Below, one piece after another: positions 1 through 64,000 of a stretch of 64,000 bases of DNA (position 1 is its first letter; each line of letters begins with the position of its first letter). The stretch comes from Zymoseptoria tritici IPO323. Its lineage: Eukaryota; Ascomycota; Dothideomycetes; Mycosphaerellales; Mycosphaerellaceae. Under the pieces are notes generated by a model. The model did not search any database. It saw only the letters and a list, made by a program, of their open reading frames with translations, and was not told the DNA's origin. The position numbers were made by a program, and so were the translations under genes. The DNA lies in contig NC_018214.1 in NCBI RefSeq assembly GCF_000219625.1, forward strand, positions 2,294,001 through 2,358,000. The letters run 5' to 3'.

Positions 1-3000
1 CAACGACGATGACAGCCCTTCTGTAGAGAGTGTTTCATTCTATGATCCTGCTCGAGCGATCAGATGTCCAGCTGCACAACTGGAGCTTGGGAAGATCGCA
101 GCAGCCTATCCAAAGCTGCGCCCTACGGGGTGTACTGTGGACTTCTGCCAGTCTGGCCGTATGATCAAAACAACGGAGCCCCGAGTCGGCCGTGATGCAT
201 CTATTCAAGAAATCCAGAGAGATGCACAAGACTTCCTCTGTCAGCTGCGTGCCGAGGATGTGATAGACTCCGACGAGAGATTGCAGCACAGACTGAACGA
301 GGTTCTTGTTGAGATTGCAAACACCTCTTGCATGTCGGAGCAACACACAGCGAGCAAGCGTAACGACCACCACGCTGCAATCACTTCCAGCATCGGAGGA
401 TCTTGGTCCCAAAGCCTGGAGGAGCTGAGACATGGACTTCGACTGGCTTGGAAGCACTCCTCGAAATGCATCATGCGGAGCGAGTATCAGACGCTGGAGT
501 ATGTATGAGCGAGGCGTTGAAGCTGAGAGCGAATCTTCGAATCTTTCTGACATGATTCCAGAGTCCGTGACTTCCGTCACATCAACACTTCGCGGGAGAT
601 GTGCACGACCGTGATTGCTGCACTCCGGGAGGCTTTCAATAATGGCAAGATCGCACCTACAGTCTTCGCTTTTCCTCCTCGCCAGCCTGGAACACGAGGA
701 CCTATGTTCTGGAATCAGCAGCTTCTGTCTTTTGCGGCGTACGAGCAAGACGACGGCAGTGTCTTAGGAGATCCTGCGAATTTGCAGCTGACGAAAGATA
801 TCACCGAGCTCGGATGGTGTCCACCTACTTTCAGAACACGCTGGGACCTCCTGCCCATCGTGGCAATGGCAGAGGGAGATGAGCCTTACTGGCTTGAAGT
901 GGCCGAAAAAGACTTTCCTCTGGTTCCGATCGCCCACCCGCAACTCCGGCTGCAATTCGAAAAACTTGGTCTACGCTGGGTACCTGCGCCGGCCTTGTCT
1001 CGACTTGGCTTCGATATTGGAGGTGTACAGTATACCGCAGCACCATTTATCGGCTGGTTCATGGACGCAGAGATTGGCGTCCGAAACTTGGCCGACACGT
1101 TCAGGTACAATGCCCTGCCGCAAGTTGCTGTGGCTCTAAATTGGATCAGATCGGAGCACGAAATTGATCGACTACCGGAGTATGAGAGACTCGCCGTGCT
1201 ATCACGAGCACAGACTGAGCTGAACTTCGCCGTCTATCATTCTTTCAAGACGGCGGGTGTGGCGATGTCAGACACATTGTCTGCGTCGACCATGTATTGC
1301 AACTATGATGATGAGCACTTTCGTGCTAAGGGCTTCCGATTGCCTTCAAATCCATATTGGCTGGCTCCACCTCAGGGGTCTATCGTGCCCATCTGGCACC
1401 GTGGAGGAGCGCCAAACTATCAGCCCTCTCCCCTAATCTGCAAACATGTCCAGGATCCGGTGAATGCCTGGAGGCGGGAGACGAGGAAATCAATTTCTGA
1501 AGCCGCCATCAAGAGAATTGACAAAACTGATTCTCCTTTAGCAATATCATGCTCATCGGCTTCACTTCAGGACCACGACGTTAGCCACCGACAGGAAGCA
1601 TCCAACGACGGCGTGAACCAGCGAAGAATATATATCTGCTTCTGCAGTGCTGCTTCCACTGCGAAAAAGCTGGCGAACGACCTCCATTCACGACTTCGAT
1701 GTGTGGTTGACAATCAGTACACTCTGAATCTGGTCACAACGCTTAACGACTTCAAACCCCGCAAGTGTAGTACGGAGGATATTCTTCTAATCGTAGCAAG
1801 TACGGCGGGGCATGGAGAAGTGCCGCTCAATGGCCAACGCTTCCTCGAAGTCTCTTTCGGAGCCGAAGCGATTTCTCTCCTCCGATACTCCATATTCGGC
1901 AACGGCAGCACTCTTTACGGTGACCGATACAATGCTGCAGCGACAGCAATCAACGAGCATCTTCTCAACCAAAAAGTAAAGCCACTGCGCGACGGACTCT
2001 ACACCGGCGATACTGCACAGGAAGAGCCACCTTGGTCTCAATTCGACGACTGGTATAGACATATCGTTGAGGCCCTTCATGTCGAGCCTGATCTGCTGAA
2101 TCAAGTCACGGATCGAAAGCAAGCGTCAAAAGCCAAAGCTGGAATGGAGACTGTTTCATCTTATTCTCTTGCTAGAATCGTCACCTGCGCCAGATCTCAT
2201 GCGCAAGGGATACAGCATGTGGTCCTGGACATCGGCGAACAAAGATATGAGCCTTTGTCGCACGTCGCTATGATCGTACCGAACGACTCGAGCGTTGTGA
2301 AGCAGGCTCTCCGGACCGTTGGACTCAAAGGAAATGAGTCTGCTCAAGTGCTACACCGCCATCTTTCCGTCGAAGAGTATTTGGTTGCTTTTGTGGACTT
2401 TGACAGACCCTTTTTGAATCTCGATTGGGTACAAGGATGGAACTTCCGTCGATCTCAAAGACACCTTTTTGGAAGACTGCCACTTCGAGAAGCGCTACAG
2501 GCGTTCAGGTGGCCATGGCGAACGAGCATTGATCTGCAAAGCCTGCTTGCGGCGATGCCCCTCAAGACGCCCCGGATGTTCTCCGTCGCTTCCTCGCAGA
2601 AAGTACTCAAGAATGGACATCATAGTGGCCAGCTTGATCTTTTGATCCAGCATCGAGAAGGCGGTCTGGTCAGTAACTACCTGAAAACAATCGGACCAGG
2701 AGCCTGCGTACAGCTGAAGACGAATCCGACCGAAGATGAGACGCTTCTTCATTCGACCGATAACCCCATCATCTGCTTCGCCACAGGCAGTGGACTTGCA
2801 CCTGTCCTGTCTCTACTCAGCCATCGTCTGGAATTGATAAAGAGCTCGCAGCAAGGCAGCGATGGCGAGAATGGTCGAGCCTTCGGTGCAGTTACTCTCA
2901 TCCTCGGCTTTCGAAAGATGGATTCGAGCATCATCGGCCAAGCTCTTCGTGAGTTCATCGAAAGGGGCATCATCGATGTGCTCCTCATGACGCCAAGCAA

Positions 3001-3217
3001 CGATGAGAAGATGCGAGCGCAGGACAGAATCTTCGATTGCAATGTTCGTCAGACGCTGGAGAAGAAATTGAAGTGTGAGGGAGCCGCTGTTTTCGTCTGC
3101 GCTTTACCGGAAGCAGCGGCGGACTTTGCGAAGAATCTTTCGGCAATGTTGGGCTGCAATGTACAGGAAGCTCTGGGTGAAAGATACGTCGAGCAGGTAT
3201 ATAAACCAGCTTGCTGA
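1..3217 (+). CDS. Nitric oxide synthase-like protein (5' partial)
   Basis: Joined as <2..498 and 562..3217, with a 63-bp intron (GTATGT donor, CTGAC branch, CAG acceptor). The join restores frame and yields at least 1,050 residues, open at the window's left edge. NOS makes nitric oxide and citrulline from arginine using heme, tetrahydrobiopterin, flavins and NADPH. Visible in order: a C-x4-C pair (residues about 44/49) where animal NOS binds the inter-subunit zinc; the heme-thiolate motif AWKHSSKCIMR (Cys about 156); GWFMDAEIGVRN with the arginine-binding Glu (about 336); a long conserved oxygenase block ending near PIWHRGGAPNYQPSP; a flavodoxin-like FMN domain (ILLIVASTAGHGEVPLNG, about 570); an FAD-binding segment (PRMFSVASS); and an NADPH-binding segment (ICFATGSGLAPV). 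A basic stretch follows the oxygenase domain where calmodulin-binding helices lie in animal enzymes. Activity is inferred. Assignment to the NOS family is firm from the oxygenase motifs. Confidence 0.9.
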
Positions 3218-4115
3218 TGATTGAATGGCAAATGAAGTGGCGAAGTACAACATCGCTTTCATCAGGATCTTCAGCTCGGGGCATACACGTCGGCTGCCAG
3301 CAATCAGACGAACAAATTGACAATGTCTGTCCCTCTAGCCCAGTATATGAACGCACATTTCGTTTACCACCTCGCGATCGATGTTGGCCGATCGTTGATA
3401 CCGACCGCCAGCTACTGATGTTCCAATCACGCAAGGACGTGCGGGACTCGATCCGAGGGCGCAAACAATTCGATGGATGCAGCCTCTACCATGCACTCAG
3501 CTCACGCGGCCGCGCCAGTAAAAGGACAGCATTGATCAAGGACGATCGACTGAAGTTAACTGTACAAAGAATCCTGCTTGGGGCCCAAACAGGGCGCAGG
3601 GACAAGCTGCCACAGGTGACCACCCCGGGGAAGCTATGGGTTGGATCACAAGGTGTATCGGACCCAATACTCGTGATCGCCGATGTTCCAGGCTGACTCT
3701 CGGAATGAATCGTGTTTGATTCATCAACATTGCATGTCTCAGAAGCTACTAGCTCAGACTAGCCTGTCTCGGCAATTTTTCCCACGCTATCCGCCCCGCT
3801 TAGCTCGAGCGTGGTTATGCATGGCATCTCATGCACCCTGAAGCACACGACGGCACGACTCGACAGGCTGGGGCCAGTAGTCGCAGGCAATGTGATCTTG
3901 CATTTCTCAAACTCACCGGATGTGTGCACCCTCTGACTGCGTTGACTGCACAATGACGCCCGAAGATCAAATGGTCGATTAAGGTTACACATATTCATCG
4001 CTTCAGTGCCGTGCACGACCTCAATCTTTGAAGACCTGCAAATCAAAGCTATTTTCATCGGCTCAGTTGAAAAGAGAGGCCAAACACAGCTACTCCGCCT
4101 CTACGACCAAACACA
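3218..4115. other. Intergenic region between NOS-like gene and MFS gene
   Basis: About 900 bp without a recognisable gene. ORFs here (for example a 161-codon one at 3211-3696) have no domain and unconvincing composition. It should hold the NOS-like gene's 3' end and the promoter of the MFS gene. Confidence 0.5.
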
Positions 4116-5928
4116 ATGTCCAACTTTGAGAAGGACTATAACAGCCCGGCCAGCGAAAGAGCCGACGACCATCAGAAGTACGCTCAAGATGAGGAAAAGC
4201 TGGAGAGGAATTCCAGTGGTTCGAGCGTCGAAGGCAACGATTCTCCTGCTCGTAACGTCCATGGCATGAAATGGGTCCTCGTCGTTGCTAGCCTCATATC
4301 CGCAACATTTCTCTGGGGACTGGACGGTACTATCACAGCGGATATGCAAGCCACCTTCGTTCGGGACTTCAACTCCATCGACAAGTTAGCCTACAACTCG
4401 GTCGCCTTCTTCCTGGGCGCTGCTGCCTGCGTTCTGACATGGTACGAAAGCGTCTTCGTCCTTGCTCGAACTGGCTGACCATTGCAGGGGCCAAATTTAT
4501 GGACAATTCAATGTCAAATGGGTCTTCATTGTTGGAATCGTTCTCTTCGAAATTGGTAGCGCCATTTGTGGCGCTGCTCCCAACATCGATACTTTGATTG
4601 CTGGTCGGGCCATCTGCGGTGTTGGAGGCAGTGGCATGTACGTTGGTGTGCTGACTCTGCTATCGATGACAACGACCGAGAAAGAACGAGCACTTTATAT
4701 GGGCTTTCCGGGAATCACCTGGGGCATTGGAACGGTCCTTGGCCCTATCATCGGCGGAGCTTTTGCAGAAAGCAGTGCCACTTGGCGGTGGGGAGTGAGT
4801 GATTGGCAGTGCAAGACTCATATCAGACGACTGACTGCGTGTAGTTTTACATCAATCTTTGCGTAGGCGGGCTCTTTGCTCCAGTCTATCTCTTCTTGGT
4901 GCCATCGAAAGATCCGAGACCACACACCGATGTTCGGAGTCGAGCTCGCAACATCGATGTCCTCGGCTTTGCACTTCTCGCAGGATCGACGACCTCACTA
5001 CTTCTGGCCATCAACTTTGGAGGGCTGACTTTTGACTGGAATGCCCCATCGATGATCGCCCTATGGTGTGTAGCAGGAGTGCTCTTCATTGCCTTCTGCT
5101 TCCAACAAGCTTTCGGCTGGCTGGCAAACGACGTCGTCTTCCCAGTCGCCATGATGAGGAATCCCAGTGTTCTGATCATCTTCTTCAACGAGACCTGCTC
5201 GGCCACCTGCTGCTTCCTGCCGTGCTACTTCATTCCTCTATAGTAAGTCAATGATATTGATATAAGCGAGCATGACACTGACTGGATGGTCTAGCTTCCA
5301 GTACGTCCAAGACGAATCACCTCTCATGGCCGGAGTCCGACTTCTGCCATTCATTGTGTTCATGGTAGCCACCGTCATGGTCTGTGGATCGATTGTGAGC
5401 AAATTCGGCCGCTGGCTCCCATGGTTCTTCTACGGAGGAGCGATGGTACTCACCGGCGGTGCTCTGATGTACACTTCCGATGAGAACACCTCCGCCGCAA
5501 AGATCTACGGCTACAGCATCTTGATCGGATCTGGTACGGGTGCCTACATTCAGATGCCCTTCAACGCTTGTCAGGAGTTTGTTAGTCCGACGTTGATCCC
5601 TGCTGCCGTTGGGTTGATCACCTGGGCGCAACTTGCGGCTCCGGCAATCACCTTGAGCATTGCCAATGCTGTGTTCCTCAACGGCGCAAAGGAGGCGCTT
5701 ACTCAGATATTGCCCTCTGGGCTCAAGGATCAAGCTTTGACGATTGTTTCTGGGGTTGGCAAAGACCAGATTACGAGGCTGTCGCAGCAGGGAAGGCAGG
5801 ATGTTGAGCATGCAATGGTTGAGAATATTGCGAAGATTTATGTTCTGATCATGACGTCGGGGGCTTTGACTTTGGTGTTGTCGTCGGTGTTGGTGCTGCG
5901 GTTGAGGAGGAAGGATACAGCACAATAA
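4116..5928 (+). CDS. MFS drug/metabolite efflux transporter (DHA2-like)
   Basis: Four exons, 4116..4441, 4488..4794, 4845..5242 and 5295..5928, give 554 residues. Introns are 46, 50 and 52 bp, with GTACGA, GTGAGT and GTAAGT donors and exact frame continuity. The acidic, polar N-terminus is followed by hydrophobic helices beginning at GMKWVLVVASLISATFLWGLD. MFS signature segments follow: GQIYGQF, GRAICGVGGSG (motif C region) and GPIIGGAF. Helix number and the TLSIANAVFLNG region fit the 14-helix DHA2 group, which contains fungal toxin and drug efflux pumps. It would sit in the plasma membrane as a proton antiporter. The substrate cannot be read from sequence. It follows the NOS-like gene on the same strand, but no cluster function is claimed. 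Confidence 0.85.
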
Positions 5929-6206
5929 TGGTCTCGTTGTAGGACAGAATCGCCGGATCATTTTCATGGTACGAAACGTGCCCTTGCACGAGGGTAGAAT
6001 GCGACACGACCTGATCACTATCCGCCGATTTCATGGGATATCGTTCAACGCTTGAGCATCTGGATTAAAAGGGTCTTCGCGGATGTAGGCAGCATTGCAG
6101 AATCCTCCAGAGCAAAAGAGCAAGCGTACCACTCGCTTGCCAACGCTCGGTCCTATCGCCCAGTCGTTCCACAATGCATTAGTGGATTTCGAAGTGCAAA
6201 AAGAGA

Positions 6207-6361
6207 TGATTTCGCCCGGGCTTGAACCGGGGACCTCAAGTGGCGCCCGTTTGTTTATTAGACAAGACGGTGTTAGACTTGCGTGATAAACCAACTACAC
6301 CTATTGGACTGTCAGTTATGCTAAGATATGCGTGGTGGTTCAGTGTACTCACTACGAAACC
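6207..6361 (-). tRNA. tRNA-Val(AAC) with two interruptions
   Basis: Read on the minus strand, acceptor GGTTTCG (6361-6355) pairs with CGAAATC (6214-6208), and the discriminator A is at 6207. The D-arm GTGTAGTTGG...ATCAC runs 6300-6283. Anticodon stem CAAGT/ACTTG, loop CTAACA (anticodon AAC) and T-arm CCCGG-TTCAAGC-CCGGG (a good B box) are all present. A 28-nt intron (6243-6270) sits at the canonical 37/38 position. A second, 52-nt insertion (6301-6352) separates position 9 from position 10. It begins GTGAGT, contains CTGAC 12 nt from its end, and ends in AG. Removing both leaves a 75-nt cloverleaf. Upstream, TATATA and CAATCAAA resemble the second copy at 25066. It could be a pseudogene if the extra insertion cannot be removed. 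Confidence 0.7.
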
Positions 6362-6853
6362 GTTTTGAAGCCATTTGATTGGCTGATGGAAGGACGCCTT
6401 TTTCCATACGTATATATCTCTTGCGTGGGCGATCCTCGGCTCAGCTCGCCTTACCGCCGAAAAGCAAAAGACGGGCTCGCCATTAGTAGCGATAAGGTAA
6501 GATTGGCAGCGTCAAACTGTTTACAGTGCTAGTGACCCAACTGATGACATCGACACGCTTATTTACTCAGCGCAGGCCATCTGATCACCAACGAGAGTGC
6601 ACTGTACGCCTTGTCTTTCCTTTCATCTAGTAATGGTTGGGTTGGCAAGATTGAAAAGCGAGTGCTCTCGCGCTCTTGCCCAAAATTTCCGATTCTTAGC
6701 TCCGGTGCCAAGACAACTTAAATTTGAGTGAATGTTTCGGCCCCCACTAAGGTACCTTGGTTCCACACGAGAACGGCAAAGCCTATCCGCATCGCGTCTT
6801 CCACTCGCGTTCCCTCTCACTCAAGTGCCCGATACACTGGGACAAAACGCAAT
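6362..6853. other. Intergenic region between tRNA-Val and F-box-like gene
   Basis: About 490 bp. The first 60 bp carry the upstream CAAT/TATATA-like sequences of the minus-strand tRNA. The remainder is presumed promoter for the gene starting at 6854. No other feature seen. Confidence 0.5.
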
Positions 6854-8323
6854 ATGACGCTTACTCTTACCTTACTTTTGGAAACACTTCCGACTGAATT
6901 GATCGAGCGAATCCTAGGATACGTGGCTTCAATCGATTATTCGAATGCACGCGCGGTGTGTTCGACGAACAGACTTGGCTGAAAGGCTGGCACGCCGGTC
7001 CTGTACCATACGCTGGGCATTCGATGCGAGGGATCGAGAGTGACTAAAGCGGAAGAGGAAAGCAGTGCCAATGTGGAATTAATACTATGCCGAAGAATCA
7101 ATGCTGGCATGCGAAAATGGTCCCTTCTCTGCCGAACTATTCTCGAGAACCGTCGTCTGGCGAGGCATGTGCGCGGCATCGAGGCGTACCTCGACGAGAT
7201 TGAAGATGACGCGCGGCTGCCGCATATGGCCTCTCGCTCCATACATCATGAGGCGCTCATGAAGATGGTGACCAAGGAGCTGACGATGCACAGATCATGG
7301 GTCTGGAACTGGCTGCAAACTCAACACGATCGTGCTTGGGCTGCATCTCGCCACGCGGATGGTATGGTCGGAATGTTTGCAGATGTCTTACCGCCAGTGT
7401 TTGGACCAGAGGTCTATCTGGGAATTCTGGTACTTGCATGTCCACGTCTACGTACCCTCGTGCTTTCTGGGCCGACTACGTCGGTGTTGGAGCCTCTCCA
7501 CGCACTTGCGTCAGCAGTGCAGAGTGTCAAAATTGATGGCACCAAGTGTCGATTTGGCGGCTTCAGCAGCGTGGGGAAGGTCCATTTCACTGAGGATGAC
7601 ATTGAAGACGAAGGAACAAATTGGGGCGTGGATAATGTGGGTATGGCCCTCTGGTGGCCCCGTATCAAGGAGTTGGCGGTAGAAGGGCTCGAGGACGTGG
7701 TCCAAAATCCCGTTCTTGGGCCAGATTTTGAGTCCACGCTGACAACGCTACACGCCACGGAAGCTATCACGTCAGTTGAAGATCTCATCATTCTTCTGCG
7801 ACCATGCAGACAGCTTAGGACCTTCAACTTCTCGTGGGACGGAAGCTACGATGTACATCGAGAACCAGACTGGCGAGCTTTAGCTGCGGCACTCCAGGAA
7901 TTCAACCCGAAGCTAACAAGCTTGAGGATAGATGTTGCTCATGAAGAGAATCTTCGCGCGGTCTTCGATGGGGCGCTCCCACCAGGCTTTGAAGCGCTAA
8001 GTGTATCCGAGCAACAAGAGATATTGGAGATCAACAACAAAGGCATGGGCTGCCTGACTGCTCTCAAGCGCCTACGAAGATTGGCAGTACCTCACTTTGC
8101 GTTGTTTGGATGGTTTGACGACGTGAACGAGCGTGACCACGATTGGACGCTGGCCGAGATTCTCCCCAGCAGCCTTGAAGAACTTGACATATTCTGCGCC
8201 GATGTCAGCTTCAAGAAAGAAGAAATGGCACTTCTGGGCGCAGCCGGGACCGAGAACCTCCTCAGAATGACGATCTGGAACTGTTTACGGACCAAGCGAT
8301 ATTCCAGACGCCTGACTGAATGA
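6854..8323 (+). CDS. F-box-like protein, reading frame interrupted by one TGA
   Basis: The N-terminus (LLETLPTELIERILGYVAS, then RAVCSTNRL) matches an F-box, the Skp1-binding motif of SCF ubiquitin ligases. The same frame continues to 8323 with leucine-rich-like segments (CPRLRTLVLSGP, PCRQLRTFNFSW). A single in-frame TGA at 6980-6982 separates the F-box from the rest; nothing else disrupts about 490 codons. Either the gene is inactivated, or the stop is skipped. A 75-bp GT-AG interval at 6956-7030 would keep frame but would cut into the F-box and lacks a clear branch site. Translation might alternatively start at 7040, giving 427 residues without an F-box. The substrate is unknown. Confidence 0.55.
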
Positions 8324-9140
8324 GACTATGTTTACAAGGTTGCGTTTCATGGATACGAACGCAATCTCGACCGACAGGACAGACTCCAATGCCGTCCTGC
8401 CTCGTGTGGCTGGCGAGCGTCCATTTGGCATACCTGCGTGTTTGAGGGCGTGACCGAGGACTTGGTTGCGCTTCGTGGTCTTGAACGCAGTTCCGAGCGA
8501 CAGGGCAATACCACTTGCCATACTGGCTCGTCTGATCGGTGGAGCGTCCACTTGACACCTCTGCGAAAACACAGGGCGCGCTCCGCTCCACTGAATGCAA
8601 TCTCGACGTAGAGGGCGCAGCCTCTTGTCTTCCATATTGACGAATGGGCTGTATTTTCTGCGCAACGACAAGCCAGCGCTGTATGGCCTGCATGATTCGC
8701 TTTGAGACAATGGCCACTCGTTCATGATCGCTATCACCTTCAGGGAGCTCATTACAACTATGCCAGGAGGAACAAACGGGACCCGGCCTTTTTGTCACTG
8801 GCTCGGCATGTTTGTCACGTTGCAAATCAGGCTTTCTGTCTTTGTACAGATCAGTAGCCGGTCGATGTACGGATGAGCTGCCGGTCCCTTTACGGACAAG
8901 ACATTCGCTCTCGTAATGACAAATAAATCGTTCTCCTTGAGCGGATACGGCCTCGCATGTGGACAGGAGTCGGTGAGTCATATGCACAGGGGCAGACGTT
9001 TGGTATGAGAGGGGCAGGCAAGCAGCAGGAGACACGTTGATCGATTATGTATCCGGTCCCGCTCGAGTGCATCTACGATCAACATAGCGAGTTCAGAGCA
9101 GCGGAGCCAGCCAGAGGCAGCTTGTAAGACCTACACGCCA
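8324..9140. repeat. Degenerate tandem repeat region downstream of F-box-like gene
   Basis: No convincing gene. Three diverged copies of a unit of roughly 110-126 bp can be aligned on a core GAACGCAATCTCGACCGACA-like sequence starting at 8357, 8483 and 8593. On the minus strand the core reads as short Cys/Arg-rich peptide repeats of the type CPVGRDCVRIHE, but the copies fall in different frames. Probably remains of an old duplicated coding segment. Confidence 0.4.
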
Positions 9141-11027
9141 TCAATGCGAAAAGCGAAAGTCCAGCCTCTTTGCTCCCTCGTCCGTGGTATGCTTGACATA
9201 ATCCACCTGCTCCTCTCCCGACATTTCTCTCCACTTTGCCTCCCTCCTCTTATTCTTCGAGACGTAGTAAAACTTGACTAGCGGCAACAGTATGATGTTG
9301 AAGCAGCAGATCCCCAGCAAGATCCTGTTACCGCGAATATAATATGGCCGATCGTCCTCTCGGTATATATTCACCCCGATGATGTTGCCTGACTGGACAA
9401 ACATGTTGTACAGCGCAGCGCTGACTGCTCGAGTGCGGACGGAGTTGGAGTTGCGAGAGTTCCAGGACACCACGATGGCGTGGCAATATGGGTAGGAGAG
9501 AAGACCGGTGAGTAAGGCGTATCGGACCCAATCACTGGCACTGCTCCCGAGGGCCACGAGTGCAGCGAGCCAGGGAAGAATCCAGATGTTGGCCATGCTG
9601 GCTGTGAATGCCCGCTCATTGAGCTTTTCCGATATCCACGAAATGATGAGGAGCTGGAGAGGTGATTAGCGATGGATGACCATGCGTGGGCAGTAAGGCT
9701 CACATTAACTCCAAAGAGAAACTGCGAAGGAATGGTTAACAGATTAGCTTCAAAGGTGCTGAAGCCCATCTGTCGTAGGATGAACGAGAGATAGTTCTGT
9801 GGCGGTTGAGGTGGCACGTAGGTCGTGAGTCCCACGAGGTAGAGTGGCCATAGATCGTAGTCGCTGAATGCCTTCCATAGTCGTTGGAGGTTGACGGCTT
9901 GACGATTGTTCATGTCTCCTTTTGATGGGTCGTCTCTCAACAGTCTGTTGATCAAAATCTTCTCTTCTCTTTCGCTGAACCAGCCATTCTTGCCACGGAG
10001 GCCGCCACGGGTTTGACCAATACTCGCAGGTAGCAGGCCCCAAGAGGCGAGACCAATCATGGCAGTGACGACACCTTCGATGAGAAACAACCTGTCTGAC
10101 GTTAATGAAGCCAGATAAGTTGAAGGTTATCATTTCTTACCATTGCCAGCCGGACCAGCCTTGAAGACCTCTCATCTGGAGTACACCAGCAGCGATAAAC
10201 GAGCCGAGAATGTTGCACACGCTGAGCACCGTCCAAAACCAGGAAAGACGGATCGGCAACTCGCGAGTCTTGTACCAGTATGTGATGTACAGAACCTGTC
10301 TTGATCAGTACGGCCAATACCATCGACATCAACACAACTCACTGTATCAGGAATGAAGCCTCCCATTAGTAGTCCAAGTATACAGCGGCAGGCGAAATAT
10401 CCAGCACGGTTGGTAAGTCCAGCTTGAGCGGCCGAAGTGATGGACCATGCAGTGATGATGAATGGGATCCATCGATCAGGACCAACCTTTTTGGAGATCA
10501 AGCCAGATGGTAGTTCTGCGGACAAGAAAGAGAGGAGAAATATGGTCTGCCCAGTGTTGTAATCGTTCGTGTTCATACCCAACTCGCTGAGCATGTCGTC
10601 GGAGATGGCACGGTTGATGTTCCGTCGATTGAGATCCAGGGCGAGAAACATCAGCCAGCACCAGGTCATGATCCTCCAGTCGATCTTGAAGAGTGCTGGT
10701 CATTACATACTTGTGGTTTTGGGCATTGCAACTTACCTTGCGCAGGAGTTTCTTCTCCTCTTCGGCGGACCATGTGACGTCTGGGTCGAATCTGTGCCGC
10801 CCTTCGTACTGTGCTGCTTCGTATACTCCACGCCAGTATTCTGCGACTTCAGGCTTCGCGAAGACATGATGATGATCCGAGCCATATCCGCCCACGACAA
10901 GCTCTTCGGAGCGTATCGATGGAGTGCCCTCGGGCGAAGCCTCAGTCGAGTCGAAGTCTTTCCCTTTCAGCCCTGCAGTGGGAGCAATCGTCTCTGCGAA
11001 GGATGGTTTGGCTTGGCTGTCTGCCAT
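9141..11027 (-). CDS. MFS permease of the allantoate/Dal5 type
   Basis: Five exons on the minus strand: 11027..10737, 10684..10343, 10295..10141, 10091..9704 and 9653..9141, for 562 residues. Introns are 47-52 bp with GTAAGT/GTGAGT/GTAAGA/GTGAGC donors. The start MADSQAKPSF is preferred over an in-frame ATG 11 codons upstream. The segments LDLNRRNINRAIS and CRCILGLLMGGFIPDTVLYI, with the GxLxxG-like loop region, are typical of the fungal anion:cation symporter family (Dal5, Tna1, Liz1, Seo1). These import small carboxylates, vitamins or dipeptides at the plasma membrane. About 12 hydrophobic segments are visible, with a charged C-terminal tail. The substrate cannot be assigned. Confidence 0.87.
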
Positions 11028-12037
11028 GTTGAAGAGCAGTCCGACACACAAGAGGTCCAAGAAAGGGTTGACACTTTGACACAGCGAGTAAAGACATACT
11101 TATGCAAGATCTACATGATAGCCGCAGCCATGTGGCAAGCATGCAATCGGCTCCTCGTGGCAACATTGTGGAGTCTTGAAAGACTTCGTCGCACGCCATA
11201 CCATTGCAGAACGAGCACATCTCCCGCAGGAGCTCGGGTTGGGCATGCCCCACAGTAGGACGGGGCTCCTGCAGTGAGAAGCCGTCGACTTATCTCGGAC
11301 CCGGCGCTTGGTATGAGGTGTCCAAAGGCGAGCGATTCGAAAAGTTGCAGCGGCACCAATGATGAGAGGCGAAATGGATGCGAATGCATTGGACCGAGTC
11401 GCGATAGGTGCTGAGCTCGGTAACGGCAAGATGTCGTGATTTACGCCAAGGCTCACGTACAGTTGGGATAATGCTTGGGGTGGCATCTATGTCGTGCTCG
11501 AGGAGGGGTGGACTTCATCTTCGGCGTCTGCATTGGCGATATAGGTCGACATTCCGAAGAGCGATGAATGCGAAAAGTCTGACGACCATTGTCCGATGCT
11601 TCCAAGTTTGAGGCCGATCGGTGCTTGACTGGAGAATGTTCCCAGGAGTGCTTGCTTGCTTCGAGGTTTGCAGCATCGAACAACCAGAGTGCATTTGCAG
11701 GTTGCATATGCGGCAGACTTGAATCGTTGAGATTCCAGCGGCGCGGTACCTGCTCGCTACGAGCTCTTCGAGTGTACTAGCTAGTGGATTCGACATGTTC
11801 TGCTGCGTCGTCGGTAGAGTGAGGTTGAACGAAGCTCGCCATCCGGGTGGTCGGTACGATAGCCCGCTGAAGCCGCGACCGGAACAAAGAATATCCTCAC
11901 GCAAAGATGGACCGGGTGGAAACGCTCGGAGGAGAACTACAGGTTTGGCATGTCCACGAGTCTTCCCTTCCACGACCTCCTTGCCATTCACACCTCAGAA
12001 GCCGAAGCAGCATGCTCGATCTCGACGACGATAGCCA
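11028..12037. other. Intergenic region between permease and GT34 gene
   Basis: About 1 kb. Minus-strand ORFs of 128-158 codons (11100-11486, 11515-11991) overlap in different frames. They include a plausible N-terminus MSNPLASTLEELVASR near 11796, but I cannot assemble a supported gene. A small, poorly conserved gene is possible. Confidence 0.35.
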
Positions 12038-13112
12038 TCACTTCGCCTCGACGCATCGTCCTTTCTTCAATCCTTCCGGCGAACAATCGATTCGTGTCGA
12101 GTTCGAAACGAACTGGTTCCAGAACCCTGGCACAGCTTTCTCATAGCGCGTCTTGCCCAATGGGACTTCCCATTTTGCCGGATGCTGCACCAGCTCATCT
12201 AGCCACTTTGCCATGAGTGAAAGTCTCGTCGCACCAAGACCTGCAAAGTGAACCATCAAGTCTCCCGGCTTGCCTTCAAATATCCTCTCGCCCTGGTATG
12301 CATTGATCCACGTGCGCGGTATCCAGGCAACTCCAGCCAAAGCGTCTCTCCTGCGCGGATCCGCCTTCATCGCTTCAAGGACCTTTGACATCGCAGCTTG
12401 TACTCCGAACCAGCCCAAGTCTATGTCGGGATAGTCCAGAGGGTATGCAACAACCTGGGTGAGGAAGTCGACGGAGTCTGGGTGGACTTTGAGATAGAAT
12501 ATGCCCGCATTCAGTCCGTTCTTGTCGGCAGTCAACAGTGCCCAGACGTCCTTGAGATTTTCGGGAGGGAGGAAATGCTCAGGAGATATGGCAGGGTTGA
12601 GCACGATCGAATCGGCATCAACCCACATGAGCCACTTCTTCCTTTGATCTTCCGGTATTGTCATCTCGTGGAGGATTGCGGAAAGGATTGAGTACTGCTT
12701 GCTGTACAGCCTTCGGTTCGTGAGGTCGTACTCAAGATTCTGGAATCCGCAACCCCAGCGTTCACTATGCCGGCGATGGCTGTCGACTGCGGCTTCCAAT
12801 TGAGGATACTTGTGCGCTCCGTACAGCATGGTGCATTTCATGAGGCTGCACTCCGATCGATTATGCTGTGGAGTGAAGGTCGGCTCGGGCTCGGGCACAT
12901 CGACTGGCTCGGGCGCTTCGCTATTCGGGACAAAGGGAGGATCTTCCGACACCAGATTCGTTGACAGGTTTGTGATGAAGCATACCAGTATTAGGAGTGT
13001 GATGCAAGCCGCCGCTCCAAATACGCGCTTGCTGTAGAGCCTGAATGAGAAAATGTCAGCTACAATAAGCAGAGCATGACGAACGCGATTTCCTGGCGGG
13101 CTTGACATACAT
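12038..13112 (-). CDS. GT34 family (MNN10/GMA12-like) glycosyltransferase
   Basis: The main exon is 13040..12038. It encodes a type II membrane protein: a short cytosolic tail, one hydrophobic anchor (AAACITLLILVCFI), a proline-rich stem, then a GT34 domain. Visible are the catalytic DxD in KWLMWVDADSIV, NAGIFYLKVHP, and DLMVHFAG near the end. The family adds alpha-1,6-mannose or alpha-galactose in the Golgi. I place the start as a codon split by a 70-bp intron (13041-13110): AT at 13112-13111, GTATGT donor, GCTGAC branch, TTCAG acceptor, then G CTC TAC. This gives 334 residues. The unspliced alternative starts with the ATG inside the GTATGT donor (13108) and adds 22 residues before LYSK. The family assignment is firm; the start is inferred. 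Confidence 0.88.
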
Positions 13113-13293
13113 TTTGTCCGTTTAACAGTCAGCAGACAGTGAGCGTGATGAGAATGTAAAGTCTACACTATCGTTGTCAGCTCAGTTGTCGAGTAGGAAC
13201 GCGTGAGATGATGAGCTGCATAATAGTCGCTACAACAGTGATGAATCTCCCTTGACACCGGGAACCCATGCCTATGTCCAAAGCTCGTACCGT

Positions 13294-13325
13294 ACCCTGG
13301 CCTATCTCATGTGGATCAGAACCGC
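13294..13325. repeat. Left target duplication (8 bp) and left TIR (24 bp) of the 11-kb element
   Basis: ACCCTGGC at 13294-13301 repeats at 24428-24435 in direct orientation. 13302-13325 is the perfect inverse of 24404-24427. The insertion lies 190 bp upstream of the GT34 start. Confidence 0.9.
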
Positions 13326-13478
13326 CATACAGAGTGTTTTTCTCTCGTCGTCGTCACGTGCAATAGCAGCACGTGAGCAGGGAGGTTTTGAGTTATAGCC
13401 AGCCCCGATAGACTCCAACCTAGCCCCGAAAGTAGTATAGATAGGATGCACGGACTAACGAGAGAACACTCTGTATGG
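13325..13478. repeat. Subterminal inverted repeat, left end of the element
   Basis: CCATACAGAGTG... (13325-13348) is the inverse of 13458-13478, apart from a 3-nt bulge. It can form a stem of about 20 bp enclosing about 110 nt, which contains two CACGTG motifs. It could be a transposase binding site or a nested MITE-like remnant. Confidence 0.6.
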
Positions 13479-13757
13479 GGTCTGAGCTAGTTTTGCACAC
13501 TTTGGCCCTCTAAGCGCCCTAAACACGTCCAAAATCGACACTGTATACGCGATATATCGTGCTACCAACTAGGTGACATTCCAACCCACGGTAAGTCCTT
13601 ATGAAATACGCATATATATATGTATACCAAGTTTAACAGCACCAGCCCTCCTGCTCGTCGCGCCCCGACCCGGTCCTCGTTTTCCCTCTTAGCGCGTTTT
13701 GCCCCGAAAGCTACTACCCCTCCCCCGACGACGACGACTACGCAACACTAGCACCCT

Positions 13758-16700
13758 ATGGCGACCCCTAACATACGCGCGGCCCTTGCTAACATCGATC
13801 CTAACGTCCGCCGACTGCCTCTACGCTCCTCCGCTGCACCTAACGGCCGTCGTCGCTGCCCTAACCTACCAACCGCCAACCCCGAAGGGATACCCCTATC
13901 CTGCCCTGTGCCACGCAATCCTTATTCCTCTTAGCTAGGTCGTACTAGTAAGCAGACTCGAGTCGCTGGGCGCTTTAAGTCGGCAGTTAAGAAGAAGCAC
14001 CGCAGGTAGTCGAAGTAGCGTCTGCAGGGCAACTTCTACAATTACCTCCTACTACCCTTAGTAGCAGAAGAGTAGGATAACCCTCTCGGGGCGGAAGAGA
14101 TAGCAGACGTTAGGGCGTACATTGCCGCGGTGCCGGGGATAACATTAATCGAGCTCCGTGCCCTCGTCGCCTATGTAAGGAAGCCTGGATACTACGCCTT
14201 CTACCGTTAAGTGATCGAGGCAGGTCTTACTTAGATACTGGCTGCTTTAAATCCGACTGCGCCGCCCCGAAAGCCTTATCGAGAGCAGGTTAATATGCTC
14301 TATTCCTTGATCTTCGCCTCTTAGGATGTGCTGTTCGTGGCCCGCATAGGCATTAGCAAAAGCCTCGTGTTCTAAGCATTTACCGTGCTTACTAGCAGCA
14401 TTACCTTCTAGGTAGAGCCTCTTAGCAAGCTTAGTGAAGAGCAGCACCTGGATCTTACTCGCATCGCCCCCGACCTGCTAAAGTTATGCTTAATTATAGC
14501 TACCACGAAGCGTGACAACCCCGACCTGTTCTCTAATATTAAGGCTGGGAAGTATGACCATATTGTGCTTAGGCCCGAACAGGCGGTTTCCAACGACTTT
14601 AAGGCTATGCTCCGTAATAACCACATCCGCAGTTAGATCGGCTTAGTATCTATTGACGAGGTGCATCTGTTGTACTCGTAAGGTAAGTCCTTCCGGCTAC
14701 AATTCCTCTAGCTAGGCTAGCTAAGGCAGCTTGTCTCCCCCGACACTCGGTGGTTTAGTTGCACCGGCACCTTAACAAGGAAGGCTTAGAACTGTGTAAT
14801 TGCTAATAGGGGTTTCCGTCCTTTCGGGGCTGGCGTACGGCAGACTTAGCTGTACAGGAGTTCGATTAACCGCACCGACTATACCTATATCTTTAAGCTA
14901 ATTGTCCGCAGCAAGGCTTCCAAGTTCGCCCAGTTGTACTTTACTATTACCGGGTGTAAGGCTGGCAGCATCGCGACGCCGTAGGGTATCCTACGCACGA
15001 TTATCTTTACAGACAGTCGCATCGAAGTCGTGGTATTAATAAACTACATCCGAGCGTAGCTAGTTGCTATAACTGCTACCTCCCCCGAAGGAGAACGATA
15101 TGTATAGGACTCTGCCGGTGGCCCTCGTTGTATCGTTAACGTTGTGCAGATGTATTCGTCCGGTATCTCCGCTTACGATCAGACCCTTCGGTACAAGGCA
15201 TTTTGCACGGATGACTCTACCATCCGAATACTCGTGGCTACTACCGCGCTATGTATAGGGATTAACATCCCGCGTATATACCGCATTATCTAGTAGAAGA
15301 TGCTGTTAGAGCACTACATTATAAACCTCCGCTAGCGATTCGGCCGGGGTGGACGAGATCTACAGGCAGGGCATCGCACGCAATGCTACGGCTTCTTCCC
15401 CGCGTAGGCATTTAACACAGAAGGGTGTCCGAGACCAGGAGATCCGGCGCTAGGAAGCACCCCGAAAAGCAAGCGTAGGACGTACCAGCAGCGGCGTGGG
15501 TTGGTTGTTAACTACCACGACGAGTGTACTACACCGCTATCAGACAGCGATGGCAGACAGCGATGGCAGCGATGACGACCAAGGCAATGATTCTAGCCCC
15601 GAAATAGACGCCGGCGACTCTGACCACGAGGGCGGCCTGCCTGCTTCACCGGCACCCTCACAGCAGAGGCTGCTTGTTCCTAAGCCGTTGCGTTACTTTA
15701 ACAAGAGCGAGACCAAATCGAGGGCGTGTATAGATGCCGACCTGCATGCTATTATTAACGCTCCGTATAGACGAGCTGTGTAGGATAACCTCTTGTTAGA
15801 GAACGAATGCGTTAAGCGTCCGCCGCTAGTGCCAGCAGAAGTGTGTTGCAACCGGAACTGCAATCCTTTACTAGTAGCTAATAACCCTGTATTCTAACTA
15901 GTTATAGGCGAGATTAAGAAGCCTAAAGGGAGGGGAGGAGTTGCATTAGACCTGCTTACGAGGTGGAGTAAGCGTGTTGTCGACTGCATGTATCCTGCAC
16001 GGGGTCGTCGGTTTACTATGCCACCTAGCATATTCCTCCCCGAAGGGCTAGCTTGGGGTATATGTGCTAAATTCAACAGCCGCGACAGGGTCAATGGTCG
16101 CAACCGGAGCGACTGCACAAAATAGGTGTATAAGCTCGCTCTGCTTAACCGACGCATTAGTTCGGCGCTGCAGCTATGGTCGGAGAGGGACGAGGAGTAG
16201 AGAGATCTAGCGACTTCTAAAGTGTGTCGGGGTTCGGAGCTTCTCCTTCGGGGCTTGCGCGAAGTAGTCCCGTTGGCATATACGGAGTATAGCGCTGTGC
16301 TGGCCTGCAGGGCTGCTGTCAAGAAGCGGAAACGCGATAAGCAAAAGGTCGCTGCTGCTTAAAAGGCGATGCTGGAGAGTATGCCTGAGCCTAAGCGCAG
16401 GATGTTCCTTATCTAAGAGCGGCGTTCAGAGGTCGAGCGTGCTGCACAACAGGCGTCTACTATGACGACCACTCTGATCCCGCGGCGCGTCGAGCTACCG
16501 CTGCTTCGTCGGCTGCATAGCAAGAGCCGATTAGGCGTCGAGGTGTCGTTCGGGGATGGTCCTAAAGCCGAGTTGCCGCTAGTTGGCACTAAATCACATA
16601 TAGCTGCAATCGACAAGAACATAGCGAAGCGCGCGGAGGGCAGGGCTCCACTCGCTTTTCAAGCAGTCGCTAGTGCGATTAATGCAGCCAATCAACCGGA

Positions 16701-16905
16701 CAACCACCTCGGCTTGAGTTTCGACTCGGGCTATAGCGGTGAGGCGGGTGGTATACTATCCTCGCCACCGGTTCCTAGTCGGATAAGAGCAAACCCTACT
16801 GCCACTGCTGCTGCTACTACGCCCCGGGTGACAGAGTCTCCAGCCGAGGAGGGCTTTGGGTATAGGTTGCTCGACAGCGACGACGACAGGGTTCGACAGA
16901 ACTAA
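13758..16905 (+). pseudogene. RecQ-like DEAD/H helicase of the element (in-frame UAR codons, one frameshift)
   Basis: From ATG 13758 one frame runs to the 13-bp duplication at 15541, then resumes one frame over to TAA 16903. With one duplicate copy removed it makes 1,044 codons. About 28 in-frame TAG/TAA codons and no TGA occur. Reading them as unknown residues, the helicase order is clear: a Q-motif-like YREQVNMLYSLI; Walker A ARIGISKSLVF (normally GxGKS); motif Ib KYDHIVLRPEQA; motif II SIDEVHLL; motif III WFSCTGTLT; motif V RILVATTALCIGINIP; motif VI RFGRGGRD. Then come an acidic linker, a CCNRNCNPLL cysteine cluster as in fungal RecQ-type proteins, and a basic C-terminal region. TAG or TAA falls where Gln is expected (VF-stop-A after Walker A; before RFGRGGRD), and in one place probably where Trp is expected. 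Expression as it stands needs read-through or a functional sister copy. Confidence 0.75.
15541..15566 (+). repeat. 13-bp tandem duplication causing a frameshift in the helicase gene
   Basis: CAGACAGCGATGG occurs twice in a row (15541-15553 and 15554-15566). Removing one copy restores a continuous acidic linker reading LSDSDGSDDDQGND. Confidence 0.85.
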
Positions 16906-18332
16906 CGGCCAATGTGCAGGAATCGCCAGCTGACTCCGAAGGGGGCGAACCTGTATAGTCGATCGCTAGGCAGATCCAGCCCTTTAGCGAGGTAGTGCTA
17001 ATTCTTGTAATACTACTCTCTTTCGGGGCTGGCGACATGCTTTCGGGGCTGCCTATTGTATATACTTCGATGTAAATTCCTTTCCTGGCTAATGCGTGTC
17101 GGCTTGGTAAGGACTTCTTGGTATTTAGGGACTGCTACCGGTGGAGCGTCGTTGTCTACCGCCTCCGCTATAACATACTCCCCCTTATCCAACACCCCCA
17201 TTAGTGAGAACTTGCTGGTATTCCGGGCTGCCGGTGTTGTTGTTGTCCACCGCCTCCGCCATAACATGCTCTCCCTTATCCAACACCCCTATTAGTAAGG
17301 ACTTGCTGATATTCGGGGTAACCAGAGAGTTGAGGGTTCTTTCTTCGAGAATATGGTGCAAATGAAGACGCACATGTACTCCACGGTCGCCGTTGCCGCT
17401 GTCGTCGTCGTCGTCGTCGTCGTTGTGAACTCTCGTCTTCTCGGGCGTCGCCAGCCGGCCCCTGCCCTGTCCTCGTAGTCCCCCGGCTTCTTAGGCGTAC
17501 GCCCTTTACATAGAATCGGACCAAGGAGTCTAACAGGCGGGTGTATAGCCCTTCGGGGCGGCATTAACCGCATAAATCGTATATATCAAGTCCTTAATAA
17601 GGAGATTTGGTGTCAACATTAACCATTAGACCGTGCGCGGTATACCGTATCGGGTAAGCCGGGCGTCGATCCGACACCAACGTCACCTGCTGTTGTATAC
17701 GAGAGGGAAACGCCTGTATATTTCGCTACTACATATTGTCTGCTGGCCAACACAGGGCACTCTCGCATCGTAGAATACCTTCTCTTACACTATTAGCATG
17801 TAAAGCTGTCGCCGCGAGCGCACCAGGTGGCCCACCCCCTACCAACTCTGCAGCCTGCGAGGTTTAGGTAAACATAGGGCAGCATGTGCATTTCCATGTG
17901 ATGTCGTCGTCTTCCGCTGACAATACGCCGCATGTGCACGCTGCGTAATCATGGTATTGTCGCACGAGGGTAATCTAGTGCACGTGTGCCTGTGCATGTG
18001 CCGGTGTACGTAAATTCGCAGGTAAATGATCGCCGCCCTCTTTCCCTTAATTGTGCCGGCGACGACGAGCTGCCAGTGGTTTATAAACGCCCCCACCTCT
18101 TCCTTTCCTTCTCTTCTACATCCACTTCGACATCCACTTCCTTCGACATCCACTTCCTTCCTTATCCACAACCTTCTTTACCCTTCTTTCTCCTTCTTCC
18201 ACTTTATTAACAACACCCACTGCTAGCGCCAGCGCTATAGCGCCACCTAACGACAAGTCCGACAAGGACAAGCAGAAGGAGAAGGACGAGGAGAATAACA
18301 ATAACAACAACCGGCGCAGACCACAGAGCAGG
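16906..18332. repeat. Non-coding interval of the element with about 95-bp tandem repeats
   Basis: Two imperfect copies of a unit of about 95 bp span roughly 17105-17300, with a partial third copy to about 17320. Each includes CTTATCCAACACCCC and TTGCTGRTATTC. Copies of TTTCGGGGCT surround it (17021, 17041). A pyrimidine-rich stretch with CTTCGACATCCACTTCC repeats lies at 18118-18165, just before the next gene. No gene recognised. Confidence 0.55.
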
Positions 18333-20688
18333 ATGGAATCCTCTCTGCGAGGCGCAATAGGCAATCCCTTTAGCACGCCCGGTCCCACTTACCGCTAGCA
18401 CTACGAGCATAGCATGCGGAACAGGGAAGAAGAGCGCAGTACGAGGCAGCGATACACTAGCATAGCGGTAAAGAATGCGAGGGATGCCCTACGCAGGTTT
18501 AGTCCTTCGTCGAGGCTACTAACATGCTTGTCGATATACCAATCGCCAGATAACACCGAGCGCATAATCGTAGAGAGCGAGCGCAAGCGGATTCGCAGCC
18601 GGAGTAAGTTACCCCGATAGCATCCAGCGCAGCCCCGACACTGACCCTCCTCTTATTATAGCTCCTTCTGTCGCCCCTTTAGCGGCCCCTTCACTTAGCA
18701 ACCCTTTCTCCCTAATAGGCAACATCCCTAAGGTTCCGAGCACCCTGCGCACAGATACTCGTCTACCATCCACTCCAACTCCGTCCGCACGTGCACCGCC
18801 AGCTACTGCACCGCCAGCTACTGCACTACCAGCTACCTCCCCTCCTGCTGCTGCTACCCCCGACATGCCTAACGTTAGCAGCCTCAACCTCGGCGGCACG
18901 GGCTTTAATCGCATGCGCCGAACCTTCTTAGGTGCACCTCGCGCTCCGCCTCGGTTGGCCCCCAGCCGACCCCCGGAACCGTACGTAACCTTTTAACACC
19001 CGGACAGGGCAGTAACCTTTGCAGGAATCGACCCTAGGAATACCGCATACGACCTAATTCGAGGATACTACGATCCTACATTGACTAGTAGGAACCCTCG
19101 CATCCCCAACACGCCGGGTAAGCCGACTTCTTCTAGGCCTATCCGGGCTAGCAACGAGCGGGGCAGCGGTAGTTCCGAGACGTTGGTCCTTGGAGTTCGG
19201 TTGTTCGACGCCGTTAAGGGCGCGGCCCTTAGTAGTGGCAGTAGTAGCAGTAGTGGCTTCCTTCCGGATGCTTCGCTTTCTCCAGGCTCACCGGTGGGCT
19301 CACCTAGGACGCTTAGGAGGGGACATGGTCGCACCGCTAGTAGCTCGCGGACACAGCAACTTAGTAGCAACTATAGCGACCTGCCCTAAAGCGGCTCTAG
19401 CAGCATAATGCCCCAAAGCGGTTCCGGCAGTATAATGCGCTACGACTCGGACAATTTAATAACCCTCTCTATCGCTTCTGCGGACATCGACTCGGTTCTA
19501 ACTAATAACATCGACCGCCGCCTTAACGACATGCCAGAGGGCCTCTAGTACATCCCGGAAGTCTAGTCCAGTGATGGCACGATCTGCACAGAGTGCCTAA
19601 AGCTCATCTGCGAGAGGAACAAGCTAGCACGCCCCGATAAGTTCTGCTGCGGCAATACGTTCAGTAGTAACGGCAGTGCCCCGAAACAGAAGGGCTGCAA
19701 CAACTGTAGCTGGAAAACCGGACGCAAGAAGCAGTGCACCCTAGTTACTAAGACGCAGGGCTCGGGCAGGTTCTAGAACGGTAGCACTACCGTCTTCAAC
19801 CGCGCACATAACGTGCTCGAAGTCCTCCGCCAGCGTGCTCTCTACGCTACTAAGGAGCTAGAAAAGGCGAAGGCTAACAATGCGAGCAAGGAGAAGGTCG
19901 CTAAGCTGGCCGAGGAGCGGGAGAAGCTCTTAACTACCTGGCAGGAGTACGCATGCAAGATGCGTAAGACTATTAGCTAGTAGGCTTCCTCTAAGAAGAC
20001 TAAGGGCGCCGCCAACCGCAAGACGTAGGAGGAGCAGCTACAGCAGGTCCGCGAGAACAACGGCAACATAGAGCATAAGTTGCTAATCCAGCTCGGCCAG
20101 TAGTCGTTCTTCGCCAACGGTGCCGCTAACGCTGTGCCCCGCGGGCTGCCGCTAACTAACGTCGTCGTAGACCGCGCTGTTAAGATCGGTGTGCGTAACT
20201 TCCTGCTTCGCAACGGCATGCAGAGGGCGCGCCTTTGGTACTACGGGCGCCAGGCTCCGGGTCGCCGCAGTAGAGGCAACGGTAGGAACACGGGTAGGAA
20301 CGGTGGAGGCGGTAGGAACGGTGGAGGCGGTAGGAACGCTAGTAGCAGCTCCAGCAAGAAGGACTCTAACAAGGACTCTAACAAGGACTCCAACAAGGAC
20401 TCTAACAAGGACTCCAACAAGGACTCTAACAAGGACTCTAGCAAGGACTCCAACAAGAAGGATGCGAGCAAGAAGGATGCGAGCAAGAAGGATGCGAGCA
20501 AGAAGGACGACAGCAAGAAGGAGCTGTCGGCTAGCAAGAAGCAGCAGCTGTCCGAATTGTTCGGCAAGAAGGGTAGCGGTGGTAGCAGCGAGAAGAAGGG
20601 CGACGGCGGTAGCAGCGGGAAGAAGGACGGCAGCAGTGGCGACAGCGGCAGTAGCGGCGGGAAGAAGGACAATACGCAGTGTCCTTAG
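18333..20688 (+). pseudogene. Cysteine-cluster, coiled-coil, low-complexity protein of the element
   Basis: Exons 18333..18603 and 18662..20688 are joined across a 58-bp intron with ideal signals (GTAAGT, ACTGAC, TTATAG). They give 765 codons with about ten in-frame TAG/TAA and no TGA or frameshift. The frame is also open upstream of ATG 18333, and TAG 20686 may not be the true end. Order: basic N-terminus, Pro/Ala/Ser-rich middle, a cysteine cluster (CTECLKLIC, then FCCGN, then GCNNCSWK and a further Cys) likely to bind zinc, a coiled coil (ELEKAKANNASKEKVAKL), then Gly/Asn/Arg repeats and Lys/Asp/Ser tracts. A DNA-binding accessory role is a guess. I do not recognise the family. Confidence 0.6.
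20356..20520 (+). repeat. 12-bp and 15-bp coding tandem repeats
   Basis: Repeated AAGGACTCTAAC-type units (peptide KDSN, about eight copies) are followed by three AAGAAGGATGCGAGC units (KKDAS). They lie within the low-complexity tail of the preceding gene. Confidence 0.8.
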
Positions 20689-20897
20689 CAGTAGGACGAG
20701 CGCGGATCGTCGGTTTTAGCGAGATAATTGTGCCAGTTCAGCCCCGACAGATACTATGTCAGCCCCGACAGCCAGAATTAGTTTTTAATAGGCAGGGCCA
20801 GCGTTGTTTGGACTAAGACTGCATTGCTAACGAGCACTGCCAAAAGCGTTAATTTGGACCGAGAACAAGCATAGCAATAGCCCCGACAGAGATTAAT

Positions 20898-23800
20898 TCA
20901 AACGAAATGCGTAAACACAGGTCCCATCGTCTAGTATAGCTCAGGATTAAGCAGCAGGACCTCCCTGTTATCTATGCTACCCTTACTAATGTCATAAGAG
21001 GCCAATAGATCAACCTCTGGCCTGTCTGCATTATAGCGCAGGGCGACTTTAGGTGCCGCAGCAACCCTCACATGCCGCCGCTCGACGTGTTTAGCATTAA
21101 ACTTATCGATCTGAGCTCCGATCAGGTTGCGTCCATCAACATACGGGTCACGGATACTCGTCTTGTCGACAGTGCCATAGGCAGTAAAGCCTACTTTCGG
21201 GGGGGCTACAAAACCCCTAAGGAGCTTCTGTACCAGACCCTATGTATCGTAACTAGTGTCCTTATATAAATGCCCTCCTAAGTTCTTCGTGCCGAACTCC
21301 TCTTCAAGTAATGCATGCTGCTTCGCAGTAGCTTTTGTAGAGAGAGCGACTTTAATAAATATAGCGTTAACGTCGTGTGTTAAGTTCTTGTAGGCCTTTA
21401 TCTTATTCTGATACCGCCCATTCTTAAGCTCTAGCAGCTCGTTAACTGCGAGCCCTTTGCTATACCGACCAGCTATGTTTACGAAGCCACAAGCTAACAA
21501 CGCCCGCTAAAGCACTAGGGCCGAGTTTAAGAGGAGCTACCGGAAGTACAACATCTCTCTGCCGTAATTACTCTGGCCAGCCCCGAAGAATATAATAGCC
21601 AATTGTTCGAGACACCGGTTAACATGTCTAATATCTATGCGGCGGGTGGCCTAACGGAGCGTTATCTAGAGCTTGGTAATGTGCATGCGTCGAGTTAACG
21701 CAAGTGTAGTAGAGCTGCGAGTATTCGTGTTATTAGGGGTGGCTTCGGGGCTGGGCTAGTTGCTTTCGGGGCTGAATCGCACTAGGTCTAGGTCATTTCC
21801 TTGCGCTGACTACGCCTCTAGTGCCAGAATCTGCTGGTATATGTTAGACAGAATAGACACGTACTTCCTAGGCGAAAGGTGCTGCAGAGCCTCTCGTACG
21901 ACATTAATATTAGTAAGTCTAGCATAATTGCTCCCATACGAGCTAATTAACCTCCTGCGCCGCAGAGCCAATACGAACAGCCACACAACGCGAGCCTAAT
22001 AGCCCTAGAGCACTACCGGCCGCAGCTTCTAATACGGCGACTTCTTCTTAGGCAGGTTGGTAACCCCGAACTAGTTAATGTCACCCTAGACGGAGTGCAA
22101 GTTAGCCATGCTGCTAGGCTAGTACGACCAAAAGAGCTTGCTAATAGTAAAGCAGAGGTTTATAGCAGTATAGAAGAAGGAAGAGGGCCCGATAAGCCAT
22201 TCGCGGCGATCGAAGGCTCGGTTTGCCTCTCGCGACTCCTGCTTGACACTGCGGATGCGCATAGCAGTTAATTAATCCCTGTATACCAGCTACAAGCGGT
22301 TGCGGAACATCGGATTATCTATTGCGAACTTAAACTTGTTAATCCAGATGTCCTCGTGCACTGCGGCGGTGCCGTTAATAGTACCCTCGTTCTGGAAGAT
22401 TGCCCCGATAGGGTGATATCTGCACACGTTCGGCGGAAGCTTACTAATCCCGGGCCACTTCGTCCGTTCGCAGACGAAGTCGTTACTGCTTAGGTGCTTA
22501 ATGTCGACCCCAAACTGTGCTATTATAGCGGAATGCATATGATACATAGACAGTCGTTGGGCGTACTCATTACAGGGGCAGAGCGGTGGGGAGTTGAATA
22601 CATCCTTCAGTTTCAAACCCGTATAGGGCGTGAACATATCCTGTGTAAGTCCGCCCTCGGGGATGTGGTCGCTCTTAATTATTAACGCGGTGGTAAGGTT
22701 CCTTATGACGTCCCCGGTCGACATGGAAGAGTCTCGAACCCTGTCCATAAAGTTCATGTTGTCGTATACAATAAATGTATTCAAAATGCGAGAAAGACGG
22801 ATAAGTTCTTGCTAAAGCGGTTAGCGCAGAAACAGGATACACTGTAATGGGTAACCGTACCTTCTGCCTCCTAGCGTGATTGTGGAGGTCCTGGTTGATA
22901 GTAGAATAGCCGGATACGAAGCCCTGTCCCGCGAGCATATCTAGCGCCCTGCGGTTAAGGCTATTAAGGGTAAGGTAATTACCTATGACACGAGCAAGCC
23001 AGTTGGACTTGTTGCGATGCCGCGAATGGAGAACGTTTGCACTGAACATAAAGATCCGGCGATCTAGTTCCCTCTCGTAGCGCTCTGCGCTCTTGCGAGA
23101 GCTGCGAGGGTTGCGGAGCAGCCCCGATAGTAGTTTATGCTACGTCGGGGCGAGGCGCCGCATTAAAGCGTACACCTCTACGAAGGCGTGGGGCTGTGTG
23201 TACCGACGCATCTCGTCGTCCTCGCCGTCCGACCGCTCCGAATCATCCCCGTCACTACTAGCTAAACCGGACTGTCCTAATAGACCACCCTCTATTTGCC
23301 CCGAAGCTATACCCGTCTGCCCCGAAGCCATACCCGCTGCTGTAGGTATCACCCCCTAAGTGTTGGAGCCAGCCTCCGGCTATGTATTCTCATCCTCTTT
23401 ACTGCCGTCCTCTACATACGGCTAGACATATACACTACGACTGCCCTTACTAGCTCCCTGTGTATGCTGCCCCGAAGGAGTGGGCTCGCTTACTTTAGCC
23501 TAGCTTAAGGGCTTGGGGCCGCTAAACCTCCTAAGTATAGGGATATGCTTTATTAATGCATCAAGCTCCTTCTTAATTACACCCTTTCCCTAGAGCCTTT
23601 TAAACCGCCGACCCGCGACTCGAATCCTTTCTTTAATTAACAATAACCGTGCCCTCGTAGCCTTCTGGCTATCCTTTGCGATCCAAGACTCGACGAACTT
23701 AGGCACTAATAGGCAACAGTCTCGTAGTTGCTGTAGGACCTTATCGCGCTTGCTAGCAGTTATACGTCCTATCCGCCGGCTCGCACTAAAGGACCGGAGG

Positions 23801-24006
23801 GTTTCGTTAGGGTCAGGTATGTCGCTGTCGAGGTCGCTGTCGAGGTCCCTGTCGGGGGACGACTAGGTAGAAGCAGCAGATAAGGGCTTGCTAGGCCTCC
23901 TGCTAGGCCGAGGGGTAGCGTCGGGGGAAACAAAGTCGGAATCAGCGTATACAGTAAGCTCGCTGCTAGGATAAGGCGTATTAGGCCGACTAGACGTGTT
24001 TGGCAT
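20898..24006 (-). pseudogene. DUF6589-type protein of the element (1,019 codons, about 23 in-frame UAR)
   Basis: On the minus strand ATG 24006 leads, across one 49-bp intron (22812-22860, GTACGG...TTTAG), to TGA at 20900-20898. That is exactly 1,019 codons with no frameshift. About 22 TAG and one TAA fall in frame and no TGA does. The segments match the fungal DUF6589 family as I remember it. They are HRNKSNWLARVIGNYLTL; FVSGYSTINQDLHNHARRQK (intron follows); NTFIVYDNMNFMDRVRDSS; a central helical block; and LAIIFFGAGQSNYGREMLYF followed by FVNIAGRYSKGLAVNELLEL. The N-terminal 300 residues are acidic and low complexity. DUF6589 proteins are uncharacterised and recur in fungal repeats. As the largest non-helicase gene of a TIR element, it is the best transposase candidate. 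Trp codons are retained at seven places. Confidence 0.72.
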
Positions 24007-24282
24007 AGTTTTTGGTCGGTTTTAGGGGAGAAAAACGCGTATATACGTGGAGTTCGGGGGATTAATAGTGTACAGTAGATTCCACCGTAGGATGTTTAAC
24101 ACCGGACAGAACAGAGGGAGTCTTGTGTTTCCTTACGTAAAAATATCGCGCTCTCCCTACAGAAAGGTATAGAAACTAGCTTAGACCCTCTAGGCACTTT
24201 CCTCCTCCTGTTGCTCCTATTAGCTAGAATTATTGTAGAGCCCTTAAATGTAAACAATCTTGCCCTAAAGGGGAATAGGTTT

Positions 24283-24349
24283 GCCCCGAAAGGGGCGCTA
24301 GCCCTAAAGGGGTCTAGTATAGAAGCCTATCGCCGAAGGCGACAGGCTT
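24283..24349. repeat. Subterminal hairpins, right end of the element
   Basis: GCCCCGAAAGGGGC at 24283-24296 is a perfect 5-bp stem with a GAAA loop. 24323-24349 (AAGCCTATCGCC ... GGCGACAGGCTT) forms a 12-bp arm hairpin with one mismatch. Both lie within 150 bp of the right TIR. Confidence 0.6.
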
Positions 24350-24403
24350 GCCTGTCACGTGCGGAGCACATTCGAGCCTGAGGCGAGAATATAAGTGCCT
24401 AGA

Positions 24404-24435
24404 GCGGTTCTGATCCACATGAGATAGACCCTGGC
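24404..24435. repeat. Right TIR (24 bp) and right target duplication (8 bp) of the 11-kb element
   Basis: 24404-24427 is the perfect inverse of 13302-13325. The following ACCCTGGC (24428-24435) is the direct repeat of 13294-13301. Confidence 0.9.
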
Positions 24436-25065
24436 CGTGACTCCTCATAGGCTGTTCTATTGATACCGTTGAAACAGTGTTGTTCATCATAACAACGAGA
24501 GCCATGAAAGAACTCAGCGTTGGGTTGGCGATGCCGAAGTACGGTGGCCATCTGCTAAATTGTGAATGTGCAGATCATTCGCAGTTGCATATGCCGCTAT
24601 TCTTTTCCCACAAGTGTAGCAGCAAGCGATGCTGCGCTCATCGGATTGTAGAGACGTAACATTCGACAGCGTCATTGTACTCTCGTTCTCCTGCTCGGAC
24701 TGCACACTCCAAGCCATGGAGGTCCAAACCGTGGGATTCAAGATGGAGCTGGACCATGAAGAGCACTTTATAATGGTTGGAGGTTCGTCAGACGTCAGAG
24801 ATTAAACCAGGGCACCCGAGGATATCCCGGAGGATCCGAGCTCGGCTTCCTTCCTAATGCGGAACGCTAGTGCGAGCCAGGTGAAGGATTTTCGAATGTC
24901 GTTACCTTGGTACAGTACCGCATTGTTTTGACGTTCTGCCGACCTCGGTGATGCATGGCATGGGCGGCTGTAGGCACGGCAGTGATTGGTGCAACTCTGA
25001 ACCCATCTGGCACTATTTGAGTAGGTATATACGCATAATTCTCTGAGCACTCCATCCAATCAAAC
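24436..25065. other. Intergenic region between the element and tRNA-Val
   Basis: About 630 bp without a recognisable gene. Its last 40 bp carry TATATA (25027) and CAATCAAA (25058), matching the upstream region of the other tRNA-Val copy. Confidence 0.5.
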
Positions 25066-25215
25066 GGTTTCGTGGTGTAGTGCATGTCTCCCAACCTGGT
25101 TGTCATGGTCTATCGCTAACAATAAGCAGTGGTTATCACGACAGTCTAACACTTGTGGGTCATCCCCATCAAGTCAGAACACTGTAGGTCTCCGGTTCAA
25201 GCCCGGACGAAATCA
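25066..25215 (+). tRNA. tRNA-Val(AAC) with two interruptions, second copy
   Basis: Acceptor GGTTTCG (25066-25072) pairs with CGAAATC (25208-25214); discriminator A is at 25215. Anticodon stem ACAGT/ACTGT, loop CTAACA (anticodon AAC) and T-arm TCCGG-TTCAAGC-CCGGA are intact. Relative to the copy at 6207 these stems differ by compensatory changes. A 28-nt intron (25152-25179) occupies position 37/38. A 49-nt insertion splits the D-loop between GTGTAGT (ends 25081) and GGTTATCAC (from 25131). Its exact ends are ambiguous because AGT repeats at both junctions. It contains CTAAC and ends in CAG or CAGT. Removing both gives a 73-nt cloverleaf. Confidence 0.7.
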
Positions 25216-25880
25216 ATCTTCGTCGAACGACCATGTTTTTGCTCATTTAGAGTAATCGTTTATTTTTGAAAGTCGCTCAAAACGCAGCGACTGTATGTAG
25301 GGGTCTTATTGTAGGTACTTTTTGCTGTGGTGTGTTCGGTAACGCACATGTTATTCTCGCTAACGTCAGCCTGCCGAACCGCCATGCACATATAGAAGAG
25401 TACTGTAGTCCACTTTGTTTGCAGACGCAGGTGAAAGAGCTTCTCCTACTGTTGGCTCACTCCCTGCCATTCACCGACTTTCCAGCGGAGCGTGCCTCGT
25501 AGCCGGTCGCAACAAATATAACCAGCGGCTATCAAGACAACAACGAGACAACATTGATACATCACAATCATCAATTGCAAATACATCAATAATCCCCGAC
25601 TTCATTCACTCACTCAACCAAAGTTGCCAGATCCGGCTAGCGTGCTTTTTCACAGCAAGAAGTGGAAGGCACGAGTTCTGGTATATTTGACATGTACACA
25701 CAGTCCAGCACTCCATCGCAACTACCACACCACCTCCACACCACACCTACGGCGCCTGAGTCTTCCCAACATGCGCGTCACGCTCGTGATAACTCCACTG
25801 GTTGCCCTGCGGCTTCTCCTCGAGGTCCTCCCATCTGCCATCACGTCAGCACACATCTCAACAACACATCACATCACAAC
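25216..25880. other. Intergenic region between tRNA-Val and NDUFA5-type gene
   Basis: About 665 bp. No ORF has recognisable coding features. It contains the 3' region of the minus-strand complex I gene and the T-rich tract after the tRNA that could end Pol III transcription. Confidence 0.5.
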
Positions 25881-26534
25881 TTACACCTGACTCTCCAACA
25901 GCGTATCCACCAGCTGCTTCTCACCCTCCGCAACCTGAATGACTTCCTCAATCAATCCAGCACCTATCTTCGACTCCATCTCATTCACTTGCGCCGCAGT
26001 CAATGGCGGCTCACCATCAATGTGAGGAATGTTGGCCTTCTCCGCAAACAAATCCCTCGCCATATCCCGTGCCTGATTCTTCCTCTCTGCGGCCGTGCGA
26101 GGTCCCTCTGGTCGTGGCGCACCAATCTCCTCGTCATCCCACTCCACATTCTTGACCGCCCGCTCAAAACCAGCCTTCCACACAATGTTGTACTCTTTTG
26201 ACCCGCTCAGCGTTGTGATTGGGATCTTTCGGAATGCCTCGGGGTATTGATCCACAATCGCAGCCGTCTTGTTCTGCCACTCTTCCAATCCGGCGGGCTT
26301 GATAGACTCCACGACTCCCATCCGCTGCTTGGTGAGTGCCTCGGTGGACTGACGGTATACGGAGTGTTCGGGAAACTGCTTGAGCTTTTCGAGCGTCGAG
26401 TGGTAGAGGTAGAGGAGGGTACTCCGCGGGCTGGAGTGTGTGACGAGACCTGTGATGCCGGTCGGCGCGCCGGCCTCGAGGTATTGTGCGCCGCTCTTCT
26501 GCACAACAGCGAAGAGGCGTAGAGTGGCCCTCAT
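25881..26534 (-). CDS. NADH:ubiquinone oxidoreductase subunit, NDUFA5/B13 type (fungal 29.9-kDa-like)
   Basis: An intronless ORF of 217 residues. The N-terminus (MRATLRLFAVVQ, then YLEAGAPTGITGLVTHSSPRSTLLYLYHST) is the hallmark of the fungal ETC_C1_NDUFA5 family, with YRQSTEALTKQRM next and an acidic C-terminal half. The subunit lies in the peripheral arm of mitochondrial complex I. The N-terminus is basic and hydrophobic, as for mitochondrial import. The divergent neighbour starting at 26969 shares the 434-bp intergenic region. Confidence 0.88.
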   Translation of the reverse strand: MRATLRLFAVVQKSGAQYLEAGAPTGITGLVTHSSPRSTLLYLYHSTLEKLKQFPEHSVYRQSTEALTKQRMGVVESIKPAGLEEWQNKTAAIVDQYPEAFRKIPITTLSGSKEYNIVWKAGFERAVKNVEWDDEEIGAPRPEGPRTAAERKNQARDMARDLFAEKANIPHIDGEPPLTAAQVNEMESKIGAGLIEEVIQVAEGEKQLVDTLLESQV

Positions 26535-26968
26535 GTTCGCGGCGGTGTGGTATGTCGAGTGTCGAGCGATGTCAATGAAGTCGGCGGCGAATATATGTCA
26601 AGCTTCCGGCATTGGAGATTCGACTGATGACCAGCGCGACGGCTTGACTTAGTCATGATGTGGAGACGCCCGATGGATGGAATTTGGCTCACGACTCGCT
26701 TGCGCCCCTTCCGCTGAGCAGATTACAGAACCAGAGACCCGATGCCACGACTGTGAAAGACCATCCCGACGACTGCGCCGCCTTCTTGCCCGTTCGCGCG
26801 AGCATTTCTTATTATTGACGACCTTATCACGACGAATCCCTGCCATAACCGAGACACCTCACGCCACGCCCAACAAAGCCAGGTTGCGCGAGAGGACACC
26901 TTCGCGTTTCGCAGTCGCGACACACACAATTCGAGCCGGGCCTTTGCGCCCTCCACATACCCTCCATC
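26535..26968. promoter_or_regulatory. Shared upstream region of two divergent genes
   Basis: A 434-bp interval between two divergent starts. It must contain both promoters. No specific site is claimed. Confidence 0.4.
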
Positions 26969-29119
26969 ATGCGCACATCGACCTTGTTCCGACTGCTGGC
27001 ATTGCCTCTCATCGGCTTCACCACCGCCGCGGACCCCGGACAAGACCATCCAGCAGCCGCGCCTGAATTACTCGGACAGGACAACACGAAGGCGGGTGCG
27101 AAATACGAGGGCAATACAGCCTCAACAACAGACGGTGGTGCCAGCGAAGGTACCACATTTAATGGCAAGCATGTGCCTCCGGTCACAGAAATCGACGGAG
27201 CCGCGCTCAATGAAACGATAAAGGCCGGCTACTGGATGGTCGAATTCTTCAGCCCATACTGCAAGCACTGCAAACTATTCGCTCCGGCATGGCAAACGAC
27301 ATACGAATTCTACTACGCTTCCGAGCCCGTACCACAATCATCCGGCTCCGGCGAGAGTCACGACGACATGAACAGCTTTACGCGATACTATGACTACAAA
27401 TTTGCAAAGGTGGACTGTGTTGCGAATGGAGATGCGTGCGCGGAAAAGGGCATCCTGCAGTTCCCCACTGTGGTCGTCTACAAAGATGGAAAGGAGCTTG
27501 AAAACAGGGTTGGAGGCAAGAGCGTAGAGGAGATGAGCCAGTGGATTGAAGAGGTATTGGAGACAATCCGTCCAGGTTCGAGACCGCCAGGTGGTCCGAC
27601 ATTGCCAAAGGTTGGGGATAATTCGGTTGGAGAGGTGGAGAAGACGCCTGTGGCAGTGGATAACAAGGAGGACAAGAGCCCCGAAAAGCCTGCGCCGGCG
27701 GCTCCAGTCGTCAAAACCACTCCGAAGGTGAAAGCCAACCCCGACGGTCAGTCTGTTAGCTTAACAGAGGAGACGTTCGACAAGCTGGTCACGAATACGC
27801 GTCAGCCTTGGTTCGTCAAATTCTATGCACCGTGGTGCCACCATTGTCAAGCCATGGCTCCCAACTGGCAAGGGATGGCAAGACAAATGGAAGGCAAGCT
27901 CAATGTGGGTGAGGTCAACTGCGATGTCGAGTCAAAGCTTTGCAAGGATATCAAAGTTCGCAGCTTTCCGACCATCTTATACTTCCGCGGCGGCGAACGC
28001 ATCGAGTACGAGGGACTCCGCGGCCTCGGCGATCTAATGAGCTTTGCCAACAAGGCTGTAGCAACCATTGAAGGTGTCGCCGATGTTACGGCCGCCGATT
28101 TTGAGGCTCTGGAGAAGAAGGAGGAGGTCATCTTCTTGTACTTCTACGATCAGGCAACTACCAGCGAAGACTTCATGGCCCTGGAACGGCTCGTGCTCAG
28201 CTTGGTGGGCCACGCCAAACTGGTCAAGACCAAGGATCCAGCTCTGAACGAACGCTTCAAGATCAGCACATGGCCACGCCTTGTTGTCAGCCGTGATGGG
28301 AAGGCTTCGTACTACACTGCGCTCTCACCACGCGATATGCGTGACACTCGGCGAGTCCTGGACTGGATGAGGACAGTCTGGCTTCCCATTGTCCCGGAGC
28401 TGACTGCTCTCAATGCTCGAGAGATTATGGATGGGAAGCTTGTAGTCCTTGGAATCCTTAACCGCGATCGCAAGGAAGAGTTCCTCAGCGCAAAGCGTGA
28501 GATCAAGAATGCCGCTCTGGAATGGATCGATAAGCAGACACAAGCGTTTCAACTCGAAAGGCAAGAATTGCGCGATGCGAAGCAATTGCGGATTGAGGAA
28601 GCGGAAGACCGCAATGATCAACGTGCCCTCCGGGCTGCCAAGCAGATCCGCATCAACATGGACGACATTGAGCGAAGAGAAGTCGGCTTCGCCTGGGTGG
28701 ATGGCGTGTTCTGGGAGAGATGGGTCCGCACAACATTCGGCATCAGCGTGGCGGATGGCGAAAGGGTCGTCGTCAATGATGAGCGCAATCACCGATACTG
28801 GGACAACACGATGACTGGCAACCCAATCGTGCCCAGTCGAACTTCGATCTTGGAGACACTTCCCAGGATTGTCGCAAACCCACCCAAGATCCCTGCCAAG
28901 CTCACCACCAACGCCATTGGACATATCTGGTGGGTCTTTAAGCAACAAGTATCCGAGCATCCAATCGTGAGTGGTGGTTTGGTTGTGCTGATCCTTGGCG
29001 CCTTGCTTTGGAATCGGAGACGCGGAGCGGCAGGAGGATACATCCGCCTGAGCGAAAAGGGCGGTATGGACGGTCTACTTGGTGGCAACTCAGGAGCAGC
29101 ACAAGGAAAGGTCGATTGA
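26969..29119 (+). CDS. Membrane-anchored protein disulfide isomerase-like protein
   Basis: An intronless ORF of 716 residues. A signal peptide (MRTSTLFRLLALPLIGFTTA) is followed by two thioredoxin domains with active sites SPYCKHC (about residue 97) and APWCHHC (about 290). Each has the downstream cis-Pro segment (LQFPTVVVY, VRSFPTILYF). A redox-inactive thioredoxin-like third domain (about 370-475) and a charged coiled region (about 520-570) follow. A single membrane anchor (about 667-683, GGLVVLILGALLW) precedes an Arg-rich cytosolic tail. It should catalyse disulfide exchange in the ER lumen, similar in plan to TMX3-type proteins. There is no HDEL-type signal, which fits the anchor. Confidence 0.88.
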   Translation: MRTSTLFRLLALPLIGFTTAADPGQDHPAAAPELLGQDNTKAGAKYEGNTASTTDGGASEGTTFNGKHVPPVTEIDGAALNETIKAGYWMVEFFSPYCKHCKLFAPAWQTTYEFYYASEPVPQSSGSGESHDDMNSFTRYYDYKFAKVDCVANGDACAEKGILQFPTVVVYKDGKELENRVGGKSVEEMSQWIEEVLETIRPGSRPPGGPTLPKVGDNSVGEVEKTPVAVDNKEDKSPEKPAPAAPVVKTTPKVKANPDGQSVSLTEETFDKLVTNTRQPWFVKFYAPWCHHCQAMAPNWQGMARQMEGKLNVGEVNCDVESKLCKDIKVRSFPTILYFRGGERIEYEGLRGLGDLMSFANKAVATIEGVADVTAADFEALEKKEEVIFLYFYDQATTSEDFMALERLVLSLVGHAKLVKTKDPALNERFKISTWPRLVVSRDGKASYYTALSPRDMRDTRRVLDWMRTVWLPIVPELTALNAREIMDGKLVVLGILNRDRKEEFLSAKREIKNAALEWIDKQTQAFQLERQELRDAKQLRIEEAEDRNDQRALRAAKQIRINMDDIERREVGFAWVDGVFWERWVRTTFGISVADGERVVVNDERNHRYWDNTMTGNPIVPSRTSILETLPRIVANPPKIPAKLTTNAIGHIWWVFKQQVSEHPIVSGGLVVLILGALLWNRRRGAAGGYIRLSEKGGMDGLLGGNSGAAQGKVD

Positions 29120-29685
29120 GTGTGATATAGTGCATTGTATATGAGCATTTCCTGCTTCGACGCCTGTGCTCCTTGGGATGCGTTGTTTCAGCTGGCCAGC
29201 AGGTGAGTAGAAAGTGCGGCCGTCCAGGTTGGCAGCATGATCGGAAGAAGCGATTCGAACGTCCGCCACAAAGCGCCTCCGTATTGTGCCGTGACCAGGC
29301 ACAGGATATCCAGCAAGATCATGGTCACTGCCCACTGGCGAGGCATTGTCTGTGCGATGACTCGAATGTCGTATGTGGATGGATTTCTCTTCACTTTGGA
29401 GCATGCGTGCCGGGCAGACAAAGATCCAGCAACTTCGATTCACTTCACTTTCGTCCGCCGGCGCTAGTCAGTTGTGCTCCAACGTGCGCGGGCGGAGCAT
29501 GACACAATCAAAAGAAAGCAAACGACGCATTTGGAGCACCAAGAAAATCGACATTCTGAGTCAAAGTCGTTCATTGCAGCACAGCACGCAAGGTTCAACG
29601 CAATGTGAACCGAGTCCATCAACCATATCAACCACATCAACCACTTCAACCACGTCGACCACATCGACCACATCGCTCGGACGCC
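29120..29685. other. Intergenic region
   Basis: About 565 bp. A run of ATCAACCAC/ACATCGACC short repeats lies at 29618-29670, just before the next ATG. Nothing else seen. Confidence 0.45.
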
Positions 29686-30166
29686 ATGGCTAACATAAGA
29701 GCGATCCCGGGGTTCTTAACGAACGACCATGTCCGCGCGTGCTTCGAGCTAGATCAAGAGATGCTGAGAGCCCACTTCCAAGGTCCCAAAATATGCAGAG
29801 GGCACCGCGCGCATCTTGCTAGCGAGCCCAAACCTTCCACCTCTGTTCCGTATTCACGCCTGCATGGTCCTCGGCTGCAACAACGATTTCAATTCCGATT
29901 CTCTCGAAATGGCCAGACAAGGAGTGCGGACGGCAGAGCTCATCATCAGCGATCGCGCAGGTGAACCGAGCGAAATGGAGATGCGTCTTCACAAAGATGT
30001 CAAGGCTGTTCTCAAGGCAGCACAGGAAGCATACGACAAGCATGAGAACGAGAACCAGGACAAAGGCAAAGATGACGATCAGACGGAACGTGGAGCTGCA
30101 GAAAAAGAAATTGGAAGAGGAGGAAAGAGACAAGTGCGAACAGAGGAAGATGATGAGCTGGTCTGA
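29686..30166 (+). CDS. Hypothetical protein, probably frameshifted
   Basis: ATG 29686 opens MANIRAIPGFLTNDHVRACF in one frame. After about HFQG (near 29780) coherent coding continues one frame over as KYAEGTARILLASPNLPPLF, ending with a charged, Lys/Glu-rich tail at 30166. No intron with usable length or signals joins the two parts. A one-base frameshift or sequencing error near 29780-29800 is likely. I do not recognise the family, and no membrane segment or known motif is visible. It is followed by the gene at 30670 on the same strand. Confidence 0.4.
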
Positions 30167-30669
30167 AGCTCCGACTGGTAGGATCGAAGAGGACCCAAGC
30201 GAGATGAGTGGAGGCTTCTCTTCATTTGACGGTCCAGAACTACCGCAGGTTGTCGAAAGTGAACGATGATGTACTCCTGCCCAAGGTGGACAGATATTGC
30301 AGCCGCTCTACCTCCATTGCCCTGATTGCTCTGCAGTCCGGGAGAACAGAGAATATAATGTCGGAGCTCCGGAGAGATTGTTGTGGTCGTCTTCACTGTG
30401 TCGAACGTAGAGCATTGAATTGTGTGGTCAAAAAGGGCGATGTCGAAATAAGTCGATGCGTGCGGTTGATTCAGCCCGCCCGAGTCAAAGAAAAGAATTG
30501 CTTAGTCACTCCCTCACCCCTGAAACGGCAACATCACCTCAACCCGAAAGCGGCGGTGCGAACCTTCCAACGTGTCCCAAAATAAACCTCAAACGAACAC
30601 CACCTCTCCTTCTTCCTCTCGTTGCGACTTTTTGATCCAACGCTTTGTACATATTGACGTCCGCCCGCC
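30167..30669. other. Intergenic region
   Basis: About 500 bp with no supported gene; pyrimidine-rich just before the ATG at 30670, as in fungal promoters. Confidence 0.45.
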
Positions 30670-31658
30670 ATGATCGCACGGTTGTCCCTTGCTTTGCGCT
30701 TGGCCGCGACATTCTACACCGCCCTGGCCTCGGCAGCTTCACAACAACCTCTTGGGGTCGAATTACCTGGTTACAAAGTAGGCCAGCCTATACCGGTCTC
30801 CTGCCTAAACCGGACAGTGTATGATAGCACCCGCTCAACAACTTTTCGACTTCACATTGACCATTTCTTCACAGTGACACCGGCGAACACATTACCGACG
30901 AGTCCGGCCAACTGTCCTACGTGCCTGCCTTCCGCTGTAATGAGACTGGTCGGCCTCTCGAGCTCGTCTTTGGCGTAGAAAAGGACATCAATTGCACAAT
31001 CGACTTTATCGACGACCCGTTTTTCCACCTCCTCGAATTCTACGTCCACAACGATGCGCCGCTTACATGTCGAGTTCCCTCGAAACCTCTCCCGCCGGCG
31101 GTGATGGAAAAAGAGTTTAAGGAGGGCACAAAGGACAACACGGATGGGCAAGGGAGCTTGAGCGATGTGTATACGCCGATGATCATTGCATTGACGGGCA
31201 CGCTGCAGCTCAGTCATCTGCATGTTAGCACGAGTATGAACGTGTTACTGCATGCGGCGCCGAAGTCGATTTCGCCGGGAACGATCGCTGCGGCGACGGC
31301 GTATTCGATTTCGAGGGATCCGCCCTCGAGACTAGTCATTGGAGACCCGTTGCCGTTCAGGTTCAGTGTGAGGTGGTACCCGAATACACAATTGCCTTCT
31401 GGTTGGGCCGGCGTGGGTGGACATTTGACGCTCAGCACAATGGTGTACTGCGTACTTTCGGCGTTGGCTTCAGCGGCGATATGTGTGGCATATTTCAGAG
31501 GAGTGGAGTTACCGAGGAGGCTGAAGAGTCACGGAAAAGATCGGCTGGGCGGCATGGAGAGGGGTGGACTGGGTGGATACGGCCTCGCAGGTGCGAACGG
31601 ATACGGCATGCCAGTCACGAATGGGTTCGGAGTGTATGGCATTGGGAAGAGGGACTAG
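30670..31658 (+). CDS. Type I single-pass membrane protein of unknown function
   Basis: Exons 30670..30818 and 30875..31658 (56-bp intron, GTATGA...TTGAC...ACAG) give 310 residues. A signal peptide (MIARLSLALRLAATFYTALA) is followed by a lumenal or extracellular domain with several Cys and N-glycosylation sequons (CLNRT, FRCNET, INCT). One transmembrane helix follows (MVYCVLSALASAAICVAYF), then a basic segment and a Gly/Tyr/Asn-rich cytosolic tail. The layout suggests a secretory-pathway membrane protein. I know similar fungal proteins only as uncharacterised. Confidence 0.75.
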
Positions 31659-31981
31659 GACGGTGATGTCAAAAGCATTCTACAGCGTACGCATGAGATA
31701 CCAGTTCGAGCGAATGTACTGATATTGTTTGATATGACAGTCATCCTTCCATCGTTCTTCAGACTTGGCGACATTGCTCTCAGCCTTCTTTCCCGAGGCG
31801 TGCAGCACCATTTGCCGCCTGACTGAGAATGTTAGTGCCGGCTCACGACGAAGCCATTCCATCATGGTGAGGGAAACGTGAGAGCTGCTCGAGAGTGAGA
31901 TCAGCCCTGCGACCATCCGCAAGACTGCTCACTGGCATCTGCTGTTTGTGCCGAAGTTCCTAGCCAATTGCCCTGAAGCCC
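31659..31981. other. Intergenic region between convergent genes
   Basis: 323 bp between two convergent stops; terminators expected, nothing specific seen. Confidence 0.45.
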
Positions 31982-32704
31982 TCACGCACCCTCGTCCTTG
32001 CCGAAGAACACCCAGCGTCTCTCGACATCCACCACGCAGTCGTCGTCCTCATCGACCTCTTCGACAGAAGGCCGCCGATATTTGCCCTTGGAGTCTCCTC
32101 CGCGAGAAGGGGCGTCCAGCTTGTCGCAAATCATGCACCTAGCGCTCTTTTGGCCGCGACGAGGGGCTTCAGCCCGGAGTACGTCCAGACAGTCCTTGCA
32201 GTATACGTGAGAGCACGACGCCAGCTGCTGCGGATCCTGAAGAGGCCACCAACATTTGTCACACGACTGATCCGCCTCCGAAGCGGCGCCCGTGGTGCTG
32301 GCTTTCTTTGACTTGGTCTGCGGCAGTTCATCTTCTTTCTTCTTTGGCTTGGAGTGTTTCCTGCTGGAATGCTCCTCGAGATTCTCGCTTGACTTCTGCG
32401 CGCCCATTGACGGCTCGACATTTTCCTTCCCGTTGGATTTGGCTCGCTTGCTGCTGCGCTCTCCCTCGGCAGTTTGGTTGTTGGAGTCTGCGCGGCGCTT
32501 GCTGCCTGGATTGCGGAGTTTCTTCTTCTCCTTCTCCAGCTTCTCCACCTTCGCCAGCTTTTCTTCATACTCGAGTTTCTTAGCTTTCTGCTGTTTTTCA
32601 TCCTCGCAGATCTCAGCTTTGAGGCGCCGCAATTCGATATTGATTTCGTTCTCACGCTCGAGATTGGTTCTACCAGCAGCGCCACGGGAAGCACGGTCGC
32701 CCAT
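31982..32704 (-). CDS. RING finger protein with N-terminal coiled coil
   Basis: 240 residues, no intron. Residues 15-65 form a highly charged coiled coil (KLEYEEKLAKVEKLEKEKKK). A Lys/Ser-rich basic middle follows with nuclear-localisation-like clusters (SKRAKSNGK). The RING reads CDKCWW ... CSHVYCKDCLDVL ... CMIC, with C3HC4-type spacing. A predicted E3 ubiquitin or SUMO ligase, likely nuclear. It is the first of five same-strand genes of related plan and shares their upstream element. Substrate unknown. Confidence 0.75.
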   Translation of the reverse strand: MGDRASRGAAGRTNLERENEINIELRRLKAEICEDEKQQKAKKLEYEEKLAKVEKLEKEKKKLRNPGSKRRADSNNQTAEGERSSKRAKSNGKENVEPSMGAQKSSENLEEHSSRKHSKPKKKEDELPQTKSKKASTTGAASEADQSCDKCWWPLQDPQQLASCSHVYCKDCLDVLRAEAPRRGQKSARCMICDKLDAPSRGGDSKGKYRRPSVEEVDEDDDCVVDVERRWVFFGKDEGA

Positions 32705-32831
32705 GGTGACGTGAGAAGCCGTGGGCTTTGGACGTGATTGAGGAGATGTTTGTTGGTGTGGAGGTAGAAGTGCAAGATTGAGTATGTGTCGTTGAGTGTC
32801 TTATGCTCGGAACCAGCGGCATGAGACTTAT

Positions 32832-32869
32832 GGACCGCGATCCACTGCAGCCTGGCGCTCCGAGTGAAG
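32832..32869 (-). promoter_or_regulatory. Bipartite upstream element, copy 1
   Basis: Plus-strand reading: GGACCGC, 16 nt, TGGCGCT, then AGTGAAG. It lies 128 bp upstream of the start at 32704. Three related genes carry the same arrangement. Confidence 0.5.
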
Positions 32870-33237
32870 CAAAATGGTATTCGCATATGACAATCATTGA
32901 CATTGTCACAAGCAGAGATCTTCGCATTATGGTTCGCCTTCATTCTGTGGACCTCTGGAAGTATCAGGATCTTCACGAGGGAATCACAACATGTGAGCAC
33001 GCTTCTGCTCCGCTCATCGAATATTAGTCAAGGCTGGTCAAGGTTCGAGTCTTGACTTAGTATTGCTACACTGCTGAGACGGTCGTCCACTTTATGAAAT
33101 CCGTTTACCAACTTTTCTGAGTCGAAGAGCTTCTACCGCCGCTCCTGTGACCTCCGCCAGCCAACTACATGTCATTGGCCACCGATTCGAGCGAAATCCC
33201 TCTCCTTTGTCCAGAGCAGCATCCCTGTCAGAACTGC

Positions 33238-34515
33238 TCAGTCGTGTCTGCGATCCAAGTCCTGAAGTGGCCGCGAGCTTGATGGTCGGAGGATCAGGCG
33301 GATGATGGGTTTGACGTCTTCTTCCTCCTCTTCATCGGCGTCTTCAGCAGAAGCTGCGTGGTAATTACTCTTAGAGCCTTGCTGCTTGTCCGAGGCGGAA
33401 TCGCTGAGCGGTGTCACACTCAAGAAAAGCTCGCCGCACTTCAAGCAGGTAGGATGATCGAGCCCGCAACGCTTGGCCTGATCCTGAAGGATCTTCACAC
33501 ACTGCTCGCAGTAAATGTGGGAGCACGACGTGATCTGCGGCTCGCAAGGATCCCGGAGACAGCTGCAACAGCCATTGTCCACCGCGGGAGCTTGCTCTGG
33601 GGTGATTGTCTTGGTCACCATGATCTGCTCCACGAAAAAGCCTTCTTTCTGCTCGTTCTCCACAGCCGCAGTCTCTGCAGGACCCAGCCACTTGACCACG
33701 CTGCGATATGCCACCTCATATTCCGTGAGACTGTTCTTGTACTTGTCCCCATGCGCGCCCTTGAGGTGACGAAGGAGGCTTGCACCAGGCCTAAGTGCTT
33801 GCTTACGGCCACCCCGGTTGATCATATTGCCGGAGCATTCCATGCAGCGCAGCTCGGCGAGGCGTTCGTTCGGCATCAGACAAACGGTTGGGAAAGTCTC
33901 GTTGATGGACTTGAACTGAAGATTCCTCGGGGCGCGGTTCCTTGTCGCTGGGTTCCATTCAGCTGGCGTCGGCATTCCTGGGAAGTCGTCTACCTTTTTC
34001 TCCTCGGTACCGTCCTCCTCGGATTCCTCTTCTTCTGACTGCTGCGCTTCTTCCATTGGTTCCTCTCCTGATTCGTCGTCGAACCGTCCGTGGTGTCTCT
34101 GTTCAGCCGCTGACCCATCTTCCAACTCCTCATCGCCGGCACCATCGCTCAGCACTCCTCCAGCGCCCTCGTTATCCTCAAAGCCCATGTCACGATCCTC
34201 CCAACTGTTTGCAGCGGCAGGGGAGTGGGATTCCGAGAGGTCGACCACCTTCACCGTCTTTGCACCGACAGTGATTTGGTCCTGCGTATCTCTCTTGGTC
34301 CGCTTCTCGCCGGGCCCCTGTTCGACACCTTGACTCGAAGACCGAACGCTTCGCTTGCCTTTTCGATTGCGCGCCAGCCTTGCTTTCTCATACTCAAGCC
34401 TCATACCTTGCTCTTCATGTTCTAATTGACGAGCTTTGTGGCGCCATAGCTGGAGCTTGTACTCGTATTCGAGTTCGAGTTCGGTGTCACTGGGCCCAAG
34501 GCTACGGTCGTCCAT
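33238..34515 (-). CDS. C2-H2 finger and RING finger protein of the tandem family
   Basis: Start MDDRSLGPSD (34515) is chosen over ATG 34605 because family members begin alike and the shared upstream element then sits 137 bp away. 425 residues. A coiled coil at about 10-45 is followed by an acidic middle. The family finger reads FPTVCLMPNERLAELRCMEC then LLRHLKGAH, that is C-x2-C ... H-x4-H. A RING follows (CCSCLRD ... CSHIYCEQCVKI ... CLKCGEL). The C-terminus is acidic. Predicted nuclear E3 ligase with a nucleic-acid- or protein-binding finger. No named family recognised. Confidence 0.7.
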   Translation of the reverse strand: MDDRSLGPSDTELELEYEYKLQLWRHKARQLEHEEQGMRLEYEKARLARNRKGKRSVRSSSQGVEQGPGEKRTKRDTQDQITVGAKTVKVVDLSESHSPAAANSWEDRDMGFEDNEGAGGVLSDGAGDEELEDGSAAEQRHHGRFDDESGEEPMEEAQQSEEEESEEDGTEEKKVDDFPGMPTPAEWNPATRNRAPRNLQFKSINETFPTVCLMPNERLAELRCMECSGNMINRGGRKQALRPGASLLRHLKGAHGDKYKNSLTEYEVAYRSVVKWLGPAETAAVENEQKEGFFVEQIMVTKTITPEQAPAVDNGCCSCLRDPCEPQITSCSHIYCEQCVKILQDQAKRCGLDHPTCLKCGELFLSVTPLSDSASDKQQGSKSNYHAASAEDADEEEEEDVKPIIRLILRPSSSRPLQDLDRRHD

Positions 34516-34651
34516 AATTTCGTGTGGATCCGGAGATCGTGATGTTGCGAGCGAAATCCTTGTTATGGTCCTTGTTGCGATGAGGAAGAATTCGAGAAAA
34601 CGCAATGCCTATCAGGAAACGCTTCGTGTTCTCCAATGGCCTTAATCTTGC

Positions 34652-34690
34652 GGACCGCCTCGCACTAGCGTCTTGGCGCTTCTAGTGAAG
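34652..34690 (-). promoter_or_regulatory. Bipartite upstream element, copy 2
   Basis: Plus-strand reading: GGACCGC, then TTGGCGCT, then AGTGAAGTGAA. 137 bp upstream of the start at 34515. Confidence 0.5.
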
Positions 34691-35159
34691 TGAAACTAGT
34701 TACTGTCCTAGTATGCACATAAATGTTTGTATTGTGGGTATATGTCGCTGGTAGACATCGCGCTGGATGATGAGGAGTCCAATTTAAGTCATCTGCGATC
34801 TCTCTTATCGTCGCTATTGGGCTGCACACGGCGTATAGCTCTATTCGGTCCTCGTACGATTTTATGAACGTCTATACTAGTGCATTGGTAGGCCTCCCAT
34901 CATCTCCGGCGACTGAGAATACCATCCGGCGGTGGAGAAGGAATGCGAAATCTGGCAACTCCAAGGCTGCAGCAGTATACAGGGCACTGTGACCGCAACC
35001 CGTTGTCTCGTTCTCCAAGGCAGATCGGAAGTCTCGCAAACGAGCCGCTCAACAAGAGCATGCTCTGAACCCGCTCTCTTGAAAACCCCTCACCCTTCCA
35101 CTGCTCGATCGTTTCCGGATCCCATTGTTCCTCTTGAGCTCTGCTTTTTGATATCTCCT
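34691..35159. other. Intergenic region in the finger-gene array
   Basis: About 470 bp. No gene supported; contains the 3' region of the minus-strand gene at 35160. Confidence 0.4.
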
Positions 35160-36233
35160 TCACTTCCTCGCTGAACGCTGCCACATATTTACCAGACCTC
35201 CGCCTCCGGGAGCAGACTTCCTGGCCGCCTTGACAGGACTGTCAATCGATGGCATGTCCATGCCGCCCATGTGCTGCGCCATCGGAATCTTCATCCCAGC
35301 TCTCCAACGATCAACCAATGGTTTGCTGTCATTCTCGTCATCGTCGTCTTCATCAATGCTCAGAGTCGGTGTCGGACTGGACTGGACTCTACGCTCTTTC
35401 TCGACAGCATCCCGCTTTCGAAAATGCGCTTGCGAGTGCTGGTCAAAGACCGGCTCAATGATGTATTTCGGACCGGTATTGCAAGTCACAGCCGTGACCT
35501 CCGCGTTGCTCAGCGTCTTGTAGACACTCCGCTGCATCATCTCCTTCTCGTTGAGCTTGTTTCTTGCGTAGAATTCCCGGTGTGTGATGTAGTGTCTGTG
35601 CAAGCTGGCGCCCGCTTCGAGCCAGAATGGATCGCCTTTACGGTAGGCGGCATTTGCACCGCAGTGAAAGCAGCGGAGTTCGGCGAGTGATCCGTCGGGC
35701 ATCCTACATATGCTGGGGTAGTCGATGTTGATGGGTGTGTACTTGTGCTGAGATTTGAGCATGACCATCGCCTCCTGATCGGCATAATTTGAGCCGGGAG
35801 ACTCAGCGTAGCTGATTGTGGGCCTTCGTGGCACTTCTGGGGTTGCGATCTCCGGCGGAGGTGGTGTTGTCAGGTCGATGAAGTTGAACATTGTCAATAC
35901 TGGCCTCTCAATGCCGGGCTCAGTCTTCATTCGTTTGCTTTCGACTGTTCGACGGGTATCATCAACAGCGTCAAGGGTGCGCTTCGTGCCCCTCGTAGTA
36001 GTTTGTGCCGCCGGACGGGCATCTCCGCGAGGTCGTATGTTCGTGGATGACTTGAGCTGTTGTGCCAGCAAGAGTTTGCGCCTCTTGCTCTCCAGCTGCT
36101 TCTTTGCAATCTTCGCCTCCTCTTTCGCAATCTCCAGAAGCTGATCGTCAAGATCTGCTAGCTCCAAAGCGAACCCGCCATCGACTGAGGGTTCCAGTCT
36201 GTCGTCATCGACAATAACTTTCTCGTCCACCAT
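35160..36233 (-). CDS. C2-H2 finger protein of the tandem family
   Basis: 357 residues, no intron. N-terminal coiled coil (LADLDDQLLEIAKEEAKIAK), basic segment, then the family finger YPSICRMPDGSLAELRCFHC ... SLHRHYITH (C-x2-C ... H-x3-H). C-terminal motif KSAPGGGGLVNMW matches KSAPGGGALAYAW of the neighbouring paralogue. No RING. The paired residues suggest zinc binding; function unknown, probably nuclear (basic clusters, FIDLT-type motif). Confidence 0.7.
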   Translation of the reverse strand: MVDEKVIVDDDRLEPSVDGGFALELADLDDQLLEIAKEEAKIAKKQLESKRRKLLLAQQLKSSTNIRPRGDARPAAQTTTRGTKRTLDAVDDTRRTVESKRMKTEPGIERPVLTMFNFIDLTTPPPPEIATPEVPRRPTISYAESPGSNYADQEAMVMLKSQHKYTPINIDYPSICRMPDGSLAELRCFHCGANAAYRKGDPFWLEAGASLHRHYITHREFYARNKLNEKEMMQRSVYKTLSNAEVTAVTCNTGPKYIIEPVFDQHSQAHFRKRDAVEKERRVQSSPTPTLSIDEDDDDENDSKPLVDRWRAGMKIPMAQHMGGMDMPSIDSPVKAARKSAPGGGGLVNMWQRSARK

Positions 36234-36371
36234 CTTGGCTGAGCCTGCAGTAGTTGGTGATCGATGATGAAGAGAGTTAAAAAGGTGGGCAGATCAGAGT
36301 GACGGTCGACGTTGACGAGTGAATGCTGCCGAGGTGGAGTCCTGTTTGTCGACCAACGGCATGGATGTGGT

Positions 36372-36414
36372 GGGCCGCAGTTTCGCTAAAACACTAGCGC
36401 CTTCGGCGAGTGAA
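36372..36414 (-). promoter_or_regulatory. Bipartite upstream element, copy 3
   Basis: Plus-strand reading: GGGCCGC, then TAGCGC, then GAGTGAA. 139 bp upstream of the start at 36233. Confidence 0.45.
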
Positions 36415-36743
36415 TCCGCATATGCAATGTTGAAGCAGCTTCCCGTTCGGGTCAAGCTACGTTTGCAACATGGAAGCATCTTTTCGAGCGGAGTAAAGGG
36501 TATCATCAGTTATGATATGGATTAGAATGTGCTAAGGACCGCGCAGGGTGTCTTTGAGATGGAAGAAGAAAAAAAGACTTCTACCGTGGTGGCATCGACT
36601 CTGCGTCTGAGCTCATGGCCCGTCGGACTGTGCCCCTGATCAAACGGAATCGCTCTCAAAAAGTTGATCATCAACTCTCATGCTTTTGTTCAACAAAGGG
36701 AACATCAGTAACTTAACGCAAGTATTCTCATACGCTGAGATGA

Positions 36744-37999
36744 TCACCTGCCGCCTCTCCACGGCCATGCGTACGCCAGTGCTCCGCCTCCAGGGGCAGA
36801 CTTTCTTGCAAACTGTTGCTTCGGCTTAGCAGCTGGCGCCCTCCCATCGTCGTCACCATCCGCCATGGAGGTCCTCGTAGCGATGCTCTCGGGCGGCGTC
36901 GGCGGTCCGGGATCTTGCTCCTCGTCGTCGTCGTCCTCCTCCTGGGCGTAGCCTCCAGGCGCAGCGGAAGCTAGTGCCTGGTTCGCTTTGCCTCCACTTT
37001 TCTTCTTCGGCCGCTGCCCACGAGACTGATCATATCTCATCTGAGCCCCTGGCGTCAAAGCGACCTCAACATGATAGTCCTCCTGCGTATCGCCTCTGAC
37101 CGCTGCAGCCTTTGCGGCAGACAGGATCTTGTAGACACTCATCTCCATCAATTCCCCACAAGTGAGCCTGCGGCCTTCCTTATTCGCCGTCAATTCTCTA
37201 TGGCAAGCGACATAGTGCGTCTGTAGACTGCGTCCGACCTCGAGAAATCGTACCTCGCCGTCGCGGAACATGGCGTTGGAATGGCAGCCGCTGCAGTGGA
37301 GTTCTGCCAGCGAACCATCTGGCATTCTGCAGATAGTTGGGAAGGCTGGGTTGATGCGTCTGTAATTGTATGGAGTATTGGGTGGCGCACTGTCTTCCGC
37401 TTCGGAGTCGGAGTCGGAGTCGTCGTTGAGGTCGAGCGACTCGGTCTCTGACTCTCTGTAATCCACGTCTGGCCTTAGTCGTGCGCCTTTGTAGAACTTG
37501 CTTCGTCGTCGTTGAGGTCGAGCGACTCGGTCTCTGACTCTCTGTAATCCACGTCTGGCCTTAGTCGTGCGCCTTTGTAGAACTTGCTTCGTCGGCGGGG
37601 TTTGACACTGTGAGATCGGCGTACGATGTCGTCCGCTGGAGAGGCTGATTTCGTCAGGTCGACGATGTCTTTCTGTGGTGGAGTCCTCGCCTCCATCAGC
37701 CCACGTTCAACCTTGATTCTCTTGTTCCCGTCTCTCCCATCGGCACGATCCTGCGTCGAGACCACAGTCTCTTTGCTCCTTTCTGTCTCCGCTACTCCAG
37801 GCTTCGCTGGCCGATGAGGTCCTTTGTTCCGAGAAAGCTTGTGTTCGTGCGCCAGCATGATCTTGCGTTTCTTGCTCTCCAGAAGTTTCCTCTCACTCTC
37901 CAGCAGCTGGTGATCGAGATCTGCGAGCTCCAGTCTGGTCTCTACATCCAGTGCAGGATTGTTGTCGTCGTCGATGATCACGGGCTTCTGATCCGCCAT
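36744..37999 (-). pseudogene. C2-H2 finger protein of the tandem family, broken by an 86-bp tandem duplication
   Basis: Two ORFs (37999..37475 and 37466..36744) share the peptide DVDYRESETESLDLNDD because an 86-bp segment is duplicated in tandem (37421-37592). 86 is not a multiple of three, so the frame breaks. With one copy removed the gene is 389 residues. It has a coiled coil (LELADLDHQLLESERKLLE), a basic middle, the finger FPTICRMPDGSLAELHCSGC ... LQTHYVACH, acidic tracts, and a C-terminal KSAPGGGALAYAW. It is the closest paralogue of the gene at 35160. As sequenced, the first ORF would give a truncated 174-residue protein without the finger. An assembly error is possible. Confidence 0.65.
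37421..37592. repeat. 86-bp perfect tandem duplication
   Basis: 37421-37506 and 37507-37592 are identical by eye. This is the cause of the reading-frame break in the finger gene. Confidence 0.85.
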
Positions 38000-38175
38000 G
38001 ATGATGCGAGGATGTGTTAGTTGTTATCCTTTGGAGTTGCTGCGGTGCACGAGGAGCTCACGGTAGTGGTATAGGATGATTTCGAATTCAAAGAGATGTA
38101 CTGCTCGAAGATGGTCAAGAATGATGGCCCCGTATATGTTGTCAAGGCCGATAGGAGGATACCGCACGGGCCAAG

Positions 38176-38218
38176 GGAGCCGCCCTCAGCTCGTGCTTAG
38201 CGCTCCTGATGAAGTGAA
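38176..38218 (-). promoter_or_regulatory. Bipartite upstream element, copy 4
   Basis: Plus-strand reading: GGAGCCGCC (weak left half), then TTAGCGCT, then GAAGTGAA. 177 bp upstream of the start at 37999. Confidence 0.4.
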
Positions 38219-38641
38219 TCCAGCAGCATATGTGATGGGAAAGCCGCTTGAAGCTAGCACCACGCTGTATTGATAGCGAAAGGAGTGATATAGAGAACCA
38301 GTAAGAGTGGACTCAAGTTTCATGTACGTCGAAGCTGGGTAAAGAGATGAACAGAAAGCTTTCCTACCTCGCAGTGCAGTTGCACATACTTTGCACAAGA
38401 CCTGGGTGTCCATGAGCTTTAGAACATGTATCATGCAAGCCACCAACGTCTTACATGTCTCGAATTTCGGACAGCACACATCTCTTCTCCTGCAACATCA
38501 CTCCAGCTCCAAAGTCGGTGCATGCCAGCCCTTGTCCCTTCTGCTCGTCTTGCACACGTTGAGCTGCCTACCTCCCGATCACTTGTTCTTTCTTGCTCAA
38601 TTCAGCAGTCCTCGTAGCATAACGTGAGCTCAATTTTCCAG
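38219..38641. other. Intergenic region in the finger-gene array
   Basis: About 420 bp without a supported gene. It holds the 3' region of the minus-strand gene at 38642. Confidence 0.4.
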
Positions 38642-39736
38642 TCACTCTTGCTTTTTCAGAGTCTTGCGAGGATTTGGCTCGTCATCGTCTTCGTCGTAGT
38701 CTGTCCGCTTGCGGCGCTTTGCCGCATCATAGGAGGTCATCTCAGATGTCTGAAGTCCCGATGACGCTACACTATACATGTCAGAGCCATCGGGCACGGC
38801 CACGTGCGAAGCCTGCATGTTCTTGCCATTATGTGCTGCATTGTCCGCGTAAGAGCGCCTCTCGTGGGGTGCACGAGCACTGCGCATACGAGCTTCTGCG
38901 TCAGCGTCGCCTGCGAGAATCTTCTCAATCTTGAAAGCAGCATGGTCACCGTTTAGGACCGAATGCTTCTCTGCAGCGGACAGTGTGCGATACGTGTCCC
39001 TCTCCACGATCTGGCGATCGGTGCGCGTGTCTTCCTTGGCTACCAAGTCTTGATGTGACGCCCTCACGTGTTGGCGGAAAGCAGGCACACCTCTGAAAAA
39101 ACGAAGAACATTGGCGGCCTTCCTCGAGTTGGCGCCGCAGACGCTACAGCGCAGCTCCACGAAGTCATTGCCGTTCGGTGCTCGAGTAATCGTGTGGAAC
39201 TCCTGGTCATCGACGACATACGAGGAGCACACGCTGGAGGGGATTTTCGTTTTAGTGCTGCGCGCACACTCTTGGTGTTCGTCAATTTGCTGTATGGCTT
39301 GCTGATCAGGGACGTCGGAGTCGAGGAGCCTGAGTTGCTGGAGCCTCATGCTACCTGTAGCGACAGCGGTGTGCGCGGGAGCAAAACCATTGCGTGCTGG
39401 TGCGTTGGCTGGAGTTTCGTTGTATTGGATGTCCTCGGGCTGTTCGTCGTTTTGCAAAGTCTGGGATTCGGGCGTGCGGACGATGTTCGTCTTGACGTTT
39501 TGTGGGTGTTCGGCGGGGACGTCGACGACAACGTGTCGCTGGAATTTCATTAGCATTGCCTTCATTCACATTTCAGAACCTCAAACCTTCTGCTGGCGCC
39601 TCAATTGCTCGATCTCGTCATTCAGCTTCAAAGTCCGCCTTGCGGATTCTGCAGCCGCTTCTTCAAGGCTCTTCTGGCCGTGCAGATAGGCGAGGCGGGC
39701 GTGAAACTCCTCCTCAGAGATGGACTCCATTTCCAT
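38642..39736 (-). CDS. C2-H2 finger protein, diverged member of the tandem family
   Basis: Exons 39736..39587 and 39538..38642 (48-bp intron, GTTTGA donor, TTCCAG acceptor) give 348 residues. The first exon encodes a coiled coil (EEEFHARLAYLHGQKSLEEA). The finger reads FHTITRAPNGNDFVELRCSVCG ... FRQHVRASH (C-x2-C ... H-x4-H), followed by the conserved TYRTLSAAE segment also seen as VYKTLSNAE and VYKILSAAK in the paralogues. The C-terminus is acidic and basic, nuclear-type. Not tied to a named family. Confidence 0.68.
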
Positions 39737-40033
39737 GTGCGATCTGTGTGAATATGGCAAACTCCGATGTGCGTGAGTGTCAGTGACAAATCTGCGTTTG
39801 TCTCCAATGTTGTTGTATCTCGCGGCGTTTGTCCTCCGGACGGGAACTTTCTGCCTGGAACCAACAACAGCGCTAGCGCGTCACCCCTTTACTTCACCCC
39901 TGCTCTTGCTCGACATTCACTTTCTTTACGTTTCCGCCCCACCACTTCACAAATCTTCATCTCTCTTCAGTTCTTCTTTCTCATGCTCCAACCTCACTCT
40001 CTCGTCCACCACCCTCCACGAATTTCTTCCAGA

Positions 40034-41062
40034 ATGGATGACGAAAACCCCTATCAAGTCAAACGCTCCATTCCCATCGACTCCAATATCCCCCTGGACT
40101 CAGTACAACAACTCATCCACGAAGCCAAGAACCCAGTGCGCGCAAGTCGCCATGCGCCAGTTCCTCCTCCAACAGCGCTGGCCAAGAAGTCCAAGATGCT
40201 GAAAGACTTGCGCAGAGCCACGGTGTGGAAGCACGGTACCCGGGATTCGCAAGCTGAGCAAATGGACGTTTGGTTTCCTAGTATTCATCACGCGAGGGAG
40301 GATCAGAGTTCGTACGAGGATGTGTCCGAGAAGGTGATCAAGATCAAGAAGGAGCCGCTTGACAACGATGAGGCCGGTCTCAGCTCTCCATCTTCAGACA
40401 TCGGGACCCTCGCGAAGTTGCCAGGTGAGCTCCGGAATCGCATCTACCGGTATGCCGTGGTTCAGTCCGAGCCGGGTCCTGTCAAAGTTACCATGCCGCC
40501 TTTTGCTTGCGCTCTGGGTGCTTGCCTCCACGCCCGCACCGGATACAACGTCCCAGCTCTCGCTCAGACATGCGCACAGCTGCGCTCGGAAGTGCTGCCC
40601 ATATTCCTCGCGGAGAACGAGGGCTTCGAGTTTGACGCTGGAACGGTGCAGCAGAGTTGTGCGGGAAATTGGCTTCGGAGTCTCGGATCGTATGCAGATT
40701 TCGTGTCTGGGATCACGCTGACAGTCGAGAGGGCGATTTGCAGAGGAGAAGAATTCATCCGGTGGACCAGCTATGCGTTTGATGTCTACGTGCCAGGGAT
40801 GGAGTTCCACGGAGGTGTGCCAGACCGCTTCGTCATCCTGCAGAAGCCCGAGGCAGTTGGCCTTGTCTGCCAATGTGCTCTGGAGACCGTGGTGAAGGGG
40901 ATGAATAGAAAGAGTTCCGCGACGCCGACGGGAGTCTTGTTGGAAGAGTTGGTGGATTCGGAGGAGCTTGCTGATCTCGTGTGGCAATTGAAGAAGACGA
41001 AGGCGCATGTATCGCATTTGAAGCGATGCAAAGGCTGTTCAGGTTTGATGTTCCATCGTTGA
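40034..41062 (+). CDS. F-box-like/2EXR-type protein of unknown function
   Basis: 342 residues from ATG 40034 (MDDENPYQVK). The frame is open further upstream, but this start has the better context. The central segment LAKLPGELRNRIYRYAVV is the short helical motif found at the start of many F-box-like/2EXR proteins in Dothideomycetes. A cysteine-containing globular region follows (ACLHARTGYNVPALAQTCAQLR). The N-terminal 120 residues are basic and low complexity. The C-terminus ends CKGCSGLMFHR. A substrate adaptor role is possible, not shown. It is divergent from the finger gene at 39736. Confidence 0.7.
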   Translation: MDDENPYQVKRSIPIDSNIPLDSVQQLIHEAKNPVRASRHAPVPPPTALAKKSKMLKDLRRATVWKHGTRDSQAEQMDVWFPSIHHAREDQSSYEDVSEKVIKIKKEPLDNDEAGLSSPSSDIGTLAKLPGELRNRIYRYAVVQSEPGPVKVTMPPFACALGACLHARTGYNVPALAQTCAQLRSEVLPIFLAENEGFEFDAGTVQQSCAGNWLRSLGSYADFVSGITLTVERAICRGEEFIRWTSYAFDVYVPGMEFHGGVPDRFVILQKPEAVGLVCQCALETVVKGMNRKSSATPTGVLLEELVDSEELADLVWQLKKTKAHVSHLKRCKGCSGLMFHR

Positions 41063-41864
41063 GAGGGAAAAGCGCGTTGAGAGAGGGAGTTGGGAACGGC
41101 GGACGAGAGAGTGTATTGACTGGGCACATGGCGTTTTGATCTTGTACGAGCGGATTAATAGGACCCACCAAATTGAAGAGATGTTGCGAATCGCTTGCGG
41201 TCCAGTGTGCTATCAGCTTGTGACGATACGGAGTCGACTCACCGAGTAGATAGCAACGAGATATGTGTCCTCCTTTGCCACACCACATTGACACAAATCA
41301 GTGGAGAGTAATGTCGGGATGATGCTCACTTTGATGGAGCCCCTATTGTGCTGCCAAGTCTCCGACGCTGTGGCTGGGATTTTCACCAGCCACCTCGTGG
41401 ATCTTGGTTCGGAGTCGCGCCGTTGATTGCCCGCGGGGTAAACTCTCTTTGCGATGTCTCTCATACCGTTGATATACGTTCCTCTATCTGACAGGGACGA
41501 GTCTGTGAAGTCATCGCAGTAGCAACCGTGAGGAGCACAAGGCGACAAGTCGGACAACGCATGCGTCAGGCACGATCGGGTAAGCAGGAAGGGAAGGGAT
41601 CCATCAGTCTGCAGTGTTTGTACCACCTCCGCTTCCCTCCAGCATCATCATCACCCAGCCATTGCATTAAAAAAATCCCGTCTTCCGTTCTTCTCAACAA
41701 CATCGCTTACACCGCACGACTACACACGCATTATCACGAGCATCATCCTTTCTCTTCCATCGCTCCCGTTCATACATCAATCTTTTGCGGCCCAACCTCC
41801 TCTCACATCTACACCTCTACCTCCAGCCGTTTCCCGTTTTCCTTGACTCCGCCTCACTCCCACC
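41063..41864. other. Intergenic region
   Basis: About 800 bp; pyrimidine-rich from 41620 to 41860, as expected for the promoter of the gene at 41865. No gene supported. Confidence 0.45.
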
Positions 41865-43098
41865 ATGGTCTTCTTCAAACGCCTCTCCCGATCGAGAAGT
41901 CGCTCCAACTCCAACTCCTACGTCGACCAATGCGACCCCGCTCGCCACGACTCCAAGACCAACTCGGCCTCCTACGACGACAAGTACGCCTCTTCAGCGC
42001 CCGTTGGAACTCCAACCGACGACGAACTCAATCGAGGTCTGCCAATTCGCTCGTTGAGTGAGACCCGTGGCGGTGCGGATCACGGATTAACAAAAGAGCC
42101 GGACATGTATTCTCGTCGTGAGCGACCTGTTGAGGTGGGACAGCAACAATTCGGCGCGATCCCAAACACCAGCAATGGAAACCTCAATGGTGGGCAGTAT
42201 GCACCAGGAAGAGCGCCAGGTTCAAGTGGAGGGCTAGCAGGATTGAGCGCCGGATATCCCAGCGGTGGAAACACTTTCGATCATGGCAAGGCGGAGCCAG
42301 CGCCGGATCTTTTGCTGCAGGCGTTCAATCAGGCCATCCGACCGTACTCCGACAAGATAGACAGCTTGGAAGGCGAAATTGCGGATTTAAAGGCTTACAT
42401 CGATGCATTGGAACGTCAGAGGACGGAGGTCCACGCTTGGATTGACAAGAGAGGACTGAGGCCGGGTAAGCATCGACATTCCAGACTTATCGATCCTCAC
42501 AGGACTAACACTTCCTCCAGACGTCCCTCCTTCCATCGCCCAAATCATGGACTCTTCCTCCCACTCCACTTCTCCCGCCCACGCATCCGCAACCCTCAAC
42601 GCCCAACTCGACCGCAAAATCACAATCGTCAACTTCGACCTCCACCGCCTGCAAGACGATCTCAACGACTCCCTCCCAACACCCTCCTTCTCCGCCTGCA
42701 TGCTCAAATTCCTCCCCGACATCGCACGTCTGTCCGCCTTGCCATCCGGACCTCGCCACGCTTTCGACCTGCTGCTAAAGCTAGGCGGCAACCTCAACTC
42801 CCACGGCGGGCTGGAGAATGGCGACGAAGAGGATATTGCCGAGCGGAGATCTTTCTACGGACGTCTAGACGATGCCATGACGGATGTAGTCAAAGGACGA
42901 TTCAGGGAAGAGGGAGATGGTTGGGGAGTGCAGAGGGAAATTAAGCGTATCGAGAAGACGGGGGCGTATTTGAGGAATTGGGGCGTTGAGCCGTACTTCC
43001 CGCGGACGCTGGATGTCATGAGAGATGGAGTGAGTGGGAGCGCTGGTGGTGGTCTTCAGACGTCGGCGGCGGCGGGAGCGCAGTCGCCAGGGTATTGA
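41865..43098 (+). CDS. Hypothetical coiled-coil protein
   Basis: Exons 41865..42465 and 42521..43098 (55-bp intron, GTAAGC, ACTAAC branch, CTCCAG) give 392 residues. A Ser/Arg-rich N-terminus (FFKRLSRSRSRSNSNS) is followed by a disordered Gly/Asn/Pro-rich middle and a coiled coil (about 150-195, SDKIDSLEGEIADLKAYIDAL). Beyond the intron is a helical domain with two conserved-looking blocks (LHRLQDDLNDSLPTPSFSAC; RREIKRIEKTGAY-like). No known domain recognised. It may be a fungal-specific cytoplasmic or septum-associated protein, but nothing proves this. Confidence 0.7.
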
Positions 43099-43409
43099 TT
43101 TCAGTGATGTTTTTGGTGTGCATGGCAGGGCGTTCTCGGGGATTGGGATGAAAAGCATGTATAATTGTGAAGCGAGTCTATAATGATGTGAATACGACCT
43201 TTCGTTGTAATGAGAATACACAAACATGAAAGCTGCTCTCACAGAGGTCAATTGCTTCGCTATCGATGTTGTGGTGACAGTCGTCACATGAAGTCTTTGA
43301 GCCGTTTCCAATGCTCAACTCCGCCAAGAGCGTCATCCAAAGCTTCCCAGAACTTCGAAAGTGCTCGCTTTCCACTCCACCACTCCTCACCGACCTCACC
43401 ACCCCAACA

Positions 43410-46187
43410 ATGCTGGCGCGACACCTCCTCCGCGCGCCGGCTCCGGCGGCTCTTCACCTCTCCCGCCCCTCCCACCGCTCTCTCGCCCGCCAATGGCAGC
43501 GGAACCTCTCCACCTCCTCCGTCCTCACCCGATCCCAGCTTCAGTCTTCGCCCGCAGTAGGCAAGGCATTCTGCAGAGCGAAGTCAACCAATTCTACTAC
43601 TCCTGGAAATACTAAGATCGAAGCCGAGACAGCGAAAAAGATTGCGGAAACGGCGGAAGTGGAGACGAACTTTGGTGCGGCTACTGCTGATCGAGCGGAA
43701 GAAGCTGCGAGGACGGTCGGGAGATCCACAAGCTCGACCATTCCCGGAAATGCGAGAATAGAAGCCGAGACGGCGAAGAGGATCGCGGAGACGGCAGAGG
43801 GTGAGACCAATTTCGGTGCGGCTACTGCTGATCGAGCAGAGGAAGCTGCGAGGACGGTTGGTAGGGAAGCGAGGGGTGTTGCTGGGGATGTGAAGAGTGC
43901 GAAGGATACGGTGGGGCGAGAGATGGAGAGTGCGGCGAAGGATGCTGCGGAGTCGGCGAAGAATGCTGGGAGGACGCTTGAGCGAGAGACGAAAGCTGTT
44001 TCGGAGGATGCTGCGGAGAGCGTTGAGGGTGCTGCGAAGACTTTGCAACGGGAGACTGCGGCTGATGCGGAGGCTATGAAGGCTACTGCTAAGAGTGCTG
44101 CTCGTGAGACGGAGGCTGCTGCTAAGGACGCTGCGGAGAGCGTTGAGGGTGCTGCGAAGACGTTACAACGCGAGGCGACGGCTGACGCTGAGGCTGCGAA
44201 GGACGCCGCGAAGACTGCTGCACGCGAAACGGAATCTGCTGCAAAGAACGCCGCCCGCGAAACCGAGTCCGCCGCAACCGATGCCGCAGAGACCGCGAAG
44301 ACAGCCGCTCAAGCGACGAAAGACGCTGCCGTGGACACCGCTCGCTCAGCTGCAGACAAAGCAGAGACCGCCGCGAAGGTAGCTACCTACGGCGCCACTT
44401 CAGCCGGCAGCAAGATCATCGCCTGGATCTACGGTACCGGAGTCGTGCTCCTCCTCTCCTTTGGCTTCCTCTACGTGACCGACACTCGCGCCAGCATCCA
44501 CCAATACGTCGTCGTTCCGTTCCTTCGCTACGTCCACGCCGATCCTGAAGAGGCGCATCACGCGGGAATTCGATACATCAAAGCTCTCTACGATTTCGGC
44601 CTTGCTCCGAGGGAAAGAGGTGACATGGATAAGAAGCTTGGAGACTTGCAGATTGAAGTCTTTGGACACGTCTTGGACAACCCGATTGGAACGTCCGCGG
44701 GGATCGATAAGAATGCTGAGGTCCCGGATGCATTGTTCTCGCTTGGACCAGCGATCGTGGAAGTCGGAGGTGTGACGCCTTTGCCGCAGGAGGGCAACCC
44801 GAAGCCGAGAGTGTTCCGCATTCCCAGCCAGAATGCGTTGATCAACCGGTATGGATTGAATTCGGAAGGAGCGGAACATGTTGCCATGCAATTGAGGGAG
44901 AGAGTGCGGATGTTCGCATATCATAATGGACTGGGACTGGGCAAGGAGGCGGAAGACATGGTGCTGAATGGAGAGGCGCAAGTGCCTCCGGGCAGTCTGG
45001 TACCCGGGAAGATGCTGCTTGTGCAAATGGCGAAGAACAAAATCACACCAGATGGTGACATTGAAGCGATCGCGAGGGACTATACATTCTGCGTTGAGCA
45101 CTTGGCCAAGTACGCCGACGTGCTGGTCGTCAACGTCAGTTCGCCGAATACACCAGGACTGAGGGACTTGCAAGCTGTGGGACCTTTGACGAGAATCCTG
45201 GGAGCTGTGGTTGACTCAGCAAACGCGTGTGAACGTAAGACCAAGCCAAAGGTGATGGTGAAGGTATCGCCAGATGAGGACAGCGAGGAGCAGATTGAGG
45301 GTATCTGCGCGGCGGTATGGGCGAGCGGTGTCGATGGAGTGATCGTAGGCAACACAACGAAGAAGAGGCCGGACACGATACCGAAAGGATACGAACTTCC
45401 AGAGGAGGAGGTGAGGCTGCTCACTGAAGTTGGTGGATATTCTGGCCCGCAAATGTTCGAACGTACACTCAGTCTTGTGGGAAGATATCGGTCGAAGCTG
45501 GATCAAGGTCCTCAAGACGAAGCTGAAGAGTCGGCGCCTGCGAAGAAGCAGGAGAAGCAACAGCCAGCCCAACCTAAGTCGAAGCCCACGACACCCGCCG
45601 CATCACAACAATCCTCCCAAACCTCCAAACTCGACGAAATTGACGCCAGCATCCAACGCGACGCCAAACGCATGAAACCCGACACCCCGGAAGCCGAGCA
45701 AGCAAGCAAACAACCTCTGATTCAAATCCCCGACCGCCATACCAGCACTTCCACCGCTGAGAAAGCCGCTGCTGGTCCTGACTCCTCTTCAGCTGCGATC
45801 CCCACCTCCGGCACAACACCCTCCACACCACCGAAGCTCAGTGCAGGCGAGGAGGGATCGACGCGAGATGTGGCCGAGAGCGCGTTGAAGATGGTCACAC
45901 ATACTGGTGGAACTCCGGACGAGCGAAGTGAGGAACTGTCGGCATCGGGATCATCTACTCCAGCAGGAAAGAAGACCAAGGCGACGAAGAAAGAGGATCT
46001 TCAACCCAAAGTCATCTTCGCGACGGGCGGCATCACCAACGGCGAACAATGTTTGCAGATTTTGAATGCGGGCGCGAGTGTGTGTCAGGTGTATACGGCG
46101 ATGATGTATGGTGGGGTGGGGACTGTGACGAGGATGAAGGGGGAGATGAGGAGGGAGATGAGAGCCCAAGGGGAGAAGAAGAATTAA
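43410..46187 (+). CDS. Mitochondrial dihydroorotate dehydrogenase (class 2) with LEA-like extension and large insertion
   Basis: 925 residues from ATG 43410, which starts a good mitochondrial presequence (MLARHLLRAPAPAALHLSRP). It oxidises dihydroorotate to orotate with ubiquinone in pyrimidine synthesis, at the inner membrane. Residues about 55-330 are Ala/Glu/Lys-rich 11-mer-like repeats (AAKDAAESAKNAGRTLERET type). They include two copies of a 46-residue unit and two of a 40-residue unit. A transmembrane helix (about 334-355) follows. The catalytic barrel includes DNPIGTSAGIDKNAEVPDA, VVNVSSPNTPGLRDLQ (active-site Ser) and VIVGNTT. The barrel is then split by about 175 low-complexity residues (about 693-867) before KVIFATGGI and ASVCQVYTAMMYGG. 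Class 2 enzymes are normally 400-530 residues. There are no frame breaks, so the additions appear real. Confidence 0.88.
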   Translation: MLARHLLRAPAPAALHLSRPSHRSLARQWQRNLSTSSVLTRSQLQSSPAVGKAFCRAKSTNSTTPGNTKIEAETAKKIAETAEVETNFGAATADRAEEAARTVGRSTSSTIPGNARIEAETAKRIAETAEGETNFGAATADRAEEAARTVGREARGVAGDVKSAKDTVGREMESAAKDAAESAKNAGRTLERETKAVSEDAAESVEGAAKTLQRETAADAEAMKATAKSAARETEAAAKDAAESVEGAAKTLQREATADAEAAKDAAKTAARETESAAKNAARETESAATDAAETAKTAAQATKDAAVDTARSAADKAETAAKVATYGATSAGSKIIAWIYGTGVVLLLSFGFLYVTDTRASIHQYVVVPFLRYVHADPEEAHHAGIRYIKALYDFGLAPRERGDMDKKLGDLQIEVFGHVLDNPIGTSAGIDKNAEVPDALFSLGPAIVEVGGVTPLPQEGNPKPRVFRIPSQNALINRYGLNSEGAEHVAMQLRERVRMFAYHNGLGLGKEAEDMVLNGEAQVPPGSLVPGKMLLVQMAKNKITPDGDIEAIARDYTFCVEHLAKYADVLVVNVSSPNTPGLRDLQAVGPLTRILGAVVDSANACERKTKPKVMVKVSPDEDSEEQIEGICAAVWASGVDGVIVGNTTKKRPDTIPKGYELPEEEVRLLTEVGGYSGPQMFERTLSLVGRYRSKLDQGPQDEAEESAPAKKQEKQQPAQPKSKPTTPAASQQSSQTSKLDEIDASIQRDAKRMKPDTPEAEQASKQPLIQIPDRHTSTSTAEKAAAGPDSSSAAIPTSGTTPSTPPKLSAGEEGSTRDVAESALKMVTHTGGTPDERSEELSASGSSTPAGKKTKATKKEDLQPKVIFATGGITNGEQCLQILNAGASVCQVYTAMMYGGVGTVTRMKGEMRREMRAQGEKKN

Positions 46188-48121
46188 AGGGGTGGAAGAA
46201 AGATGGATGGGGAGTGTACATATACCTGCGAGTGGTCGATGAGGATGCATGGTAGGCGGAACAGACAGCACTACTGATAGAGATTATAGTGGTACCCCAT
46301 ACCTGAACAATAACAGAATTCGAAGCCTCAAATTGGTCAACGCCGGTGCTCCACCATTCCCTCGACCTCATCATACAGGCTCAATTCCACCCCATCACAC
46401 CCTCTCCCACGACCCTCCCTCCCGTCACAAAACTCACCCGTCGTCCGATGATCCCTTCACCTCCAACACCGAGATCCAATCTCCGACCAAGATCAAAGGG
46501 GACATCGGGTTGGATCGAGTGAGGAAGAGGGATCATATGCAAGATCGTCGAAGGGTCAAAGTCCCACGCCTCGTCTTCGTCCTCTTCGGAGGAAGACGAT
46601 GAGTTGGACGACGGACTCGGAGACGATGGTCGACGGCGGTGGTTGAGGTCGCCATCTCGACTGCGATGTCGTTAGTCTTTGATATGACGATGCACCATTC
46701 GAATTCCAAGGACGATAATTAAAGAGGCAAGATCACGACGAGGAATTGGAACTGGAAGACTTACTGGATCACAACCCACCTCTCCTCCTTGCTCGCTTCC
46801 GCGGTACCGTCTTCCAACCCATCGATCATCGCGGTCGTCGATCCTTCCCGCAAGGATGCATTCGCCGCCAATCGCAGAGAAAGATGGCGCTGCAGCATCG
46901 GTCTCTGCACAGGCGAGGAGGAACACGATGGAACCGGTCTCAAAATGGCGATCGTACCGCCTTCTGCAAGACGACCGTGCTCGCCGTTGCACATTTCGTT
47001 TGCCGGGTTGACTCAGTGGCGGACTCGGCTGAGTCGGGTTCGGACCGGAAGGGATGGTCAGTTGAGAGTAGGAGCAAGGCCACGATCGACGAAGAGATGT
47101 CCTCCGATGGGCGATGTAGAGGGCAGAGTTCGTCTTTCCGTAAAAATTTGCTGTATCTGCTAGTATGCGTTCGTGGTAAAGGTCGAGAAGAAGAGGTGGG
47201 TGTAGGATCGTTGCCCAACTCCACTGTAGGTCGTCCCAAAGATGTCGTTTTCAAAACCCGATGTGTTGTATCGAAGAGTTGCGGAGTCGTGTATTGTTGC
47301 GAGCCAAAGTGTTGTCGCAACGAAATGATGAAATGATCCCGTGAACGGTCTTTCTTGCAAGTGTTGGACACCAAGGTGTTCGTTGTGTTGAAGGAGTAAT
47401 TGAAGCGAATGATAGAAGGATGAGTTATTCACCTTGATGACCTATTCTTGATCCCTCACGTGTTGTGTTGTTCAATCAGCTTTGCGGGCGAATGAGCAAG
47501 ATTTCTGAGCAAGTTTTCTATCAATATCGTCAAAACATCACGCGTCGGGATTAAATATGCTCATACAGTGACAGACGGAGGAGACAAGCACAGACGGAGT
47601 GTATGGCGTGAGATGGAGTAGCGGGATTGGTTCACTACAACGAACACATAGCTATATAGCCATGCATCTATCTCCATCTCCAACCACCTCATCTCCTCCA
47701 CACCCACACCTCTTTTCCGAAGTCATGTGAAGTCTACCTCCACCCAAAATCTCATCCTCATTCCCTCTATATCCCACCGCAAGAACCGGGGTTGATCCAG
47801 TCCTGCCCTCCTCCCTCTCTCTTCAACTGTTAAATTCCATGATGAATGGGGTATCTCAAAACGCTGTCAAATCTAAAAAAAGTTGAATTCCCACCCGCTT
47901 CCCTTTTCCTTTTCCCCAACTTTGAACGCCGTTCGTTGAATGAACTGTTTCGTCGTGAGATGCAGCGATCGATGTCGTTGCTAAATGTTGAAAGTGGAAC
48001 TCCTTGTTGAAGAAAGTCCTGTCGTCCTGCCTGCTTGCGGTGGACTGGTGTCGTTGAAATCGTTGGTGAAACGCCTGTTGATGCTCGCCCTCGTCCTCGT
48101 CATCGTTTCTCTCTCTATCAT
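46188..48121. other. Long intergenic region between DHODH and MTHFR genes
   Basis: About 1.9 kb. ORFs up to 196 codons (46746-47336 plus) have no domain, signal or codon pattern I trust. A TGACTCA sequence near 47007 matches the Gcn4/CpcA consensus but is not placed at a recognised promoter. The last 500 bp should be the 3' region of the minus-strand MTHFR gene. Confidence 0.4.
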
Positions 48122-50041
48122 TTACGCCTTCTTGTCCGCGCCGTTGACGACATTGTTGCCGTCTGGAACGCCGTTCGTCTCTGGTTTGCCGTTTTCTTCC
48201 GTGGTCTTGCCATTCTCAGCGTGGCCGTTCGTGATGCCATTCGCCAGCTTCTCGACATTCACACCCGGAACCTGAAGTCCATCGAAAATCGGGAAAATAC
48301 CACCCTGATTGCGGAAGTCGTTGTGCACGATGTTGACCAGGTACCAGCTCTTTGTCAACTCCGTGATCAGCGCACGGCTTTTGCTGCCTTCTTCGTAGCA
48401 CTTGCTCCATTCGAGGCCGAGGTAGTAAAACTCATCTCGCCAGGCGAGGAAAGACACAGTCTCGACGATTGTCGGCTGCACGATTTCCTTCCCGGGAAAA
48501 ACGCCCCATGTGACGGCGTTGGGACCTCCATCGGCGGTGACATTGGTTTTGAGCTCGCCGCTGTGGTTGACGGCGTAGTAGGTGATGTCTTCATCGTTCT
48601 CCATGCGTTGAATGACGGTGTCGATCAACTCGGGAGCGACCAGGACTTCGAGATATTGCTTCTGATAGACGTATCCATTGCGAGGACCCCAGCCGTAGGT
48701 AGGGTGCGAAGACTTGACGCCGTCGACTGCAGGCTGAGAGTTGATCGTGAGGAGGCCGCGGTTGTTCAGCTCAATGAGGTCCTTGACGAGGACGTTCGCC
48801 TCGTCGTTGATCGGTGCTTCGGACCATGGAAGGGTCTCGACCTTGCCGCTCATGTACTTGACGAATAGCTTTGAAATGTCGTCGATGGTTTGCGGCTCAC
48901 CCCAGAGCTTGCGGTTATGCTCGTTGGTGCCCTTCAAACCGATACCGTACTCGTCCAGACTTCCGAAAGCAGGCGATCTGCTGTCTCCCCATCGACCGTT
49001 CGGAAACTCATCCCAATCCTGTGTGCGTGCAACGTATGCTCGGTTTCGGTTTCGCCAGAAGATCGGTCGTACATTCTCGTCTCTGCGGTTGAGACCGAGA
49101 GATTGACGCCATGGCAAAGGCTTGATGTCGGGATGTGGGCTTTCAGCGGATGGAGTGAGGTCGAGCTTCTCCAGTACCATTCTCACGGCTGCTGCCAGAT
49201 TCATGGTGTAGAAGTGCAGATGCATGATTCCAGCTGCCATCAGCTTCTGGCAGAACTCCACAATGAGGTCTCTACCAACCTCACGTACCGCACTGTCATC
49301 GTTCTTGATTGGCTCCAATGCCTCGTGCCATGCTGGAGGGATTCTCGCTTGGGTCCAGTTCGCGCGGCGGATGAACGCAGCGTGCGTGGAAATTGGCATG
49401 ATACCAGGAATGATCGGCACGGACTCTGGAATACCTGCATCGCGGCATTTCTGAACCCACTCGATGAAGAGCTCCGCATCGTAGCACATCTGCGCTACAA
49501 CAAAGGTACCTCCCGCGTCGACCTTCTCCTTGAGGTACACAATGTGCTCGTCCGCGGTTGTCGTCTCGTCCGGACCTTCCGGGTATCCAGCAATGCCAAT
49601 ATCAAAGTGGTCTCCGTACTTCTTCTTGATATACTTGATCAGGTCCCTTGCGTAGCGAAACCCACCCTGAGTCTCCACCCACTTCTCTTGCTCACGAGGT
49701 GGATCACCTCTCAATGCCAGAATGTTGGTGCAGCCGGCGTTGTACGCTTCCTTTAGAGCATCGTCGACCTTGCTGAGCTCCATATCGGTACATGTGAGGT
49801 GCATGCACGTCTCCAGGCCGTAGGCGGACTGGGCCACCTTGACCATTTCACATGTCAGGGAAGAGTGTCGTCCACCAGCACCCCAGGTAATGTCGATGAA
49901 TGCCGGTCCAAATCCGTGCATCATGTCCATACGATCGTACAAGTTCTGCACGCCCTGGGCGGTTTTCGGTGGAAAGTATTCGAAGGAGTAGGTGGCATCG
50001 CCCTTTTCGTGGGCCGCGGCCAGCTTCTTGGTGATATGCAT
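48122..50041 (-). CDS. MET13: Methylenetetrahydrofolate reductase (MET13 type)
   Basis: 639 residues, intronless. It reduces 5,10-methylene-THF to 5-methyl-THF for methionine synthesis, using FAD and NAD(P)H in the cytosol. The N-terminal barrel shows YSFEYFPPKTAQGVQNLYDR, DITWGAGGRHSSLT, HLTCTDMELSKVDDAL, NILALRGDPPREQEKW and GIMPISTHAAFIRR. All are typical of the family, with the catalytic Glu in FEYFPP. The C-terminal regulatory half (YGWGPRNGYVYQKQYLEVLV, TWGVFPGKEI) is the AdoMet-responsive domain of eukaryotic enzymes. The C-terminus has an Asn/Gly/Glu-rich tail. Length and motifs fit fungal Met13 fully. Confidence 0.96.
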   Translation of the reverse strand: MHITKKLAAAHEKGDATYSFEYFPPKTAQGVQNLYDRMDMMHGFGPAFIDITWGAGGRHSSLTCEMVKVAQSAYGLETCMHLTCTDMELSKVDDALKEAYNAGCTNILALRGDPPREQEKWVETQGGFRYARDLIKYIKKKYGDHFDIGIAGYPEGPDETTTADEHIVYLKEKVDAGGTFVVAQMCYDAELFIEWVQKCRDAGIPESVPIIPGIMPISTHAAFIRRANWTQARIPPAWHEALEPIKNDDSAVREVGRDLIVEFCQKLMAAGIMHLHFYTMNLAAAVRMVLEKLDLTPSAESPHPDIKPLPWRQSLGLNRRDENVRPIFWRNRNRAYVARTQDWDEFPNGRWGDSRSPAFGSLDEYGIGLKGTNEHNRKLWGEPQTIDDISKLFVKYMSGKVETLPWSEAPINDEANVLVKDLIELNNRGLLTINSQPAVDGVKSSHPTYGWGPRNGYVYQKQYLEVLVAPELIDTVIQRMENDEDITYYAVNHSGELKTNVTADGGPNAVTWGVFPGKEIVQPTIVETVSFLAWRDEFYYLGLEWSKCYEEGSKSRALITELTKSWYLVNIVHNDFRNQGGIFPIFDGLQVPGVNVEKLANGITNGHAENGKTTEENGKPETNGVPDGNNVVNGADKKA

Positions 50042-50625
50042 GGCGGTCGGTTCAGGAGGAGGTTGTCGAGGTTGGTGTCAACGATCGAAAGAGGTTGAGG
50101 ACCTTGAGGTGGTGTTTCGGGAGCTGTCTCTGCAGGGACGAAGGCAATGTTAGTGGACCCGCCAATGCAAAGTCAATCCAATGGATGACGATAATATATG
50201 GGAGTGGAAACGTACACTGATGAAGTGTTTGCTGCTTCGAGTCGGTTTGTAGATGTTCGCTGCGCAACAATGGGTGAGAATGGATTGCGTTGTGATTGTT
50301 CGTCTTCTTTCTTCGAGTCGTCTAGAAGCAGTCGTCGGATGTCTTGAAGTTGGCCAGTTCGCTTCCGTTGTACAGCTGCATGTTCACTCTACGTTAGGAG
50401 GTGGAGTTGAAGACGGTGAGCATGTTGTGAGGGTGAAAGTGTTGTTGATGTAGTGAATGTAGAAGAGAAAGAATGAGAGGCAACAATAATCTAAAAGCCT
50501 CCACGAATTCTTTGGAGGGGAGCCAAAAGACAGGCCTCCTCCGCCGCTTTCGCCCCCACCTCACCCAAGGACCGAGCTCACTTTAGCCCGCCAGGGATCA
50601 GTCCTGTGGTCTGCAGTGACGATCG
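50042..50625. other. MTHFR upstream region up to the MULE insertion
   Basis: About 580 bp. It contains the MTHFR promoter and 5' leader. The last 9 bp (TGACGATCG, 50617-50625) are the left target-site duplication of the MULE. Confidence 0.5.
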
Positions 50626-50679
50626 GGGAATTGCTATCCACCGGCGCCCTCAAAGCTAGTTACCGGCGCCCTGCTATAT
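50617..50679. repeat. MULE left target duplication and TIR
   Basis: TGACGATCG (50617-50625), then the TIR starting GGGAATTGCTATCCACC (50626-50679). Confidence 0.92.
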
Positions 50680-53600
50680 CGGCTGTTATCCTGAACGGTG
50701 GATATCGCTAATGTGATATCTATGCTGTATTGGTGTATCTGCCTCGTTAATTATACTCTTAGCATATCCTTATCGTCCTTAGTGTAGGAGGGCTTAATAA
50801 TATAGAGGGTAGTAGTAATTATAAACGTCTATATAGCTTAAAATTAATTCCCTTACTCTGCCCTTATGTATTGTCGTAGATATAATAGTAGACGCTCGAA
50901 TTAAAGGTGTTGTTACGGCGGTAGTGCCGCTATATAACTATATTATCGCTATACCGGTACGGTAGAAAGTAGTAGTATACTATACTCTTATTAGAAGCCT
51001 TATATCTACCGCTCGTTACGCGAGGGTGCTTATACTAATAGTCGTAGTCTAACTACATGTCGAATAGTAGTCTTATTTAGTTGCACACTATAGCTAATGC
51101 TATAGTATAAGCTATAAGGCGTATAAACGAGCGGTTAGCGTTGTTAATAAGGCTAGCTCTACGAAGGAGTTACGAGTCTACTACGCCCTCGTCTACTACG
51201 CCCTCGTCTACTACCCCTTGTCGCCGCCGGTGCGGTAGACGTAGGGCTGTTAGTATTAATAAACTCGAAGGCTAATAGCTCTCGACTATTAGTACGACTA
51301 TAGCCTCTACTAGTACTACGTCTACTACGGCTACGAGCGTTCGTTCGATAGTTGTTCGGAAGGATAGCCGGCTTAAAGAGTCGCCGGTCGAGAGCAACGA
51401 TGCGAGCTAGCGGTGCGGCCTATTTATCTATATGCTAGTAACGTATAAACATAGCTATTATATATCGTAATCGACCGCCGGTTATTATCTATATAATTAT
51501 ATATATATAAGGGCAACCCTATAAGGGCGTAAACTAGTACGAGCAGATAGTCGGTGTAGTAATCTTACCGTCCTTTAGAGCCCTTAGCTCTTATAACGCT
51601 AACACCTCTTACTCTTATACCTTCTATAACGCCTTACGGTAAATGCTACGGTTTACCTCTATATATACTAGCGTGTTTAATATATACGGAATCGCCTTAC
51701 GTTAAAGGCTATGCGCTACTCTTAGCTAACTCTCTTAAAGCTACTACTATAGCTCTATCTTAAGGAACAAACTAAGGACGTTGTAGCGCTTACTAGCTAG
51801 CTACTTCTTAAGTGTTAAATAAGCGCCTTTACCGCGTAACGACGAGGTCTAGCCGAATAATAGATATTACGTAGTCTAGTAGGCTACGAGCTTCTCCTTA
51901 TAAGGCTAGTATTCGCGGTTAATATAGTCGTATAGCTAGCTAACCTCCTTAGACTAATCCTAGCTCTAGAAGGCGTTGTTGTTACTATTAAACTTATCTA
52001 CTATCTTACTATTAATTGCCCTTCTAAACATAGCTATAAACGCGACTACTTAAGGAGCGTCTACCTTTAAGCTAGTCGGCTCGCTAGCCTTATTAATACC
52101 TAGTACTTATAGCTACTTCTTACGAGCCTAAGCCTATACGTTCTTAAAGACGTACTAGCGACATATTATCGAGGGGATCTCCGGAAACACGGCATTTAAG
52201 GCGTTTATTAAGCCTCTGTTACGGTCGGTAATAAATAAGCCTAGTAATAGTAGGGGATCGTATATCCGTAGAGCGGTCGGTATTAAGCTAGGCTTATAGT
52301 AAGTAAGTAACAACTCCTTAAACTTCTTAGCGATCTATATATAGGTTGCCTCGTCCTTACCGCCGATAAGAGCGAAGCTAAGGGGGATAGTAAGATTAGC
52401 ACTAGTGCCGGAAACAATGTCTATTAATAGCCGGTTATAGCGGTTAGTTTTATAGGTGTTATCGAGGATAATATACTCTAGATACTAGCGGTAAAACGAC
52501 ACTATTCGAGGACTAAGGACTATTAGTTTATCTAGCTTACTAGCATTATTCGGCTTATGTTTAAAGAGGTATCCCTTACGCTCTAATATCTTTACGACTA
52601 CCTTAGCTAGCGTTAAATTGCCTTAAAGTAGGCGTCGAGTATTCTATCGAGTATTACGAATGTCCTTAGCCGTCTAGATATAGTCGCTATTAGTATTCTA
52701 AAGACGAGCGAGCGTAGTAGTAACACCGGCATTAGTATTAAGACCCTCGTAAATAGCCGTCCGTATCGCTCTATCTCGTTCGCGGCGGCGATATATTACG
52801 AAGGCCTTAGCGTTAAGAGGCTAGTAACAATAGTCGTTATAAGTAGGTCGAACGATCTACCGTCCGGCCGGTTTACTTATATCTTATAGTATAATATCTA
52901 CCTTTATTAGATAGCCGATAGTTAAGATCCCTCGTCGCCCTCGTATACTATCCTTTAGTCGCCGCTTCTACTACCGTCCTCGATAATAGCCTAATACCTT
53001 ACGAACGTAGTACGTCTTCTTCTTATTCTAGTAGGTTAAATAGACTAATAGAGTATAGCCTCGAGCTATAGCCTACTCGTTATAGAACTCGAGAGCCTTC
53101 GTAGCGCTAGCGAAGGTCTTACCTACCGGTAGAGGCTCTAGTTTTTCGACCTTATCGTACGGAGCGTCCTTATTAATCGCCTTACTAGTAATACCCTTAC
53201 GAACAATACCCTTACTAAGGAATTAATTCGAGCGCGTAAGGTTAGTAGATAACTTAGCGCCGGCGGCGGTAACGGTAACCTCTAACCTCTACGAATTCGT
53301 TGTTCTTATACTAATATTACTAATATTACTAATACTACTATTTCTATTAAGAGCTCTACTAATCTTATTACTACTTAGTAGGCCTATTAACTCTTTAATA
53401 TCCTTATCGATATTGCTCGAATCGTCTACCTCTACCGCCGCCGCCGCCGCCGCCGCCGCGTACGCCTCTCGCTTAGCCGCTCGACGTACGAGCCGGTTAA
53501 TAATATCTCTAAACATCCGCGCGCCGCGGCTACCTCTAGCTCTATCGTTATCCTTATCTAGTATACTAGAGTCTTTAAGAAGGCGGCGTTCGTATAGTAG

Positions 53601-53897
53601 CTACGATGCTATTAGCGGTAGTAACGGCGGTCGAAGGGTAGATAACACTAGTGCTATTAAAGGAGCTAGATATAACGAGTTTTAAGGGCAATAGCGACGA
53701 GGGGGGGGGGGGGGGTAGAAGAGGTAGTAGAGGGAAGGACGACAACGCGTACACGCGACACGCGACGTATCCCGCGCACGGCCCTGTATTGCACCGGAAA
53801 TCGACTATAAACTGGGATCTGACTAACACGCGATATACAGGTAATATAGTAGAGCGCCGGTGACTAGCTTTGAGGGCGCCGGTGGATAGCAATTCCC
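50626..53897. mobile_element. RIP-mutated Mutator-like (MULE) DNA transposon, 3,272 bp
   Basis: Exact ends: 54-bp terminal inverted repeats (50626-50679 and 53844-53897, three mismatches) flanked by a 9-bp direct repeat TGACGATCG (50617-50625 and 53898-53906). The interior is AT-rich and almost lacks CA and TG dinucleotides while TA is in great excess, the classic RIP signature. A dead MULE transposase lies on the minus strand. The TIRs keep normal composition. Two of their three mismatches are CA->TA or TG->TA changes. The element is inactive. Confidence 0.92.
51400..53280 (-). pseudogene. MULE transposase remnant
   Basis: Reading one minus-strand frame through the stops gives KGYLFKHKPNNASKLDKL, IILDNTYKTNRYNRLLIDIV (catalytic Asp region), SFALIGGKDEATYI, LFITDRNRGLINALNAVFP and, further on, EY-stop-PYKEKLVAY. 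These are the order and motifs of fungal MULE transposases. Stops fall mainly at Gln and Trp positions (TAG). The limits are approximate because the ends are too mutated to place. Confidence 0.75.
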
Positions 53898-53906
53898 TGA
53901 CGATCG
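53844..53906. repeat. MULE right TIR and target duplication
   Basis: TIR 53844-53897 is the inverse of 50626-50679. TGACGATCG follows at 53898-53906. A homopolymer G tract of 17 or more lies inside the element near 53702-53716. Confidence 0.92.
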
Positions 53907-54221
53907 TCGACCCAAGCTGTTAGGTTCCTCCTCTTGCTTCCATCGAATTGGACGGTCTGAGAGCTGGTGGTATCGACGCTGATACCGATGTGTCGAATTG
54001 CCGTGAACTATTCAAGACTGTCTCGAGCAATCGAGAGCCATTTCTCACGTGCTGTGACACGATGTTCCTGAAACACAATCCCAGTACCGATCACTCCGGC
54101 ATCCGAATGCCGGAGGCTGGGGTAGAACTACACAAAATGTACAGTACATCCCCTTTCCTCTAGGTCGTCTTTCATACTGCCATCAACATTGCATTCACTC
54201 ATCCCATATCCAGTTCAAAGC
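53907..54221. other. Intergenic region right of the MULE
   Basis: 315 bp to the stop of the minus-strand amidohydrolase gene; no feature seen. Confidence 0.45.
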
Positions 54222-55940
54222 CTACAACCCCACCTGCCCCGACACCGAACTATAAACCTGCCGTCCCTCAAACCAAGTCTTCAACACCTCTGCCCCAGCA
54301 AACTCCCCCTCACTCAAATCCCGATCCACCGCGATGAAATTCGCCGTCTTGCCCACCTCCACACTGCCCAGAACATGACTCCTCCCCACGGCCTCCGCAC
54401 CTCCTAGCGTGATGATCCGACACAGCGCTCTCGCGGCGATCTGCTTCTTCGTCAACTCTTCTTGAGGTGGTGGGCCGGGTATCTCCAGTCTCTCGACGAG
54501 GTGAGCTAGTGGATCGAAGAGGCTGGGGTTCGCGGTGAGGATCCAGTCGGAGCCGATGGTCATGTGGGCGCCTGTGGCGAGGATCTCGTTGAAGGGCCAG
54601 CGGAGGAGGTGCGGGACGGCTTGGACGAGAGGGTAGTGCCACATGGCGGGAGACATTTCCGCTGTGAGTCTGAGGCTGGCGATGCGTGGGATGTCGTCTG
54701 CCATGAGTGTCAGCGTTTGAGGCAAGTCCTCTCTTTGCACCATATCGACTCACCTGGGTGAACTGCGTTGCAATGTGCCAGTTCATGCTTGGGACCGTTC
54801 GGATTCTGCTTCCGAACCGCCTCGTAGGCGTCCAGCGCAAGCCGCACGCTGCCTTCACCAGCAACATGGATCTTGCACGTCATTCCCCTCGCATCATATC
54901 GAACAATGTGATCCACCAAACTTCTCATACTCCACCAGCACACGCTCAGCATCCGGTTTGCCCTCGTCAGTCAACCCACAATGCGTAGGATGCGGCGGCA
55001 TCGGCGCGCCATCCAGCCAAAACTTGACAGACCCCGTGTGGACATGTTTACTCTCAAACGCATCCGCCACATCCAGCAGCGCTCTCAGCGACCCCTCCCT
55101 TTCACCCGTCGAAGCACCCGGGGCACACACAATATGCGTGTTAATATCCAGCGGCAAGCGGTTCTCCTCCTCCAACTCCCTCACAGCGTGCAAGTACGTC
55201 GACATAGCAGACGCCTCTTGCACGGACATGATGCCATACCGATGACACTCCGAGATCGCAAACTCCACAACCGTCTTCGCATAGCTGAGCGGCGTCCTCG
55301 GTAAACTCCTCCACACCGCCGCCGTCGCAGTCTCAATAATCTCCCCCGTCAATGTGCCATCCGCTCTCCGACAATACGATCCTCCCGGCGGATCCTTGAC
55401 ATCCTCTGTAATCCCCAGCTCCCGCAACCCAGCGGTGTTCACCAACACCCGATGACACGAAATCTCCCGCACCAACACCGGCGTGTCCGGATACTTTTCA
55501 TCCAGATACTTCCGATCCGGAATCCCATCCGCGAATTTACTCGCCTGGTAGAAATTCCCCAGCGTCCAGTTGCCCATCACATTCGCGTAGGCGCACGCAC
55601 ACGCCGCGGACTCGACATTTCCCGCGAGGGTTTGATCCGTGCTGTCCCAGCCGACATGTGCTTCTCCGAGCCGCTGGCGACCCGCGGCCATGAGGTGGGT
55701 GTGTGCGTCGTGAATACCAGGCATGACGAATTTGCCTTGCAGCTGGTACTGGACGAGATTTCGCTTTTGGGCGATTGCTTTGATCTCGGCGTTGGAGCCC
55801 ACGGCGTCAAAGGTGCCGATTGGAGAGACGATGAAGGCTTCTGCCCATGGTTGGGAGGGGTTGATGGTGTAGATCTTGCCGTTGACGAAGGCGGTGGCGT
55901 TTTCGGCGCCTTTGGAGGAGTAGAACGGGGGAGCTTCCAT
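54222..55940 (-). CDS. YtcJ-like amidohydrolase, with a one-base frameshift
   Basis: Exons 55940..54754 and 54697..54222 (56-bp intron, GTGAGT, CGCTGAC branch, GGCAG). Start MEAPPFYSSKG is chosen. The N-terminal half has the metal-binding GIHDAHTHL (HxH) and SVKFWLDGAPMPPHP. The second half has KIHVAGEG, HELAHCNAVHP and the late GSDWILTANP (Asp metal ligand), then GKTANFIAVDRDL. This is the amidohydrolase_3 family, which hydrolyses N-acyl, formamide or similar bonds. Substrate unknown. Frame breaks near TTT 54918-54920: dropping one T turns EYEKFGG... into EYEKLVDH and restores 553 residues. The single-base lesion may be a sequencing error or a recent mutation. Confidence 0.72.
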
Positions 55941-56578
55941 GGTGTGAGGTGATTGATGTGGTGTCCAAGAGGGAGAGTGTGGTGTGAGTGAAGAGGTGTC
56001 CGCAGCCTGGAGAACCACTCTTTTTATGAAATGCTTAGCTGTGGTTGGAACTCGCGGCTTCGGCGTCGATTCCGCGTGCTGTAGCTTCTATGCATTGGTT
56101 CCGCGCAAAGGCTACGAAGTGAGGTCTCGTACAGTGTCTCCATCTTGCTTGTGGAGCGAGAGCGATGTTGGATTTGTGGATGATGATCAAGTTATAGTGG
56201 TAACGCGGTAACCGTTTCAAGCAGATCTAGTCGGTGGACTATTCTGCTTCAGGTCACAATAGCCGGGCCTCGGATGTGTCTTCCGAGGGCTTTGCATATC
56301 GATGCGGTAGTCTCCTTGAGAGTTGTCCTTCTCTTCAAGGTCAAGCCTCAATGGTTGTTACTGCAGAGGCATTCACTAGGTGGGGTGACGGCTAGAGCGT
56401 GGGTCGTTGCTATTGCCAGCAGCCTAGGTGACAGCATGTGTCTCGCAATGGCATCGAAGTCCATACCTTGTCACTTGCCTGGCGAGGTGGGAAGGGAGGA
56501 CATTCCATAGTTCCATTACATCGCTCAAATACTCCTCTAAGATCTATAGTAAATGCTCTGACCGCTTCTCTGACCCAT
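55941..56578. other. Intergenic region between amidohydrolase and SDR genes
   Basis: About 640 bp; promoter of the amidohydrolase and 3' region of the SDR gene expected. No other feature seen. Confidence 0.45.
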
Positions 56579-57469
56579 CTACGCCGCCGCACAATGCCCA
56601 CCATCAACCCTCAAATCCGCCCCTGTCATAAACGAGCTCCCACTCGCCAACAAAAATACCGCCGGCGCCTTGAAGTCCTCCGGAGCTCCCAACCGTCCCA
56701 ACAAGGCACCCGCCAACCACGTCTTCTCCACCTCCGGTTCCTTCTCCAACAACGCATCCGTCATCGCTGTGCGGATATACCCCGGCGACAAGGTGTTCAC
56801 ACGAATACCATGCTGCCCGACTTCCTGCGCCATCGACCGCGCCATCTGCAATACAGCCGACTTGCTCGTGTTGTACGCTGTACACGCCAGACCGCGGTTG
56901 GCGATAGTGCCGGACATGGAAGCGATGAGCACGATGGAGCCTTTGATTCCGTTCTCGATAAATAGTCTGGAAGCGTGTTTCGCAGTGATGAAAGTTCCGG
57001 TCACGTTGACGTTGAGCATGCATTGGAAGTCTGCGATGGGATAATCCACGACAGGAGTCGTCTGTTGGATCCCTGCGCAGGCGATGAGGCCGGAGAAGGG
57101 CGCGGAGGCGGAGGATGCGCGGGAGGAGATTGTGGCGAAGAGAGTGGTAACTTCATCTTCTTTGGTGATGTCGCAGCGGTCGTAGGTGGCTGTTACGCCG
57201 GTCTTCTTTGCGAGCGATTGGAGGTGCTTCCATTCTGACGGGGAGGGTTCGGGGAGTACGTCTAGACATGCGACATGGCCTCCCGCTTCGACGATGGCGA
57301 TTGCAAGTGTGATTCCTAGGCCGCGACCACCGCCGGTTACTGCTACGGTCTGGTTCGCGAGGGAGAAGAGATTTGGTGAAGGGCCAGTGGCTTCTGTCTG
57401 GTCGGATTCTGGGGCATTGCCGGAGAGAGCGAGATCGTGCACGATTGGGACTGTTACTGATGGAGACAT
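56579..57469 (-). CDS. Short-chain dehydrogenase/reductase (arabinitol/sorbose reductase-like)
   Basis: 296 residues, no intron. Cofactor motif TGGGRGLG (residues about 45-52), LIACAGIQ (NNAG-equivalent), active site Ser (SMSGTIANRG) with Tyr-x3-Lys in AYNTSKSAV, and VNTLSPGYIRTAM. C-terminal GADLRVDGGHCAA is typical of classical SDRs. Length and motifs resemble fungal NADP-dependent mannitol dehydrogenase/L-sorbose reductase and D-arabinitol dehydrogenase groups. It is divergently transcribed from a transketolase, which suggests a sugar/polyol substrate. The exact substrate is inferred only. Confidence 0.85.
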   Translation of the reverse strand: MSPSVTVPIVHDLALSGNAPESDQTEATGPSPNLFSLANQTVAVTGGGRGLGITLAIAIVEAGGHVACLDVLPEPSPSEWKHLQSLAKKTGVTATYDRCDITKEDEVTTLFATISSRASSASAPFSGLIACAGIQQTTPVVDYPIADFQCMLNVNVTGTFITAKHASRLFIENGIKGSIVLIASMSGTIANRGLACTAYNTSKSAVLQMARSMAQEVGQHGIRVNTLSPGYIRTAMTDALLEKEPEVEKTWLAGALLGRLGAPEDFKAPAVFLLASGSSFMTGADLRVDGGHCAAA

Positions 57470-57958
57470 CTTGACAATGTGGAGGAGATTTTGGGATCTT
57501 GATGTTGTGAGTTGAGTGAGTGAGAGAGTGGTATACTTGCCGGAGAGGACACACGGCGACTATACAAATGCCGTCCATAGCCCAGGCGAGAGCCAGAGCG
57601 GAGCGACAGGACATCCAAATGGGCCTGCGGCAGAATGTTTCTCAGGTACAGCGCTTACATTGGTAATAGAAAGGGAAGTCGGAAGCGCTGAGGCAGCGTT
57701 GGGAGTGGAAGTCCCAAAGCGGTCTTCCGGTCACGTGTCAAGTGCTTACACCTTCCTCACACTCTCAAGCAGATGCCAGCTAACCGCCACGGATATACCA
57801 GTGCGTGACGTATATAGGGAGCTGGTGTAGACGAGGTCAAGATGGTCAAGTTTTCGCATTGCTTTGGAGTCCCTATCATCGGTCCTTTCCTTTCCACATA
57901 TTCATTCTTACCGGACGGAGCATATCGATCCAACAATTACAAGAACAGAGCCGTCAAA
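57470..57958. promoter_or_regulatory. Bidirectional promoter region of SDR and transketolase genes
   Basis: 489 bp between divergent starts. A GTCACGTG (E-box-like) motif lies near 57731. Pyrimidine-rich stretches precede each start. Confidence 0.5.
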
Positions 57959-60227
57959 ATGTCACCTTCAGCAGTCAGCGAGAAGGATGTTGCAAATACA
58001 CAGATCAGCCTCAAGAGCAATGGCTCAAAAGCCACGGTAGAGGACATCCAAATGGAGGAGTTCGAGAAGACAGACTTGGTCCTGAAGACTTTCAGATGTT
58101 TGATCGCAGATCTGTGCCATCAGTTCGGATGTGGCCACCCAGGGTGTGCACTCCCCGATCGATCGTTGCAATAGAGGTAGCTAACATCTTGACAGCTCCG
58201 CCATGGGCATGGCCGGCATTGGCGTTGCGCTCTGGAAATATGTCATGAAGTACTCCCCCTCAAATCCCGACTTCTTCAACCGCGATCGATTCGTCCTTTC
58301 CAACGGACACGCCTGCCTCTTCCAGTACGCATTCCTCCATCTTGTCGGATACAAGCAGATGACTTGGGAGCAACTCCTCACCTACCACTCTCCTCGTTTT
58401 GACTCGATCACTCCCGGCCACCCTGAGATTGAGATCGATGGTGTCGAAGTCACAACCGGTCCCCTCGGGCAGGGTATTGCCAACGCTGTCGGTCTCGCCA
58501 TGGCTACCAAGCACCTAGGAGCGACCTACAACCGCGGCGAGTTTGAAGTCGTCAACAACATGACCTGGTGCACGATTGGAGACGCTTGCTTGCAGGAAGG
58601 TGTCGGAATGGAAGCATTCCAACTTGCTGCCCACTGGAGGCTCAACAACCTCTGTGTGCTCTACGATAGGAACGAGATCACTTGCGATGGCTCCGTTGAT
58701 CTCTGCTCATCTGACGACGTCAATGCCAAGATGCGTGCGGTCGGTTTCGAAGTGCTCGAAGTCGCCGATGGTAACAACGATGTCGAAGCGCTCGTCAAGG
58801 CCATGATCCAAGCGAGAGCGTCCAAGGACAAGCCGACGTTCATCAATATCCGTACCACCATCGGCGTCGGCAGCACTGTCGAAGGCGATGCCAAATCCCA
58901 CGGAGCCGACCTCGGAGAGAAGGACATTATCCAGCTGAAGAAGAAGTTCGGTATGGACCCGGAGAAGACGTTCGTTGTCTCCGATGAAGTCTACAACTAC
59001 TTCCGCGAAGCCGTCCCTCGTGGCCAGCAGCTCGAGAAGGACTACGCCGCCATGATCGCCAAGTACACCGAAGCACACCCCCAACTCGCCGCCGAGTTCC
59101 AAAAGCGCCGCAACGGCGAGATGATCGCCGACTGGACCAAGATGGTCCCCAAACTCGAAGACTTCCCTACTGAAGCGACACCCACACGCAAAGCCGCAGG
59201 TCAAGTCCTCAATCCGATCGCTGAGAACATCTCCAACCTCATGGTCGGCACAGCAGATCTAACGCCCTCAGTGAACATGGCCTGGAAAGGCAAAGTCGAC
59301 TTCCAAAACCCCGACCTCCAAACGGCATGCGGCCTCAACGGTCGCTACGATGGCCGCTACATTCACTGGGGAATCCGCGAGCACGCCATGGCGTCCGCCT
59401 CTAACGGCATGGCCGCCTTCAACAAGGGCACCATCCTACCCATCACCTCCTCCTTCTTCATGTTTTACATCTACGCCGCGCCAGGGTTACGAATGGGTTC
59501 CCTTCAGAACTTGCAGACGATCCACATCGCCACGCACGACTCCATCGGCACAGGCGAGGACGGTCCGACTCACCAGCCGATCGAACTCGCGGCTCTGTAC
59601 CGTGCGATGCCAAACTTCCATTATATCCGTCCTGCAGATGGCGAGGAAGTGGCCGGTGCTGTCATCGCCGCGATCGGCGCTAAGGACACCCCGTCTATGA
59701 TCTCCGTGTCCCGACAAAACGTACCGCAGTACCCGCAATACTCCTCTCGCGAAGGCGTGCAAAAGGGCGCTTACGTCTGGGTGGAAGAAGAGAACGCGGA
59801 CGTCACCCTCATTGGCGTGGGCGCAGAGATGAAATTCGCCATGGGCGCGCGTGAGGAACTGACCAAAGCCGGTCTCAAAGTCCGCGTGGTCTCCTTCCCC
59901 TGCCAGCGAATCTTCGAAGCGCAGTCGAAAGAGTACAAGAAATCCGTACTCGGCACAGCACCCCGAGTGGTCGTGGAGGCCTACTCGCCGAATGGATGGG
60001 AGAGGTACGCGGATGCGGCGTATAGCATGCACTCGTTCGGGCAGAGCTTGACGGGCGACTATGTGCATGAGCGGTTCAATTACAATAATGAGAAGATTGC
60101 GAGGAAGGTCGAGGCGTTGGTGGAGGAGGTGAAGAAGGAGGGGATCGAAGTGCTCAGGGGTGACTTTAGGGATTTGAACTTTGATTATCCGAGGGATATT
60201 CAGTTTGCGGCTTATCACAAGCACTAG
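57959..60227 (+). CDS. Transketolase / dihydroxyacetone synthase-like protein
   Basis: Exons 57959..58143 and 58196..60227 (52-bp intron, GTGTGC, GCTAAC, GACAG) give 738 residues. Start MSPSAVSEKD (context CAAAATG) is preferred over an in-frame ATG 39 codons upstream. A thiamine diphosphate enzyme moving two-carbon units between sugars. Seen: CGHPGSAMGMAGIGVALW, RFVLSNGHACLFQYAFLHL, GPLGQGIANAVGLAMA, TIGDACLQEGVGMEAFQ (ThDP/Mg site), IHWGIREHAMASASNGMA (catalytic Glu), and HDSIGTGEDGPTHQPIE. The N-terminal extension and the CL at positions of the active-site loop are shared with the fungal transketolase/DHAS branch. There is no C-terminal peroxisomal tripeptide (ends YHKH), which argues against a methylotroph-type peroxisomal DHAS. 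Confidence 0.9.
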
Positions 60228-60884
60228 GTTGGTGGCGTGGAGGGGAGGAAGACTGGGAATGGGAGTGTATTGTGGTTAATCTGATTGCAAGTTTAGCGAA
60301 AAAATTCGATGGGATTTGACAGTTTGCTCTTACTGTATGCTGCCCTTGTGCCGGTTTGAATCGGACTGGTCGTCGACGAGAACTCCATCAAGACCTTCTT
60401 GAGGCAGTGATCGAAGACCTCTCGAGCTCGCATTGAGCTGGAAAGCTCGGTTGACCGGGTTCAACGACTGGCTATTGATTCTTGCTTTGAGAACAGAGGC
60501 AGTAAGTGCTTGCTCGGCAACTCATCGTTGCTCTGATCCGGTTTCGGGTCATGGTATGAACGAGATCGAGAGGCGGAGTTATGACCGAAGCTATTTCTGG
60601 TGCTTCATGCCTGTACATGCCCAACACCACTCCACATTGCTCTGATCCGGCTCCGAGGATATATACGATCGCGGACGCGGAACATGGCGGAAGCTATTTC
60701 TGGTGCTTCATGCCTGTATGCCTGATACAGCTTCTATATCCAACCCTGATGGCCTCTTCTCTTTCTTTCCCTTTCTCTCTTCAACGGAGTCCGCACAACG
60801 AACACTGAAGCATAAAACTCTCCACCTGGTCTGAAAATCAACAAACCAGCGACGCACGCCCAACGACCAAACCAACCAAGCACA
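60228..60884. repeat. Intergenic region with a direct repeat of about 100 bp
   Basis: Two imperfect copies (60527-60632 and about 60630-60735) start TTGCTCTGATCCGG and end GAAGCTATTTCTGGTGCTTC with a 103-bp period. The middle parts differ. The rest is presumed promoter of the small secreted protein gene at 60885. Confidence 0.6.
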
Positions 60885-61285
60885 ATGCACATCTTCCACG
60901 TCTCCGTCCTTCTCACCATGGCCGCCACCGCCCTCGGACAAGGCTCAGTCGAGCCAAAGTGCCAGGTACGCAGTCTCTCGCCCTTCTCTCTACCCCGTGC
61001 CTCGTCGTCTGCTGACGCCAAACCCTCCCACAGCCGAGCTGCTTCTACGGCGGCCCGGGCAATCCCAACAACTGCCAATCCTTCGACTGCAAGATATATG
61101 TCTGCAACGTATGTACCCACCCCACCGCTCAAGCAATCCGCGAGTCCCGTCTTTTTTTGGTAGATTTCTTTTTCGCTGACTTTTGTCTTTCTCTCGAACA
61201 GGACATGCTTCCGTGTGGCGGTCAATACAACATTTGTCGACCGGATCCCAATGGCAAGGCGCTGTGTCACGAGGTCCACGACTGA
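60885..61285 (+). CDS. Small secreted cysteine-rich protein (79 aa, eight Cys)
   Basis: Three exons, 60885..60965, 61034..61108 and 61202..61285, joined across introns of 68 and 93 bp (GTACGC and GTATGT donors, both with GCTGAC branches and CAG acceptors). A signal peptide (MHIFHVSVLLTMAATALG) precedes a mature peptide of about 60 residues with eight cysteines, enough for four disulfides. Segments: CQPSCFYGGPGNPNNC, CKIYVC, PCGGQYNIC, ALCHEVHD. It is easy to miss because each exon is short. Size, secretion and cysteine count are those of candidate effectors or antimicrobial peptides. No homology or role is known to me. Confidence 0.75.
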
Positions 61286-61521
61286 TGAAAGTGGATGGGC
61301 TGGAAGGTTCACTGGCTGGGTCAGTTCGGACTCCCTCATGCCCTCTGCCCGAACCAGGCACACTTTGACTTGCAAGACATCGAGATTCTCTTGACGCTGG
61401 ATGGGGTGTAATCAATTTCTTCATCTAGATGGCTCAGTGATCAGCTCTTCACCGCAATCGCTCGCTTAAATGCAAACTTGATCATTTCACCATATCGCCC
61501 AATCTGCCGAATCATGCCTGA

Positions 61522-62593
61522 TTACTTCTCCTCTACCACTCCGCGCTCCTCGTCACTGCTTCCGCTTTCGGTCGCCATCTTGGCAGCGACGTCTCTCTTC
61601 TCCCGAGATAGACATCGGCCGGGGTGCCAGATATTCAAGACCAGCGTCGCAATCGCACAGGTGACGCTGTCCAGGCCGATGAAGAGATTTTGGTTGCGTA
61701 GAATCTCGTTGTCGTCAGACCAGCCGTTTGCCAGTTCAGCGAGTCTGCAAATCGTAAATCAGTACATCAGCCAGCAAGCACCACGAGATAAGCCATGAAG
61801 AGGAAGAACATACCGATACGCACACCTCACCAAGATGCAAACATAACTCAACGTCAACGCAGCCACAAACCACCGAAACCTCTTCTTCCTCCCCAACTCC
61901 GCACACGCCTCACTCAACTCGCCCTTCTTCGTCGCTCTCCGCACCGCCAACGCATAGTCCAGCGCGAAACCTCCGAAGATGACCATTGTGACGACTTGCA
62001 CCGAAAGGCCCGTGATCATGATCTTGTCTCCGATTTCGAGAACTTTGAGGTTTGGGGAGGTGGAGGCTGTGGCGCCGCCGGCGGCTTGGAGGATGATGCT
62101 GAAGAGGTCGAAGAGGATGAAGAGGGTTGTGTATAAAGATGGGCGGAGGCGGGAGAGGGTGGGTGAGAGGATGAGGGTTATGTGCTGTTGCCTCAATCAG
62201 TTCGATCTCTTTTGCGGATGCAGTATAGATGGGACGTACCTTGAGAGTGTAGTATATTCCCGCCGCGAAGAACGCCGGAGCAAACGTCAACACCACCACG
62301 CTGAGATTGAATCCTACGTCCGAGAACGGATCGTAGTGAAGGAGAGTCTTCGCGACGTAGCCGAGTGCGGACGCGAGACAGCCGATGAACATGGCGATGC
62401 TAAAGAACCATTGTTTTGTGCGGACGCCTTGGTAGAGGTGCAGAGCGCCGGAGAGGGCGAAGATGATGAGGAATGTAAGCGACGCGGGCAGTGAAGCACG
62501 GTAGCCGTATATGGATTGGGAGGGAGAGCAGGTGTCGTTGGTGCAGCCGTCGTTGGGATCGAGACGGCGGAAGAGGTGGTGGACGGTGGACAT
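61522..62593 (-). CDS. RTA1-like seven-transmembrane lipid exporter
   Basis: Exons 62593..62240, 62184..61814 and 61744..61522 (introns 55 and 69 bp, GTACGT and GTATGT donors) give 315 residues. Seven hydrophobic helices starting after NDTCSPSQSIYGYRASLPAS. Family signatures: FFAAGIYYTLKHITLIL, LFILFDLFSIILQAAGGA, GLSVQVVTMVIFGGFALDY, and RLAELANGW...NE then WHPGRCL near the end. RTA1 proteins are plasma- or vacuolar-membrane proteins linked to 7-aminocholesterol resistance, sphingoid base export and azole tolerance. The acidic C-terminal tail is cytosolic. The specific ligand is unknown. Confidence 0.88.
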
Positions 62594-63563
62594 GGTGAGG
62601 ATTGGAGGTCGGATCGGAGTGGAGTTGTGGAGGTAAGCTGGAGATGGAGATGGAGGCGGAAGGTGTGCGGGAGGCCGTCTGCGGGAGTGTGTATCTTGCG
62701 GTGATGGAGAGTGGTGTAGAGATTGATAGCTGACGAAAGAGAAGTGGAACGAAACAGTCTTATACTCTTATACTCCCCTTACTTACAACGACGAGAATAC
62801 GAATGCCTTGAACGTCAGTCATGATGACGGGCGGTCCTCCTGTATATCGTCCGAATGGAACAGACACTGCGATGTGAGGTCCCCTTTGCAGTGAATCCTT
62901 CGCAATGCGAACCCTAACGGAAAGTGACACGACCGCAGTCATCTTCACCGGGAGGCTGAGCGCGAGATCCACCACGCGACGGCTGCGTGGGAATCATGGT
63001 TCCGAGACGGTATTGCGAGAAGCAAGCCAATCAAGCGTGAGAGTGCTGTTTGGGACAGAAAAGAACAAAGGAAGGATTGGTTTCGGGATGCTGCGCGATC
63101 GCGAGAGGGAGTCGTCACGTCTCGCGATCCTTCGGAATAAGGTTTGCGCTCGCCATAAACGCTGCTTCAGGTTAGAGGCACGGCACGCTAGAGTGCCTCA
63201 GGCATGAACCGGGATCAACGAAGGGAGCTCTCGACGACTTCTCGTAATCGAGAGCCTGTTTCCAACCTGAGCTGGACTTCAGTTCTTGCGACACTGTTGG
63301 CGTCTAATCTTGCAGAGCTCTTGCAGAGCTTCGTCGTACGGCCGACCACAAAGTCCTCTCATGATGCGAGCCGGAGAGCACCATTCCCGCCTCGTTGCAT
63401 TCTGAGCCTTTTGACAACGACGGGAAGATGAAGAGCAGGTAGGGAGGCCCACGAAATACTCGTTAATCGGGGCGGAAGCAGATCGGACAATCATCAACTC
63501 GCAGATCCCCATCATCACCCGTTGTTCGTCGTTCATGTTTGCTTTGTCCTTGCGTGAAGACGA
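62594..63563. other. Intergenic region
   Basis: About 970 bp. No supported gene; it should contain the promoter of the RTA1-like gene and the 3' region of the cysteine-rich gene to the right. Confidence 0.4.
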
Positions 63564-64000
63564 TCAGCACTAACAGCGAAATGTGGAAGTGTCAGCAAAG
63601 CCTCGAAAACATATTGGGAGTCGGGTCGCGAGCGGATATGAACATGCCAATGGAAAGCCAGGTTCCTTCCATCCTTCGAATGACTTACACCACCGCCGCA
63701 CTGGATTATACCCCACCCGCCGGGATCGCCGCCGCAGTCGCCACACATTCCCTGGATCCTCTTGCAAAGGCAGTCCCAACGACTTCCGGTTATACCATTC
63801 TGTTCCGTAGCCTGACAAGCAAGATATCCGGGCCAAGGGTTGAAGTCACTGTGATTGCTGTCATCACAGGCTGATTTCGTGGCCTCGAGGTTAATCTTGT
63901 CCGGTTCTTTTCCGACCGCAGTGTTGGATATGCGACAATAGCAATGATCGTGATAGCGACCGCCGGCGAGGACGGTAGTGTGCATCAGCTGGAAGCCGAG
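63564..64000 (-). CDS. Cysteine-rich protein, probably secreted (5' end beyond window)
   Basis: On the minus strand an open exon from the right edge ends at 63689. A 119-bp intron (63570-63688, GTAAGT, GCTGAC, TGTTAG) leads to a last exon of one Cys codon and TGA (63569-63564). The C-terminus then reads WGIIQCGGGC-stop. Cysteines: HCYC, SAC, LAC, DCLC, GMCGDCGG, IIQC, GGGC. Such spacing and a terminal Cys are frequent in small secreted fungal proteins. No signal peptide is visible; it would lie upstream of the window, or ATG 63985 could be internal. Partial, unrecognised family. Confidence 0.5.

What the first reader, a model, noticed from the sequence alone, without database searches (positions are those of the whole stretch)
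13302..24427. An intact-ended 11.1-kb DNA transposon class pairing a RecQ-like helicase with a DUF6589 protein
Seen: 24-bp perfect TIRs, an 8-bp target duplication (ACCCTGGC), and three large genes with coherent introns. These are a RecQ-like helicase, a cysteine-cluster/coiled-coil protein and a convergent DUF6589-type protein. There is no recognised DDE, RT, Rep/Hel or DUF3435 gene. Helitrons have helicases but no TIRs or duplications; hAT, KDZ and MULE elements have TIRs but no such helicase. I know of no named superfamily with this combination. Inference: DUF6589 may be a transposase, giving a function to an orphan domain.
Basis: partly seen in the sequence, partly recalled or inferred. 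Interest (0 to 1): 0.9.

Follow-up and report, generated by a model that had tools for sequence, protein, structure and literature searches.

The report
Jumping gene pairing transposase and helicase
This is a now-broken 11-kb jumping gene of a wheat-infecting fungus whose unnamed protein domain turns out to look like a DNA-cutting transposase and which travels with its own RecQ-type DNA-unwinding enzyme, a kind of pairing already reported for a few other elements but here with a likely function for an orphan domain.

Summary
The ends are real: 24-bp perfect TIRs and an 8-bp duplication, ACCCTGGC. In this genome (Zymoseptoria tritici) the ends occur at 17 places: 7 paired insertions, each with its own exact 8-bp duplication, plus 3 single ends. 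Four copies are large, three short. The genes are not intact: the window copy carries CpA-to-TpA damage and many in-frame stops.

DUF6589 is very likely a DDE transposase. Models of a homologue and of the window's own exon match Hermes, P-element, Transib and RAG1 structures well above anything else listed, with a conserved D, D, E. Plain Foldseek gave nothing significant. The helicase is RecQ-like and lies within 20 kb of 36 of 38 DUF6589 loci. A sister family carries both genes between other TIRs; 29 of 30 intervals checked have exact 9-bp duplications.

Helicase-carrying TIR elements are already named (AcademH, KolobokH). This works like AcademH, but its duplication is 8 bp, not 9-10 (PMC10045372), and no Academ transposase sequence was at hand. 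Verdict: new variant of a known kind.

The parts
13294..13301 (.). Target site duplication, left (ACCCTGGC)
13302..13325 (+). Terminal inverted repeat, left end, 24 bp
   Evidence: 17 genome matches
14022..15467 (+). RecQ-like helicase domain (interrupted by stops; DEVH box, WG..FR with the W read as a stop, GRGGRD-type motif VI). The gene probably extends beyond both sides.
   Evidence: DEAD 5e-5, below Pfam's cut-off; best: 1oyw 5.3e-10, then WRN, RECQ5
19003..20702 (+). Reading frame with Cys cluster, coiled coil and Lys/Ser/Asp-rich tail; found in the three other large copies
20931..22811 (-). DUF6589 main exon, likely DDE transposase core; D17 codon 22761-22763, D179 codon 22275-22277, E461 codon 21429-21431; 15 TAG + 1 TAA
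22860..23850 (-). Probable upstream (N-terminal) exon of the DUF6589 gene, in another frame; boundaries approximate
   Evidence: translation, by similarity to the start of L001, read by eye
24404..24427 (-). Terminal inverted repeat, right end, 24 bp
24428..24435 (.). Target site duplication, right (ACCCTGGC)

Best explanation
The element is a cut-and-paste-type DNA transposon of Zymoseptoria tritici. DUF6589 is its RNase H-fold DDE transposase with an all-helical insertion domain, like hAT Hermes and the P element. It is inferred to bind the 24-bp ends (pattern NNNTCTCA, shared with two sister families), pair them, cut, and join them to target DNA across an 8-bp stagger, which gives the 8-bp duplication. 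The RecQ-like helicase is inferred to be a partner that unwinds or processes ends or the strand-transfer gaps; the Cys-cluster protein may bind DNA. Short copies with both ends and duplications suggest that the ends suffice in trans. The window copy is dead, mutated by RIP. Shown: ends, duplications, copies, gene pairing, fold match of models. Inferred: catalysis, helicase role, cut-and-paste rather than replicative movement.
Confidence: 0.87

Rival explanations
1. It is simply a member of the known AcademH lineage: DUF6589 is the Academ transposase that Pfam has not named, and the window family differs only in its 8-bp duplication.
For: AcademH elements carry a helicase, occur in animals and fungi (title of Kojima 2020, seen in reference lists) and make 9- or 10-bp duplications (PMC10045372 passage). 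The sister family here with the same two genes makes 9-bp duplications: 29 of 30 exact. Ends of three families share TCTCA at positions 4-8 (one end of the C1 element reads TCTTA).
Against: Window family makes 8 bp in 7 of 7. No Academ transposase sequence could be compared; the paper is not held. The identity of DUF6589 with the Academ transposase is my expectation, from recall only.
Confidence: 0.7
2. DUF6589 elements are a superfamily of their own, separate from Academ and Kolobok, which acquired a RecQ-like helicase independently.
For: No Pfam transposase family other than DUF6589 is hit in the element or in P0001 and P0002; DUF6589 is in no paper and PF20231 in one unrelated paper of the library searched; 8-bp duplications fit neither AcademH (9-10) nor KolobokH (TTAA).
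Against: Gene content and the 9-bp sister family fit AcademH well; absence from an open-access library is weak evidence.
Confidence: 0.2
3. DUF6589 is an accessory protein and another product (for example the Cys-cluster protein) is the recombinase.
For: Activity was not tested; all four large copies also carry the Cys-cluster frame.
Against: The DUF6589 models match DDE transposases with a conserved D, D, E; no other frame of the element hits a transposase or recombinase family in Pfam at E<=0.1, though RIP damage limits that test.
Confidence: 0.07
4. A Helitron, Starship or captured host-gene cluster with coincidental inverted ends.
For: It has a helicase; one copy spans 37 kb (C14).
Against: TIRs plus exact duplications at 7 of 7 insertions; no Rep or DUF3435 match; the two stop-free helicase matches that I take for host RecQ genes are far weaker (C12:538875, E 1.8e-9; C6:901799, E 1.6e-4).
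Confidence: 0.01

Closest known systems
AcademH (Academ superfamily, Kojima 2020)
   Same: DNA transposon of fungi and animals encoding a helicase; 9-bp duplications in the sister family here
   Different: Window family duplicates 8 bp, not 9-10; identity of the transposase could not be compared; paper itself not read (not held), features taken from passages of PMC10045372
KolobokH (Kolobok superfamily)
   Same: Fungal DNA transposon encoding a RecQ helicase together with a DDD/E transposase (PMC9587614, section 3)
   Different: TTAA 4-bp duplications; [quoted passage not shown]
P element and hAT (Hermes) transposases
   Same: About 8-bp duplications (PMC3706591 passage) and the same RNase H fold with helical insertion in the models
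   Different: 7-10% identity over the aligned part, no sequence-level match; no helicase in those elements (recalled)
KDZ elements (Kyakuja, Dileera, Zisupton)
   Same: Fungal; 8-bp duplications for the Dileera Zisupton-1_PGr (PMC12730594)
   Different: No KDZ domain hit; the ones in that paper carry TET/JBP rather than RecQ

Membership tests
AcademH | Helicase encoded inside the element | tested here: met
   RecQ-like helicase inside the TIRs in 4 of 4 large copies
AcademH | 9- or 10-bp target site duplication (PMC10045372) | tested here: not met
   8 bp in 7 of 7 insertions of the window family. The sister family meets it: 9 bp exact in 29 of 30
AcademH | Transposase homologous to Academ transposases | not testable with these tools
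   No Academ sequence found in the libraries used; source paper not held
KolobokH | TTAA 4-bp duplication | tested here: not met
   Seven different 8-bp duplications
KolobokH | C/DxxH motif between second D and E | tested here: inconclusive
   A conserved H (18 of 19 rows) lies in PAWFH, with neither C nor D three residues before it in the rows shown
DDE (RNase H-fold) transposase | RNase H fold with D on strand 1, D after strand 4, E in a late helix | tested here: met
   Two models; PDB matches; residues. Predicted structure only; plain Foldseek not significant
DDE (RNase H-fold) transposase | DNA cleavage and strand transfer | not testable with these tools
   Needs a bench assay
hAT / P superfamilies | 8-bp duplication | tested here: met
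hAT / P superfamilies | Sequence-level relation of the transposase | tested here: inconclusive
   Only DUF6589 is reported by Pfam at E<=1 for P0001 and P0002; similarity seen only in fold
KDZ | KDZ transposase domain | tested here: not met
   No Pfam match at E<=0.1 other than Helicase_C and DUF6589 over both strands (the last 126 bases of the minus strand were not scanned); damage by stops limits the test
Helitron | No TIRs and no target site duplication | tested here: not met
   TIRs and duplications present
Starship | DUF3435 tyrosine recombinase | tested here: not met
   No such Pfam match at E<=0.1, same limits as above
RecQ helicases | SF2 helicase core closest to RecQ among solved structures | tested here: met
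   In one search (41 matches at E<=1) every row at E<=0.0004 is named RecQ, Q1, Q4, Q5, WRN, BLM or ATP-dependent DNA helicase (1oyw, 5.3e-10, which I know as E. coli RecQ); the rest (RecA, an ABC protein, one more RecQ) are at E>=0.046

The most novel reading that the evidence does not exclude
DUF6589 is the catalytic domain of a transposon superfamily of its own, distinct from Academ and Kolobok, in which a DDE transposase and a RecQ-like helicase form one obligatory machine, sometimes as two convergent genes (8-bp duplications) and sometimes in one giant reading frame (9-bp duplications), so that helicase coupling may set the stagger length.
Probability: 0.2. Interest if true: 0.82.

Novelty: new variant of a known kind. 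Interest (0 to 1): 0.62.

Why it matters
DUF6589 is listed by Pfam as a family of unknown function. The evidence here (fold of two models, conserved D-D-E, target duplications exact at 36 of 37 checked insertions in two families, near-constant pairing with a RecQ-like helicase) makes 'DDE transposase' a concrete, testable function. It lets genome annotators recognise these long, RIP-damaged elements, and sets two families with the same two genes but 8-bp and 9-bp duplications side by side, a natural test of what the helicase does in transposition.

Tried and rejected
Tried without result: TIRs or duplications of the little-RIPed C18 locus (one search timed out); literature for DUF6589 (0 papers) and PF20231 (1 unrelated paper); the AcademH paper by DOI and PMC id (not held). 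The first two homologue searches gave only 4 and 6 proteins at E<=0.001, I think because acidic low-complexity words filled the candidate list, so one search used a region of P0002 (17 proteins at E<=0.01, P0002 itself included). In each of the three only the 7,998-7,999 candidates sharing most words were scored. PDB profile search with the DUF6589 alignment: 0 matches at E<=1. Plain Foldseek: not significant. Families not listed by VIA-align are not excluded by it.

Errors of mine: the first alignment of the window exon was in the wrong frame, redone; row L027 is in a wrong frame and is not used; one search printed a frame one base off, redone.

Considered and rejected: a reassigned TAG codon or stop-codon editing. 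The commonest residue of relatives is W or Q at 6 of 15 scorable stops and something else at 9, among them F at 3, so the stops do not stand for one residue; with the TpA excess and CpA loss RIP is the better account, though the 9 other positions are not direct support for it. Helitron, Starship, KDZ: see Membership tests.
Full report
What is in the window. TIRs of 24 bp lie at 13302-13325 and 24404-24427, flanked by ACCCTGGC at 13294-13301 and 24428-24435. The genome is a 39.69-Mb, 21-contig assembly. A DUF6589 stretch of it matches at 100% (rounded) over 95% of its length a protein named Zymoseptoria tritici ST99CH_1E4, so I take the host to be that wheat pathogen.

The ends define a family. 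A genome scan for the TIR with up to 3 mismatches gives 17 places, against 0 for the control pattern. They form 7 pairs plus 3 single ends. All 7 pairs have exact and different 8-bp duplications: window ACCCTGGC; C3:1845502-1858432 GCACGCGG; C2:1244965-1263137 GGCGTAGG; C14:213644-250895 TGCGGGCT; C6:2163386-2164253 GACGAAGT; C7:119455-120338 GACGAGAC; C12:463099-463966 CGATGGTC. The last three are short (868, 884 and 868 bp), MITE-like. The long copies align with the window element in long stretches: C3 at 89.5-93.5%, C2 at 83-85%, C14 at 71-85% in pieces.

The genes. In the + strand a RecQ-like helicase reads at about 14022-15467: by sequence its best solved relatives are 1oyw (5.3e-10; E. 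coli RecQ as I know it), WRN and RECQ5. A second + frame at about 19003-20702 has a Cys cluster, a coiled coil and a low-complexity tail; at E<=1e-3 it is found in the C3, C2 and C14 copies and not in the C1, C18 or sister-family stretches tested. Converging from the other side is DUF6589 (PF20231, E 1.9e-33). Pfam at E<=0.1 finds nothing else in the element on either strand beyond a weak Helicase_C; a scan of the helicase piece alone adds a weak DEAD match. None of the genes is intact. In 1-kb bins the element has TpA/ApT of about 1.2-2.2, where the flanks have 0.3-0.8 apart from a second damaged stretch at 50-54 kb; CpA is lost in favour of TpA in every neighbouring-base context, the mark of repeat-induced point mutation (RIP). 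The main DUF6589 exon has 15 TAG and 1 TAA; the helicase stretch has 18 TAG and 3 TAA. Only 1 of these 16 exon stops has a sense codon in C3 or C2; of the differences from C2, 208 of 223 are transitions, 155 of them in the RIP context, and from C3 162 of 211, 119 in context. The shared stops mean either near-saturating RIP in those copies or an already damaged progenitor moved by a working relative; I cannot tell which.

Pairing with the helicase. The genome search gave 41 DUF6589 match stretches, which I merged into 38 loci, and 44 helicase stretches in 40 loci; both counts are lower bounds by the tool's note. 36 of 38 DUF6589 loci have a helicase match within 20 kb; random placement would give about 1.5. 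Two DUF6589 loci and four helicase loci lack a partner; two of the latter (C12, C6) have no in-frame stops and I take them for host RecQ genes, and C14 is the window-family copy whose DUF6589 region is broken by inserts.

Sister families. In 29 of the 38 loci the helicase lies in the same orientation as DUF6589, in most of them 3.4-4.0 kb away. Comparing three of them showed elements of about 11.6 kb with ends TAGTCTCAGACGC[AT]CA. The end pattern occurs at 91 places, control 3. I picked the 29 intervals that hold both genes, by reading together, plus one of three short intervals, and fetched their edges: 29 of 30 have exact 9-bp duplications and one has a single mismatch. In 24 of 29 loci the two domains lie in the same reading frame, and one copy shows a frame of 3,301 codons without TGA that holds both. 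RIP removes TGA, and other frames of the three copies reach up to 2,457 such codons, so length alone proves little; but this frame has the lowest stop density in 3 of 3 copies. Here the two domains are probably one large protein. A third family, C1:162937-175447, has the convergent order, ends TTATCTCAGCAAGC and an 8-bp duplication with one mismatch; its boundary was chosen after the fact. The three families share TCTCA at positions 4-8 of the end, except that one end of the C1 element reads TCTTA.

What is known. Helicases in DNA transposons of this kind are in print: AcademH, with 9- or 10-bp duplications (passage of PMC10045372; the AcademH paper itself is not held and was not read), and KolobokH, with a RecQ helicase, in a superfamily that duplicates TTAA (PMC9587614, section 3). 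A screen of 1,237 fungal genomes says AcademH was found as low-copy elements in Basidiomycota, Ascomycota and Mucoromycota (passages of PMC10799480). [quoted passage not shown] I did not test whether those are related. A 2023 study counts 304 TE families in the species (PMC9970103, introduction); I could not compare with its library, so this family may already be listed there under another name. DUF6589 gave 0 papers and PF20231 one unrelated paper in this open-access library; that says little about subscription journals or Repbase.

Judgement. That the element is a TIR DNA transposon family is as good as certain. That DUF6589 is its DDE transposase is very likely (0.87 for the whole explanation). 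That it is a branch of AcademH is likely (0.7) but untested where it counts, and the 8-bp duplication does not meet the 9-10 bp feature; hence new variant of a known kind, working like AcademH. How the helicase contributes is inference.

Noticed in passing
window 50500-53900: A heavily RIP-mutated stretch (G+C 0.41-0.48, TpA/ApT about 2) with 64-nt inverted arms at 50623-50686 and 53837-53900 and a MULE transposase domain (Pfam E 8.4e-14): a dead Mutator-like element.
   Followed up: partly
L039/L040/L042 (C18:105000-134000): A DUF6589 gene with a convergent RecQ-like helicase and Cys-rich frames that is hardly RIP-mutated (TpA/ApT 0.4-1.0 over 114-125 kb), on a small contig; the two helicase pieces have one TAG each. 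No TIR or duplication found.
   Followed up: partly
L041 (C3:1997000-2006900): Sister family: helicase and DUF6589 lie in one frame without TGA for 3,301 codons, suggesting a giant fused protein, followed by a Cys-containing stretch.
   Followed up: partly
L030-L033 (C14:213644-250895) and L028-L029 (C2:1244965-1263137): These two copies share an inserted segment of about 7 kb (86% identical) at different places in the element, and C14 holds further inserts; probably nested transposons.
   Followed up: no
window 20931-22811 against L026 and L028: Only 1 of 16 stops of the window exon has a sense codon in the two other copies, although RIP should hit copies separately; saturation or movement of an already damaged copy.
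   Followed up: partly
C1:4509625-4510045 and C7:1582623-1582745: Two further very short intervals (421 and 123 bp) bounded by sister-family ends, MITE-like; duplications not checked.
   Followed up: no
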